A stretch of 64,000 bases of DNA from Chaetoceros tenuissimus (taxonomy: Eukaryota; Bacillariophyta; Thalassiosirophyceae; Chaetocerotales; Chaetocerotaceae), in contig BLLK01000020.1 in NCBI GenBank assembly GCA_021927905.1, positions 2,170,001-2,234,000 on the forward strand, read 5' to 3'. This document shows positions 1-64,000 of this stretch, piece by piece. The position numbers and the translations under genes were made by a program. The first letter of the stretch is position 1. The number at the start of each line of letters is the position of its first letter. The notes under the pieces were generated by a model. That model saw only the letters and a program-made list of their open reading frames with translations. It was not told the origin of the DNA and did no database searches.

Positions 1-3000
1 AAATGCTACAGGCGATTTTCCACCAAAGAAGTCGACACCATTCGTGGAGACCTTTACTTCGTAGCTGTTACTTTGAACATCTTCTCCGAGTAAACTTGGC
101 CCTTTTGTTCCTGTGATTGATGCCAAAGCTGGTGTGGTGCATTGAATTTGATCATTTGCGATCCAAGTTCCACTCACAATGTAGTTATCAAAAGAACAAG
201 AGAGATCTTTTTCAACATATGGACGGGAAATGTTTTTTCCAAAAATGATAACCTGCTCACCACCGCTACTAATACCACTTGTTGGGTAAATGGATTCAAT
301 GACAGGAGTTCGTGTCAAATAAAAAATCAAAGTCGAATCAGTAAACTTTGTGATACCGCGACTATGTTTAATTCCAGTTGAGACAAAAATTGAACGTTTG
401 TGCACATTATTATAATGTTCGATTGTCGGGGTCAGGCAGGAAATGCCACCTTCTTCTATGGTTGCATTTGTAGTGATATATTTGCCAAAAATGCAGACAA
501 AATCATATAGCCTTGTATCAGATTTTGATGGAAAATTCTCTCCCTGAATAAAAATCCTCGTACCACCTTGAAAAGATCCAAATCTTGGTGTCATTTTCCA
601 TAACTTCATAACTTTAATGTAATGAAATTCGACGTAAGGGATATTAGATTGTGCGTTTTGTTCAAAATTGTTAGTGACGGTGAAGACTCGAAGAGGGATT
701 GTACCGTCGATATTTTGGGGAGGCACTGGGCATGATAGGGAATCCTGTGAAAGTACATATGCTGGAACATCTCTCTCATCAAATCTGCAAACCATTGGTG
801 CACTGTGTACAAAGTTTGTGCCTAGGATTGTTACATTCACTCCTCCATGGACTGTCACGTATGCCGGCTCTACTGAATATGCCAAAGGATTTTGCCTGAT
901 CTTAAATATTCCAACATTTTTGTAATGAACTTCGTTGAAAGATATGGATAGAAGCACATCTGTCTCGCCGTTGATAAAGGGAACATTGCAGATGATACCA
1001 TTATTCTTCTCCCATGAACCTACAGATGTCGTGGCACCGAAAGCACAAATGACTTTATATATCTCTGGGAGATTGGAAGCTGAAATGTATACATGTGATC
1101 CTTGATAACCTTCACTTGGTTCAAAAGATTCAATCTGTACTTCTTCGTATGTCATGAGCATTTGATTTGAAAAAGGATCAAGTTTTTGATCAAATTGACC
1201 ATTATTTGATACTGTCACTGTGTGAAAGCTCTGACTCGCTCTATTCTGGGGACTAATATCATTCTTTTGCAATTCGTTTGTGTTTACTTTGCATAGAACT
1301 TCTTTCTCGCTAACAAAGATTGCTTGATTTACAAAAGTGGATCCAAGTTTACAACTCAACTCCGGTGTATCATGGAAGCCGGTTCCAAATATTTGCAATG
1401 TATAATCGACGTTTGCATAAACTAAATTTGAAGGCAATAATCCAGACATTGTTTCGTCTTCATGGTATAGGAAGTAAGCTTCCCAAGATAGTGTGGGTGA
1501 AAGTAGACGGAACAGTATCCTGTTTCCGAAATTATCTTGGATAAGGTTTTCTGGATCAATGTTGATGGCTGGTGGTACTTCGCAGGATGCATGCGTATCG
1601 TTTAAAATCTGTAAGCCAACATTCAAGGAACCAAATTCGCAAGTAGTTGCGTTATGCAGAGTACTCAATGCTAACCCTTTTATTGTCACAATTGTACCTC
1701 CTCTATTCCCACCATAAAGAGGATACACAGAAGTTACTGTGTTTGCCACTTCAACTTTTAGTGGAATGAAATTACTGTAGAAAAGCTCATTGTTCTGTTC
1801 ATGAGTGACCTCAACGACAGAAAGTTTGTAAGTACCAGGTTGGAGATTCATTTCGCTCAAATCACACTCCAAAAAGAATGGTGATAACCACTGTACCTTC
1901 CCTCGAAGGTGATCAACTTGACAAAATAACAATTTCTCGAATTTTGAATGTCCAAAGTCTGTTCCTTTTAGTTTGATGGTACTCTTCACGTCAGGAGATA
2001 TGATGGTTGAACCAGCAGAAGAAATCTCAAAAGAAGTGGTATGGACCAAAAGTGGATCGTTGTATCGAGTAAAATCAAACCCATTGTTAGAAAGCTCGAG
2101 GTAAAAGTATCCCCCACCTAAGATTGGAGGGACTTCAAAGGTATGTTCACCGTCTTTCTTCTTGATTATGTCAATTTCTACATACGAGTCATCTGTAAGA
2201 GATACTAATCTCCCCATTATTTCGTTCCCCAGGAAGTTTGTCTTTACTACGATTGTAGCTCCAGAGCTTGAAATATGCAAAGGCTGTACAGAAGATATCT
2301 CCACTGATTCCGTGTACTCAAAAGTGAAGTTACTCGGATGAATAAGGTAATATTTTTGTGTCTTCTTTGAAAGTAGCTCTAGCGATAAAGGAATGTCACC
2401 GATAACTTTACTGTGAGGAACCATACATTGTATCTTTTTGCTATTTAGCACATGGCCAACAACCCGGGAACCGAAAAAATTACACGCAAAAAGATACAAA
2501 TCACTATCTAGACTCCAAGTGTCCTGTTCCAGGTAAAAATGAACAAATGTTCCACCTTGAGCGAATGCCTTTCGTGGTAGCAGGGAAACATTGCCAAAAC
2601 TTTGCTTAATGTCAAATCTCATTTGATTTCCAAAGCTGTAATTTTCATTGCCGACAGATACGAAAGCTTCTCCTGGAGGCATAATAGCGGGAACACTACA
2701 AGATATAGACTCTTTAGAGTGGGATTGGAAAGGAGCTTTGTAGAACCTGCCGTCAGAGTCGTGGAATCGGCAAATCATAGACGATTCTGACTCAAATGAC
2801 CCTGAAAGAGTCATGATGGTGTCGATATTAACTGCAACTACGTTTGGATCTACAGCTACTATCTCATTCCTTGGATTGAAAACGTGTGCCTTATTGGATA
2901 TGTAATTATCCACAGTTCTCATGACTTGAACGGTAGAAACATTCTCCTTATTTGAGATCTTACAAGTGATGATACCTCTTCCACTATGATATTGAGCTGG

Positions 3001-6000
3001 AGTAGGATTGATCACATGTGCGTTGAAGACACACATGTATTCAAAATCACTGATAAGATTACCAACGTGAATTTCAACAACATGCCAATCATTTAAAGAT
3101 CCCGAGGATGACAAAATTCTACAAGCCTTGCTTGGATGAATATCGGGCAGGTATTCCAAATGTATGCCGATATTAAGCGAATCTTGTCTCGTGATTGGTA
3201 CAGACAAATCCCATTTTCCATCCGCGGGAGGAGCTTCAAAGAATAAAACACTATCACTTTCAACAATCATCTCACTGCAATGATGAGTGTCTCCATAAGA
3301 TTCGTCGATACAAATAAAGGTTAAATCACAATCTTTGAAGGTGTTGAACTTCGTTCCAGATAGCGTCACTAGCCCTCCAAGAGGAGAAACATAATGAATT
3401 GATTCATCGAAATTGGGCTTCATTCGGAAATAAATGATTTTTACCTTGGAGAAAAAGTCTCTTCCATTTAAACTCGCAGTAACTTGTGTGCTTTCAAATG
3501 CATCAGCATTATCTGGCAGCTGACATTCAATGTTATCAATGTTTAATATTCCTTTCGTGAAGTCATTGCCAATTTGACAAACAACAGAAGTCCAACTACC
3601 AACTTCAACTGATTTGCTTAACCCAAGAGTTACTGTACGGTGGATCCCTTGGATGAAGAAATTAGGTTCAATATTGATTATAGATGGATTTTCAAATAGC
3701 AAAAGTTCCGGGCCTCTTTGGTAGTTTTGACCATAATTGAATGAGATGTCACACGTTACCAAGGTGTTCTGGTGATCATACAATTCGTTCGAAATCTTCA
3801 ATGGAATTTGAAAGACAATACTTGTGCCTTGTATTGCTGCCTCGACTTCAAAACTACGTCCAAGTTGAATCTTGATAGCATTACTGTCGATATTCTCTTC
3901 TATAGCTTTCAAATTCGCAGCAATTGACGAACAATCAATGGAGATGACATTGTCTACGTCTATTGACACGGCTGCTGGCACCAAATTAATTGCACCAACA
4001 TCTAGTGCAACAAACGTAAAGGCATCACAATCTCCGAAACAATTAATGTCATTTCCAAAAATATCTACTAGGGAAAATACCGACGCGCGAATTCCATTCC
4101 GTGGAAATGGAAGGAGAGCGGATGGACAATGTAACGTCGATTCCGTCTCAAAATTTGCAACCGTCGAAAAACCATCAAATTTGCAAATGTAGTGGAAGTC
4201 TGAACTGAAGCCATGTCCGTTCACTGTGATAAAAGTCTTATCATTTGGAGGTCCCGATTTTGGCTTCATGTTTTCTATATAAGTCTCAGGCATCACTTGA
4301 AGTATACCATGAACTGTGTAGAAGTCTACTAAATTTGAACTGATTGAGACCATGAGAGACTCGTCGAGTTTTGTAGGTACAAGACAAGTGAGTAATTTTG
4401 AGGAAATCCTCTCAGCTCTCACGACCTCCAGATCAAATCGACAGTACCATTTTGACTTTTTCAGAAAGCCTTCACCTGAAATGCTTAAAAGATCGCCACC
4501 CTTGACAACACTCGGAGACAAATGCAAAAGTGAAAATGGTTTCCTGTAGTCAAAGAAATGTCCAGAGTGAAACCAAATCTTGTCCGAATTTCTAAGGTAA
4601 ACAGGCACCAATGCAGGTTTATCTACGTTAGGGGAAAAACATGACAGAATATCTGTCTCGGGGTTATGAGTTGCTTCAACCTCTATGGTATTGCCAAAGC
4701 GACAATAGAGATTTGACGTGTTTTTTAATTCATTGAAATGGAAGGAAACTTTTGTACCCCCTTCAATGGAACCACTGGATGGAGTCATTGATATTATTTC
4801 ATGATCTTCCTTTGTATATTTGAAATCCTCAGGTGCTTCGGTATAGTCGATGCCGTTTAGTGATACAGCGAAGGAGAAAAATTCATCATGGGCACCAAGG
4901 ATTTTTGTTGGTGTTTGACACATCAAAGCAGAAGCCGTCACAAGGGTAGCTGCCACAACATGATTTCCAAATTTACAGGTTGGAGATAAAACCTCTAAAT
5001 CATCCTCAATTTCAATCCAGTTTCCAGTTGCAACAACCTCAGTCCCTCCTATACTGTTTCCAATCTTTGGTTCGTAATCTTCAATAATAAAGTCGGAAAA
5101 CACGAAAAATTTCGGTGGGTTAGTAGCGCTAGTCAAAACCATTCCAGTCTCCGGCATTTCCAGTTGAAATACAACAAAACCGAGAGTTTCTTGTGGTGGT
5201 GAGGTGCACTTGACAAGAGATTCCGAGTAAACTTGTGCTAGAACTCTTACTGTACCAAACCGACAAACTATGGACATACCATTGACAAAATTTTCGCCAA
5301 CAATTGATACAGTTGTACCGCCCGCTTCACTTCCGCTTGCTGGAATCAAATCATCAATTATCCATGGGTCAATGAGATGAAAGAAAAATTCTTTTTTCGC
5401 GAAAGAAGACCCTACACGTAGACGAAATGAGAGTTTTTCCTTCTGTCTTGAAATTGGTGTTGGGCATAATATTTCATTTGATGAGACAAACGATCCATCA
5501 AGGACAAACTTTCCGTAGTGACAAGCAACAGAAGAATTGCGAAAATTTGAACCGAATATCTGGATTATATTAGACTGTGAAACGACACTTTGTTGTTGAG
5601 AGAGATACGAGATAGTTGGTCTTTTTTCCACTACGATTTTCTGCGTTTCATCCAGCAGCGATGTAGAACTACCCAAAAGCTCAATATCCAGTGACACATT
5701 AATTTTTCCATCAATATTTTCAGGAGCAAAACATGATACAGTATCGTGGGAGATGGCTGATGAAATAGTTTGTGTACCATCAAGTTTGCATGAGATCCTG
5801 TTCCAAAACTGTCCAAAGGTTCCTTTGACAGTGAACCACTCATTCGGACTAATCACACTAGGTGTTTGGGTTACAGATGGAACTGGAAATGTATATATTT
5901 CAATATGATCGAGGTGAATGCAGTTTTGGTCGTTCGGGCATATTGCCACTTCCAATTTTCCTTCATGCTGTATCGCAGGAAGTTCACATACCACGTGTCC

Positions 6001-9000
6001 AAATTCGTCAAGATGACCTTCAACATGGTAGAACTCGATCTCATTCCAGAGTTGTAAAGTAAATTGTTTTCGTCTAAATTGAACTTCTTCATTATGAAAG
6101 ATCAATTTCTGCCTTGAATCTGTGACAAATACAGTGGGATAGATAGAAGTAAGTTTCGGGAGAACATCACAGTCAAAAGGCGTTCGCGAGAACTCAGCAC
6201 CATCAAGGGAACGAAGTACTAATTCCATAGTCCCATGTCCTCTCACTGGGCATTTGACTTCACAGTGAATTTCAGATTCAGACGACAACAAGACACGCGC
6301 AGGGTACACCTTGGTGTCCTCCAACGAACATGACCACTCAGCATCGAGAAAGTGACCCGCCATTTGAACAGTAGTGGTTTGCCCTTGAATCCCATGTTCA
6401 GGCTTAATGCCAATGACGCGCTTGGAATCATCAATTATATGGTATCGCTCAAAACCATAACTGAATTCCTGACCATTAAGAGACAAGCGAATATTTATGG
6501 AACCTTCGTAGTCGTGACTTATAAAACTTGATAGAGGACAGACGACAAGCTTATTAGAATCATCCCAATACCCTTTTGTAATATCCGTCTCATGAGAGTG
6601 AATATAATGCTGACAAAAGATGTCTTGTCCAGCTTCAAATTGATGGAACCCATCTTCAATTTGAACCGACACCATGTTTTGATACGAATGACTAACAAAA
6701 CGAGGCACAACATTGACAGGATTGGGTGCCATTTCGTATGAATATACCCCTACTTTGATAAAATCAAAACCATTCTGTGTAATCTCCAAAGTAACTTGGA
6801 GATCTCCTGAAGATGGAGGAGCAACACATGAAAACTTTGGATCGGATCCCCAATATGCTTGTACAAGAGTATTTCCAAATTTACATTTTGTTGCAGGAGT
6901 CTTTAAAAATATACCTCTTGATGCCGATATTGTTATGTTTGTCAAGCCCTGCTCATGTCCAATCATAGGAAATGCAAAAATTTCTGGAGTCTCAATGAAT
7001 GAAAACGTAGAATCAGAAGGGTGGTAATATCCAGTGGTATTGGAGAGAATTCCAAGTCTAGCCTTCACAGTGCCACGCGAGGTATGTTTTGAGACGTTAG
7101 GTGTTTTACAAGTCCATTGAACCTCGTCTAATTTGTCGACTTTTGATGTATACCTGTGCCCTTCAATATCAAAAACGCAGTTTACCTCTTCAGATCCCAC
7201 AAAAATGTTATCATATTCACGAAGGGTGAAAAATATGCTAGTGCCACCTGTAAGTGAACCAAAATAGGGCTGCCATGTTACTGATGGCAATCTCATGAAC
7301 TCGACTTGCGTGGTCTCTAATCCGACTTTTATTCCCTCCACGAGAATATTGAATGGAAGTAAACCGACTTCACCTCCAGAGTTGGGCGATAAACAAATTA
7401 TCTGTGTCGCTGAAAGAAAAGTTGCAGTAGTATAGAGTTCTGGTCCAAAAGCACATTTCAAATCCTCATGATTGAAGAAATTGGATCCATGTATGTGCAT
7501 GATTGACCCCCCCTTTGTAGAAACTCGCGATGGCTCGATGTTACTAAATGAGAATGGCAAAACATATTCGAATACTAATCCACTTTCACTCCACACCTTT
7601 CCATCGACCGAAATATCAAATCTAACTAGACCCGGATTTATTGCAGCAGGTGAAATACAGTAGAAATCGTTCACGGAAGATATGTCTGCATCTACTACTT
7701 CCTCTCCAAAGCGGCATTTTGCACCAAAGTTTGTCATAAAATTTGACACAGAAACTAAAACTTTTGAACCTCCCAGCACAACTCCAATTTTAGGGTGTAT
7801 GCCTATAATATTCGTGTCAGATGCTATTGAAAGAGTTTGATCCTGTAGACAGAAATCAACTCCGTCATTTGTACTAATACTTAGACGTAATGCCAATGCA
7901 TCATCATAACTTTGAAGCGACTTTGGAACCGTAAACTCTAATACATCAGTCAATGTAGTTTTTACTTCTTCAATTTCTGTATCTCCAAGTTTCACAATTG
8001 TTCTTGAAAAAGGATTGTGTAAATGTTTACCGGTCAACGAAATAGTTGATGCAACAGAAACCTTGTAAGTTGGTGAAAGAGAATGCACTTCCGGCATATG
8101 AGTGTAATGAAATTGTAGAGGGTCTCTTGTGACAAAAATACTATTTCTAGAAAGAACAACTAAGACAGATTCAGAACCTTTGAGCGACCGGGGAGCAACG
8201 CAATGTACTTCACTTGAGGATAGTACTCTAGCCGACACTTGTTGAGTACCGAAATGACATGTGATTTTATCTCCTGTATCGAACGCAGTTCCTACAATCA
8301 AAACTTTTGTGCCACCGCTTATTGGACCACTGGACGGATATAAATGTTCCAGGACAATGTTCTCTTCAACAGTGATTTGCAAATCATTACTCGCTATTTG
8401 GTTGTAACCATCTTGTATTGATAATGAATAGACTCCAGGCTTTAATGAGGGTACTTTGCATTGTACAATCTGGTTCGAAATGAAGCATGCATCTGTTTTT
8501 ATGTCCTGATCAAATCCATGTAAAATACAGACAACATCACTACTTTCATAAAAATACTCGCCAATAATTGTAGCATCACCTCCTGCGTCAGCTAAAAGTT
8601 TACTGGGTCGTATCTCTTTCAAACGCAATGGAAGCCGGTGATGAAGTGGTATTTCGTTTGAATAATCAAGGCAATTGTTTGAAATTCGAAGTGAAGATAG
8701 AACAAGGTTCTTGGTAGACAGCGACATTATCGCTGGGATCTCACAAACCACTTGCTGTTGAGATATGTACTCGGCATACGTGGAAAGAGTCTCGTTTTCA
8801 AAAGAAATAGAGCAACAGAGATTGGTTGACTCGATGAAATTGTCTCCGAAAACGCTCAATCTAGATTTCTGAGACATACTCACAGTATTTCGACTTGCAG
8901 CTGTGAGGATTATGGGCGAAAAGAATATCACTTTCCGAAGACTGTGGGCGGATTGATTCGAAGTGGGGTAGTAATTAATACCTTGCTTAAATACAATCGA

Positions 9001-12000
9001 GATTTGTGCATCCAACGTCCCGTCAAGTATACCACTGTTTATAATTGGGCTATGACACTCTAAGAGGTCATCACTGAGAATTTCCGCTAACATGTAAAAA
9101 TGCCTTTGAGAGTTCAGCACGTGAAAGTCACAGTACAAATCTTGCTCGATGCTTTGAATTCCAACTCCTTTCAATTGGACCCTGCTTTCAGAGTTAGTTG
9201 GAAGTAAATTTGGAGCTGCAGACAGAATTGATAGCACAGGATAAACTTTTAGTTGAGAGGAGGGATTGCATGATGATATTGTACCGAACATTAAGATCTC
9301 AACACTAGCTGATCCTAATGATATAGGAGCTATGTTTTTGGAATCGCAAATGACTTCATATGGAGACACAAATTTTGCATCAACTATTTCAACGCTGCGC
9401 AGAAAATGAAACCTGCACTTCAATTTTGGTACGTCCATAAATCCAGACCCAAAGACCCTAACTTCAGTTCCTCCGTCATCGTGCAAATGTGAGGGTTCTA
9501 CTTCAATCAATGAAGGTGGTTGTACAAATGTGAGCTTTAATGGACTTGTTAGAAAGTCTTGACCGTTGATTGAAATATCAATAGGACTCATGAAACTTCT
9601 ATTGAAGATAGGCACGGTAAATTGGATCAAACTCTCCTTGGTGACTATTCCATTCAATGTATTGTCAAGGATTGAGATGTGAACCATGTCGTTTTCTCTC
9701 ACACCATTCATATTTGCTAGCTCAATGGTGACCTCACCGGTTTCTTTTGAGCATAATACTGCTGGCGATAAGCTTTTCACAGCTAAACCTTCAACATACA
9801 CGAACGAATCCTGAGAAGATATAAATGAATTTCCATTGTCGAAACTAAGTCCAATTTTCACAGGACCAAGAAAGTTACTCGGAGGACTTGAACACTTCAC
9901 AAGGTATTGACTCTTCACGAAGGCTTCTACAAGAAGGTCTCCAAATGAACACAAGACACCACCTGAACCTTCAATGAATCCTTCACCATAAATGCTTACT
10001 TCTGATCCCCCATTTGCCCAACCTCGAGTTGGAGTGAAGCTTGCGATATGAGATGCCATGGTATATTTGAATTGTGATATCTTTTCAAAGTCAATTCCAT
10101 TGCCTGAAATGGACACATCCACGTAAGGAGAGAGCAAAAAAGATGATCTTGCTGGTGGAATGGAGCAAGTAATCATACGATCATTAATCCAAGTCCCGCT
10201 TTCCACTACCGAGACATCAAATCTACATTTCGGACTCATTCTAGGAAATTTGCCATATATAGTCACATTTGTACCTCCTAGTTCACTACCAATTGTTGGG
10301 TACATTGCTGTTACGTCAAAGTTTGAGTAGACTGTGTAGCTGGTAGGTTTGTCAGACATTACTTGATATGGTTCTGCTGACGTTGTGATATCTAGTGCGA
10401 AAATTGTTGCTCGATCCTTTCGCGTCATTTCAACATGAGGACTTAAACATTGGATTCTGTTTTTTTCTACAGACAGAACAGGAGTGCGATATTGGAAATG
10501 CTTGTTGAGGAAAGAACAGCATATTTCTGTGGTATCTACATTTGGAAATGTCCCGTGTAGTGTCAGATGGGTTCCTCCCGATGATGGACCAAGTTTTGGA
10601 TAAAGTTCTTCAAATTCAAAAGAAGAATAGTACTTGAAGACCACACCACTACCTTCAGTCCAATCATGTCCATTGTTGGAAGATATCTCAACATTCACTT
10701 TATCTAAGCTATTTTCATCGACTTTTACTTTGCACCACACAAGCGTAGAATTCACAAAAGACTCTGCAAAAGTAGTTACTGACCCAAAGCGACACATAGT
10801 AGAGTTGGACTGAAATCCATCTCCGCGAACAGAAACCAAACTTTCCATTCCAGCCACACCTACAGTAGGTTGTACTTGATTGATCTGTACTGCATTTGTA
10901 ACAAAGAAAGGCAAAGACTCAGTTGCACTAACAGACTGACCATTGGTCAAGACTCTCACCAGTGTTTCTCCAATGGGTAAATCACTTGGCACTTCACATT
11001 CAAGGTAATTATCAGTTTTCCATTTGGCAGCAGTCGTAAAGTGTTGCCCAAATTGACAAACCATTCTAGAGCTCCTGCAAAGGCTGTGTCCATATATCTT
11101 GACATTTGAGCGCAAATTTTCTGGCACACGACTTGGAAATATTGAATGTATCTTTGGAGTTTCATGTATGATGAAATTCAGATCATAGGCACCGTGGTAG
11201 ATGTAACCTCCATCAAGTGATATGGCAATAGATGCATTTTGGATGGGTCTATTGAATGTTGGCAAGATACAAACCATCTCGTCATTGCTCAAAACAGTCG
11301 CATTTATGATGGATCCACCAATTTTACAAAAGGATAAAGTCGAGAATCCATGTTTGAAATCACTTCCACTTAAAAATATCATCGTGCCACCATTCAAGGG
11401 TGCATTTGGAGGGTCAATACTAGAAATAGTTGGCTTCTTCGCGAATATAAAGTTGATGTTTGCCCAATCAGCTTCTACGTCAACTCCATTGTTTGATAAT
11501 GTCAAAGGCACTTGCAGCGGTAAAGAATCATTGGTAATGGGTGCATCACAGTGAATCTCTTGATCTGATATGAATTTGGCCTTTGATTTGAATGATCCAA
11601 ACATGCATAAAAGCTCCTCAGTATTAATGAAGCCATTTCCCAACACTTTGACCGTTGTATTCGATGAACCAATCTCAGGTTCAATTGAATAAATTGAAGC
11701 AAGAATATTGAATTGAAACGAATCGGTATAGAGAAGTTTGTGGTTATTCTCATTTTCAAATGAACAATCCAATCCTTCAACGAGTTGGAATAAAACGGTT
11801 CCTGGTCTTGTTGGAGGCGAAGTGCATGTGGCATTCTGACCATGATTCCAATTCAAAGGATCCACCGCTACACCGTCGAAGCAGCATTGGATTATGGAAT
11901 TTTTATCAGAAAAGTAGTCACTTGTGATTGTAATCTCTGTCCCTCCTAACTCACTTCCATATAGAGGATTTGCAATTACATCTTGCAATAGATATTCATG

Positions 12001-12159
12001 AACATCTGATTGTTTCTCTACAACTGGTTCGGCTTGGGCAACTTGAATGAATTAGATTTGTATCGAAAAAAGAAACTTTTAGAATCGCATTTGAAACTTA
12101 CTTGAAGAAGCAGCCGAGAGAAAAGCTGAAAACCCCGTAGCCCAAAGAAAGCAACGCAT
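1..12159 (-). CDS. Giant secreted IPT/TIG-repeat protein, 3' end beyond the left edge
   Basis: Two exons (12159-12102 and 12041-1) joined by a 60-nt GT-AG intron give at least 4033 codons without a stop in the window. The frame read from the start codon is the same frame that runs out at base 1, which argues against further introns or frameshifts. A signal peptide (MRCFLWATGFSAFLSAASS) is followed by about 43 repeats of roughly 90-95 residues. The typical repeat opens with a P-x-x-G-x-x-x-GGT-x-V-x-I-x-G-x-x-F pattern, followed by C-x-F-G and C-x-x-PP, which is the IPT/TIG immunoglobulin-like fold of plexins, Met-type receptors and fibrocystin-like proteins. Many copies lack the GGT motif (diverged), and paired cysteines recur in most. 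The signal peptide and absence of any cytosolic domain suggest a cell-surface or extracellular adhesive role, but this is inference. The C-terminus, and so any membrane anchor, is not visible. Confidence 0.88.
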
Positions 12160-12891
12160 TGCATAGAGAGTAAAGGCAAAACAAGTTCAAGGTGCAAGCA
12201 ATCTCTGTTGTAAAAAATCTAGAGTCGAGTCACCAAAAGTCAAATAGGAAAAATCAATGTCTTCAATCAGGAAACCAAACATTTTTCAAAAAATTTCGAA
12301 TTTGATTTTCAATTTCGACTGGAAATGCCTCTTCAAAACATAGACAAAAAATCTCTCCCATTCCACATTTGATGTTTTTCCTGAATAACTACACTACAAC
12401 CCTGCCAATGACTACGATAATCATGGATTTGAACAGAACTGTAAATATTTTCAACCTTTTGCATCTTTCAAGCTTCTAAACTTTTACAGTCGCAGAAACT
12501 GCATATACATATAAACCAATACATAGTATCATGATAGTAATTAAAATACAAAGAATTGTTTGACTGTAATTTGGTATAGAAATGCACAATAGAGAAACAT
12601 CACAACAAAAAGAGATGGGAAATATGAGAGATGAAGCCAACTACCAAGTCGGCAAGGTTACTTCTAGAATGCAATATTTCTACTACTGGTGCTACATACG
12701 TACAGACGTAGTAGATCAAGTAGAAAAAAATAATAAAGATTGAGGACGGAGGATGAGTGATCAAAAGATCAAGACCAAGACATTCAATAATAATAATATT
12801 CTCAAGAATATACGTATTAGATGCCGCTAAGTCTCTTTTCAACAGAGGAAATTGTAGCGAGAACACAAATTTCTTAGGATTAGTAGAAAAT
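12160..12891. other. Intergenic stretch, no gene seen
   Basis: AT-rich DNA holding the promoter side of the IPT/TIG gene and the 3' flank of the trigger-factor-like gene. The open frames here are short, have no recognisable motif and overlap the downstream gene in another frame. I see no RNA gene or repeat. Confidence 0.6.
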
Positions 12892-13515
12892 TTACTCTTC
12901 AGCAGCAACTTCCTCAGCCTCTACATCAACTGCTTCCTCTTGTTTCTTCTCTGGATCGACAATTGCCTTGAAAGTAGCAGTGAATTCTACATTATCACCA
13001 ACTTTGTATCCCTTGCAAATATCCTTGACATCCTCATGAACCTCAACAGACCCAGCTTCTCCAGAGATTGCCTTTAGTCCATAAGCTTCTACAGCAGCTT
13101 CACAAGTCTTGATGATTCCTTCTTGCAAAGCAAACATGGTCATTTGTGGTTGAGCATATGGAGGGATCTGACCCTTTCTGAAACCCGGGAAATTTGCATT
13201 CTTTGATGCATCCTTCTCTACTTGTACCCTGAATCCTTTAATCATTGCCCCATCTGCTTCAGCCTTGAGCCAAAAAGTATAAACGTCTTCTCCAGAATCA
13301 GAATCTTTGTCTCCAGTTGCACCCATATTTTTTACTCTTGATCCATCCATGGTAGCAATTGCTTCTATCTCATCTCCTCCTTCTGGTTCAGCCTTGAGTT
13401 CGTAAGCCATGTTTAATTGAGTGACACTGCTCATCTTAGTTGAGAATGCAGCCTGAGGTGCAAAGGCTGAACATGATGCCAACGACGCCAATACAAAAAG
13501 TGCAGAAAACTTCAT
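12892..13515 (-). CDS. Plastid-targeted trigger factor N-domain-like protein
   Basis: A single exon of 207 residues. Residues 1-20 form a signal peptide ending in SCSAFAP, the stramenopile bipartite plastid-targeting motif, so the protein is probably imported through the complex plastid membranes. The mature part contains FPGFRKGQIPPYAQPQM at about 104-120, matching the ribosome-binding signature (GFRxGxxP) of bacterial trigger factor, followed by a helix-rich stretch and an acidic tail. Full-length trigger factor is about 430 residues; the peptidyl-prolyl isomerase and C-terminal arms are absent here. The likely role is a reduced nascent-chain chaperone or ribosome-associated factor in the plastid, inferred from the domain alone. 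It is divergently transcribed from the TLC gene. Confidence 0.75.
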   Translation of the reverse strand: MKFSALFVLASLASCSAFAPQAAFSTKMSSVTQLNMAYELKAEPEGGDEIEAIATMDGSRVKNMGATGDKDSDSGEDVYTFWLKAEADGAMIKGFRVQVEKDASKNANFPGFRKGQIPPYAQPQMTMFALQEGIIKTCEAAVEAYGLKAISGEAGSVEVHEDVKDICKGYKVGDNVEFTATFKAIVDPEKKQEEAVDVEAEEVAAEE

Positions 13516-13910
13516 CTTTTGAAAATGTATATTGAGATATAGTGTTCGAGAATGAACTTGTAGGAAGAAAGAAGATGATATAAAAAGTTTTTGTGTGATG
13601 TTGTTTAGATGTTGGATGTTGGTGCGTCAGTTTTAGTGGTGAGAGTCAAGAAGGATACTCTAAGTCTCTCATACATAATCGAAATTAGAATGTCTGCTCA
13701 AATAGTGTTTTTTTGGCGAGAGCGTGCTGCATGTCAATTCAACGGTGTCAAGCAAAGTGATAAAAGAGTCGAGAGCCTTTCTAATCAACATCTAGATAGA
13801 GATCATAGCAAAACTCAAACTCATTGACTAGACTCATATATATTTTTGTGGAACCGTCTGGACATTGGGACCGCATCAAGTTTCTTGCTGCCTTTTTTCT
13901 CTTTCTTCCA
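13516..13910. promoter_or_regulatory. Divergent promoter region between trigger-factor-like and TLC genes
   Basis: About 395 nt separate the two divergent start codons, so both promoters must lie here. I recognise no specific element. A short plus-strand frame at 13609-13827 has no motif and is not supported. Confidence 0.45.
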
Positions 13911-14994
13911 ATGGCACCACTAACGCCACCAACTGCTTCTGCAACAATGGCTGACCCCAAGAAAAAAGAACAGAACATTATTAAAAACTTGTCGGATCAT
14001 CACAGCACAGTGATGGAAACACTTCGAAGAAGACCTGTGCCTTCTTCAAGTATCCAAAGCAGAGGAAAGAATGATGGCCAGAGAAAGATCTCACAAAGGA
14101 AAACCAGTAATCTGGTTGAACACCATTATAACTTTGATAGCCAGAGAAACTTACTTCCAGGCTTACCGAAGCAAGACCAAGATCTAGCCCGAGATATTCA
14201 CGATTTCTTCAATCTCATCATCCTTGTGAGTAAATATTTTCAAAATTCATACCTTGCAGCATGAAATAGATGTTGACATTATATGTTCTAATATCCTTTT
14301 TCACATGTCTTCTAATATCCTTTTTCACACAAAGGTGCCCATTATAGCATTGAATGTCCTTAATTGGAACTGGGACAAGCTTTTCAAAAAGCCTATATCT
14401 AAGTTTGGAATTCCGTTTGTCGATAGCTGGACAGGTTTGTATTTCAATGAGTTCTTCTTAACGTGTATGGCATATTTTGTCATTGACCTATTATGGGTCG
14501 TTATCATTCCGCGTAGTGTTAAATCACCAATGGTCATTATAAAACATCACGTCGCAACCATATTGTATCTGCAGATTCCATATTTCGTTCCTTCGACAAG
14601 ATTTTTATTTGGAGTACTAATGTCTGTTGAAATTAATACTTGGTGTCTCATTGCCCGAAGAGTATTCAATAAACAAGGATTCCCACCATGGACTATCAAT
14701 TTGCCGTTCCTGTCAATGGTCTCAATCAGAATTAAGCTTATTTCTATATGCTTCTACATTACTTGGATCTCAATTAGATGCCTACTATACCCATATGTTT
14801 TATTGGTATTTTACAAAATGGCAACTGCAAAGGGAGGAAATTATTTGAATGAAAAAGAAAGAATGGCATTGGCAATTGGTGTCTGTCTTCACGCTGTTTT
14901 TTGTTATCTCAATGCTTGCTGGACCATTGATTTGATATATCAAAAGATTAGACAGTGGAAATCAAAGGAGAAAATTATTTCTAGTGGTTTATAG
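13911..14994 (+). CDS. TLC (TRAM/LAG1/CLN8) domain membrane protein
   Basis: Two exons, 13911-14225 and 14335-14994, encode 324 residues; the 109-nt intron runs GTGAGT...AAAG and keeps the frame. About 100 residues of hydrophilic N-terminus precede several membrane segments. The core carries KHHVATILY in a membrane segment, then VEINTWCLIARR, the His-His and Glu pattern of the TLC domain shared by ceramide synthases, TRAM and CLN8/TLCD proteins. There is no ceramide-synthase Lag1 motif with the usual histidine pair, so a TLCD-type role in membrane lipid composition is more likely than sphingolipid acylation. The ATG at 13911 was chosen as the first in frame; the one at 13947 is an alternative. 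The intron holds a duplicated branch-point-like block (separate entry). Confidence 0.8.
14286..14334 (+). repeat. Tandem duplication of a splice branch-point/pyrimidine block
   Basis: Two near-identical blocks containing TTCTAATATCCTTTTTCACA start at 14286 and 14310 (24-nt period), directly before the intron acceptor at 14334. Each has a CTAAT branch-point-like core and a pyrimidine tract. Confidence 0.85.
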
Positions 14995-15162
14995 AATCAA
15001 TCAAGTCCGAAGAAAGCCAGCATATTTGTATTTTTAAAATAGTAGTAATTGAATATTTATCAAATGTTCTAGGTCACCCATTTAGCCACTGCCATCACTT
15101 GAACTTTGGATAGACAGGGATCATTGATAAGTCAAGAAATTAGCATTTATACAGTTTTTCTA

Positions 15163-16800
15163 TTACTTTGAGCTTTGCTTTAATTTCAGAGCAAGCTTGT
15201 TATTGACCTTTTTCCATCTTTCGATCATCTCCTTCGCATTGGCAAGTTCCCTCTTTAATTCTTCGTTTTCTGCTTCAACGTTTTTGCCAGTTTCTCCCTC
15301 ACCATGCACTGTATTTGGCACAGAAGAATGTCTTACTCTCTTTTCCCCTTGTTTGTTATGATTCAGATCAAGAACTCTCTTCAAAACCGTATGATAACTG
15401 CTTTCACTTGAAGTCGCATTAGATCTAACAATATCTGTAACATAACCATCGTTGCTAGTAGAACCTGCTTGGGATTTTTCAAATCTTTGGAGTGGCTTAA
15501 CAAAATCTAAAAGTCGACTCTTGTGTTTTGAATGTGAAACATCTGATGAAAATACATTGCTTCCAGTGCTTGAATCGAGAGTGCTTCTATCAATCAAACT
15601 TATACTTGAGCATGGATAAGTTTGATTTTCGTTTCCTGAGCCACTAGCAGACCACGGATAGAGGGTTTTCACACAACATCTTGATTTAATGTCCCATACA
15701 CGGACAGATCCATCTTGTCCACCACTTATGAGTAATTCAGTATCTCCATCTTCTAGCAATTTCAAACAAGTAAGTGCTCCCTCGTGTCCTTGCAGTTCTG
15801 TAGTGTATGAATTATCGGAAGAATTCTTCATGCCCAAGATTGTTTCTTCTAGAAGAGATCCACTAAAACTAGGTCCTCTACTATCAAATCTATCTCCATC
15901 ATGTGCATTCATGACTACCTTGGCATTCTCAGTTGTCGTTGCAATTGTGTACGCATCAATATCTATACAGTAGATAGTTCCTTCAGAAGAACCAAGATAT
16001 AGTCTACGCCCACACGAGTCTGCTGTTACAACATTGATAGCTGAAGGCATTGATATTTTTGCCAACGTCCTTCCGCTGAATAACTCAATCATTACAACGT
16101 TCCGATCTATACTTGTCGATACTGCTCTCGATGAAGGTAAAGCATGAAGAGATGTAATTGGTAATTGATGCTCAGACCAAGTCTTGATCGGGCTAATTGA
16201 AGCCACATGGTTCTTAGAATGCATAACTTTTGAACTAGTATCTTCAACGATATCCATCATACTCCATGTATTTATTATACCATCTGCTCCGCCTGTGACA
16301 AGAAAAGAGCCGCAATCTGAAAACACCATATCTTGAATTGGTCTGTAGTGGGCTGCCCAACATTTCAAAAGTTCTCCATCTTGGAATGTTGACCAACAAT
16401 AACATTTTCCAGATTTTGAAGCTCCAATTATATAATTTCCACAAGGACTAACAAGGAATCCACCTTCCATTGATTCTGGTAAACGACATTTCCATGCAGG
16501 TGAAGCAGTTGTACCTTGTATTATGAGATGTGCATTCATATCATCAATACTTTTCCCACAAGAAGCAATAAACATATTACTCGCAGAGCTGCTCTTTGGC
16601 AGTGGAATTTGTGCAAAAGAATAAATTCCAATACCACTACCACTTTTCAACGCTGCTGAACCTCCTTTTCCTGAAAGAATAGCCCCTGTTACTGGATCTA
16701 GAATTTGGGCTGCATCAGCATCTTGAGACGACCCAAACGCAGATGGGACTTTGCTGGTTGTAACTATGCAAACTTGATCGGTTTCTTTCCTCGCGTTCAT
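15163..16800 (-). CDS. WD40-repeat protein, WDR18/Ipi3-like ribosome biogenesis factor
   Basis: A single exon of 545 residues. WD40 repeats are visible, for example VFSDCGSFLVTGGADGIINTW (about 155-175) and a GQDGSVRVWD blade (about 365-375). The spacing, with HYRPIQDMVFS before the third blade, and a C-terminal coiled coil (about 505-545, ending NKLALKLKQSSK) match WDR18/Ipi3. That protein is part of the Rix1 (PELP1-WDR18-TEX10) complex, which works in 60S pre-ribosome maturation. A Ser-rich linker of about 100 residues separates propeller and coil. The assignment rests on overall architecture and a few blade sequences; another WD40 family remains possible. It ends 168 nt from the convergent TLC gene. 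Confidence 0.7.
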   Translation of the reverse strand: MNARKETDQVCIVTTSKVPSAFGSSQDADAAQILDPVTGAILSGKGGSAALKSGSGIGIYSFAQIPLPKSSSASNMFIASCGKSIDDMNAHLIIQGTTASPAWKCRLPESMEGGFLVSPCGNYIIGASKSGKCYCWSTFQDGELLKCWAAHYRPIQDMVFSDCGSFLVTGGADGIINTWSMMDIVEDTSSKVMHSKNHVASISPIKTWSEHQLPITSLHALPSSRAVSTSIDRNVVMIELFSGRTLAKISMPSAINVVTADSCGRRLYLGSSEGTIYCIDIDAYTIATTTENAKVVMNAHDGDRFDSRGPSFSGSLLEETILGMKNSSDNSYTTELQGHEGALTCLKLLEDGDTELLISGGQDGSVRVWDIKSRCCVKTLYPWSASGSGNENQTYPCSSISLIDRSTLDSSTGSNVFSSDVSHSKHKSRLLDFVKPLQRFEKSQAGSTSNDGYVTDIVRSNATSSESSYHTVLKRVLDLNHNKQGEKRVRHSSVPNTVHGEGETGKNVEAENEELKRELANAKEMIERWKKVNNKLALKLKQSSK

Positions 16801-17322
16801 TTCCTCTTTCTTTCTATGTGTGGCGTGTTCGATGTACTAATACTTGTTCAAACTAATTGTTACTTTACTCTAATAATGTTGAGAAATGTGTTGATTATTT
16901 TGCAATTTTGATGGTGTAGAACACATTTGAAGAAATGGCGCGAAGGGGGCCCATTTATCTCATTCTTCTTTACTGTAAAACCCGGAGGATGAATCTATCT
17001 CTGTAAGTAGGTAAAAGTCATAGATACTAGATTCTCGGACATTCACATTCATTTGACATTTGACTCATTCAAATTGAGAAGGCATTGAGAACAGGCAAAA
17101 ACACACAACAACAGACTTAACTTAAACTTCACGTTTAGCCTTCTCTCCAGTTCTCAGTTTTGTTTCAGTTCAAGGTTAATGGTTAACATTGTCAACAACA
17201 ATAAGCTAAGAGAGAAAATACGACCCGACAATAAACTAAATCACAAACCTTCCTTCTGAAATAGAGTGTGAGGTTTAGAATCATAACTTGACTGTTGTTT
17301 AGACGAAAGGAAATTCAGCAAT
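16801..17322. promoter_or_regulatory. Divergent promoter region, WDR18-like and cyclase-like genes
   Basis: 522 nt between divergent start codons. It is AT-rich with scattered A/C-rich runs near 17095-17130. I see no coding potential, repeat or recognisable operator. Confidence 0.45.
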
Positions 17323-20300
17323 ATGAGTTTTGAAGAAGATGATATTTCATTCATGAAAGGGCAAGATGAAAAATCTATTTCCAGCGATAGCGATATCAGC
17401 GTAGAGGATTTCAAAGATGAGACCCAATCTAAACCCAGAAAAACAGCACTCTCAGCTCCGCTGATTTCTAGTGGCGATAACAACGTCGACTCTGAAGATA
17501 AACCAGACACAAACAAAGGACTATCTGGCACAAATGGACTCACTGGTAAATTCAGTGGTAAACCCAAAGCTCCATCTGCAGCTGGAGCGGTAAACATAGC
17601 GGAGCTTCGTCAGAAACTAGGCAACGCAAGAGTGCAGAAACACCCTGCTCGATCAAAAAGAGAGCTACGCAAAAATATATTGGAACCGGTAAAAAATGTT
17701 TTCCCTATCCAATCCAATACTTCTGATGACTTCACAGGCAAGCCAACTGCCAACGTGAAAAATAGTAGTAGAAGTTCGTCTCCTAAATTAGAATTTCTGG
17801 AAGATAGCATTGAATCGTTATCATCGAAGAATGCAACCTATATGGTCAGTCAAAATGAAAATGTAAAACAGACAGGACGGTCGAGATCGCGACCAAACGC
17901 TGCCTCTCATGATAGAGAGTACTACTCCCTCGAATACTCGGCAGCAAACAGTGACGTTACAGATGCCATGAAGGCTGCATCAGAGGTCATGCAGTATCGA
18001 TATGGCGTTCCACCACCAACAACACAAAACAATAGAGTGAATGTCGGTGACAATGTGCTTGTGAACCTCGCTTTTCTTGACAACATTGCTTTTCAAGACG
18101 GGACTTCTCACATCTCTCGTTCAAAAGCAACATCTGCACCTGTCAATAAATTCGGTTATCCTAGAGGAGGGGGAACGACAGCGGAAGAAAAATTAGGTTC
18201 ATGGGAGTATGTTTTAGCAAAAGTCATCAAGGTTCATTTCGATGAAGCTGATCGGTATTATTCAGTTTTAAGATACGACACAAATACTATGCAAAGAGCT
18301 GACAGAGGTATGTATCTACGTACACTTAGAAAAGATTGCTTAAATTTTTCAACTCGCAAATCTAATCTTTCTTGAATTTCAAAGCATGGATATCTTCCAT
18401 TGAACCAAATAGTGACGGAGAGAAAGCTGCAATGGATGCAGCTAATAGAAAGACCGTAGAGTTGATTCCAGAGGAACAAGACCGAAGACCGAATTGGTTC
18501 AAAAATTCTTGCGCTTCATTCACAGCGAAAAGATTAGTAGATTTTGTTCATATTATCGGTCAATTTCTAAAGAAACAGGCCTCTATGATCACCTCAGGAA
18601 AGCCTCCATACAGCATCCAAATCAACTTCACAACTGTAAATTTTTTGGTTCTTTGCTCCACCCTCCTCGCATTCCTTGAACCAATTAAACTTTCCTTCAT
18701 CCCTTTCAAGGCTGATAAGTCTATTCGTGTTATTATTTTGTAAGTGCTTTCATCAAATTTCAACCAATGTTTTATTGATTATATGAAAATGACTAATACT
18801 GTTATGCTATACAGCGTTGCTTGGATTGTACTACTGCTTGAATTGATCTTTGAAGTAAGCATACGCCCCAAAAATTTCAGACAATTGTTGGAAAAGGAAG
18901 AAGCATACAGTCCTAGGACAGTTCGTCATATCAATCGGTTCCATTTGGCTTTTGAATTTATTGCGCTTCTCTCTGCAATCCCAGACTTCCTTCCACTATT
19001 TGTTCATGAAAGAATTACTACTCTCAGCTTCACCCAGGCAGCAATTGCAGCTTCACAAGGTGCATCTACTGGGGAATTTATTTTTGGTCATTTGTATTTC
19101 TTGCTCCTACATCTGAGACTATTTGGCTTGATCCGTCATAAACGCAATCACTGGATCCAGCCGCATGTTGACGAAATATTAGATGATTCAAAAGAATCAA
19201 GTGAAAAAGATGTAAGTAGACCTGACTTTTATGAAACATACTCATTCTGTGTCGAATTTCTTAACCTTTTCAATGTCTCAACAGAAGAAGAATGGTAATA
19301 TACATACGAAAGACAACGACTCAACATTACGAAGAGCGGATACAATAAGCACTGCGCTTCTCCTCGTAAATTCCCAACGCGCAATGATGCTACTGTAAGT
19401 AAAGATTTTTGAAGATGCTTCTTTCTGCTTGAAGCAAATGATTGTCTCACTTCTATTCTTCTCTCTGTAGACTCTTAATTACCGGGATTGTACCATTGTT
19501 ATCATCTGCTTCCAATGGAGGACGAAATAAAGCCATATACAAAATGACAGATTATCTTCACAATTTGAATAAGAATACTCCTGTTAATCCTAACACCACT
19601 GAGTGCATCATTTACGAAAGTGGGGTCGACGCCTGGTTCAAATCTCAAAAAATATATTCTCAAATACCATCTGAGAACACGTTGGACACAAGTAATAGTG
19701 ATAGTCGGGTTGTTTGGGTTTCCATGTCTCCTATGCGTTGCAAGTATAACAACACTTTAGTTTATAGCCCCCCTACCCAATGTGTTCCACCTGACCTTTG
19801 TGAAAACCTATCAGATCTTGACTTATTTGGCCTGGAAAAACTTCTTCAAGCCAGAGTTGGAAGTGTTACCGAGGTCAGTAGAGGTGAAGAAGAGACAGTC
19901 CAAACAGTTGTCCGCTACAACTTATCAGACTCAGTGAAACGAACAGCTTTCAATTTCTTTTTGCTGCAAACTTCCTTACTCATTCTTCTCATTGTGAGTC
20001 TTGGCTTTTTACGCCGTGATGCAAATAGATATGTTATTGCACCACTTCGTAAAATGCTGAAAATTATCCTACGCTACGCTGAAAATCCTCTTGTCGGTGC
20101 TCCTTCTGAAACGAAACCCAATTCAGAAACTGAGCTTAATATCGATGACTTATTTGCAAGTGACGAGAATGATATAGCTGACGCTACAAGTGGAAAATCG
20201 AAGCTTGGTTCATATGAAACTGAACAGCTGATAACCGCAGTTACCAAAATTACAGATCTTCTGAGAAAGTGCTGGGGTGTAGCAGGAGCAGGAATCATCT

Positions 20301-21532
20301 CATCAAATCTAGCAAGAAATGTCGACGGAAAAAACACTGTAGTCTTTAATCCAACGGTTCCAGGAAAGAAAGTATATGCTATATTTGGTTTCGCAGGAAT
20401 CAATGACTTCAGTCATCTACTACGCAATCTTGATCGCGATGTCATGGAACTTATCAATGATGTTGCCAAGGTTGTCCATAATGAAGTATATCGTTGGGGT
20501 TTGGGATCAAGCGGACAATGTAACAAGAATCTCGGAGCTAATTTCTTGATGGTGTACCGCATCGGAGACGTTGACGAAGTAAAGGAGAAACAGGCAAGAG
20601 CCACCAATGTATTTTTCGAGAACGAGGGTCCAAGTACAGCACCTAAAACTTCTCAAAAAAATGACGACGAAGTTGATTTTAACCTTGCCTCAATTCCAGG
20701 GATCGCGCCTTTTGCTGATAGAGCTTTGTTAGGTCTACTAAAGTCCTTTGCTGGAATACATAGAGAGGAAAAAATCCGAAAATGGGAGAGTGACCCAAGA
20801 CTCAGTGCTTTCGTTTCTGCATTCTCGGTTGAGATGAGTTTTGGAATGGATGCTGGTTGGGCTGTTGAGGGAGCAGTTGGGAGTAGTTACAAAATTGATG
20901 CTACTTACTTGTCTCCTAATGTGAACATGGCATCTAGAATGATGTGTGCCTGTAAGCAATACAAACTTACTATCTTGATGAGCTATGCAGTATATGAAAT
21001 GCTTAGTCCGCAAGCCAAAGGCGTTACGCGTCATGTGGATACTGTTTATGTGAAAGGAAGTACCAAGAAACAACCTATTTATACTTTCGATGCAAGGCAT
21101 AAAGGAGTCGATTTCTTTCTAAATAAAAGATCAGATGCTCAAGCTGACAAAGAGGCTGATAGCTATTCACCAACAATATGGGAGAAAGATCAAGATCTTA
21201 GTGAAATGCAAAGTCATATTACAAAAGCTTTCAAGAAGAAATTTGCCCACGGCTTGGAGCTTTACTTGAAAGGAAATTTCAAACTTGCTCTCGGCGTGTT
21301 GAAAGAGGCTAATAACATTTTAATCAAAGATGTTGTGGAAGATGGTCGAATTGACGACCTTAATAGGATAGGCAACAAATTACTTGACGATGAGTCCAAT
21401 GACGAAGAAGTAATCAACATGCGCAAAGAAATTGGAGATGGTCCATGTCAGACACTGATCGCATACATTGAAAAAGAGCAGTGCAAACCTCCAAAAGAAT
21501 GGAAGGGAGTCCGTCAACTTACTGATAAGTAA
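17323..21532 (+). CDS. Receptor-type class III nucleotide cyclase homologue, probably catalytically dead
   Basis: Exons 17323-18307, 18385-18739, 18815-19211, 19285-19394 and 19471-21532 give 1302 residues. Order: a disordered Ser/Lys-rich region (1-330); a membrane block resembling a four-helix voltage-sensor module (about 405-560) with few S4 arginines; a transmembrane helix, a loop with Cys residues and another helix (about 775-795); a HAMP-like VIAPLRKMLKIIL segment; and a class III cyclase domain (about 915-1120). This order matches cyclases of ciliates and oomycetes. The two metal-binding aspartates are missing: the FGFCDIRNF motif reads FGFAGINDF (Gly at about 925) and NKNIGDAF reads NKNLGANF (Ala at about 972). 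The base- and ribose-binding region YKIDATYLSPNVNMASRM is kept. It is probably a signalling pseudoenzyme or a heterodimer partner. Confidence 0.82.
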
Positions 21533-21614
21533 TAATAGTATTAATTCTGAAAAATTATTTTCTGTTTACTATACATATAAGGTATTTCATTCCACCAAGT
21601 ATGCAAAGGGAAAT

Positions 21615-23719
21615 CTACAAATGAGTATCCTTTGAATGATCAGCCTTCACAAGTGGATCATCCTCAACGTCAACGTCTTCCTTTTCAAAAATGTTGATGC
21701 CTTCCCACAAGTCTTTGCTCTTGTGCATAAGACGGCGAGATGCAACATTGAGCTTTTGGAATTTTACTGTCGCACCATTATTTTCAAAACGCTCATGGAG
21801 ACGTTTGACTGCCATCATTCCTGACCAATCATGGATATCTGCTCTGTCAAAAAGAACTGTAACATTCTTCGGTTCTTTTCTTGCATCGGGGAATAAATCC
21901 ATGAGCGGCTTGATGGATCCAAAGAAAATTGGACCACCAACGGAATAAACTACACTTTCTCCATCTGAGCTTACAGCACGAGAAAAAGTGAGTTTGGTAC
22001 CTGCATCCCAAGCAAAAACGATGCAAGAGACAAGAATTCCAACACCAACAGCAATCGCTAGATCCAAAATAAGCGTGACAGTAACAACAATCAACATGAT
22101 GAAAACATCGGCTCTCTTGACCTTGGTTTCCATTCCAAATTTTTCTCTATAAGTCATTGGAAGCATTGATCCCAATACTACGCCAGCACTCTCCCACTCA
22201 ATAGTGAAATATGTGACAACAAACATAACTCCAGCCAATCCTGCAACAGGGATAAGGTTAATTAATGGGTATGCTACAAGGATGATGAGCAACATGAAAA
22301 ATGCTGCACATGTTGAAGAAAGTCTCTGTTTAATGTTCAAAAGGAATTGCAGTAATTAGTATAATTGTAGGTGCTGATTGAGGCATATGGAACATCTTTA
22401 CTTACGGTAGATCCTCCACTATGGATGTTCATCATTGACTGACCGATGGTGGTACATCCTCCCATACCACTAAAAAATCATATTAGATAAATGTATGGAA
22501 AAATATCAAAGACTGCTCAAGATAGTTACACTCACCCGAAGATACCACACAAGAGATTACCCAATCCTTGCCCAAATGCCTCACGACTTCCATTTCCTTT
22601 ATTATTAAGCATTTCATCAATAATCTCCAAAGTCAAGAGCGACTCGAGAAGACCAATTGCAGCAACAGTGATTGAAGTTGGAAAAATGACTCCCAAAGTC
22701 TTCCCGTTCAGCGGTGGCATAATGTCAGAATATCTGCCATCAGCCCAAATCGGAATAGGAAAATCTCCTCTCACATCTTGAAGATCCTTCACAGTGTTTG
22801 TGTAAAAGCCTCCAGGAATTTGACGAACAAATGCCCATTCCAAAATAGTGGTTACAATGATAGCAGCAAGGGATGCTGGAATAGCATTGGTGAGTTTAGG
22901 AAAGTATGCGTAGGTAAGAAGTGCCACGATGATATGAAAACACATCCAGGCGACCATGGTACCATCAACCCATTCCCAACCGTTTGTAAAAGGCGCAAAA
23001 GCACCTCCAATTTCCAACAAATTTCTACCATCAATAATTTCTTCTGGCTCTGGCCTAATCTTGAAGATATTGAATTGCGCAACTCCAATCACCACTCCTA
23101 GACCATTACAGAATCCAACCATTACAGGGTGAGGGATCATACGAACCAATACCCCTAATTTCAAGAAACCAAAGATCATTTGTATGATTCCAGCCAACAT
23201 GATTGCATAAAACATATAACCTACACCATAGTCCGCGACAAGTTTTGGAAGCACAACTGCTACTGCTCCAGTTGCTCCTGCAACCATACCAGGACGTCCT
23301 CCTCCAAGACTTGTACAAATTCCCATAATCCAAGCCGACTGCAGTCCAATAATTGGATCAACTCCTGCAACGAAAGAGAATGACACAGCTTCAGGCACCT
23401 GAGCCAGAGCTACAGTGATTCCAGATAGAATCTGAGATTTGTTGAGAAGAAGCCATTGCCAAGTAAGTGTGAAGAAGGATACAACACCAGTAGTGAGTTT
23501 CCAGCAAGTGACATCTCCTACTGGTAGTGGATAGCCATTGGGATTAGCCTCTTCCTCATCTTCATTCGTGTCGTCAATAACATTTTTTTCAACTGCTTCT
23601 AGTACAAGAGATTCAGCCTCTTCTTCCTTTCCAGCTTCAATATCGTTCTTGGCTACATTTGCATCATTTGACACAAGTGCGCTTGTAGTCTCTTCATTTT
23701 CGTTTCCTTGAGGACTCAT
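21615..23719 (-). CDS. SLC26/SulP family anion transporter with STAS domain
   Basis: Exons 23719-22536, 22469-22406 and 22325-21615 give 652 residues. An acidic cytosolic N-terminus (1-65) precedes the SulP membrane core, with the family signature QVPEAVSFSFVAGVDPIIGL near 108-127 and an FGGMGGCTTIGQSM segment reconstructed across the first intron. The C-terminal STAS domain (about 530-620) includes VTVLFDRADIHDWSGMMAVK. Relatives carry sulfate, bicarbonate, chloride or other anions. Bacterial members include BicA and DauA, and the sequence looks closer to those than to animal prestins, but the substrate cannot be read from sequence. In a diatom, bicarbonate or sulfate uptake is plausible. 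It ends 82 nt from the convergent cyclase-like gene. Confidence 0.88.
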
Positions 23720-24387
23720 GTTTCTGATTATACTTCTTTCTCCCTATTTTTTGTCACTTTTTTGTAGACTAGCTCGAGGGTTGAAAAATGAGGAATGTGT
23801 CCTGAGATATGAATGGTTCACGGATTCTAAACCCAAATTTATTTCCGCACAAACTATCTATTTCGATCTTAGTACACTATTCTTTGGCAAGGAGGTATTG
23901 GACAACCAACTTTCAATATGACGAAGTATGTTACCGAAAAAGGCGTAGTATGTGTATGCGTGGCTGTCTGTTTCACTCTTGTTGTCCAGCCCTTTTTTCT
24001 CTTCTTCTTTTCTCCTCAATTTCTGTGCATAAACTGATCAAACCGTTGAATATCATAATTCAATGACACCTGTCAAAGTGTCTTTACTTCCCTAAAAAAG
24101 CTCTTAATCCCAGAACCATACGATTTGAATTGCAAGGTTTTCATAATATGAGTAAAAATCTATAAAAATACCAAGAGTACATGCTGTAACTTTTGTAAAT
24201 GGTTTTATACGTACTTTAATTTAACTATTTTTTCTTTTTCCTTTGATGCAATGATTCAAATTATATCAAGGTCTTTTTGCTACAATTGCATCTATCGTCA
24301 CCCACAAAACACATAAATATGCATGATGGCTCTCTTTCTAGAGGCTCGAATCAGTTTATCTTTTTATGACTCCCAAACTATACAGAT
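23720..24387. other. Intergenic stretch, no gene seen
   Basis: 668 nt between two minus-strand genes: the promoter side of the SLC26 gene and the 3' flank of the Patched-like gene. AT-rich. The small open frames near 23720-24066 have no recognisable content. Confidence 0.55.
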
Positions 24388-27300
24388 CTAAGCCTCAATT
24401 TCCTGTGGAGAATCATCGTATGATGCCTTCTTCCTATAACTATTCGGATTGCCATTGCCATTGAAATGAAGCGATTTGTGTTGCCAGCCCTCCTCAGTCT
24501 TGAGTACATCAGCCTCACCTTTGTGTCCAACCTTGAGGAAATCAAAGTTCATGAAACTCAAGAGGATTGGAAGCAAGAAGGTTCCCATGAAGTATGTCAC
24601 TACCACAACAATCATGAGCGGACGGAAGAAGAATCGCTCGTTGAATTCGAACTTGGTGAAGGCAAGGCATGCAATTCCAACAGCCGAAGACACAAAGGAT
24701 AGAGTTAGAGGCTGAGCAAGGAATTTCATAGTGTACTCTACACGATCCTCTGCAGACTCAATTGAAAGTGGTGCTGAAAGGAAACGGTGGACCACATGCA
24801 CTGAAAATCTATTTGAAAATTAAGTTGAGCTTTGTTTCGTTTTCAGGATATTATGACAAGTAAAATAGTCAACAACTTACTCTGTAGCATATGCAACTGA
24901 GAGGACAAAGGAGAAAATGGAGAACGCTGTTAAATTCACATCTAGAAGTAAACTGATACCGATAACTGGAATAAGACTGAGTAGGATGATGAACGCGATG
25001 ATAACACCTCCAAAAGCACTAGCTACAATTTTCTTTCCAGCAGTAAAGGATTCATCGACAGGATCAAGTTCCAGAAAGAGGAATGCAGTAGCAACGACAA
25101 GTCCTGTTGCAACAGCTACAGCACACATAGTCAGGAGAGTCTCATTGACAGTGAGGTATTGCTCCCAAAAGTCAAATGGAATCCCTGTCATGAAGCAATG
25201 GATGGTTTCATCATCATCACAGACTGCGCGAGTCTGTTTAATCATGTTTACGGTGTCTTGATGAGAATATAATTTCACAGCATAAATAGTGGGACTTGCA
25301 GAAATTTCGATTGGAGATGTAAGATTTCCGTCATTGTTGTATTCTCCATTACAAACTTCTCCATCAGAGAGTTTATACTCGGAACCTTGTGATGCAATCA
25401 ACCCACCAGATCCACCAGTGAAAAGACGCCACTTTTCAATACAAAATCTCAATTTATCTTCTGACCAATTCTCCGTGATCGGACAGTAACTTTTTCCTTC
25501 ACTTATCGCAGTATCCCTGTCGACTCCCAACGCAGCTAGATCTTGGACAAACATTTCACTAGCTTCACGGCAAACTCCACCTTCGAAGGGACTACATTGT
25601 TCAGAGAAAATGTTGGTAACAGACTTTGTTTTCAATCCAATTGTATTCTCAACCCAAGATCCCTCACAGGTCGAGCTAATACCATCTTCATCCGTATAGA
25701 TTTGATCTGCACCACATTGTAAAACGTTTGGATCGTTTCTTACAAAGTTTGCGTCACAGTGCTTTGTAGTCCACAAATTGAATTCAGAAATCCAAAGCCA
25801 TTTGGTGTCTGTCTCACTGACATAATCCAATTCTATAACATCCTCAAACTGCTTCATCATCTTTAGTTGTACATCAGGATCTGCGTAATCTACTTTCCCC
25901 CAACTCATCCCCATGGGCCACGATGCAAGATCTGTATTTCTAATTTCAGCCCAGCGGTTACCTTGATGTGAAGAAGGGAAAAATTCCTGTTCACCCAAAA
26001 GTAGTGTTGAGGTTGGACAAAAATTTTACGTACTAATGACATGAATAGTATAGAAATAATCTTACCTCGATTCCAACTCCAACCTCTCGTTCTTTGATAC
26101 CAATCCCACCTGCAACCATCAACGCAATCGCACCAAGGACAACAACTAGTTGCAAAATTTTTGCAAGAATCGATTTTGTCAAGAAGAGACTCTTGTAGAC
26201 CTTGAATACTATTGATTCCGACTTGACCATCTCCTCTGATTCATTATGATCTGAATTTCTTTTCACACACATTGCGATATCAAGACGATGAGCTTCTTGT
26301 CTTTTCATATCAAAATAGCAATAAGTAGGAAAGCAAAAAACTATCGAAATGTAGAGGAAAAATACAGAGATCATAGCCGCCTGTGCAGTGATGTAGATAG
26401 CACCAATATCAATAATGTTCATTACTGCAAACATGCAAAAATTGATAAGACTTGTCATTGTTACAGGAGCAACAACTTCTTGCATAGCTTCAACAAAGTC
26501 TTCTTTTTCATTTCCACGTCGAGAATTCAGAGCGCTTAGGACAATATACTAAATTTATTTGTAAAGAATGAAACCGTGAGTATCAATGTCGAAAAAAGAG
26601 AGATGAAATAATCATAAGCTTTACGAAAAAATCGAAAAGTGATAATACATACCATATCATCAACACCCAAGCCAATCATAATGAATGGAAGAGTCCAGGC
26701 CATGTTCAGATTGATCTTGATTCCCAACAATACTGCAAAACCTATAAATCAAATACAAAAATGCTTTAGGAGACATACATTTTCCAATGGTCTCAACAAC
26801 TAAGAAAACTAGAAGTACGTACCTAAAGAACCCACAAATGATAAAACAACAAGAACGACCCCGACGAAGGTCACTCCCATTCTGGACTTCACCATATTGC
26901 AATTGAAAAGGAATGCCATAGAAATTCCCGCGATAATTAAAATTGAAATAAAAGTGAGGAAGGAACTATCATCGGAAATCTCACGAAGAGTGAAGTTAAA
27001 AGTTCCTGCAGTTCCAACCGAGTCGAAGAACGCAGTAAATTGTACATTTCCATCTGTAGAATCATCCCACCCTTCCGACCATATATCTACCATTTTCCTC
27101 TTGAAACCTTCCAAGATCTCAACAGCATCGCTAGTCGTAATGTCTATTCCACCACCAGGTCTATTGCAATGAGAGACACGCTCTACTACATTCTCTGGAA
27201 TAGCCATTGGATAAATGTTCTGAAAGGTAGTGACGCTTTCGTAAGTTCCATTTACATCAAAATTTGCTCCTCCAATTAGTAGAGATTTGTCTAAAGCTCC

Positions 27301-29130
27301 AATAGAGCTTCCTTCATCAAGGAAATATAAATCCCCAGAAGAATTCTCAAGAATATCTGATTCATTTACACCAGCTTGATTGTAAGAGTAACGTTCACCA
27401 CCAAGGTCATAACCACAACCGTTTCCATTGGTCCAGGAATAAGGATCATCTTCTCCTTGTGTAATTCCCAGAAAGTTATTATCCAACAAAAGGTTATACC
27501 ACATTTTCACAAAATGTAACTTGTTCATTGATGCAACTTCTGGGTAAAGTGGTTGATTGTGTTTAGTACACCATTGGAACGGAAGCAAAGCTGGATTTGG
27601 CTGGATGTTTCCACACCCTGTCAATACATTGTTAGATGAGATTGAAGCATATTGCGAATGAAGAAAATAATTAGAACAGCGACTTACCTGCTTCAATTTC
27701 CTCCTCTCCCGCCATGAACCATTTATAAATTGGATCACTTTCAACTAAAGTAATCCATTCATCAGAGTTGGGATCTGGTGATCCAGGGGCCCATTCTGGC
27801 TTGCCATAATTTGCAGCATCCAAGTGCACACTCATCGACTGTGTTTCTCCTGACAAGTCCAGACCAGATCCACCCAAAGGACTTTGGAATTGTGCAGCTG
27901 CTATTTCAAATGGGTACGGATTACCTGCAGTATTAACTTCCCAAAAGTCACCATCGGCATGAGCTGCGAGATCTTTTGCTGCAACAGCAGCACCGGCATT
28001 TTTTGCTTTCACAGGATCTAAAAGATCAGATGGTTCAGCAACAAATTCTAATAGTCTCGCAGTGAGTGGAGTCATAGTTCCTCCTGACGCTGTAACAGCT
28101 GCGTGTACACTTTCGTAACCATTGATATATTGCAGTGCACCCAATTGGGTATACAATGCACGTGCAGTGTAATAAGTAGTGAATTCTTCAAACATCTCTC
28201 TACCATTTTCGCCCATTTTTGTATAAATGCTCAAGGCTTTCCCAGCAATCTCCGCCATCTTTGCTTGTGTTTCTGGAACACCAGCAAAGGCTGCAGCTGA
28301 CTGACCGATATAGTTAGCTATAAGACCAAATAAACCTCTGACTCCTGCCGCGCCCTGTTCCATTCTTGCCTCAAAGGTAGTTTCAATACAAATGCGACAT
28401 GGATCACTCATAGACATGGCGGTCAAGTCTCCAAACAGCAATAGTGCATCGTCACTACTGATCCTCTGCTGAAGTAGTGGACCACATTGAGTGGCTGTTG
28501 CACAATCTTTCTGCATGATTCCAAATCTAGGAATACGTGGTTTGATGACATTAGCTTGGATTCCTTTCTCATACCAAGTGAGTCTATCAGTCTCGGTCAT
28601 ATACCATCTAGATTCTTTGTAAAGATCCATAGGAGTCAAGCGAACACATGGGAATTGATAAACAGTTCCTGGTCCGAGATTATTGCTTGCACACACATCT
28701 TTCCAGTCAAAAGTGATACCATCGTGCTCCACCTAATGGTTTCAAGAAACGTATATATGAGAACAAAGACATTGAAGAAAGAACACGCCTTTGAAAACGG
28801 AACAGAACTTACTGTGACACTCTCAACCTTCTTCATGCGATCAACAACCTCGTCCAGATTACTTTTACTCATGATATTTTCTCCCTCATTCCTTGTCTTT
28901 GCCATTGCAAGGAGGGTACTTGCACCTGCCTTTGCCCCAACACTTCTCGCGTACTCCATGTCTGCAAAGTGCTTGCTGCTTCTACGTGCCCAGATTTGAT
29001 AGACTTCATCTTCAAGGATGTCATCACGAGTGAAACCCACCCCAATGAAAACTACAAAGAGCAACGGTAGGAGGATGAGAGAGGGAATGGCAAAAGCACC
29101 TCCTGCCATGGAGGTGAAGATCTTCTTCAT
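24388..29130 (-). CDS. Patched/NPC1-like RND-superfamily protein with sterol-sensing domain
   Basis: Seven exons (29130-28813, 28732-27688, 27617-26823, 26741-26653, 26548-26066, 25986-24881, 24808-24388) give 1418 residues. The frame is kept at all six GT-AG junctions. After an N-terminal helix (about 13-33) comes a large lumenal domain, then a sterol-sensing block (about 665-830) with LGVDDMYIVLSALN across an exon junction, the GxDD motif of Patched/NPC1 TM4. A second lumenal domain is Cys-rich (CDANF, CGAD, CEGSW, CSPFEGGVC). A second membrane block (about 1180-1385) has the VAYATEFSVHVVHRFL motif equivalent to the TM10 motif of Patched. Relatives move sterols or lipids using ion gradients; its substrate here is unknown. 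The C-terminal tail is cytosolic and acidic. Confidence 0.88.
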
Positions 29131-29772
29131 TGTTTTTGTTTTAGTTGGTTAAAAGATGAATTGCAGATGTCAAAGATATTGATTCGTGATACTCCACAAT
29201 TTATGTGAGAGTACTACAGATGTGCTTCTTCAGTCTTTCAAAGGGAAAAGATATCATCAATCAACAAAAAGGGGTTCTTCGTGCAGCTTCAAGCTGGCCT
29301 TCTCTATCGGAAAAGGATTTATTTGTACGATCATCGTAGGTATCAATCTATTTTAAAAATTGACAGTGATGTTAACCGACAGATTTAGCTGTTTTTTCAT
29401 TGAGTTTGAAGAAAAACGAGAAACTGGCGGCTTGAAACTCTGTGTTAGTTTCGGAATTACAAATGTTCATGATTTAGACTAGTGGATGTAAGGAAATGAT
29501 TGCTTCTTATAATACCCCGTAGACAGATCCTCGACTACTTACTGATTCTTTTCGAGCTCGAAGAAAACTCATCGATGACCTGCATTTATCTTTCCTTTGT
29601 TTATTTGATGTTTATGTCGATGTAGGTTGCGTGCATTTTAATTCTCTCATCAATGTTCACTTCCCTTACGGTGTATTCATATGTTTAAGAAAATTTGTAA
29701 AGTACTCGTACATTTATTTATTTCTTACTAGCTAGCTTTGTGTTCATACAACCCCCATCTTTTACAAACTTA
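29131..29772. other. Intergenic stretch with a 12-nt palindrome
   Basis: 642 nt upstream of the Patched-like gene and downstream of the HSF gene. A perfect palindrome TTCGAGCTCGAA lies at 29551-29562; it does not match the alternating GAA/TTC spacing of a heat-shock element. No gene seen. Confidence 0.5.
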
Positions 29773-31834
29773 TCATGCTTCTATTCCATGTCTAGACGAG
29801 CTATCTTTGCAGCTCTTACATGATTTACTACTTCTTCTTGAGCAACTTGACGTTGTCCTAGTTTGTGTATTGTTGATGGATTTACAACGTGAGGAATCCG
29901 TCTCCCCATTTCTTTTATCTCCAACAATTATCTCACTTTCCAATTCAATCTTCAAACCCACATTTCGTAGCAAAGATTCTAGCTCATTTGTTACTCGACT
30001 CTCACCTGAAAGAAAACGGGCAAATGACATGTGGTCATTTATGTTGGCATTGGAGTCACAAGGGACGATTTTCATTCCTTGGCTTCTTAAAGTATCAAGA
30101 TCACTGATGCTATTCATGATATCAGTAACGAACTTGATCCGATCACTTATTGGTAGCATTGCAAGACATCTTTCAAGATTGAGGAGATGACTTTGATCAA
30201 GTAAATCTTCTTCATTGTCTGACAGATCTTGAGCTAGGGATGACGAGGCCACCTGAGAACCTGCGTCCGTTCGTTCCTCAACTATGATTGCTGGTAGGAG
30301 GTCTTGTATATCCTCGTCTGAGGTCATTTTACAGATATCTCCATTTCTAGGAAGGGAATTTGAATCAATCTGAACAGATCCAACAATATCATTCTCACAA
30401 TTGTCGTGATTGAAAGAAGACGAAATTAAATCATCAATATCCATCTCATGATCACTGATTATGGATGATCTCTTTTTTCTGAATACGGGACGGGACTGGC
30501 TGCTTGACTCGGAGTCGACCGAAGTAGAGCTACCATCCTCGTCAAGAACTAAATCTTCATCGACGCCTTCAAGTCCCAATTCAGGAAGATTCATAGAAGC
30601 AACATGATTTGACATACTGACTGTCGGTGCGATCAGTGATGTTGGTGAAGCCAGATCAGTAGTTATCTTTGGCATAGAAATGCTATGATCACGAACAGAA
30701 TCTTCCGCAACGATTGGTGCAGTTTTGTCAAATAGTTGCGACTCCTTTAACAGAATCATTTTGTCGTTGTCGGGGTTCGAGTTCGAAATTGCATCATTTA
30801 TTGATGTTTCAAGAGGAGTTGATACTTCGTTCATGGCATAAACCTGACGAGAATCACTACTCTGTTTACTAGCTATATTTGGAGCATTCAATACCTGACT
30901 TTGGCATTGCACACTGCTCTCTGTATTACTTTCAATCTGTGCCAAGTCAACGTTACTCATGAAATCTGTTAATTTCTTCATTTTATCCTCCATAGATGAA
31001 AGTTGACCCTTTAAATTCTGTAATTCCTTACTGACAAGGTCCTGCTCCTTTTGCAGTGACGAATCTTTCGCCTTGACATTTTTATCTTCATAATTATTTC
31101 CAATTAATTCGTTAAAAGATTTCGTTCTAGACCTAGGTCTATTCTTTCCATCGTTTCCATAATGCCTTCTACTAATATGAATGAGTAATTCTGGTTTATC
31201 ACGTACAAAATGTGAATGATGAAATTGCCATTGCCTTGCAAGGTCTATTGTTGAGGAGTGACATTCAAAAGGTTTCACACCACCATCATTAGGACTGGCT
31301 AGCAGGGGCAAGTTCAAGTCTTTGGTTTTTGTAAATCCATAAAAATTTAGCTGTCTGACAAATGATGAGAAATTGTTGTGTTTGAAATACTGTGGTAGCA
31401 CTTTAGCTGCTAGTACTTCCTGTTGCTTGATGCTGAAAGCAGTACCATCTTCAGACCTAACGTTATTTGAAAATGTAAATATGAGTCCCTGCTTTTTGAA
31501 TTCGCTTCAATGTTTTCAATAGTATATTCATATTTCAACTTACCATTCTACGATATTGTCATCGCATGAAGTAATCATATGATAGCATTCTTGATTTGAG
31601 AAAATGCAAATGCAAAATGTGAGAAGGGTAAAAACATTTCAAAGCAAAGCTGAATGCCATCGTAATGATAAGCCGAACAGATATGCATTGTACAAAGAAA
31701 ATATTTTTGGAACGTAGTATCAATCTGCAGCTTTCATACTTAATACACCATGACTTACTTTTCAAAAATATGGGACATTCTAGATTGGAAGCAATCTTGA
31801 GCTTTTGTTCAAGGTCTGCTTTGTTTGGCTCCAT
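29773..31834 (-). CDS. Heat shock transcription factor (HSF family)
   Basis: Exons 31834-31759, 31589-31544 and 31456-29773 give 601 residues. The DNA-binding domain spans about 20-140: CPIFLKKCYHMI, then [19 protein letters not shown] (reconstructed across the second intron), [20 protein letters not shown] (recognition helix) and [16 protein letters not shown]. The 46-nt middle exon lies wholly within this domain. A coiled coil (about 168-200, [19 protein letters not shown]) follows as the trimerisation HR-A/B region. The rest is Ser/Asp-rich and acidic, suitable for an activation domain. HSFs are strongly expanded in diatoms, so this may regulate genes other than heat-shock genes. The start ATG lies 478 nt from the divergent TMEM65-GAF gene. 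Confidence 0.93.
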
Positions 31835-32312
31835 ATTCTTTTACCTTTTGCTCTTCTTAAGACGTCTTTAGCTGATCAGTAGTGGAATTACTATTGATAA
31901 AGTTGCTCTCAAAGTTGAATGATGATGTGAACTTTCCTAAAGGAGGAATGGAATGATGACCAGTTTTTTCATGACCACAGTCGATCGATCCGATCACTCT
32001 CCAACAAAGGATCTCGTGTAGTAGAGTTGGGGTTGTCTCTGCCTGCGCTGTCTTTCCATGAAGCAGGAAGGGGAATGGGAGAGGGGTGAAAGAATGCCCC
32101 CCTTTAGTCCCGCATATGGAGTTAGAGTGTCTTCCATATTGACATCTGGCAGAGTGAACTTTGAGCGGAGAGATCTTCTTTCTTCAAACCAAAAACAGCA
32201 TGACTAGGGTACATGATGATCATACACTTCTGTTGTAATTTGCACCGTAATCGTTTCCCTTACCAAGACAGCCTTTCGTGATCATAGAGTCAAGACACAG
32301 TTTTTCCAGCAT
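31835..32312. promoter_or_regulatory. Divergent promoter region, HSF and TMEM65-GAF genes
   Basis: 478 nt between divergent starts, less AT-rich than most gaps here. I looked for arrays of GAA/TTC blocks that would suggest HSF autoregulation and found only scattered TTC triplets around 32170-32190, without regular spacing. Confidence 0.45.
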
Positions 32313-33589
32313 ATGAAAATGAGAGGGGTTTTGCATTCGCTAAAGTCAAGAACTTCAAGGATACAAAATGTCACGACATGTAGTTCTCATCGTCAAAGGT
32401 TTGCTTCCTCTATCAAGTCAAGTAATTGCATGATACAAAGACAGCAAATGCTTCTTCAAACAAAGAGATTTTCATCAACTGAAAAAGTTCCTGAACCATC
32501 CCAGTATGAATTGAGAATCCATGCATTGACACAAGGCATTCCATTCATAGGTTTCGGTATCATGGACAATGCTATTTTGATTTGGGCAGGGGATAAGATT
32601 GACACCCACTTAGGTGTCGTATTCGGTATATCTACTTTATGTGCAGCTGCGATTGGAAATATTATTAGTGATATTGCTGGTGTAGGATTAGGAACGTGGA
32701 TCGAAGACTTTTGCGCGAGGAGAGTGAAACTTCCCAAACTGAATCTGACCAATGCACAACGTAATTTACGTTCTGTGAGATTTGCTGGACAGGCTGGAAA
32801 TTGCATAGGTTTGACAATTGGTTGTATTATAGGTATGTTTCCACTTCTCTGGATAGATACAGAGGAGATTCAGAAACAAAAACATGTTACTCAAATCAAG
32901 AACATGACACAAGAAGTAATGGAAGAAGCAAAGTCATTGGTGGGTGCTGAAAGTACATGTTTGTTCTTTCTTGTAGACAAATGCGGTGGCAAGAATCCCA
33001 TACACTACAATAAGAAAGAGGCGAGTGATTACTCCAATAAATATCTATATGGCAGTGATTTTCATACCCAGAAGGTGAATGATGAGATTAAATTCAAACG
33101 TGGCGAAGATAGCGTTTATATGAGAGTTGAGAAAGGACTGATGAGCAAAGCTGTTACGTCGAAAGAAGTTCTCAATGTTCGAGAGTAAGTTTTGCTTAGA
33201 TATTCTTTCTCTTTCCTGCTAAAATGTCATGATCATGAACTCATCTACTTTTCAGTGTACAAAATCATCCAGACTTTGACGAGACAAGCGTTATTGCTCA
33301 TTTACACAAAAAATTACAAACTAAAGTACAGCATATGATTTGTATTCCAATCATGGATGTATTTGGTAATTGTATAGGCGTCATTCAAGCGACAAATAAG
33401 AAATCTACACCTGCAAATTCTCCACAGTCAGATCAAGAGTTACACCCAGAAGGGTTTTCAAAACATGACGAATTAATTCTGAAATCGCTTGCAACTCACA
33501 TTAGTGTTGCATTGCAAAATATGCATTCCGAGTCCGAGACAAGCATAAAGGAGGTTATTCAAATGCTGAAAAATGATTCAACAGCCTGA
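32313..33589 (+). CDS. TMEM65-domain protein fused to a C-terminal GAF domain
   Basis: Exons 32313-33184 and 33256-33589 (71-nt intron) give 401 residues. The first 55 residues are rich in Arg/Ser/Gln with almost no acids, typical of a mitochondrial presequence. Residues about 65-190 match TMEM65: IPFIGFGIMDNAILIWAGDKI, GISTLCAAAIGNIISDIAG and a closing GCIIGMFPLLW segment. Animal TMEM65 is an inner-mitochondrial-membrane protein linked to ion handling. Residues about 205-385 look like a GAF domain, with LVGAESTCLFFLVDK at the start and MICIPIMDVFGNCIGVIQATN at the core, ending in a helix THISVALQNM. GAF domains bind cyclic nucleotides or other small ligands, so a ligand-gated TMEM65 channel or transporter is an attractive inference. 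The stop codon touches that of the peroxidase gene. Confidence 0.85.
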
Positions 33590-34464
33590 TTATAAATCTA
33601 AAGAGATCTTAATCAAGTGTATTGTTATTTCTCTTAAATTCAAACTGATTGACGCATATTTCATCTTCTTCAACAGAGCCATTCTGTTGATAAATGTACT
33701 TTCAACCTGGTCGCATCCTGAAGGTCCAGGTAGACGAGCTGATGAATGATCGCAAGCATCTGAGTCAACCCTCCCCCATCTAAAATTCATATCAAGCCTT
33801 TCGTTTGGTGATGCATTTTTAATCACTGAACTAGCTGAAGCGACCCAGAAGTCTGCTACAGACATGAATGAATAAGCTACTTCATAGAGCGCTTTGAATG
33901 GGCACATATCTGGATCATCACACCATAAATCCAAAAGCCCTGCGTTTGCAGCATTGGAAAAATCGATGCAACCATCTGCTCCTCCAAGCTCTTCGCCATT
34001 ACTAGGACCATTCAAATCGTAGTCCATAAAGTCGTGCTATATTTTTTTGAAGAAATATCCAGACGGTTAGATTATACAGCTTATTGAAATTTGGACAGTG
34101 AACAACCAATACTCACAGCTGCAAGTCGAACAATTCCACCCATGAAATGTCCACGATCGCCCGGATCTGTGATTGCATTGGCCATTTCACTCAAAGCTTG
34201 TCTTAAACTTTCATATGTGTTGTTTGAGACACATCCTTCGTTCTGCAAAAGACGCTTCTGACATGAGATGATAGAATGAAGACGGGCTTTAGTATCACTA
34301 TCTTCCGAGAGAGAAGCCAGCCTTTGTCTACGATTGCGTAGATGGCCATGTGTAGCATCATCTGGAATTTCTTAATGAGAGTTGTTACTATATGGACAAG
34401 CATCAACTTTCAATGAATGGAAACATAGAGCAAGTACTGTAGATACAAGAGGAGACACTTTCAT
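33590..34464 (-). pseudogene. Truncated plant-type haem peroxidase, probable pseudogene
   Basis: Exons 34464-34117 and 34036-33590. A secretory signal (MKVSPLVSTVLALCFHS) and CPY start are followed by an in-frame TAA at 34374-34372. The same frame then continues with HLRNRRQRL, MGGIVRLAAHDFMDYD (distal Arg and His of haem peroxidases, across the 80-nt intron) and GGADGCIDFSNAANAGL. After FINRMALL the similarity stops and an unrelated 26-residue tail ends at 33590. The proximal-His half (GAHTLG-type motif) is missing, because the TMEM65-GAF coding region begins at once on the other strand. The TAA could be removed only by an improbable 27-nt GT-AG intron (34388-34362). With two lesions, a decayed secreted peroxidase is most likely. 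Confidence 0.7.
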
Positions 34465-35089
34465 TTTTTGGTCAGTTCAATTTTTTTATGAGAAGGTATA
34501 GAGTTCAAAGATATAAATGAAAGAAAACTACTTTTGACTTGACACCCCAAATGACCAATGACCCATGTTTTTGAGTCGTGACCCGATCGAGATCTTGTTT
34601 TTGTAATCGAAATAAGAAGAAGTGTTTTTTCCGCCATCTTTTTGAAAGAAACTTTTTTAATCGATTTTCACTAAGACTATATATAGAGTCTATAGACACG
34701 TCTTTTCCGATGAAGTAGCAAACAACCTTTTCATCATGTAAACAAGATGGTAAGCTATGGGAGTAAAAAGCTCTTCTAAAAATTAATCCAATCCTTGTGT
34801 AATACGTAAATGGAATGTTTGAATGAATCTCCCCAAAAAACTACAGAATTCCATTGTATTGTGCATTCTTAATTGTTATTTGTATGATGGTTTTGAAAAT
34901 TATGCTTAAGTCTCAACAAGATGAGCGAAATATATATAAAAGATTACCAAAAAGTGAAAACAAACGGCCTGACAACTTTGTCCAGTTCATACCACTATCA
35001 GATGTGCTCTTGTTCCTTAGAGACAAAATATTATTTTTGATCAGAACCAGCCACTCTCCATCGTCAATGTCTAACCTTTTCGACAAGAA
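34465..35089. other. Intergenic stretch, no gene seen
   Basis: 625 nt between the peroxidase start and the 3' end of the 3-dehydroquinate synthase gene. Very AT-rich. Open frames at 34505-34699 (-) and 34854-35096 (+) have low-complexity content and no family signature. Confidence 0.55.
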
Positions 35090-36478
35090 CTATTGAGCAC
35101 CAGCACATTCTGCAACGAATTCATCAATTGTTTCTACCATTGCCTTTTCATCAAATTCTCCAGTAAAGAGGCAATTTCCAAGTCCTCCCTTAAGTAGAAT
35201 CAATCTCAATTGTCCATTTGCAACCTTCTTATCAACACTCATTGCTTTCAAAAACATATCTCTGTTCATTGGACTATCTACTGGTAATTCGACTGGACAT
35301 TTTGCTTTGATCATGATATCGTAGACTCTCTTAACCAAGTCTTCATCGATCCATCCCATTTTTGCACTCATAGTTGCAGCCATACAAGTCCCAATAGCAA
35401 CTGCTTCACCATGTAGCCATGCACCATATCCCGATCCATTCTCAATAGCATGTCCAAACGTATGCCCTAAGTTCAAAGTTGCACGAAGTCCCGCTTCCAA
35501 CTCGTCCGCCTTTACAACTTCTGCCTTGTTTTCACATGATCTCTTGATAGCATATCTAAGTGCAGTTGCATCTCTTTCGTTCAAAGAATCCATATTTTCC
35601 TCAAGCCACTCGAAAAATGGAGCATCACGAATTAATCCGTACTTGATAACTTCTGCAACTCCACTGTGCAATTCTCTATCAGGCAAACTCTTCAAGTTTT
35701 GAGTATCAATGAAAACACACTGTGGCTGATGAAATGCACCAATCATATTCTTTCCAAGAGGATGATTTACTCCAGTCTTTCCTCCAACAGAAGAATCAAC
35801 CATAGCCATAACGGTGGTTGGCACTTGAATAAAATTGACACCACGTTGATAAATTGCAGATGCAAATCCTACCATATCACCAATAACTCCGCCTCCAAGA
35901 GCAATGAATGTAACTTTACGGTCAAGACCAAGCTCAAGGCACTTGTCAAGAATCTTTTGCATTACATCCATGGTTTTATTTGCTTCTCCATCAGGAAGTA
36001 CAAGAGTATCTTTTGTCAAAATAATAGTGAGTAAAAGAAGACAATTGCAAGTGCAATCATAGCTTAATTGATATATAAATTACTCACCAATTTGGATGTC
36101 ACCTCCTTCTTTCAAGAGCTTCTCATATTTCTCCAAGAAGATTGGTTCAAGTCTATCATTGGTGATCAAGAGAGCTCTGTTTCCCTTTATGTGACTTCTA
36201 AGCAATTTTCCAGCTTCTTCATCATCAAATCCATCTCCAATGTAGATAGGGTAGTCTCTTTCGTCAGAAAGATCAACCTTTACCACGTCGTAGTCAGTAT
36301 CAGCTGGTGCAGAAGTAGACATTTGAAGTGAGGTCTTGGAAAGAGCACTGGAAGCAAAAGTCAATGAGGAAGAAGAATGAGTGTTGCTAATTGCAATCTG
36401 ATTTTGCTTGTTTGACACGAACGCCGAAGATGACGAAATTGTCATCAGAGAAGCCAATACTGCGATGTTGCACCTCAT
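35090..36478 (-). CDS. aroB: 3-dehydroquinate synthase, plastid precursor
   Basis: Exons 36478-36088 and 36009-35090 (78-nt intron) give 436 residues. It converts DAHP to 3-dehydroquinate, step two of the shikimate pathway. Residues 1-20 are a signal peptide ending SSSAFV, a stramenopile plastid motif, with a Ser-rich transit region after it. The catalytic core has GGGVIGDMVGFASAIYQRG and PTTVMAMVDSSVGGKTGVNH (NAD and substrate contacts), SGVAEVIKYG (zinc-ligand Glu), NLGHTFGHAIE and WLHGEAVAIG (zinc-ligand His). All signature residues are present and the mature length (about 370) is normal for a monofunctional enzyme. It is therefore not the fused AROM type of fungi, and works in plastid aromatic amino acid synthesis. 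Confidence 0.95.
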
Positions 36479-36821
36479 GCTATTGAAGGTATGTGAGTTA
36501 GAAGTTAAGTTTTGATAGAATTAGATTCCCTTGGAGATAGAATGAAAACAAAGATTCATTTCACTTGCACAATAGACAACGACACACAACATCTCTGCCT
36601 CTATCGATGTAAGTACTAAAGTACGTACTATGAAAGTTATGAAAGAAAATAGAAAGGGTAGAAAAGAGGGAAATAAATTTTAACTTCCTTTTTAACTGAA
36701 TATCTTCCCGTCATGTTTCTAGAGAGAAAAAGAACAAAATCGCACATTAAACAAAGTTGAGCCCAGACCCCTGATAACATTTTAAATATATTTTAGGACA
36801 ATTTCATCAACATTTTCACAA
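36479..36821. other. Intergenic stretch, no gene seen
   Basis: 343 nt between two minus-strand genes, holding the promoter side of the aroB-type gene. A short palindrome-like run, AGTACTAAAGTACGTACT, lies near 36611-36630. Nothing else seen. Confidence 0.45.
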
Positions 36822-38183
36822 TTAAATCACTGGTTCATAGATGTTACCTCCATCCATCTCTGCAGATTGCTCGTCGAAAGGAATGTTGGAAGTTGATGGA
36901 TTAGCAGTGTATATTTCGTATTTGGACGGGGTCTCCTTCGGCGTATGACGATCTTGTTGTGTCTTGGATGAAGAGGTCTTGCTTGTGGAATCAAATACTT
37001 TTGACGATTCACTTTTTGCTCTGCTTGCTTTTGGTTTGAGGTATTCTGCACCCAACTTGTTTGCCTTGCGATTCAGTTCCGCACTTCTACGTGATGAAGC
37101 AACGCGCTGCATTGGCGTCCTCTCATCTATTTCATCTTCCACTACAGTGACACCCCTGCCCAAATTGACATTACCATCTTCTGCAATTCCCAAGTCAAGT
37201 TTCTGCATTACTTGTCCTAGACTTTCATCATCACTTTCATCCATGGAACATCCACCTAGACGACTGACAGGACTTTCTCTGCCACCTCTCACTGACATAC
37301 CAGCAAATGTTCCTTCTTCATCTGAGCTATAATCATCATACTGACTCCTACGAGCATGAGACATATTTTTACGATATTGTTGCATACAAGCATTATCTTC
37401 ATGTATTTGCTGCAAATCCGAAGCACAATTCATCAATTTCCCCATACCTGTTTTTGCAAAGTCAAAAACTTTAGAACTTCCCTGTTTCAACATATCCAAA
37501 TTAATTACGGTAGCTGGTGAAGTCGGTTTGGATGCATAATCTCGAATCACTTCTTTTGTTTCCATCGGTACACATGGATTGATACCTAATACAGCATCAA
37601 TGATTTTTTGCTGTTTGGGTGCAGTTTGTTGTTTTTGATTCTCTTCCATGATGGAATTATCATCAAATGAGCGAAGTGGAACGGGTATAGATTCTTTTTG
37701 AACATGTTTGGTATGCTCCTGTGCAAGTTTTTGTAGACGTGCCATGGATTTGATCTTCATTTCTTCGTCGTGTTCTTGCCATTTTGTGCCGCTGGTAGGG
37801 TGTTCCAATTTCGATGGACTCGGTGTCGGTGGTAATGTTTTTGGTGTGTAATTTTGAGATGGCTGAGATGTCATCGTAGGCTTTGAAGCAGGAGTATACA
37901 TCTCGTGATAGTTGTTTTGAATGGCTTCTTGTCCGTACTGACTGGTAGGTATCTGTTGCTTTTTTGTAGGAGAAATTGTAATTTGATAATTACTGGAAGA
38001 CGGAGGTGTAGATGGACGCTCTGAATGTAGAGGCCTTTGTTTATAAGTAGGAGGCGAAGCAGGTGCCTTTGTCATGAGTGGATATATTCCTTCGTCGTAA
38101 TTGCTTTTGCTGCTCAACTTTTCATCCTTTTTCTTTCCCTTTTTACGCCAGAAGCGGAACTTGGACTTTGTCTTTCCTCCCAT
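36822..38183 (-). CDS. Unknown disordered protein with basic N-terminus
   Basis: A single exon of 453 residues that I do not recognise. The N-terminus, MGGKTKSKFRFWRKKGKKK, is strongly basic with aromatics, resembling a membrane-binding or nucleic-acid-binding patch. Gly2 allows N-myristoylation, although residue 6 is Lys rather than the preferred Ser/Thr. Residues 35-140 are Pro/Ser/Thr-rich (repeated SPPTYK- and TPSPSK-like motifs) and look like kinase substrates. A more ordered part lies about 185-275 (IDAVLGINPCVP, KVFDFAKTGMGKLM). The C-terminal 180 residues are charged and Ser-rich. The frame is much longer than chance would give and codon use is like its neighbours, so it is probably a real gene of unknown role. 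Confidence 0.75.
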   Translation of the reverse strand: MGGKTKSKFRFWRKKGKKKDEKLSSKSNYDEGIYPLMTKAPASPPTYKQRPLHSERPSTPPSSSNYQITISPTKKQQIPTSQYGQEAIQNNYHEMYTPASKPTMTSQPSQNYTPKTLPPTPSPSKLEHPTSGTKWQEHDEEMKIKSMARLQKLAQEHTKHVQKESIPVPLRSFDDNSIMEENQKQQTAPKQQKIIDAVLGINPCVPMETKEVIRDYASKPTSPATVINLDMLKQGSSKVFDFAKTGMGKLMNCASDLQQIHEDNACMQQYRKNMSHARRSQYDDYSSDEEGTFAGMSVRGGRESPVSRLGGCSMDESDDESLGQVMQKLDLGIAEDGNVNLGRGVTVVEDEIDERTPMQRVASSRRSAELNRKANKLGAEYLKPKASRAKSESSKVFDSTSKTSSSKTQQDRHTPKETPSKYEIYTANPSTSNIPFDEQSAEMDGGNIYEPVI

Positions 38184-38590
38184 TTTTAAAGCTTGTATAC
38201 TCCAGGTGTGAGAGAGAGGAAGAGAGAGAGAGAATCGCAGTAGAAGAAGGAGTTGAAAGCTTGAAGGAGAGAAGCGCTTTCAATTTCGCATCAAATGATA
38301 CCCCGCCATGTTTTTAGCAGAGAGTTGATCGTGAGAATGCTTTTGCTGCTTCGATCACATGGGACTAACAATTCAAAAAATGGTAAATACCCGGATACAT
38401 ATCTACATCGAGTTGGGATGTTAACCTCTTGCCCTTTTCTTCCTCTCTCTATCTTCTTATTTTACCTGTGTTACTTAGACCTCACACCTCTTACTAAAAA
38501 CACAACTCAAGCCCAGCGAAAAGAGAGGAAGAGCACCACGACCCTGAAGCCTATTCTAGGAATCAACGAAATCAATTTCGATTAAATAAA
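38184..38590. promoter_or_regulatory. Divergent promoter region with GA-rich tract
   Basis: 407 nt between the disordered-protein gene (-) and the eL27 gene (+). It contains the GA repeat at 38210-38234, which is a CT tract in the 5' leader of the minus-strand gene. CT-rich leaders are common near transcription starts, but no TATA-like element was confirmed. Confidence 0.5.
38210..38234 (+). repeat. GA dinucleotide repeat
   Basis: An almost pure GA run with one GGAA interruption, just upstream of the minus-strand start codon at 38183. Confidence 0.85.
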
Positions 38591-39476
38591 ATGGCTGTAC
38601 TAAGTACGTGAAATATGCAATCTATGGAATACATGATATCTAGTGTGCAGGGTGGCTTGGTTGGAGGCGTTTGGAGAGAGATGAAACACGTCTCTTGGAT
38701 GTGACAGGCTACAAAATAGGAGAGAGTAATAGTCGGAACTAGTATATTGGAAACAACTCAGAACTCATATCAATGAGACAGGTTTTTAGAGATGACGGGA
38801 AATATTAACAAACATATGTGAATATGATATACAAGGATGCAAAAGATTAAGGATATGATGGGTGATGTTCCAAGCGAAGAAATTGAAATGATGAACTAAA
38901 CAAGATGATATGAATATAATTATCAAGAACAGAGACATGAAGGACTGGTCATACACCTGCACACTGCACACAAAGATCATCACTACCTCATTTATACAAA
39001 CAAAATCATGATGTATATCCATACTAACAATTTTCTTTTTTATCAAAACAGAGAGCGGAAAGGTTGTAATTGTCCTTGCTGGACGTTATGCTGGAAAGAA
39101 GGCAGTTGTTGTAAAGACCTTCGATGAGGGATCTGACGACAAGGCTTTCTCCCACGTTCTTATCGCTGGAATTGCTCGTGGACCACGTAAGGTTACTCGT
39201 TCTATGTCCAAGAAGAAGGTAGAGAAGAGATCAAAGTGCATGAAGCCATTTGTTAAATACATCAACGTACGCCATGTTTTCCCAACTCGTTACGTTGTAG
39301 ATATGGACTTGAAGAAGGCTGTTGACGAGGCAGACCTTGTTGATGAGGAGAGAAAGGTAGAGACCAAGAAGGGTCTTAAGAAGGTTTTCGAGGACAGATA
39401 CCTTAACCAGAGCGCAGTCACTAGTGAGAAGAAGGCTGCAGGATCATCTTACTTCTTCCAGAAGCTTGCTTTCTAA
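38591..39476 (+). CDS. RPL27: 60S ribosomal protein eL27
   Basis: Exons 38591-38603 and 39052-39476 give 145 residues, the usual eL27 length. The first exon has only four codons plus one base; the 448-nt intron is the longest in the window. The protein reads KSGKVVIVLAGRYAGKKAVVV at the start (family KOW region), RSKCMKPFVKYINVRHVFPT in the middle, and ends SSYFFQKLAF. It belongs to the large cytosolic ribosomal subunit. Codon use is strongly biased (GGT/GGA, CGT, CTT, AAG), as in the V-ATPase B gene and unlike neighbours, which suggests high expression. The long first intron may carry expression-enhancing signals. It ends 99 nt from the convergent MGDG synthase gene. Confidence 0.95.
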
Positions 39477-39575
39477 GCCGCTGGTGTAAATAAATAAAAC
39501 AAATTCCTATGACTAGCTCTCTGTATATCTATGTGTCTCTCTTTATCTCTAATTTTATCTACAAATAAAGTTTCA

Positions 39576-41479
39576 TCAGCAAGAAACCTGACTAACTTGA
39601 TGATTCAACCCCTTCACGTTATCCTCTGGATGTGATTCCTTCCATCGAATCACACTCTTCCCGATTTTGCGAACGATCTCCTCAGCTGCATTTGGACGTC
39701 CCGCTTCCAAAGCATACTTACTCATTTCCGACAATAGACTTGGATTTTGAAGCCATGAAGATACAGTTTCTGCAATTTCACGTGGATTTTTGTCTGCCTT
39801 GTAAGCCCCAAACTTCTTCTCAAGAACAAAGTCGACATTGCCTTCTTCTTGTCCAAATAGAAATGAGGTCAGTAAAACTGGCAAGCCTACTGCTGCAGCT
39901 TCTGCAATGGTCCCCTGTTTATAAAACTCGTTGAGCAATGATTGAATTATAAAACATTCAAAAGATATTCTAGATAATACCTACCGGTCCAGCTTTAGTT
40001 ACCAAAATATCTGAAGCAACCATATATTCGGCCATGTTATTGACAAATCCCAATGGATGAACAATGACATTTGATCCTTGTTCATCTTCTTCGGTATTTT
40101 CCCCCTTCTGTATATGATTGCGATCGCTTTTCTCCCCTTTTTCGTGTTCACTTCGTAATGATAGAGTTCGCTTCGTCATTGATGCGATTTCCTTCAATCC
40201 ATGACTAACTCGATCTTTCATATCTTTTGTTCGATTTATGTACGAAGCCAAAACTTCATCCCAATTTCTTTCTTTTAATGAAGTTTTCAGTTTATCATTT
40301 CGACCGCATACTACAACTATAGTCGCATTCATGTGTGCGAGTGTTAGTTCGCTATAAATACATTCCACAATCGATGACAAAGAACCAACCCCTTCTCCAC
40401 CACCCATCAATAGAATGATCTTATGATTTTCATTACCTTCAGATTTTGAGAGTTGAAGTTGATCCCTCATATTCTCCTGGTGAACTTTTGCTTGGACACT
40501 ATCTCGACTTTTCCCAATATATGACGCTTGTGTTGCAAAATCTTTTCGAATAGGAAGTCCACTCATTATCAATTTATTTGCAGGGACTTTCCCTCTCTTT
40601 AACGCTATATTTCGGATGCTATCGCTTGCTATAAATATTTTTTCTACACCTTTCTCAAACCAAGTAGTATGTCCCGAACCGAGATCAGTTACCACAGTAA
40701 ACATTGGCTGAAAACAATGTAAGTGTTATGCCTTTTTGTCAAAGATTTGGTATGATAATGTGATTTCTACTTACCAAGTGCTTTCCTGTTTCTGCTGATA
40801 TCTTGCTACAGGAATAAACTGGTGTGTTACACATGAGTGGGTGCACTGAAATAACTGAAAGATTTGTGTAAGTGCTATTCTGCTAATATCTCGTCTGAAA
40901 CAGTCCATAAAAATCTTCACTCACCAACATCTGGATCAGCTTCCTTTAAAGTTTGCCGTAGTGCCTTTTCTATTATTCCCAATGTTATTGTCAGTAACCT
41001 TTATTAACTGTTGCAAACAATCTGTTTGGTAATTCCAAAAACTTGATCTTGAATCAAACTCACCTGTTGTAATCTTTGTATACGTTTTGAGTATTCCAAC
41101 TCCTAAGCGTGAGTTTGACACCTTATATACGACGTTCCATTGCTTGAAAGATTGGACAAATTTAACAGTCAGTGATGCTTAACAGTTGTAAAATCTTGTT
41201 TTGAGCAGAGAGATCTGAAATCAGACTCACCTTGGGATGCGAAGAGAGATGCTTGTAGGATTCAACCGCATTTGCTGACTGAAATTTTGTCAGATCGAGA
41301 AGACTATATGTTGAACCTGGAAATATTGTTTCGAACTGAACGCCAAGACTCTCCGCAGATGCTCTGTGTCCGCCACCTGTATCGCTTGAAAGAAAGAAAA
41401 CCTTCAAAGGACGGAACTCCTTTGGTTCCAATGATTTTAGAGAAGAGCTACTTCCCCTATCTGTTTGAGTGAGGACCAT
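39576..41479 (-). CDS. MGD: Monogalactosyldiacylglycerol (MGDG) synthase
   Basis: Six exons (41479-41231, 41142-41064, 40969-40925, 40854-40775, 40707-39985, 39914-39576) give 504 residues with phase kept throughout. It transfers galactose from UDP-galactose to diacylglycerol, making the main plastid membrane lipid. Seen: FFLSSDTGGGHRASAE near the N-terminus (acceptor/PG-binding side), SVHPLMCNTPV, LLMGGGEGVGSL (nucleotide-sugar domain), GFVNNMAEYMVASDILVTKA and PGTIAEAAAVGLPVLL. An inserted charged, Ser-rich stretch (about 315-360) is unusual. No signal peptide or transit peptide precedes the catalytic domain; an in-frame stop sits upstream, so a missed 5' exon remains possible through an AG at about 41515. 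Exon 2 was placed by frame and by family similarity. Confidence 0.9.
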
Positions 41480-41877
41480 GTGTTCTGCGTCTTGGTTTAT
41501 CTCTATTGTATTCTGCTTTTATCACAACTGCTCTATTTCTTCAACCTATGTTTTGATAGATGAAGGATGAAGACAATGTACGTGATTGCTGAATAATCAG
41601 ACGGATACACGATTTATGATGCAGTTATTTAAGGTACCATACGTATTTATTCAAGATATTCATAGTCTAGTCCTTCTCCTATGTTCTATGTTCCCCCTTT
41701 TTTTTTTAAAGAGAATCTGACAAAAACACGATTGAATCGTTCAGCCTCTTGGGAAAAGGGAAGAAAGGAGAGGAAAAGAAACAATGACGGACGGACTATT
41801 TAAAAAGACAAAGATCAATTTCGAAATTTTGTTTTTTTGTAAAACACTCTATAATAATATTATTTATTGTTATTTTC
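41480..41877. other. Intergenic stretch, no gene seen
   Basis: 398 nt between the MGD start and the golgin stop, both on the minus strand. It has a run of ten T at about 41698-41707 and AT-rich 3'-UTR-like sequence near 41830-41877. A missed upstream MGD exon is the only coding possibility I see. Confidence 0.5.
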
Positions 41878-44800
41878 TCAAAATTGAAGTGTTGTTCCAG
41901 ATGCACGATCATTATTCCGCGGAGGCGGGGATGAAACTGTTATTTCGGATGAAGTCGATCCTCCTAGAGTTGCTGTTCCATTGCTAATAGCAGGGACGGG
42001 AGCGGGTGCTGGTGCGCTTATCATCTTTGGCATCACATATCCTAACCATGATGTATTTGTTTTCCCAGCTTCAATTGTCTTGTAATCTTGTGCGTCAAAC
42101 TGTAGCAAAGTTGCCAAGACAGGAAGTAAACTTTCCCTTTCAGAGGAGCCAGGTGGCTTGGATAAAAATTGCACGACTATACTCTTCAAATAGTCCAAGT
42201 TCACATCTTCTCGACGATGAATTCGACAAAGTTCTTCAACCTGTTTTTCAGCTTGTTTCCTTGCTAATTCTGCGGATGCCAATTCGTCATCGTGACCCTG
42301 CAATCTTTCAGTCAATTTCTGTACCATTTGATTTCGCATGTCGATTTCCAATGATGCAACAGACTCACGATTACTCTGCTGCTCGGCAAGTTCAAAGATT
42401 CTTCGATCGCTCAAAGAGCCTTTATCCACTTCTTGTTGCAGTGATTTGATCCTTTTCTTGAGCTCTTGACAGTCCGCCTCACGCTGCTGGAGTAGCTTTT
42501 GAGCAGCAGTACTCTTCTTAGCCATTTGATGTTGAAGAGTTTGTATCTCCCGCTGTAGGGATTCGCTCAATTTAGCCTTTCTATGAAGATCTTTATCAGC
42601 CATACTTTGAGCTTTTTGTTCGAGAGCAGACTTTTTAGCTACCTCAATTTCATTCTGCGCATCTTCGAGATTCTTTTGAAGTCTCTCCATTTCTTCCTTA
42701 ATGACATTCAAATCGTCATCCTTTTGTCCTAGATCGTAGAGTGCTGCTTCCAATTTTGCTTGGCTTTCAGCATTGGTATCATTCAATTCAGCCAACTGTG
42801 ATTCAAGCATGCCCACAAGAGCAGTTCTTTGTCCATGGGACTTCTCACTAGCTTCTTGCTCTGCCTTGAGTCGGTCAAGCAATGCACTATTTTGCGAGGC
42901 CTCTAGCTTGTATTTATTCAATTCCTCTCTTGATTTCTCAAGTTCGGTTTCAGTGGCATCAAGTTTTGCCACCAATTTGTTTGCAGCAGCAAGTTTTGCT
43001 TCAAGTTCGTTCTTATCAGTTGAAATTGTATTCAAACTTTCTTGGAAGACATTCATTTTACCGGTCAATTCTTCTACTAGATTGTTTTTCTTGGAAAGGT
43101 CCTTTTGCAGTTCGTCAATTCGAGATTTTAATTGTTGCTGTTCTGTATTCATCTTGTCTTGTTCTGCTAAGAGAGATGAGGTGGTTGCTTCGCTGTTTGC
43201 AACAGAGCTGCTCAGTTCCTTCTTTGCTGCGTCAAGCTGGTTTGCAAGGGTTGCTGCTGATGCCATCTGTTCAGATAGCTTCGATTTTAGAGCATCACAC
43301 TCCTTTTGAACAGTGGCATTCATTTCCTGACTAGAAGACAATTTTTCACATAAGTCCGTCTTCTCTGCCTTCATTTTGGATTTAGTTGCCTCTAACTCTT
43401 CTTTCATTTTGTTCACCTTTTCTTCAAAATGCGTTTTCAAGTCAGAAGTATGTTTTTCCATAGTTTCTTTCAGAGCAGCTTTCGTTGATTCGTGTTCACT
43501 TATAGCACTCTGTAGCTTCTCGTTGAATTTGACCTTCAATTTTTCAAGTATCTCCCTCTTCTTCGCATCATGTTCAGCAGTAAGTGTTTGGATCTTCTCC
43601 TCGTATTCTGACTTCACCTCCTCTATTATTTTTTCTCGCTCACCTTCCAAATCTGTTGCATCAGATGCCGCCTGTTGCATCGTGGCAATTTTTTCAAGAA
43701 GTTGTTTTCTTTCCTCTTCCATGTTTTGTTCTAACAATGATATTTTGCTATTCTGCTCTTCAAGCTGAGCTTCCATAGTCTTCTTCTCGGATTCAAGACT
43801 TTCTATCTTCGATTGGATATCTTCAGATGAGCTTTTCGATGAAGACTCCATCTCTTCTTTAAGCTTTGAGATAGCCTCATTATGTTGCTCGATCAGGGCC
43901 TCCTTTTCTTTAGCAGCGTTTGCTAGCTTAGTCTGTGCAGCTTCCTTGACCTTTTTCGCCAATTCTAGGGCTTTAGATTTCTGGCTATCTGTCTTTGCGA
44001 GACGTTCCTCGTATTCGGCTTTAAGTTCATCAAATTCCTCAGTTTTCGCAGAAATTGCCGAAGCCACAGCTTCCTCGATGCTTTGTGAATGCTCAAGAGA
44101 TACACTTTGTACTTTAGATTCCATTTCTTTGAGAAGACTTGCTTTCTCTTCATTGTACTTGTCTGTAATTTCCTCAAGAAGTTTTTTGCTATCAGCGAGC
44201 TCCTGCTTCAGTCCGTTCTCTCTTTCTGTAGTTTCAGTTTTCATCGCCTCGACTTGACTTTGCAGTGAAGCAATTTCTTCTTTGGTCGAAGATTCTTGAG
44301 AGGCTAATATTTTTTCAATCTCGACATTGTGTGATGCTTGGATTGATGCTTGCTCTGTAATTAGAGACTTGTTAGTGGCGGTCAATGTTTCAATCGTTTG
44401 TCGTAATTCCTCCAAAGAAGAGTCATTTGAAGCTATTTGGTCCTTCACTCGTTGAGTTTCACCCAACGCATTATTCAAATCTTCTGTGAGAACAGAGTTT
44501 TTCTCGGTCAATTCATCTCTTTCTGTTTTCAAATTTTCTATGATTTGCGACAATTGTTTTATTTCCTCTGAAGACGATTGGACTAATTCTTCATTACTTT
44601 GCATTTTGCAAGTCAATTCATTCAACTCATTCTGGCTTCGAGTGAGGTCTTGTTTGAGTTCGGCAATGTAGCTAGACTCCTCTGAGTTTGCTTCCTGTAA
44701 GTCCTGCTTTGCCTTTTCTAACTCTTGCTTAGTTATCTCCAAAGTACCGTTAATTTCGTTAACTTGGGCAAGTAAGTCCTCGTGACTCTTCTTCAGATCA

Positions 44801-47800
44801 CTGTACTCAGATTTTAACAAGTTTGTATTTTCGTCGTGAAGCGTTTGAGTGTCTGATAATTTTTCTTCCAGGGACAGAATTACTGATTCTTTTTCAGTCA
44901 AAGTAGCTTCTAATGCCTCGTAATTAGTGCCAAGTTGTTGTTTCGAGGAAAGAAGTTCATTATGAGTTTCTGATAAACGGGCTAATTCCTCACTTTTTGT
45001 ATTCAAAGATGCACTCAACTCAGCCCTCTCACTCGTGACCTTGGATATTTCAGCTTCGTGACTCTTCTGGATTGTTTCCAATCTTTCGTCAAATTCAAGT
45101 TTTTGCTTGTTGACAATGTCTTCCATCATGCTCTTTTGTTCCTTCTCGCCGTCTTGTACTGACGATTGTAAAATCTCGATATTAGCTTGAAGTTGGCTCA
45201 CTTGTCCTCTTTCCTGCTCTAGATCACTTCGTAATTGAGTAATCATTTTATTTGCACCAGTCAATTGGCTATTCAATGTTTGTACTTGCTCATTTATTTG
45301 AGTTTTTCCTGCTTGAAAGTCTTGTCTTTCTTGAGTTAGGTTTTCTCCAGCACTTTGCTCTACTTCTTGTATTTTCTGTTGGTACGTAGATTCAATTTCA
45401 TTCTTAGATGTGAAAGCTTCATTGACTTTATTTTCAGCATCCTTCTTGATTTGCTCAATCTCCTCTTTGTAGCGCTTTTCCAGTTCTAGTAACTCAACTT
45501 CGTGTTTTCTCTCGAGTTCACTTTCAAGAAGCTCCTGTTCATGTAGATTACTATCTTTCAGTTCTTTTCTTAATTGTTCTATGTTCTCCATGTGCTGCTT
45601 CTCTGTTTCTTCGTTGTTAGCACTTGCCATCTCAACCTCACGACGAGCAATTTCATCCTTCAGAGCTTCTTGCTCTTCGATATGTTTTGCTTTTAACTCC
45701 TCAAGTGCAGCTGCACTATTTGAATTAGCCTCTTGAAGTGACTTGTCAATTTTGGCTTCGTACATTTGCTTCATTTGAGCCATTTTCTCCTTTACTTTTT
45801 CTTTGAAAGTTGCCAAGGTTGCTTGCTTGTCAACATCTCCTTCATTTTTCAACTTCTCCATTTCCTCCAAGTGCTCTTGTTTCATTGATTCGAGAGAGAT
45901 TGTATGACCTTCCTCCAACTCAGCGATCTTTTGCATCGAAGACTCAAGCTCATTTTGAAAATGAAGTTTCTCTTCGTCATGATTGGATTGAATTTCTTCG
46001 AGCTTCAATTTGTGCTCCTCTTCAAGGGCTCTTAAATTTTCATTTTCTGAGGCATCATTGCGAGCTTCAAAATCTGCGATGGTCTGCTGCAGTTTCTGCT
46101 CTGCCTCGGCCTGCAATTGCTTTTCAATATCATAAAGTTTCTGACTATGAACATTTTCAAGCTCCTCTCGAAGACTCAGTATTTCAGATTGATGCTTCTC
46201 TACAAGCTCACTTTTCACCCTCTCAACTTCTTCTATGGCGTTGGAATTACAGCTATCAGTTAAATCACTTCTCAAATTTTCCAACTCTTCATGATGTTGT
46301 TGCTTAATGTTTTGCAACTCTAAATTATGCGATTCTTGAATATTTTTCAATTCACTGTCCAGTTGGGACTCAGCCTCAGATTTCAATGATATTATTTTCT
46401 CTTCAAAGCCTTGAGTTAATTCATTAGAAATTTCCTCCTTTGCTGCTTCGATTTCTGCAATCTTTCCGTTTTCGAGGGAAACGAGCGCTTCTTCGTGATT
46501 TTTCTGAATGTTGTTGATCTCATCTGCATATTTTTGTTTAATTTCATCTAGTTTCTGTCGAAGAGAAGCATTATCTGTTGATAATTGTTCGAGTTCTTCC
46601 TTGTGTGAGACTTCTAAGCTTTCTACCTTCTGCTTGAATTCTTCCTGCATTTGTGCCAAACTCTCATTCTCAGACGAAGCGAGCTCCTCTTTTTCTTTCA
46701 AGATCTGAGCAATGCGAGACTCAGCTTGCTCAAGCTCTTCCTTGTGTGAGACTTCTAAGCTTTCTACCTTCTGCTTGAATTCTTCCTGCATTTGTGCCAA
46801 ACTCTCATTCTCAGACGAAGCGAGCTCCTCTTTTTCTTTCAAGATCTGAGCAATGCGAGACTCAGCTTGCTCAAGCTCTTCCTTGTGTGAGACTTCTAAG
46901 CTTTCTATCTTCTGCTTGAATTCTTCCTGCATTTGTGCCAAACTCTCATTCTCAGACGAAGCGAGCTCCTCTTTTTCTTTCAAGATCTGAGCAATGCGAG
47001 ACTCAGCTTCTTCTGTGGTGATCTGTAATTTCTCAGCAGCCTGTACAGACATCTCTTCCAATTCCTTTTGTTTTTGTTGCTCCAATCCTTCACGAAGATT
47101 TTGGAGATCGAACTCATGTTTCTCCTTCATTGCGGAAATTTCTTGTGCATGTTCTGAATCTCTATCTGGGTTGCTGGCAATGGCATTTTCAACGGCAGAC
47201 TTGTGCTCCTCTCTCATAACTTCAATTTCGTTACTGTGTGCTTCTGAAATATCATTTAATGCATTTTCTCTTTCAGCATCTTTCTCTTGAGAAATATTTT
47301 TGATTTTCGTTTCATACATGGACTTCATTTCAAGCATTTTGGCTTTTACCTTTTCTTTCAAAATATTCTTCGTTTCTTCTGCATTTGCTTTCAGATTAGA
47401 GACCTCTTCTTCGTGCTTCAATTTTAGTTCTTCAATATTGGTACCTTGTTCAGACTGTGCTTCTTGTAATTCAGTATTTAAAGACAAAATTTTCTCCTGA
47501 AGGCGGTCAATTTCAGTCTGATGTTCACTCTGTATTGTACTCATTTTCATCGCAAACTCTTCTTGTTGTGAAAGTAGTTGATTTTGAAGCGATGATACAT
47601 TCTCTGCTTGTTCATTCGATGATTCTTCACTCTTGCTCTCAAATTCAGCCTTTAATTGCTGGATAGCCATTGCTGCTTTTTCCTGGGCATTTTGTAACTC
47701 TAATTCCTTTTCCTTAGAAAGCTCTTCACGCAAATCTTGAAGTTTCTGCTCGTACTGAGCTTCAATCTCTGACTTGATTTCATTAAAATCATTCTCATTA

Positions 47801-49116
47801 TGCCCCTGGTTATTTAACGCTTGCATATGGTCAGCTTTCAATTGCTCGATCTCAGCTGCATGTGCCTTCTTCAATTCATCTATGACATTCGTGTCAGCTT
47901 CGGCACTATTAGATGCTGCGGAGGCATTCTTTAGTTTTTCTTCATACGCATTCTTCATGGTAATCATTTTGTCTTTGACCATTTCCTTCAACTTTGAGAT
48001 TGCAGCGGCTTTTTCTTTTGCTGCATCTTCCTGAATCTTTTTTATGTGCTCTTCATGACTCTCAGAAATTGCCTTGACTCTATTTGCATGTTCAATTTCT
48101 GATTCTTCGAGTTGTCGTGAAAGAGCGGTCATTTCTGCTTTTGCTTGCTCTAAGCTATCATTTGATAATCCAGAAGTTTGACCGTCGTTTAATGTGGAAC
48201 GCAATTCCTCCATTTCTTGTTGATGCTTAGCTTCACAGTTTTCAACGGCTTGACGAATAGCTTCTTGTAACTTTGCTTTCATGTCATCATTTGAATCCCC
48301 ACTGATGCTATCTATTGATGCTGCTGCTTCTGCAGCCTTCTTAGCTTTTTCAACTTCTGCTTGCTGCTGCATAGACATGACCTTGTATTCATTCTGGAGT
48401 TGTTGCAAAGTCATTTGGTTACGTTCATCAGCTGCTCTCCAAGCTAATTGAATCATTCCAATTTCGTCAACTTTTTCTATATCACCATCTTGATTGCCAT
48501 TAGCATCTGATTCTGCCTTTTTGGCAGCTTTATCAGCATTAAGCATTGCTGCCTTTTGAGAAGCTTCTTCCAAATCAATATCAGTCAAAACTTCATTCTT
48601 CATAATTGCAAGTAACCTAGACTTATCATTTTCAGCTGTTTTGACTCTATCTGTAAGTTGCATACGAAGTTGTGCCAAGGCTTTTACTCTTTTGTTCATT
48701 TTCGACAATATTTCCAATAACTCCTCTTTGGACACAGAGTCAGGATCTCTGGAAGCCAATGATGCATTGTTGTTTGTATTATTTTCTGCATCATTGTCAC
48801 TACCAGAAACATTGCTACTTTCTCCCACAGCCGCTTGATCTTGCTGTAATCCCCTTTGTGGAGATCCATGTTCTGATAATTTCGATGCTTGGAAATCTTC
48901 TACTTTTTTGGCAGCTTCTTTTGCTTTTGCATTGAGTTCTTCCGCTTGTTGTCGAATAGATTGACCAAGATTCTTGAAACCACCGAAGCCCTTTCCAAAG
49001 CCCCCAAATGGCTAATATTGAGATAAGAGATAAATGATTAGATTCATTTCTTGAAATACTCATGATTACCATTTTTCAGTTGAACATACCTTGTTGCTTC
49101 CATCTTCCTCCGACAT
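41878..49116 (-). CDS. GRIP-domain golgin, giant coiled-coil Golgi tether
   Basis: Exons 49116-49090 and 49011-41878 give 2386 residues. After a nine-codon first exon the N-terminus is Gly/Phe-rich (PFGGFGKGFGGFKNLG), followed by an amphipathic helix. From about residue 110 to 2250 it is almost continuous charged coiled coil. The GRIP domain near the C-terminus reads DVNLDYLKSIVVQFLS then SLLPVLATLLQFDAQDYKTI, with the Tyr that binds Arl1-GTP at the trans-Golgi kept. A Pro/Ala/Ser tail of about 60 residues follows. Golgin-97/245 relatives capture endosome-derived vesicles. It contains a recent threefold 47-residue tandem repeat and an older module used three times. The match to GRIP is strong; which golgin it corresponds to is unclear. 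Confidence 0.92.
46592..47009 (-). repeat. 141-bp tandem repeat, three copies, in the golgin coiled coil
   Basis: The anchor TTGTGTGAGACTTCTAAGCT starts at 46601, 46742 and 46883, an exact 141-bp (47-residue) period. The copies are almost identical at the DNA level; one clear difference (CTACC versus CTATC) changes Val to Ile. Confidence 0.95.
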
Positions 49117-49632
49117 GTTTGAAATGACTTCGGATGAATAGACTTTCTGTCAGGGAAGTTTCTGCTCCTTCAAAATCTGCAAAGTGCTTTCAGATGCTTC
49201 TTCCTTCTCTAGCACTGTCTGCTCTTAGTTGACTTAAGTAACACAGTGCTATGCAACAGTTGATTAGGTTTTGTTTGGGTTCCCTCTTATGTGTAATTAG
49301 TATAAACATCATAGATCACTCCTTCTCTCTTGATCTTCGTTATTGCACCTTTTATTAGCTCTTATCCCCTAAATATTTTGGAGGGCATTTCTTCTCCATC
49401 AAATTAAATTTAGAAAACTCCCCTATTCTTGCTATTTGACACGATTATAGACTATGTAATAGCCTATTGATTCGCTAATTAGAGGCTGCTTGCTACACGC
49501 AACTTCTTCAACGGCAATCTCCTTCGTTGTGAGCAGGCATATTTCATATTTCCTCCTCACCGCCGAAAAAAGCACAGCAGAGCTTCCTTCCGTAATAGGA
49601 TACAACATTAGTGTCATTCATTAGAATTAACT
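49117..49632. promoter_or_regulatory. Divergent promoter region, golgin and V-ATPase B genes
   Basis: 516 nt between divergent starts. AT-rich. A minus-strand frame at 49432-49617 has no motif. Both promoters must lie here, but no element is recognised. Confidence 0.45.
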
Positions 49633-51304
49633 ATGAGCCACCAAGACGAGAGATTTATTCCACCAAGACAAAAGCTTGATCAGCTTAGTGTTGTCAAGGA
49701 TTATGCGGCAGTTCCACGTCTCGACTACCGGTGAGTGATGAGATGTGTTGGGTCAAAAGGCACAAAATGACAAAGATATGTTTTCGTCGCCTTTGCGGTG
49801 GTTGCTTCTTCCCTGAATTCCAATACTGACCCTTTTTGCTTCTTCTTCTTCTTTCCCAATGTTGTGATGTTCTTAATTATATAGTACTATTTCTGGTGTA
49901 AATGGACCGCTTGTTATTCTTGACAATGTAAAGCTTCCTAAATACGCAGAAATTGTAAATCTTAAGCTTGGAGATGGAACCGAACGTTCTGGACAGGTAC
50001 TTGAGGTAGCAGGATCTCGTGCTGTTGTTCAGGTATTCGAGGGAACTTCTGGAATTGATAACCGTAAGACCCAGTGTGAATTCACCGGTGATGTACTCAA
50101 AATGGGAGTTTCCGAGGAGATGCTTGGACGTTCCTTCAATGGATCCGGAAAGGTTATTGACTCTGCGCCAAAGGTTCTTGCTGAGGCATACCTTGATATC
50201 AACGGTCAGCCTATCAACCCTTCTTCCCGTGATTACCCTAAGGCTATGATTCAAACCGGTATTTCTGCTATTGATGTAATGAACTCCGTTGCTCGTGGAC
50301 AGAAGATTCCTATCTTTTCTGCTGCAGGTCTTCCTCACAATGAGGTAGCTGCACAGATTGCTCGTCAGGCATCCCTTGTTCAGCAGAAGGATACCATTGA
50401 TGGACACGAGGAGAACTTCGCTATTGTTTTCGGAGCTATGGGAGTTAACATGGAAACTGCTCGTTTCTTCCGTCACGATTTCGAGGAGTCTGGTGCTATG
50501 CAGCGTACTGCTCTTTTCCTTAACTTGGCGAATGATCCTACAATTGAGCGTATCATTACCCCACGTCTTGCTCTTACCACTGCAGAGTACCTTGCTTATG
50601 AGCGTGACCTTCACGTACTTGTAATTCTTACTGATATGTCTTCTTATGCTGATGCTCTTCGTGAGGTTTCTGCTGCGCGTGAGGAGGTTCCTGGACGTCG
50701 TGGTTACCCAGGTTACATGTACACAGATCTTTCTACCATTTACGAGCGTGCTGGACGTGTTGTTGGACGTAACGGTTCCATTACCCAGCTTCCAATTCTT
50801 ACCATGCCTAACGATGATATTACACATCCAATTCCTGATCTTACTGGATATATTACTGAGGGACAGATTTACCTTGACCGTCAGCTTCACACCAAGGGTA
50901 TTTTCCCACCTATTAACGTACTTCCTTCACTTTCTCGTCTTATGAAGTCCGCTATTGGAGAGGGTATGACTCGTTCTGATCACGGATCTGTTTCTAACCA
51001 GCTTTACGCGTCATATGCTATGGGTAAGGATGTAATGGCTATGAAGGCAGTTGTAGGAGAGGAAGCTCTTTCCATGGAAGATCACCTCTACTTGTCATTC
51101 CTTGAGCGTTTCGAAGGAAAATTCATTGCTCAAGGACCATATGAGGCTCGTACTATTTTCGAGTCTTTGGATATTGCTTGGAGCATTCTTCGTGCGTTCC
51201 CTAAGGAGTTGTTGAAGAAGATTCCAAAGAAGACTCTTGATGAATTCTATGCAAGAAGATCTGCAGCAAGAGAGGATATGAATAAGGCAGATGGATCAGC
51301 ATAA
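49633..51304 (+). CDS. V-type H+-ATPase subunit B
   Basis: Exons 49633-49730 and 49885-51304 (154-nt intron) give 505 residues, normal for this subunit. It is the regulatory nucleotide-binding subunit of the V1 catalytic ring, which acidifies vacuoles and Golgi or endosomal compartments; in diatoms also the silica-deposition system by inference. Seen: [20 protein letters not shown] (start of the beta-barrel), [60 protein letters not shown] and [20 protein letters not shown]. As expected for B, the P-loop position has SAAGLPHNE and not a catalytic Walker A. Codon use is highly biased, like eL27. A minus-strand open frame across it (49877-50890) is a shadow of that bias. Confidence 0.96.
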
Positions 51305-51685
51305 GCTTGCTAACAGCTTGTGTGGATAGTTTTGATTAATGTTTTTACTATTTTTGACTTGTTATCGATTTAATGATCCCGAAAGATAGCAAGAAAACAA
51401 CTTTACAAATCTGAAACTCGAAATGGTTCATTCTTATTCGATACAATAAAAATAAATATCACAATTTTATATCTTAGAGGTATTGTAGAAACAATTTACT
51501 TTACTGTATAGAATGAAACAAAGATCTAAGATAGAGTACACTAGTATGAAATAACTCATTTTTGCCATCGTTGATGATTCCGTGTATCTCATGAAAAGAA
51601 ATAGCTGTACATGGACCTACAGACCGAAGTTATTGCTTGATAGAATGTTGGATAATTTCCTATGTCCAATAACAGAATTTAGTAT
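51305..51685. other. Intergenic stretch between convergent genes
   Basis: 381 nt between the V-ATPase B and NAA60-like stops. It contains AT-rich 3'-UTR-like sequence with AATAAA-like strings around 51445-51455. No gene seen. Confidence 0.5.
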
Positions 51686-52670
51686 TCATCTGTTTCCTAC
51701 TTTTCTGTTCAATAAAAACAAAGCAAACTTCTTACCATTGACAAAGTATGCATATAGGTAACAACTATGACGTACACCATCAATGTTGTAGTAATCTGCA
51801 GAGAAGAGAGGTTTTCATGAGTGATTGTGAGCGGAAGGAAGCACTTAGATACAAAATGATATTTTCAAACACACCTTTGATTTCTTCGATTCTATAGAAA
51901 CCTTGCTTTTCATAGAATTTTATAGCTGCGACGTTGTAGGTAATTACATGCAAGTATACGACACCACAAGTTGGAACACGTTCAATCATTTTTAGGCAAT
52001 CTTTCAGCATTTTTGTTCCTAATTTCTGTTCTCGAAATGCTTGGGTAGATCCAATTGTCATCAGATAAAACATATGAGGATGATTATCAAAATTGCGCAC
52101 CAATTTTTCAACCAACTTGGCGTCTCGTATCCGAATTGATTCGCTGAAGCCGCCAATGATACATGCTACTATTCTTTGATTGAGAGCCGACTCGGCAGCA
52201 TCCTCGATGGACTTTTCATTCTTTATTGAAATCACATTTTCAACATCCAAATCATCAAAGCAGTCAATGTCCATGCCAAGAAAGTTTGCCAATTCGTCCA
52301 TTGATGCTTGTGTACTATCCCCAACAATATCTATTCGACGCGCATTGTCATTCATTTCATTTTCGTTATTGAGCAATGTCAATGTATCATTATTTGAGCC
52401 TGATTCATAAACATTCAAAAGTCCAACTCTACAATAGAGAGGAGATCCCGTTGGTGATTTATTCCTTACGGCATTGTCATAGAAATCTTCGCTGTATTTT
52501 ACTGGAAATAGGTCTTCGTGTAATGCTTTAATCCCTTCGCGATCACCCTCTTCTAGTGACCGGAAAACGAGAATGGATTTGGTAGTGTCTTTCGAACTCT
52601 GTGTATCTTTTCGTCTAGAGCATTCTTCATAGAATTTTATTACGTCCACGACGTGCTTTTCATTGCACAT
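51686..52670 (-). CDS. NAA60-like N-alpha-acetyltransferase (GNAT family)
   Basis: Exons 52670-51875 and 51795-51686 give 301 residues. NAA60 acetylates the cytosolic N-termini of Golgi membrane proteins. Family features: FRSLEEGDREGIKALHEDLFPVKY (about 36-59), FYLMTIGSTQAFREQKLGTK (acetyl-CoA site), VYLHVITYNVAAIKFYEKQGF and, after the intron, a DYYNIDG-type segment. In the acetyl-CoA loop the usual R-x-x-G-x-G reads R-E-Q-K-L-G, so the first Gly is Lys. An acidic insert of about 75 residues (about 90-165) interrupts the fold between strands. The family's C-terminal membrane-anchoring helices are not obvious. The second exon could be spliced further at a GTAAGA at about 51734, so the extreme C-terminus is uncertain. 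Confidence 0.82.
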
Positions 52671-54536
52671 GTTTGCAAATGGTTGAAGGAAATGCGTGAT
52701 CTTCTCATGCAGAAATATTACAAAGCGTTACCACTATCTGGCCACACTCCCCTGAGGTCTAAATGAACTAGTGAAGGAAATTGTTCCTAAAGTCTGATGC
52801 CTGCTTCGACCTCTTCTGAGTTATTAAATAATCTATGTATCTGGCTGAGTAGTTGCATGAAAGTGATAACAAAACGAACACAACAGTAAGGTAGTTACGT
52901 AGTTGAAGACAGAGAGGAGAGAGGGTAGCCTATGACGTCGATTGCAGATGATGAAATACTGGTAAGATAACCCCCTTTGAAAAAGACACTCAAGATCTTC
53001 GTTGGCGACTGGCGACAAGACTGCCCAGCAAGGCTACTGTGCCATAGCGGGAGTACTTTTAATGATTGTTCAGTTAGTAGTGTACATTCAACCTAACGAT
53101 CAAGCATTCTCATTCATCCAGCTAAATTATCTAAATCATTAAAAGTATTTCACTCTCCACCAATCAGAATGCTCATCATTAAAAGTCAAAGAGAGCTTTT
53201 AAGAAAAAAAGAGAATTCATTAAAAATCAATTTAACCGCTACGTATGTCTCCACTCTCAAAAGAGAACTTTGAATTTTTCCGCGGTCATTCTAGAAAAAC
53301 ACTGGAAGCACATATTTCATATTCATTACATTAACTCCAACCGCCATAGTTCTTTCATTTTGCATTCAAATACTTAAACAATGATTGAACATATTTCATC
53401 AAGAATATATCCTTTGATGTGGTAAGAAATATGGTCGAAGTATACAATGAAGGGACGTAATATGATACGAAATAGCAGCAACTATTGCGAAGGAAGAAAT
53501 ATGGTCGCTCACTCGCTTGCACCCTGCCTGCTTGAAGAAGCAACCAAGATAGTAGGAGTGCTAGGCTTAGATTGCTATGATAAGGAATGGTATATATGAG
53601 GATGAAATTCCGCAGAATAGGGGTTGCTTGGTGAAATTCTGTAGAATGTATGTAGAACATGTAGGTTTGGACAAATACATATGAATGCATTCTTTCATAT
53701 GAATTGAATGGATCGGATGAGCTAGAGAATGCATTTGTGGAGGAATATAGGAAAGGTTCACGTATATTGGAAAAAGGAGTATATCGGATTCCTTTTCCAT
53801 TGACTTGAGGATATTATTGGCGTATAAAATACAGAAAAAAGAAGGGTTCGTATCTTCTCATGCGCTCAACAATGGGATTAGAGGATGAAGATGATCCCCT
53901 TGAAAACCATTTAATGCAAGAAAAGTTGGCTTATATTGCTATTGGTGATACATAGTAAAATTGCATCACGGAGCATCGCTGAATTTCATTCCTATGGTTT
54001 CGAGCCAATTTGGATGGCTATCGTTTCTTTGGCAAACTTTTAATGACTTGATTCAGTTGGCGTTTGAGCAGACAGTGAGGTTAAGAGATAATCAGTGGAT
54101 GAGTAAGGACAATATTATATCTGATAATCTAATCCTTTTTGAATATACTTGGATTCTTCATAAATGCATCGAAAACAAAATATATTTGATCCACAAAAAT
54201 ATTCTACACATAACTTGAAATCAGGAAATATATATTTAGAATCTATCTTATAATTTGATCATAAGAATGAGTTCAAACTATTGTTCCGTGGCTGTGTTTT
54301 TAATTCCGCAATCGAAATAACGAAAGTGAACAAAAAATGACTACGGTCATTGGAAATGAGGAATCTCCCTCTTTTTTCCTCCTTTTTTCCCCTTCTTCTT
54401 TATTATCCCACTCCCGCTATGGCACATAAGCCCCCAGCAAACATGGAAACAGAACAACAGAACGGTTTCTCTCTTCGACTCTTCGATCATAAGGAAAATA
54501 AAAATAATATATCACACAGTAGAACCTACTAAAAAA
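52671..54536. other. 1.9-kb gene-poor intergenic stretch
   Basis: The longest gap in the window. It probably holds the NAA60-like promoter at its left end. The open frames (52833-53018, 53355-53690, 53567-53800, 53961-54218) are AT-rich, overlap one another on both strands and show no family signature. A cluster of short direct and inverted repeats lies at 53055-53186. No tRNA-like or transposon-like structure was recognised. Confidence 0.55.
53055..53186. repeat. Cluster of inverted and direct 12-13 nt repeats
   Basis: ACTTTTAATGATT at 53055-53067 is the exact reverse complement of AATCATTAAAAGT at 53134-53146. The core ATCATTAAAAGT recurs at 53175-53186. A weaker variant (TTCATTAAAAATC) follows at about 53217. 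Confidence 0.8.
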
Positions 54537-55432
54537 ATGGCCCTTGCCTTAGAAAATATTCGAGCTCTTGCTAAAGATCATGACTACGTCGAAATTGAGT
54601 TTCGTTTGGGAAAGGATCTACTAGAATCAATGTCTACTTTACGACAGGAACAGTTGGGACTTGTTTAAATCATCCAAAAAGGGGGAAAACGCAGTTGTTC
54701 CGAAGAAATGTAGACATTGCTCAGCTTAATGACATATTTGACAATCCAAGAGTACATACTGGTACAGGATATTATCGCAAACACATTACACAGAAATGGA
54801 AGCATAGAGGAAATGACAATCGTGATGATTTCCTTGTAGACTCTGCAATGCGATGGAGATATGTTGGTAGAGCTACAGGATTGATTAAAAATGAAGAGGA
54901 TATGAAATCAATTTGTGATATTTGCACATTGCATGATGAACTTTACTTTGAGGAGAACTCTGTACCAGATTTACTCTATACAAGGTATTACAAAAAGAAG
55001 TTTGGAGAGTTCCAAACTGTGGATCTCAATGAAAACAAGTTTAAATCATATGAGGGAATTCCACTTGAAGACCTTGATGATGATCTATGTGAAAATGGCT
55101 ATATATTTCTTCACGACCACGAAGCTCAGTTGATGGCTTTGTTAACAAAACTCGTGTCAGTTGAAAATGATGATATTGCTTTTGAGCTGATGAATTGGCT
55201 TCTTGGTAGAATCCATGCAGGGCAAAGATTTGCAGATCTGTCTGGTAAGCAACAGACTTCACCATTTTCCGAAAAGGTTGAATCCATCTGCTCACACCGA
55301 ATATGGAAAGCTAATGTACCCAAAAAAGGCAGGTTTATGTCCTCATTGTGGCATTCAGTATACCGAATAAAGAGATCTGTTTACAGTTCATCTGAAAGCT
55401 CGTCGATAATCTATCAAGCTTACATAAAATAA
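54537..55432 (+). CDS. Unknown protein, apparently frameshifted
   Basis: An ATG at 54537 opens a short frame (MALALENIRALAKDHDYVEI...) that stops at 54668. An overlapping frame, in which TSTRINVYF-like sequence continues as TTGTVGTCLNHPKRGKTQLF, runs on to 55432. The join is clean if one G is missing in the GGGAAAGG run at about 54609-54616; no GT-AG intron fits. The longer part contains DICTLHDELYF and acidic stretches of unknown function. Near the end, from an A6 run at about 55321-55326, the +1 frame reads AGLCPHCGIQY and stops at 55370, looking more natural than the annotated tail. I do not recognise the family. Two homopolymer-linked shifts suggest either assembly indels or a decaying gene. 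Confidence 0.55.
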
Positions 55433-55464
55433 TGAGCTTTTTATTATAAAAAATTCAACCTTTT

Positions 55465-56235
55465 TTACATACAGATTCGGTAAGTAACATAGCGCCCCGC
55501 AGTCTCACTTGGTCTGATAATTTTCACAACTTGTCCCCTCTTCATTCCATAATATCTTGCAACTGGATCATTTGGCTGGATCCTTGGAAGCTGAGTCTCC
55601 TTCAATCTGTATCTCTTCAGTAATTCTGCCTTTTCGTTCATGCTAAGAACTTGATGCTCAGGAACAAGCGTGTGTTCTGTAATATCTACCAATAGTTCTG
55701 CTTCTTTAAAATGTTCAATACGACAAGAATCAGATATTTCCTGAACCGCCTGTTTCGCAAAAGGTGTGATATCTACACGAAGCACAAGGATTGCGCTTTT
55801 CACATTTTCTTCTCTCATACGGTCAGTGTATACTTTAATTGGTTTTACTCCAACCTTTTCATCTTCTGGGAAAAATACAAATACTTGATCTGTTTCGTCG
55901 TCTGCCTTTTCCTGCAATTAGTTAGAGCAATTGTTAGATGAAGGGTATGGATTACCAAGGAATCTTTTCACAAATCAAAGCAAACCTAGTCCATAGCTCT
56001 ACCAACTTACCACAAGAATAGTAAGACTCTCTCTACTTGGATGCTCTCCAAATTTAGTTGTGAAAAGTGCAGGAGTCATTTCTCTCATTTCTCTGGTAAC
56101 CATGTATCCTCTCTTGTGAAGCATAGCTGATACGGTTTTATACACACGGAAAAGACGAGATGCCTCTGGTGTAAGTCCACCGCGAAGTGTTGGTGCAGAA
56201 GTCTCTGCTGCTTGTTCCATCTCTGCGTCAACCAT
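55465..56235 (-). CDS. RPB5: RNA polymerase subunit RPB5 (RPABC1)
   Basis: Exons 56235-56011 and 55911-55465 (99-nt intron) give 223 residues, the normal length. It is a subunit shared by RNA polymerases I, II and III. The N-terminal jaw part includes [19 protein letters not shown]. The conserved C-terminal assembly domain contains [19 protein letters not shown] and ends with [20 protein letters not shown] followed by [14 protein letters not shown], a near-invariant signature. It lies 32 nt from the stop of the convergent unknown gene, so the two 3' UTRs must overlap. Confidence 0.96.
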
Positions 56236-56694
56236 CTTGGATATATTTATATGCTTTATTGCTTTCTTTGTTCTGCCTATGAATTGGAATGAATTTCAGG
56301 TCAGACCCACAACTAATACTTTGTAGTAACACATTCACATGAACATGAACATGTTGTCCCATCCAAAACAGAGATCGATTGGCTTCACAGAGGTGGAAGT
56401 ATCCTTGAAGGATAGGTATTTTGAAAATGGGAAAGACTCATAATTGGCTAATTCTTTAAGAAGTCCCGATATTTTTAAATTCATGGTATGGACGGAGTTT
56501 TAATCAGTCAACGAAATGCATGATTGAGATGCACAACTATCTTCAATCTGTCCTCACCGGTCACCAGCCAGTCGCAGTTCACGACGAGATTTCATTCAGG
56601 TGCACGCTACACAAATAGCAAACACATAAAAGGCACAGCTTTCGTTTGCTCACTGCTTAGTTCGACAAAAAAGGATACATAAGAAACGGAAGAG
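56236..56694. promoter_or_regulatory. Divergent promoter region, RPB5 and unknown gene
   Basis: 459 nt between divergent starts. It includes an ACATGAACATGAACATG direct repeat (9-nt scale) at about 56337-56352. No gene seen. Confidence 0.45.
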
Positions 56695-57414
56695 ATGGGT
56701 TTCATCAAATCATGGCGAAAGCGAAAAGAGAAAAAGAATAAAAGTTGCAATGCTACCGATGTGCAAAACCAAAAGATTAACTTGCTAAATGATCCTAATC
56801 TAGTAGTTCTGGTTCAAGAAGATGGGTCAGCTTTTACAACCCCAGGCAAAGGTCTAAATGAGGAAAAGGTGTATAACCTAAAGCTCACAGGGTCGTCGTG
56901 TAGTAATTCTACTGTTGCAATAACGCCACCTGAATCGCCAGCTTCTGATGAAAAGTCAGTCAGAAGCAGTCTTACTCCCAGCAATTCTGTTGGTAAAACC
57001 GTTCAATTTGCAGCTAAAGATACTGTGATTACTGTGCCATCTGAACCTTCAACCTGTGATTCTCCGAACGGTCGTCATGATATTCATGAACATTTTAACA
57101 ATGGAATACTGTATGATTATGATGATGAAAGTGTTTTCACGTATGACGATTCAACAGTAGCAACGAACAAGACAAATTCTAGTGATTCTAGTATGCAGTA
57201 CTTGTGGAAATATCTAACTTGCTCAGCAATGACTACGTCCATTTTCGATAGACGCGAGCAATGTTTAGATGATGACCTCACAATAGATTCTGATTTGATG
57301 ACAGAGATGAGTAATCTCACCGATAAGACGGGCAATTTAAGTACTACACTGGGAAACGATTTGGAAAAGTCACTTCAATCAGATGGTTCATTGTTTCCTA
57401 AAAGAATTTCTTGA
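56695..57414 (+). CDS. Unknown protein with predicted myristoylated basic N-terminus
   Basis: A single exon of 239 residues that I do not recognise. It starts MGFIKSWRKRKEKKNK: Gly2 and Ser6 fit the N-myristoylation consensus (MGxxxS), and the following basic cluster would strengthen membrane binding, as in MARCKS or Src. The remainder is Ser/Thr/Asp-rich and probably disordered, with VAITPPESPASDEKS (proline-directed phosphosite-like) at about 80-95 and acidic DDDLTIDSDLMTEMSNLTD near the end. Codon use resembles neighbours. Membrane-associated regulatory or scaffold roles are possible, but this is inference from composition only. Confidence 0.7.
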   Translation: MGFIKSWRKRKEKKNKSCNATDVQNQKINLLNDPNLVVLVQEDGSAFTTPGKGLNEEKVYNLKLTGSSCSNSTVAITPPESPASDEKSVRSSLTPSNSVGKTVQFAAKDTVITVPSEPSTCDSPNGRHDIHEHFNNGILYDYDDESVFTYDDSTVATNKTNSSDSSMQYLWKYLTCSAMTTSIFDRREQCLDDDLTIDSDLMTEMSNLTDKTGNLSTTLGNDLEKSLQSDGSLFPKRIS

Positions 57415-57588
57415 GGAGAAGCTGCTGTCGCAGTTCTAGTGTATTCGTATATATAATGAAATAGTAGTTTACATAACAGCACAAGCTTGTATTAGATTTG
57501 AATATTGTGAATGCCTATTATGATGCACTAACATAATATTTCAGGAGCCAAAGCAAAAGTGTCAAGTATCATTTGTGAAACCAACTAT

Positions 57589-58503
57589 TTAGAACTTAAA
57601 CTTTACCCTAGGATCCTTGTCGACATTTTCATACAAGGAATAAAGCATCTCTGCATTTTCTACAGGAGCATGTACTGTAACACTGAGCCATTTACCCTTT
57701 AGTCTTTCAGTGTATTTGACTTCTTCAAAAGAAACATTACAACTATCAGCAACAATTTGTCTCATATCTGATGAAAAGGTACTCTCATTAGCACCAATAA
57801 TCTTCATTTTGAACACAGATGGATAATCCACCAATGCTTCAAATACTCTAGATTTTTCTCCAGTTGTTTCATCTGCGTAAAGGGTATATCCTTGATCATC
57901 ATATTCCGGTTTGTTAATGTCATTCATTGGTTTGCCGATTCCTACAAAAGACTTTTTGACAGTAGTTTTACTTTTGAATGAAGTACGAGTATTAATAATT
58001 TTTGGCTGAGATGATGCTTTTCCAAAACCTTTTGATTGCAAGTGAACAAGGTGAGAAAAGACAATTTCTAAATTTGTTCAAAAGTCAGAAAGAAACCTAC
58101 CAGAAGCTTTGGAAGTTGGGACACCACCAATGGTAGATGGTCTACTAGCTTTTGACTTGGCCTTTCTAGTATTTAGCAATTTCTCCAAACTCTGGTCGAA
58201 AGGATCAGCTGTGTCTTCAGTCTTTGAGTCGGTAGGTTTCTCCTCTTCCTCTGTGTCCAAGTTGTTACTATTAATCAATAAATTGTCTAAAATGCTAGGT
58301 TTTTCTTCAACTATTTTCTTTTCTTCTTCTTTCTTTTCTCTATCATCTTCTGATGGAACTTGGTTGAAGAAGGACCCAGATGGTTTGTTTGCATTCAATG
58401 CTGTGTTAATGGATGACATTGGCAATGGTGCAAATGCGCTAGTTGAAGTAAGTGATGCAGATAGGAGCGCTAGTAGTGAAATGCTTCTTGAGTTAAGTGC
58501 CAT
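57589..58503 (-). CDS. Plastid-targeted DUF493/YbeD-like protein
   Basis: Exons 58503-58101 and 58028-57589 (72-nt intron) give 280 residues. The signal peptide ends TSAFAP, the bipartite plastid motif. A long acidic/Lys-rich linker (about 35-190) follows, and residues about 200-280 form a DUF493 domain: VFKMKIIGANESTFSSDMRQ, GKWLSVTVHAPV, AEMLYSLYENVDKDPRVKF. Bacterial YbeD is a small ACT-like ferredoxin-fold protein of uncertain regulatory role, linked to lipoate metabolism by neighbourhood. Plant and algal members are plastid proteins. The function here is unknown beyond the fold and location. Confidence 0.85.
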
Positions 58504-59007
58504 ATTGCGGAGGTGTTCTAGACAGTTTAATTGTAGCTTCTCCTTATTAATTTGTTAATGTTCAATACACCTATTTTTGCGACTGAATTATTTCTCAGCG
58601 TCGAATTAGAAGCAGCGAGAGAAGAATGATGTTGCATTGATACTCGTATCTACATAGTAGATGGTGAAATTGATGAGGCGGCGTGGCACGGTTAGAATTT
58701 TAGTGGCTGAGAAAACGTTCGCTAAAAGGCCTATCGATAGCCAAAACAAAAGTGAGCAGGACATAACGTGATTATTACACCTAATTGCATTTTCTTCTGC
58801 ATTGAATAGGTTGTCCAATTCTATTTGACTACAAACTATTGACACTAACGTACCAGAAGGTGTAGCAATAAGATACTGAGGTACCTTGAATCGAGTGAGA
58901 GGATAGAAATCACAGAAGGAACATTAGATACTTTGTTAAAGCCCTCTTTCGTTCAAGCGAACACCTAATTCCCTTCTCATCAATAAAATATATATCAAAC
59001 CTAAAAT
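58504..59007. promoter_or_regulatory. Divergent promoter region, DUF493 and PWI genes
   Basis: 504 nt between divergent starts. A minus-strand frame at 58606-58845 has no motif. No element recognised. Confidence 0.45.
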
Positions 59008-60150
59008 ATGCCCACGATAAAAGGAACAGCGTCAATTGCATCTAATGCAGCGCAGAATAAACTTCTTAGATCTACAAAATTTCCTGCGTCATTTAGCACC
59101 TCTGTGGATCTTACAAAAGTAAATACAGCAGTCATGTCTCAGTGGATAGAAAAACAAATAGAAACTATGCTCGGATTCGAAGATGAAATTGTAGCAAGCA
59201 TGGCAATCAATCTCTTTTTCCCTAAATTGAATGAAGACACATCTGCTACAGCATCTAGTACTGATGTCAAATATGCGAAGGTAGATCCTAGACGTGCACA
59301 ACTTGACTTAGTTGGTTTCTTGGGCGATGAAGATGCTGCCAAGTTTGCAAGTCAACTATGGGAAATGTTGATTGATGCGCAAGAGCAACCACAAGGAATT
59401 CCGCAGAAACTTATTGAAGAAAAAAAGAAGGAGATGAATATTGTTCAGGTTTCTGAGAATCGGCAACACAGTCGGCCAACTTCAAACAATGGAGAGAATT
59501 CAAGAGCGGGTGGCAGGGGAAACACTCACTCAAACTATTCTTCAGATCGAAGATATGACGATTATGATCGTAGAAGGGACCCATACTCTTCATCTAATAG
59601 ATCCCAAAATCAATATGACTACCACAGACAAAACAATCAAAATTATTCCAGGGGAAGGGATGATTATCAAGGATATCGTCGACGCGATGATTTTGATCGC
59701 CGGGATTATAGAAGAGATCGCAACTATGATTCTGGAAATTACCGTGACCATCGTGATAGAGACTGGAGGGACAGAAGTAGAGAGAGAAGTAGTCACTACG
59801 ACTCTTATGGGAGAAGAAGGAGATCTAGATCTCGTGAATCAAGCAGAGGGAGAGACAGAGACTACGCCAGGGATTCCAACAGGGGTAGAGATTATTCTCG
59901 CGATTCAAGCAGGGGAAGAGACAGAGACTACTCTCGCTCAAGAAGCAGGTCTAGAGGGCGTAGATACGATAGTAGAAGAAGCAGCAGTGCTGACTCAAGG
60001 TCGAGACATTCATCAGTATCGAGAAGTTTCAGTCGTTCTCCATCTCGTGAGAGAATTAGGGATAGAGACCGACGCTCGTCTAGATACAGTAGAAGTAGGA
60101 GTCGAAGTCATTCCAGGAAAAGCAGATCCTCTTCTTCATCAAGACGTTGA
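59008..60150 (+). CDS. PWI-domain and RS-domain splicing factor (SRRM1-like)
   Basis: A single exon of 380 residues. A PWI domain spans about 30-140: VMSQWIEKQIETMLGFEDEI, then RAQLDLVGFLGDEDAAKFAS and LWEMLIDAQEQPQGIPQKLI. This is the nucleic-acid-binding fold of SRm160/SRRM1, which links spliceosomes and exon-junction complexes to 3'-end processing. The C-terminal 230 residues are Arg/Ser/Asp/Tyr-rich (RDYSRDSSRGRDRDYSRSRS and ending RKSRSSSSSRR), a typical phosphorylatable RS domain with internal short repeats. At 380 residues it is shorter than animal SRRM1. The low-complexity coding region throws up a long shadow frame (59441-60292) on the same strand. Confidence 0.92.
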   Translation: MPTIKGTASIASNAAQNKLLRSTKFPASFSTSVDLTKVNTAVMSQWIEKQIETMLGFEDEIVASMAINLFFPKLNEDTSATASSTDVKYAKVDPRRAQLDLVGFLGDEDAAKFASQLWEMLIDAQEQPQGIPQKLIEEKKKEMNIVQVSENRQHSRPTSNNGENSRAGGRGNTHSNYSSDRRYDDYDRRRDPYSSSNRSQNQYDYHRQNNQNYSRGRDDYQGYRRRDDFDRRDYRRDRNYDSGNYRDHRDRDWRDRSRERSSHYDSYGRRRRSRSRESSRGRDRDYARDSNRGRDYSRDSSRGRDRDYSRSRSRSRGRRYDSRRSSSADSRSRHSSVSRSFSRSPSRERIRDRDRRSSRYSRSRSRSHSRKSRSSSSSRR

Positions 60151-60245
60151 TATAACGGCCAGGATTGTTAAATTAAGCTCAACACTTATTACAGTACTAG
60201 TATTTCAGAGTAAACAGCAGAAGTGGTCCATGATTACAAACTATT

Positions 60246-60860
60246 TTAGAAATCATTCTCTGGGAAAATATTTGGTAGTTCAGGAAGACTAGGCAAAGTG
60301 ACAAATTCATCAACAACCAAGTTCTGGCTAAAACTGAAGAATCCAGCAATAGATACCAACAATCCCAAAAATGCAATTTCTTTCGCACTTGGTGAGTACG
60401 GAGAAAGAAGTCTCGCAATATAACTTGCTCCTAAACCGACAGAAACTCCAGTTGCAATTTCAAGTCCCAACTTAATTGCTGCAGGATCAGAAGTATTTGT
60501 GACCATAGGCCCACTCACTGCTACAAGTACAATAGCAGCAATTGTTGCTGGAATAAGAACTTTAGCATGGCTCACACTTGGTGCCTCAAGAAAAGACCAA
60601 ATTGCTTCTCCCAGTGCTACAACTGCCAATCCATAGTTTTCTTGTCCAGCAACTAACGCAACAACTTCTAAATCTGGAGTAGCATGAAGAGCTTGTGATT
60701 TTTTAAGCTCATTCTTCATCAAAGAGTTTCTTAAAGTTGATGGAAAAGCATTCGAATTATTTTGCGTGGATACAGATACGCCAGTTTTTGCAGGAACAGT
60801 AAAAGCTTCAGACTGTGCCAAAAGCAAACAAAGTGTGGCAAATATTCTCTTTGGATTCAT
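60246..60860 (-). CDS. Plastid-targeted membrane protein, unknown
   Basis: A single exon of 204 residues. The signal peptide ends SEAFTVP, matching the stramenopile plastid-targeting cleavage motif, and a Ser/Asn/Lys transit region follows. Three or four hydrophobic segments are visible: about 72-90 (NYGLAVVALGEAIWSF), 100-118 (VLIPATIAAIVLVAVSG), 133-152 and 162-180 (EIAFLGLLVSIAGFFSF). I recognise no named family. It is probably a small thylakoid or plastid-envelope protein. It ends 95 nt from the convergent splicing-factor gene. Confidence 0.78.
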   Translation of the reverse strand: MNPKRIFATLCLLLAQSEAFTVPAKTGVSVSTQNNSNAFPSTLRNSLMKNELKKSQALHATPDLEVVALVAGQENYGLAVVALGEAIWSFLEAPSVSHAKVLIPATIAAIVLVAVSGPMVTNTSDPAAIKLGLEIATGVSVGLGASYIARLLSPYSPSAKEIAFLGLLVSIAGFFSFSQNLVVDEFVTLPSLPELPNIFPENDF

Positions 60861-61353
60861 ATTCCCTTTCGATATCTAAACAGTATAAGTTTCCCTCGGA
60901 AGATTTGTTGTATTTCGAGATAATCCAATTCAGTGTGGAGCATTGATGGTTGAGGATGGGATATCTTTTATGTTTCTGTGTGTTGAATGTTGAACCTATG
61001 ACGTGTAGGGTGAAAATGGAACTCAAAACCTATTGTTCGAATATGGATGCATAGATTTTGAAATTCAATTTCAGTTGGTTTGTTATTACGTAGTTAGTTT
61101 CAATAAACACCGCGGCCTATCACAGGTGTGGAAAATTTTCCTTAAATAGGAAAAAATTGAATGACTGAAACATTATTAAAAAATAAATCATCACAGCATT
61201 CTCATTTTTTCAGTAAGTTTGAGGGGAATCTGTACTAGTAGAAGTACTTGAACACTCTTGCTTTGAATGAAAACTCCCATCATACTTTTTCAAATGTTTC
61301 AGCGAAGACAAAGTTTGAATTATATTTTTATAGCTTTTCTCAACTACTTAACA
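60861..61353. other. Intergenic stretch, no gene seen
   Basis: 493 nt between two minus-strand genes, holding the promoter side of the plastid membrane protein. AT-rich, with an A/T-rich block at 61140-61210. Short frames only. Confidence 0.5.
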
Positions 61354-62094
61354 CTATGATCTATGATCTGCCTCAAATGTACCGCACAATACTCGTTTTG
61401 TTTCTTCCATTCCATAATCGCCACCACCCTGGGTGATAGATTTTACTATTGATATTGTGCCTTTCACCATTCTCCCAGCATCTTTACCTCTTCTCAGATG
61501 AAGCATATGCCGTATTGGATTTGACCCCAACCTACCCCAAACGTTGCAATTCAACTCAACCCTAATTTGCTCCCACTTCTCTAAAGACTCCACACAATTT
61601 GACAGGTCTTTTTCTTTACTTAATCGTTGTGAGGATTTCTGAGGTATTCGAACTTTTGCATCTGACAAAAGAGTAAGTTCATCATAATGACGATCGGTGA
61701 CACAGTAGGGATTTGCATCTACATGCCATTGCCCTTTCAGAGGTCTGAGTAGTGCATTCATTTTACCAATATTAGTATTTTCAACATTTAGCCCTGATGA
61801 AGGAGGCTCAAGACTGAATCTTCCATCTTTATGTAATTTCAATTCGCATTGAAATTTCTTCTTCTTTTGACTACTTTGTGAGGTATAGTCCTTATTTTCT
61901 ATACCGGTTGTTGTGAGCTTGGGAAAAATCATAGACTCAAAAATATGTTTATCTCGCCGTCTGATGGTAACATTCCATTTACCAACTACCATATCTCTCG
62001 GGTGTAACAACTGCGAATGGCAGCATTGTATTATCAATAAAGGTACTAATAGTGATAGTGCAGAAAACTTGCTGCTACTTCCAAGCACGAACAT
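61354..62094 (-). CDS. Unknown secreted or membrane-anchored protein
   Basis: I chose the ATG at 62094 because it opens directly into a signal peptide (FSALSLLVPLLIIQCCHS); an in-frame ATG at 62148 would add 18 residues and make this a signal anchor. The product is 246 residues. The mature part starts MVVGKWNVTIRRRD and alternates basic and hydrophobic residues in a beta-strand-like pattern, with GRFSLEPPSSG, a lone PLKGQWHVDANPYCVTDRHY segment and EKWEQIRVELNCNVWGRLG. The two G-x-W motifs recall lipocalin-like or small beta-barrel proteins, but this is a weak resemblance and I do not assign a family. It could be a diatom-specific secretory or plastid-associated protein. Confidence 0.65.
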   Translation of the reverse strand: MFVLGSSSKFSALSLLVPLLIIQCCHSQLLHPRDMVVGKWNVTIRRRDKHIFESMIFPKLTTTGIENKDYTSQSSQKKKKFQCELKLHKDGRFSLEPPSSGLNVENTNIGKMNALLRPLKGQWHVDANPYCVTDRHYDELTLLSDAKVRIPQKSSQRLSKEKDLSNCVESLEKWEQIRVELNCNVWGRLGSNPIRHMLHLRRGKDAGRMVKGTISIVKSITQGGGDYGMEETKRVLCGTFEADHRS

Positions 62095-62148
62095 TCTAGC
62101 AGGTATTGTGGTGGAGCTATGTTCTAGATGCTCAACAAGTCGCTCCAA

Positions 62149-62632
62149 GCCTCCGAAATTGCAGATTTTTAATATCCTTGTTATATCACTTGAATTTAGT
62201 TGCTGCTAAAGTAAAGTGAGGATGATGATGATGATAGAATAATGAAAGAGAAACTAATACGTACTACAGATTGCATCCAATATCAATGCATCTGATGCTC
62301 ATACATAGTATGATAAGGTACGTAGTACGTACGACGAAGAAGAATCGTAGGCTAGCTACTTACATTTTATGTCTAGCTAATTGCCTTTTTACGACTAGAT
62401 TCTCTCCAATTTCAATTTCGATTCTTCCAAAAAATGACCTCCAAAACCTTGCTCCCTTGTGCTACTACAGGTTCTATTTTTGATGAGAGCTTCTTTCGAC
62501 TTCCCTCTTGTCATGATTGCTATTAAAATAAGTATTTGGAATTACTATAATGATTCTGTTGCTACCAATCTCATAAAAAACATTCTACAAAAAATTAAAT
62601 CGTTCAATTTTCATAACATTCCATTCAATATC
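62149..62632. promoter_or_regulatory. Divergent promoter region with GAT repeat and palindromic ACGT motifs
   Basis: 484 nt between divergent genes. It holds five GAT triplets at 62221-62235 and a GTACGTAGTACGTACGACG run at about 62318-62336 in which TACGTA-type palindromes overlap. ACGT cores are typical bZIP binding sites, but no protein can be assigned. Confidence 0.5.
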
Positions 62633-64000
62633 ATGTTTGTAAAGTCATTTATCTTATCCTTGCTTCTTGTACCTAGCTCTTTTGGGCTTGAGACAAGTGG
62701 CCTAAGAGGAGATCGCAAATCAAACAATACTTCATGTAATGCATATCCAATTCAAAAGGATGGATCCATATACATAATGACAAATGAACCTCATAATGAA
62801 ATCCTTCTATATTCCAGATCTGAATCATCTGGGAGACTTGTATTCGAAGGATCATTCAGTACGAACGGATCAGGAGGACAATTATCTGGTGGTCCCTTGC
62901 CTGCGCCCACTGGTAAGTTACTTGTGTATTAGTTTGAGAACATATTACATATACCATGAAATATGCTAGCTTATGTTGGCCTCATTAATTCAAGATGATC
63001 CTCTAGGAAGTCAAGATAGCCTTATTGTTGCAGGATCATGCCTTCTTGCAGCAAATGCTGGATCAAATGATATCTCTAGTTTTCGAATTATCGATAGTGA
63101 AAGTATTGAGTTTGTTGAAAAAGTCCCGTCTGGTGGAAATTACCCAGTTAGTCTCACTCATCGAGATGGACTTGTCTATTCTTTGAACGCTGGTCTTGAT
63201 GGAGACGGAGGTAACCCAGGCAGTATCCAGGGATTTCAGTTGCTAGGTTACAGCTGTAAGCTTAAAGCAATCGGAGATAGTATTTCTCTTGACCAATCTA
63301 CATCTAGCGGTGACGCAGCCGCGCCCATCTTTCCTGCCAGTCCGGCGCAAATTGGCTTCTCACCAGAAGGCAATATCATACTCACCATTAAATCAAATGG
63401 AGGAAACAATGAATTTCCCTCTCGGGGATCAATAAATATGTATTCTATTGATAAGGAAACAGGAATGGTTGATGGACTGACTCGGACTTTTGTCGAAGGG
63501 AACATACCTTTTAGTTTTGATTTTGATGAGGAGGGCAATTTCTTGCTTGTCGAAGCGTTTGGGAGCTCTCCAGTTGGATCCCCCAATGCAGGACGAGTGA
63601 CAATGTACAAAAATATTAATAGCGCACCTAGTCTAGTCCAAGCAGGAGATACTGGTCAAACAACATCCTGTTGGAACCGATATAATACGAGAAACTCCTG
63701 TGCCTACACTACAAATAATGGTGGGAGTTCCATAACGTCTTTCAGAGTGACTAATGGAAGCTTGGAGTTGGTTGAAAAAGAAGCAGCATCTTTGGACGTC
63801 CCTATTGACTTTAGCTTCTCGCCGGATCAAAACTTTCTTTATGCCGTAGCTACTGGGCATGTATCTGGTGATCCAGAGGCAAGTCAACCAGCAATCTACG
63901 TTTACAAAATCAAGTGCAATTGTCGCTTGACAAAAGTCCAGAGAGTTATTGATGGAATCCCAAACGAAGCCGATAGAGAAATAAATGCAAATGGAGTTGC
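62633..64000 (+). CDS. Secreted lactonase-like beta-propeller, 3' end beyond the right edge
   Basis: Exons 62633-62912 and 62995-64000 (82-nt intron), open at the right edge, give about 428 residues so far. A signal peptide (MFVKSFILSLLLVPSSFG) is followed by repeated blades: IYIMTNEPHNEILLYSRSES, LLAANAGSNDISSFRI, GLVYSLNAGLDGDGGNPGSI, PAQIGFSPEGNIILTIKSNG, FSFDFDEEGNFLLVEAFGSS and DFSFSPDQNFLYAVATGH. This matches the seven-bladed lactonase / 6-phosphogluconolactonase-like or 3-carboxy-cis,cis-muconate cyclase family (DUF2394-type), commonly secreted in algae and bacteria. Several Cys residues suggest disulfides. The substrate and whether it is enzymatic are unknown; many relatives are structural. 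Confidence 0.75.

Follow-up and report, generated by a model that had tools for sequence, protein, structure and literature searches.

TIG ectodomains are best known from single-pass animal receptors. Plexins and MET/RON carry tandem IPT/TIG domains on the outside of the cell. Fibrocystin (PKHD1) and fibrocystin-L have a signal peptide, a very long TIG-repeat ectodomain and a membrane anchor, and polycystin-1 joins a long array of Ig-like repeats and a cysteine-rich part to an 11-helix membrane part. To our knowledge few surface receptors have been described in diatoms and oomycetes, though both recognise mates, surfaces and neighbours. The gene analysed here, G1 of the diatom Chaetoceros tenuissimus, has a predicted product of 8,412 residues (gene model from whole genome sequence). 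Like plexins and MET/RON it would display tandem IPT/TIG domains extracellularly, and both plexin A1 IPT3-6 and MET align with a predicted rod of three repeats. However, Pfam detects none of the Sema, PSI, kinase and GAP domains in exons 2-4 (E<=0.05), and the protein has about 11 membrane helices as against one in plexin and MET, and many more TIG repeats. The very long TIG ectodomain, signal peptide and membrane anchor are fibrocystin-like, but neither G1 nor its paralogue G2 has a G8 or parallel beta-helix domain detectable by Pfam, and the anchor is a polytopic core instead of a single helix. A long Ig-like array on an 11-helix membrane part recalls polycystin-1; the repeats, however, are TIG and not PKD, and no REJ, GPS/GAIN, PLAT or polycystin channel domain was found in exons 2-4 (Pfam, E<=0.05). 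Three uncharacterised stramenopile entries named 'IPT/TIG domain-containing protein' (CTEN210_17444, TL16_g04487 and Poli38472_002229) have the same order of parts and a homologous core. They belong to the type-2 group of the family described below, whereas G1 is type-1 and has a 960-residue linker.

The window, which is the whole stretch of 64,000 nucleotides that was analysed, holds the first part of G1 on the minus strand. The anatomy of the gene, as predicted from the genome sequence, is well supported. It consists of four exons and three short GT-AG introns of 60, 68 and 73 bp, all in phase. Exon 1 (12102-12159, minus strand, 58 bp) carries the start codon and a signal peptide assigned by eye, and spliced in frame with exon 2 (GTAAGT..TTCAAG) it encodes MRCFLWATGFSAFLSAASSIAQA. 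The first intron (12042-12101, minus strand, 60 bp) would keep the phase, as do the 68-bp and 73-bp introns between exons 2 and 3 and exons 3 and 4. Exon 2 occupies 1-12041 (minus strand) and runs on past base 1. In this interval one minus-strand frame stays open through all 4,013 codons (0 stops); each of the remaining five contains 171-325 stops, and none of them is open for more than 116 codons at a stretch. The whole of exon 2 measures 17,970 bp (5,990 codons, C14:2164072-2182041), with two further exons downstream.

Within the window the TIG/IPT array extends over G1 residues 44-4025 (25-11970, minus strand), as delimited by PF01833 and by our own repeat HMM. Pfam TIG (PF01833) matches the window protein at E=4e-174, and the score of G1 is 565.6 bits against a curated cut-off of 20.9, which places it among IPT/TIG proteins. 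The repeat HMM, built from G1 repeats and iterated on them, found 40 repeats in the window part; at the same threshold it gave 2 matches in total in 200 shuffles of the first 6,000 residues of G1. A stricter domain threshold gives 35 repeats in the same part, and the complete protein has 50 by HMM. Three repeat-sized slots are gaps in the HMM list, at residues 1325-1430 (7810-8127), 2679-2806 (3682-4065) and 2884-2993 (3121-3450, all on the minus strand), and from their spacing we infer that they are diverged TIG repeats. A C-x14..26-C pair is present in 44 of the 45 strict TIG matches of G1 and in 42 of 43 in G2. Structure prediction for three consecutive repeats (residues 130-400; 10900-11712, minus strand) gave plexin/MET-like IPT sandwiches, and the model matches plexin, MET and EBF TIG domains. 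A TIG domain is about 4 nm long; at this length the ~46-49 sandwiches of G1 would form a rod of roughly 0.2 micrometre. Much of the first-pass annotation is borne out by these results: the IPT/TIG identity, the estimate of about 43 repeats (40 plus three slots), the tiny first exon with its signal peptide and, as far as prediction goes, the Ig-like fold. Its single 12-kb exon is indeed free of stops over 1-12041 but turns out to be part of a longer exon in a gene with two more. It had named beforehand two results that would count against it, an in-frame stop or assembly join in 1-12041 and a predicted fold other than Ig-like sandwiches. Since there are 0 stops, the contig agrees, the separate reading frame P0027 described below spans the region and the sandwich fold is predicted, neither of them appeared.

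Past base 1 the gene model predicts the C-terminus and the membrane anchor, which the same annotation had proposed looking for. After the linker come four further TIG repeats, then a Cys-rich stalk (68 Cys), a juxtamembrane ectodomain, some 11 hydrophobic helices and the tail. It had described a secreted protein made almost only of TIG repeats with no other recognised domain. With an exon 2 of 17,970 bp and two further exons, both statements hold only for the visible part; the whole protein also has linker, stalk, core and tail, and would not be secreted. Exon 3 scores 17.3 bits against Ephrin_rec_like / GCC2-GCC3 (PF07699), below the cut-off of 23.1, and G2 scores 34 bits, above it. By hydropathy the membrane core has 11 peaks in G1 and 10 in G2, and among long relatives simple hydropathy counts range from 5 to 13. 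The predicted inner loops and the start of the tail of G1 contain 43 K+R in 280 residues and the outer parts 15 in 171. In the cytosolic part a C..C-x40-75-C..C pattern occurs in 26 of 29 type-1 and 48 of 62 type-2 rows as a raw pattern count. G1 is missed by it, its CxxC pair being about 37 apart when read from the sequence; this pair is a putative metal site. The tail also has acidic serine motifs.

The combination is not restricted to one microalga. The G1 core region recovers 26 proteins and matches G2 (E=6.6e-72). A further search for relatives covered proteins of 0.55-1.75 times the length of its query, so that any short relative lacking the TIG array would escape it. A tree of 91 cores falls into two groups, type-1 (29 rows, including G1) and type-2 (62 rows, including the three named entries). 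Relatives occur in oomycetes and, among the algae, in diatoms, one bolidophyte and one pelagophyte; of the twelve rows of the length-limited search that have an organism name 11 are stramenopiles and one is a MAG labelled archaeon. The paralogue G2 (6,360 residues; annotated as CTEN210_17444 with 6,328 aa) is similar in layout, with 24-28% identity to G1 in the core. One open frame encodes its TIG array together with the cysteine stalk and the membrane core, and therefore the linkage of TIG array and core is not a product of the splicing model of G1. The type-1 relatives P0030, P0031, P0092 and P0093 likewise have TIG, stalk and core in a single ORF. Two features unite the family. One is a homologous core, seen for G1 in the match to G2 and in the type-1 branch of the tree; the other is a gene whose TIG array precedes the core, seen in the predicted G1 model and in these single-frame members. 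Array order is kept between the type-2 pair G2 and P0035, where 0.4-16% of G2 residues lie opposite a gap per 500-residue step over residues 1-5500. The proteins with TIG array, Cys-stalk and polytopic core are best read as giant tethers, anchored in the membrane, that form one stramenopile family. No paper on such a family was found in the open-licence literature searched for TIG/IPT proteins.

We consider it an even chance that G1 is a type-1 giant polytopic surface receptor of this family for tethering or adhesion, possibly mechanosensory; its location, ligand and signalling are proposed as follows. The signal peptide would place the N-terminus outside the cell. The TIG rod (~46-49 repeats) would lead through the linker and four TIG repeats to the stalk, which resembles ephrin-receptor-like repeats, and to the juxtamembrane ectodomain. 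About 11 transmembrane helices would anchor the protein and leave the tail, CxxC pair and acidic serine motifs included, on the cytosolic side. The distal repeats could bind a partner located on the wall, on a surface, on a second cell or on a neighbouring flagellar or cell membrane. The rod would transmit the bond or pull to the core, which could signal inward. An adhesion or recognition role for G1 is plausible. It is a tentative suggestion that the family is an undescribed stramenopile receptor class, present before the oomycete/ochrophyte split, with a TIG tether of ~0.2 micrometre and conserved repeat order. Just as tentatively, a core of unmatched fold and a putative metal-binding cytosolic tail could generate a signal when the surface of the cell or flagellum meets contact or drag. 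The family is found in several stramenopile lineages and its core lies outside the family libraries searched. It offers a concrete candidate for adhesion or the sensing of contact, one that is open to knock-out in laboratory diatoms. It also suggests that TIG ectodomains became joined to a multi-helix core in a eukaryotic lineage other than the animals.

A more doubtful reading restricts G1 to the flagellar membrane, in centric diatoms that of the male gamete, where it would serve to recognise gametes, coat the surface or sense flow. Most of the stramenopile lineages among the organism-named relatives presumably have flagellated stages, and in the C. tenuissimus genome the dynein heavy chain MT domain is still encoded by four open frames, alongside an IFT46-like gene. 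However, the coccoid alga Aureococcus, taken to be non-motile, has a 7,593-aa member (P0081), and the relatives from Chaetoceros neogracile and Ditylum seem, by their source names, to come from transcript collections, which we take to be of vegetative cultures. In the parts of the literature consulted, TIG is one of the top-10 Pfam domains that the zoospore proteome of Phytophthora cinnamomi has and the mycelium and secretome proteomes lack (PMC8360494), which counts for this reading and for the tethering receptor alike. In a marine heterotrophic flagellate IPT domains, filed under cell adhesion, are 1.62-fold enriched in genes raised at stationary phase (PMC7852580), which counts for the tethering receptor. 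Both reports concern TIG/IPT domains and not the proteins with stalk and core themselves. In the Plasmopara secretome IPT/TIG is among the differing domains, the direction being given by colour alone in the part consulted (PMC7217449). On the other hand, TIG domains did not come up in term searches of the main texts of two papers, one on the membrane proteome of zoospores and the other on the decay of flagellar genes, and the 'tig' matches in the searched text of PMC12223298 and PMC3471859 were other words.

A channel- or polycystin-like mechanosensor, analogous to polycystin-1, in which the TIG rod would gate an ion channel formed by the 11-helix core, is unlikely. The gross plan and the 11 hydropathy peaks of G1 would suit it, but the polycystin-type domains are absent as noted above. 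In exon 4 the core matches nothing in Pfam (E<=0.05) or NCBIfam. Six Pfam families were matched at E<=0.1 by one each of 19 aligned family members: Ephrin_rec_like, TIG, GPR_Gpa2_C (E=0.025), DUF6304, LapA_dom and SPC25; the last four were taken as chance and rejected as the identity of the core. No match to the PDB was significant by sequence (one at E=0.3, six to apolipoproteins at E=0.12 or worse). The AlphaFold2 model of the relative P0020 predicts twelve helices of at least 20 residues in 106-590, with pLDDT mostly 80-94. Foldseek with this model gave nothing at E<=0.001, the top match being Otop1 (E=0.094, probability 0.18). The VIA fold rows mostly cover tail residues 953-1163, and thus the helix bundle was barely compared. 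As the model was made for P0020 rather than G1 and no known fold matches it significantly, it lends no support to a signalling or channel role. A viral or bacterial origin of the core was also rejected, as scans of viral and genome contigs gave 69 and 9 pattern matches, 0 of them confirmed by tblastn.

A secreted TIG-only filament or adhesin, with exons 3-4 as a separate gene, is highly improbable: domain matches inside the window are nearly all of TIG type and the exon joins are drawn from sequence, but the exon 2-3 and 3-4 junctions are in phase at short GT-AG introns, G2 and the single-ORF type-1 relatives unite the same parts, and the idea lost favour once the gene was traced past base 1. 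An assembly artefact or collapsed repeat was rejected. Direct DNA repeats of at least 30 bp are absent from 1-12200, and the contig stretch around G1 matches the window and contains no N. P0027, an ORF located on another contig of 27,995 bp, spans G1 from residue ~38 to 6000 and lacks none of the residues between. It differs from G1 by 73 substitutions in total, and its contig possibly represents another strain or haplotype.

The first-pass annotation had read the giant TIG-repeat gene on the minus strand, G1, as an uninterrupted frame for a secreted protein made almost only of IPT/TIG repeats. The window covers bases 2170001-2234000 of contig C14. The frame of G1 is intact, with no stop in 4,013 codons across window 1-12041, while the remaining five frames contain 171-325 stops. 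Extension beyond window base 1 showed that exon 2 totals 17,970 bp and that exon 3 (2,693 bp) and exon 4 (4,518 bp) come after it; the introns of 60, 68 and 73 bp are all GT-AG and keep phase, the splice sites of this sequence-based model having been picked by eye so as to preserve the frame. The predicted protein has 8,412 residues. C. tenuissimus is a centric diatom, and its genome is 41.0 Mb both in the assembly in hand and in the published description, which gives a G+C content of 38.9% (PMC8613185). G1 is a real giant gene, its frames intact.

The predicted protein begins with a signal peptide (residues about 1-23) and a TIG array (residues 44-4587, 46 HMM matches). Beyond the window, a linker of about 960 residues (4590-5550) leads to a second TIG block of four repeats (5551-5933). 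Next is a stalk rich in cysteine, with 68 such residues out of 985, and then a juxtamembrane ectodomain; about 11 hydrophobic helices (7581-8080) precede the tail. The linker holds about five repeats, recognized by eye, of the form T..(D/E)(L/I)...L..L, without Pfam match; repeats of this type occur in other giant stramenopile proteins. Lysine and arginine account for 43 of the 280 residues in the inner loops and start of the tail, as predicted, and for 15 of the 171 in the outer parts. G1 runs past base 1, and the secreted filament of the first-pass annotation is the front part of a predicted polytopic receptor. With this predicted topology G1 would be a long tether outside the cell, held by an anchor of several helices and ending in a conserved tail, and the simplest reading of its working mode is adhesion or mechanical sensing.

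A search of the C. tenuissimus genome with the core, the multi-helix membrane part, found G1 and its paralogue G2 (CTEN210_17444, on the 3,325,582-bp contig C54) and no third core gene. The G1 core as query matched 26 proteins; the C-terminal part of G2 matched 61, including G2 itself, their large size being built in by the limit of 0.55-1.75 times the query length. TIG is annotated in all 61 by precomputed Pfam, even though the stretch of G2 used as query is C-terminal to the TIG array. An organism name was present for 12: C. tenuissimus, Triparma, Aureococcus, eight oomycetes and one MAG labelled archaeon, which is taken to be mislabelled. Four lineages, on look-up, proved to be stramenopile. 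The long core-bearing relatives from the G2 search have 8-65 TIG matches and 5-13 hydropathy peaks, in the order TIG array, cysteine motifs, helices; in type-2 proteins, G2 among them, a further single TIG match lies C-terminal to the stalk.

Types 1 and 2 are the two groups of the core tree. Cores were obtained from 89 of 93 fetched proteins (none from P0027, P0028, P0032 or P0033), giving 91 rows with G1 and G2; P0029 is G2, and P0001 is almost G1. By a quick method with midpoint root, SH-aLRT support only and some long branches, the tree split into 29 rows with G1 (type 1), whose named members are diatoms only, and 62 with G2 (type 2), including oomycetes, Triparma and Aureococcus. G2 and P0035 align with few gaps along the array, at 27-37% identity over residues 1-4000 and 54-65% over 4501-6360; P0036 aligns similarly to G2, but with two gappier steps. 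Such collinearity was not seen in type 1, G1 showing many gaps against both P0093 and P0030. Within G2, a block of two TIG repeats at residues about 1338-1492 recurs nearly identically at about 1873-2029, and this resembles the outcome of a recent duplication or conversion inside the gene.

The G1 core is covered by no Pfam or NCBIfam family and has no significant sequence match among solved chains. The predicted model of P0020, a homologue (mean pLDDT 73.2, pTM 0.54), suggests long helices in a row; its fold search gave no significant match, and in a second fold comparison the rows were taken up by tail helices. G1 is read as one of the giant Ig-like surface receptors, a known kind of protein, with a membrane core that matched no name in the libraries searched. 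A tail CxxC pair pattern occurs in 26 of 29 type-1 and 48 of 62 type-2 rows. Of the 14 rows of type 2 without it, at least five end less than 160 residues past the motif used to count the tail, and the G1 pair is spaced more tightly than the pattern permits.

Published support for adhesion or mechanical sensing is indirect. In Phytophthora cinnamomi, TIG domains are described as a distinguishing feature of zoospores (PMC8360494), and in a marine heterotrophic flagellate as showing stationary-phase enrichment (PMC7852580). The C. tenuissimus genome retains dynein heavy chain and IFT46 genes, and therefore a role of G1 on male-gamete flagella is possible. A role confined to flagella is opposed by the family member in Aureococcus, which is taken to be non-motile.

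Among 51 TIG places in the genome, the sole one apart from G1 and G2 is a single weak match, scoring 26.6 bits, within an open frame of 800 codons on the same contig as G1 (C14:1194769-1194918, plus strand). Eleven Ephrin_rec_like matches, some overlapping, at C13:293364-294508 (minus strand) fall within two open frames, 525 and 1,050 codons long, and mark another cysteine-rich gene. The window also holds a 2,316-codon open frame at 41878-48828 (minus strand), with a tandem repeat of 141 bp (47 codons; 2.9 copies, 99%) at 46595-47009 and a strong AT skew of about -0.2 to -0.33 over 42001-50000.
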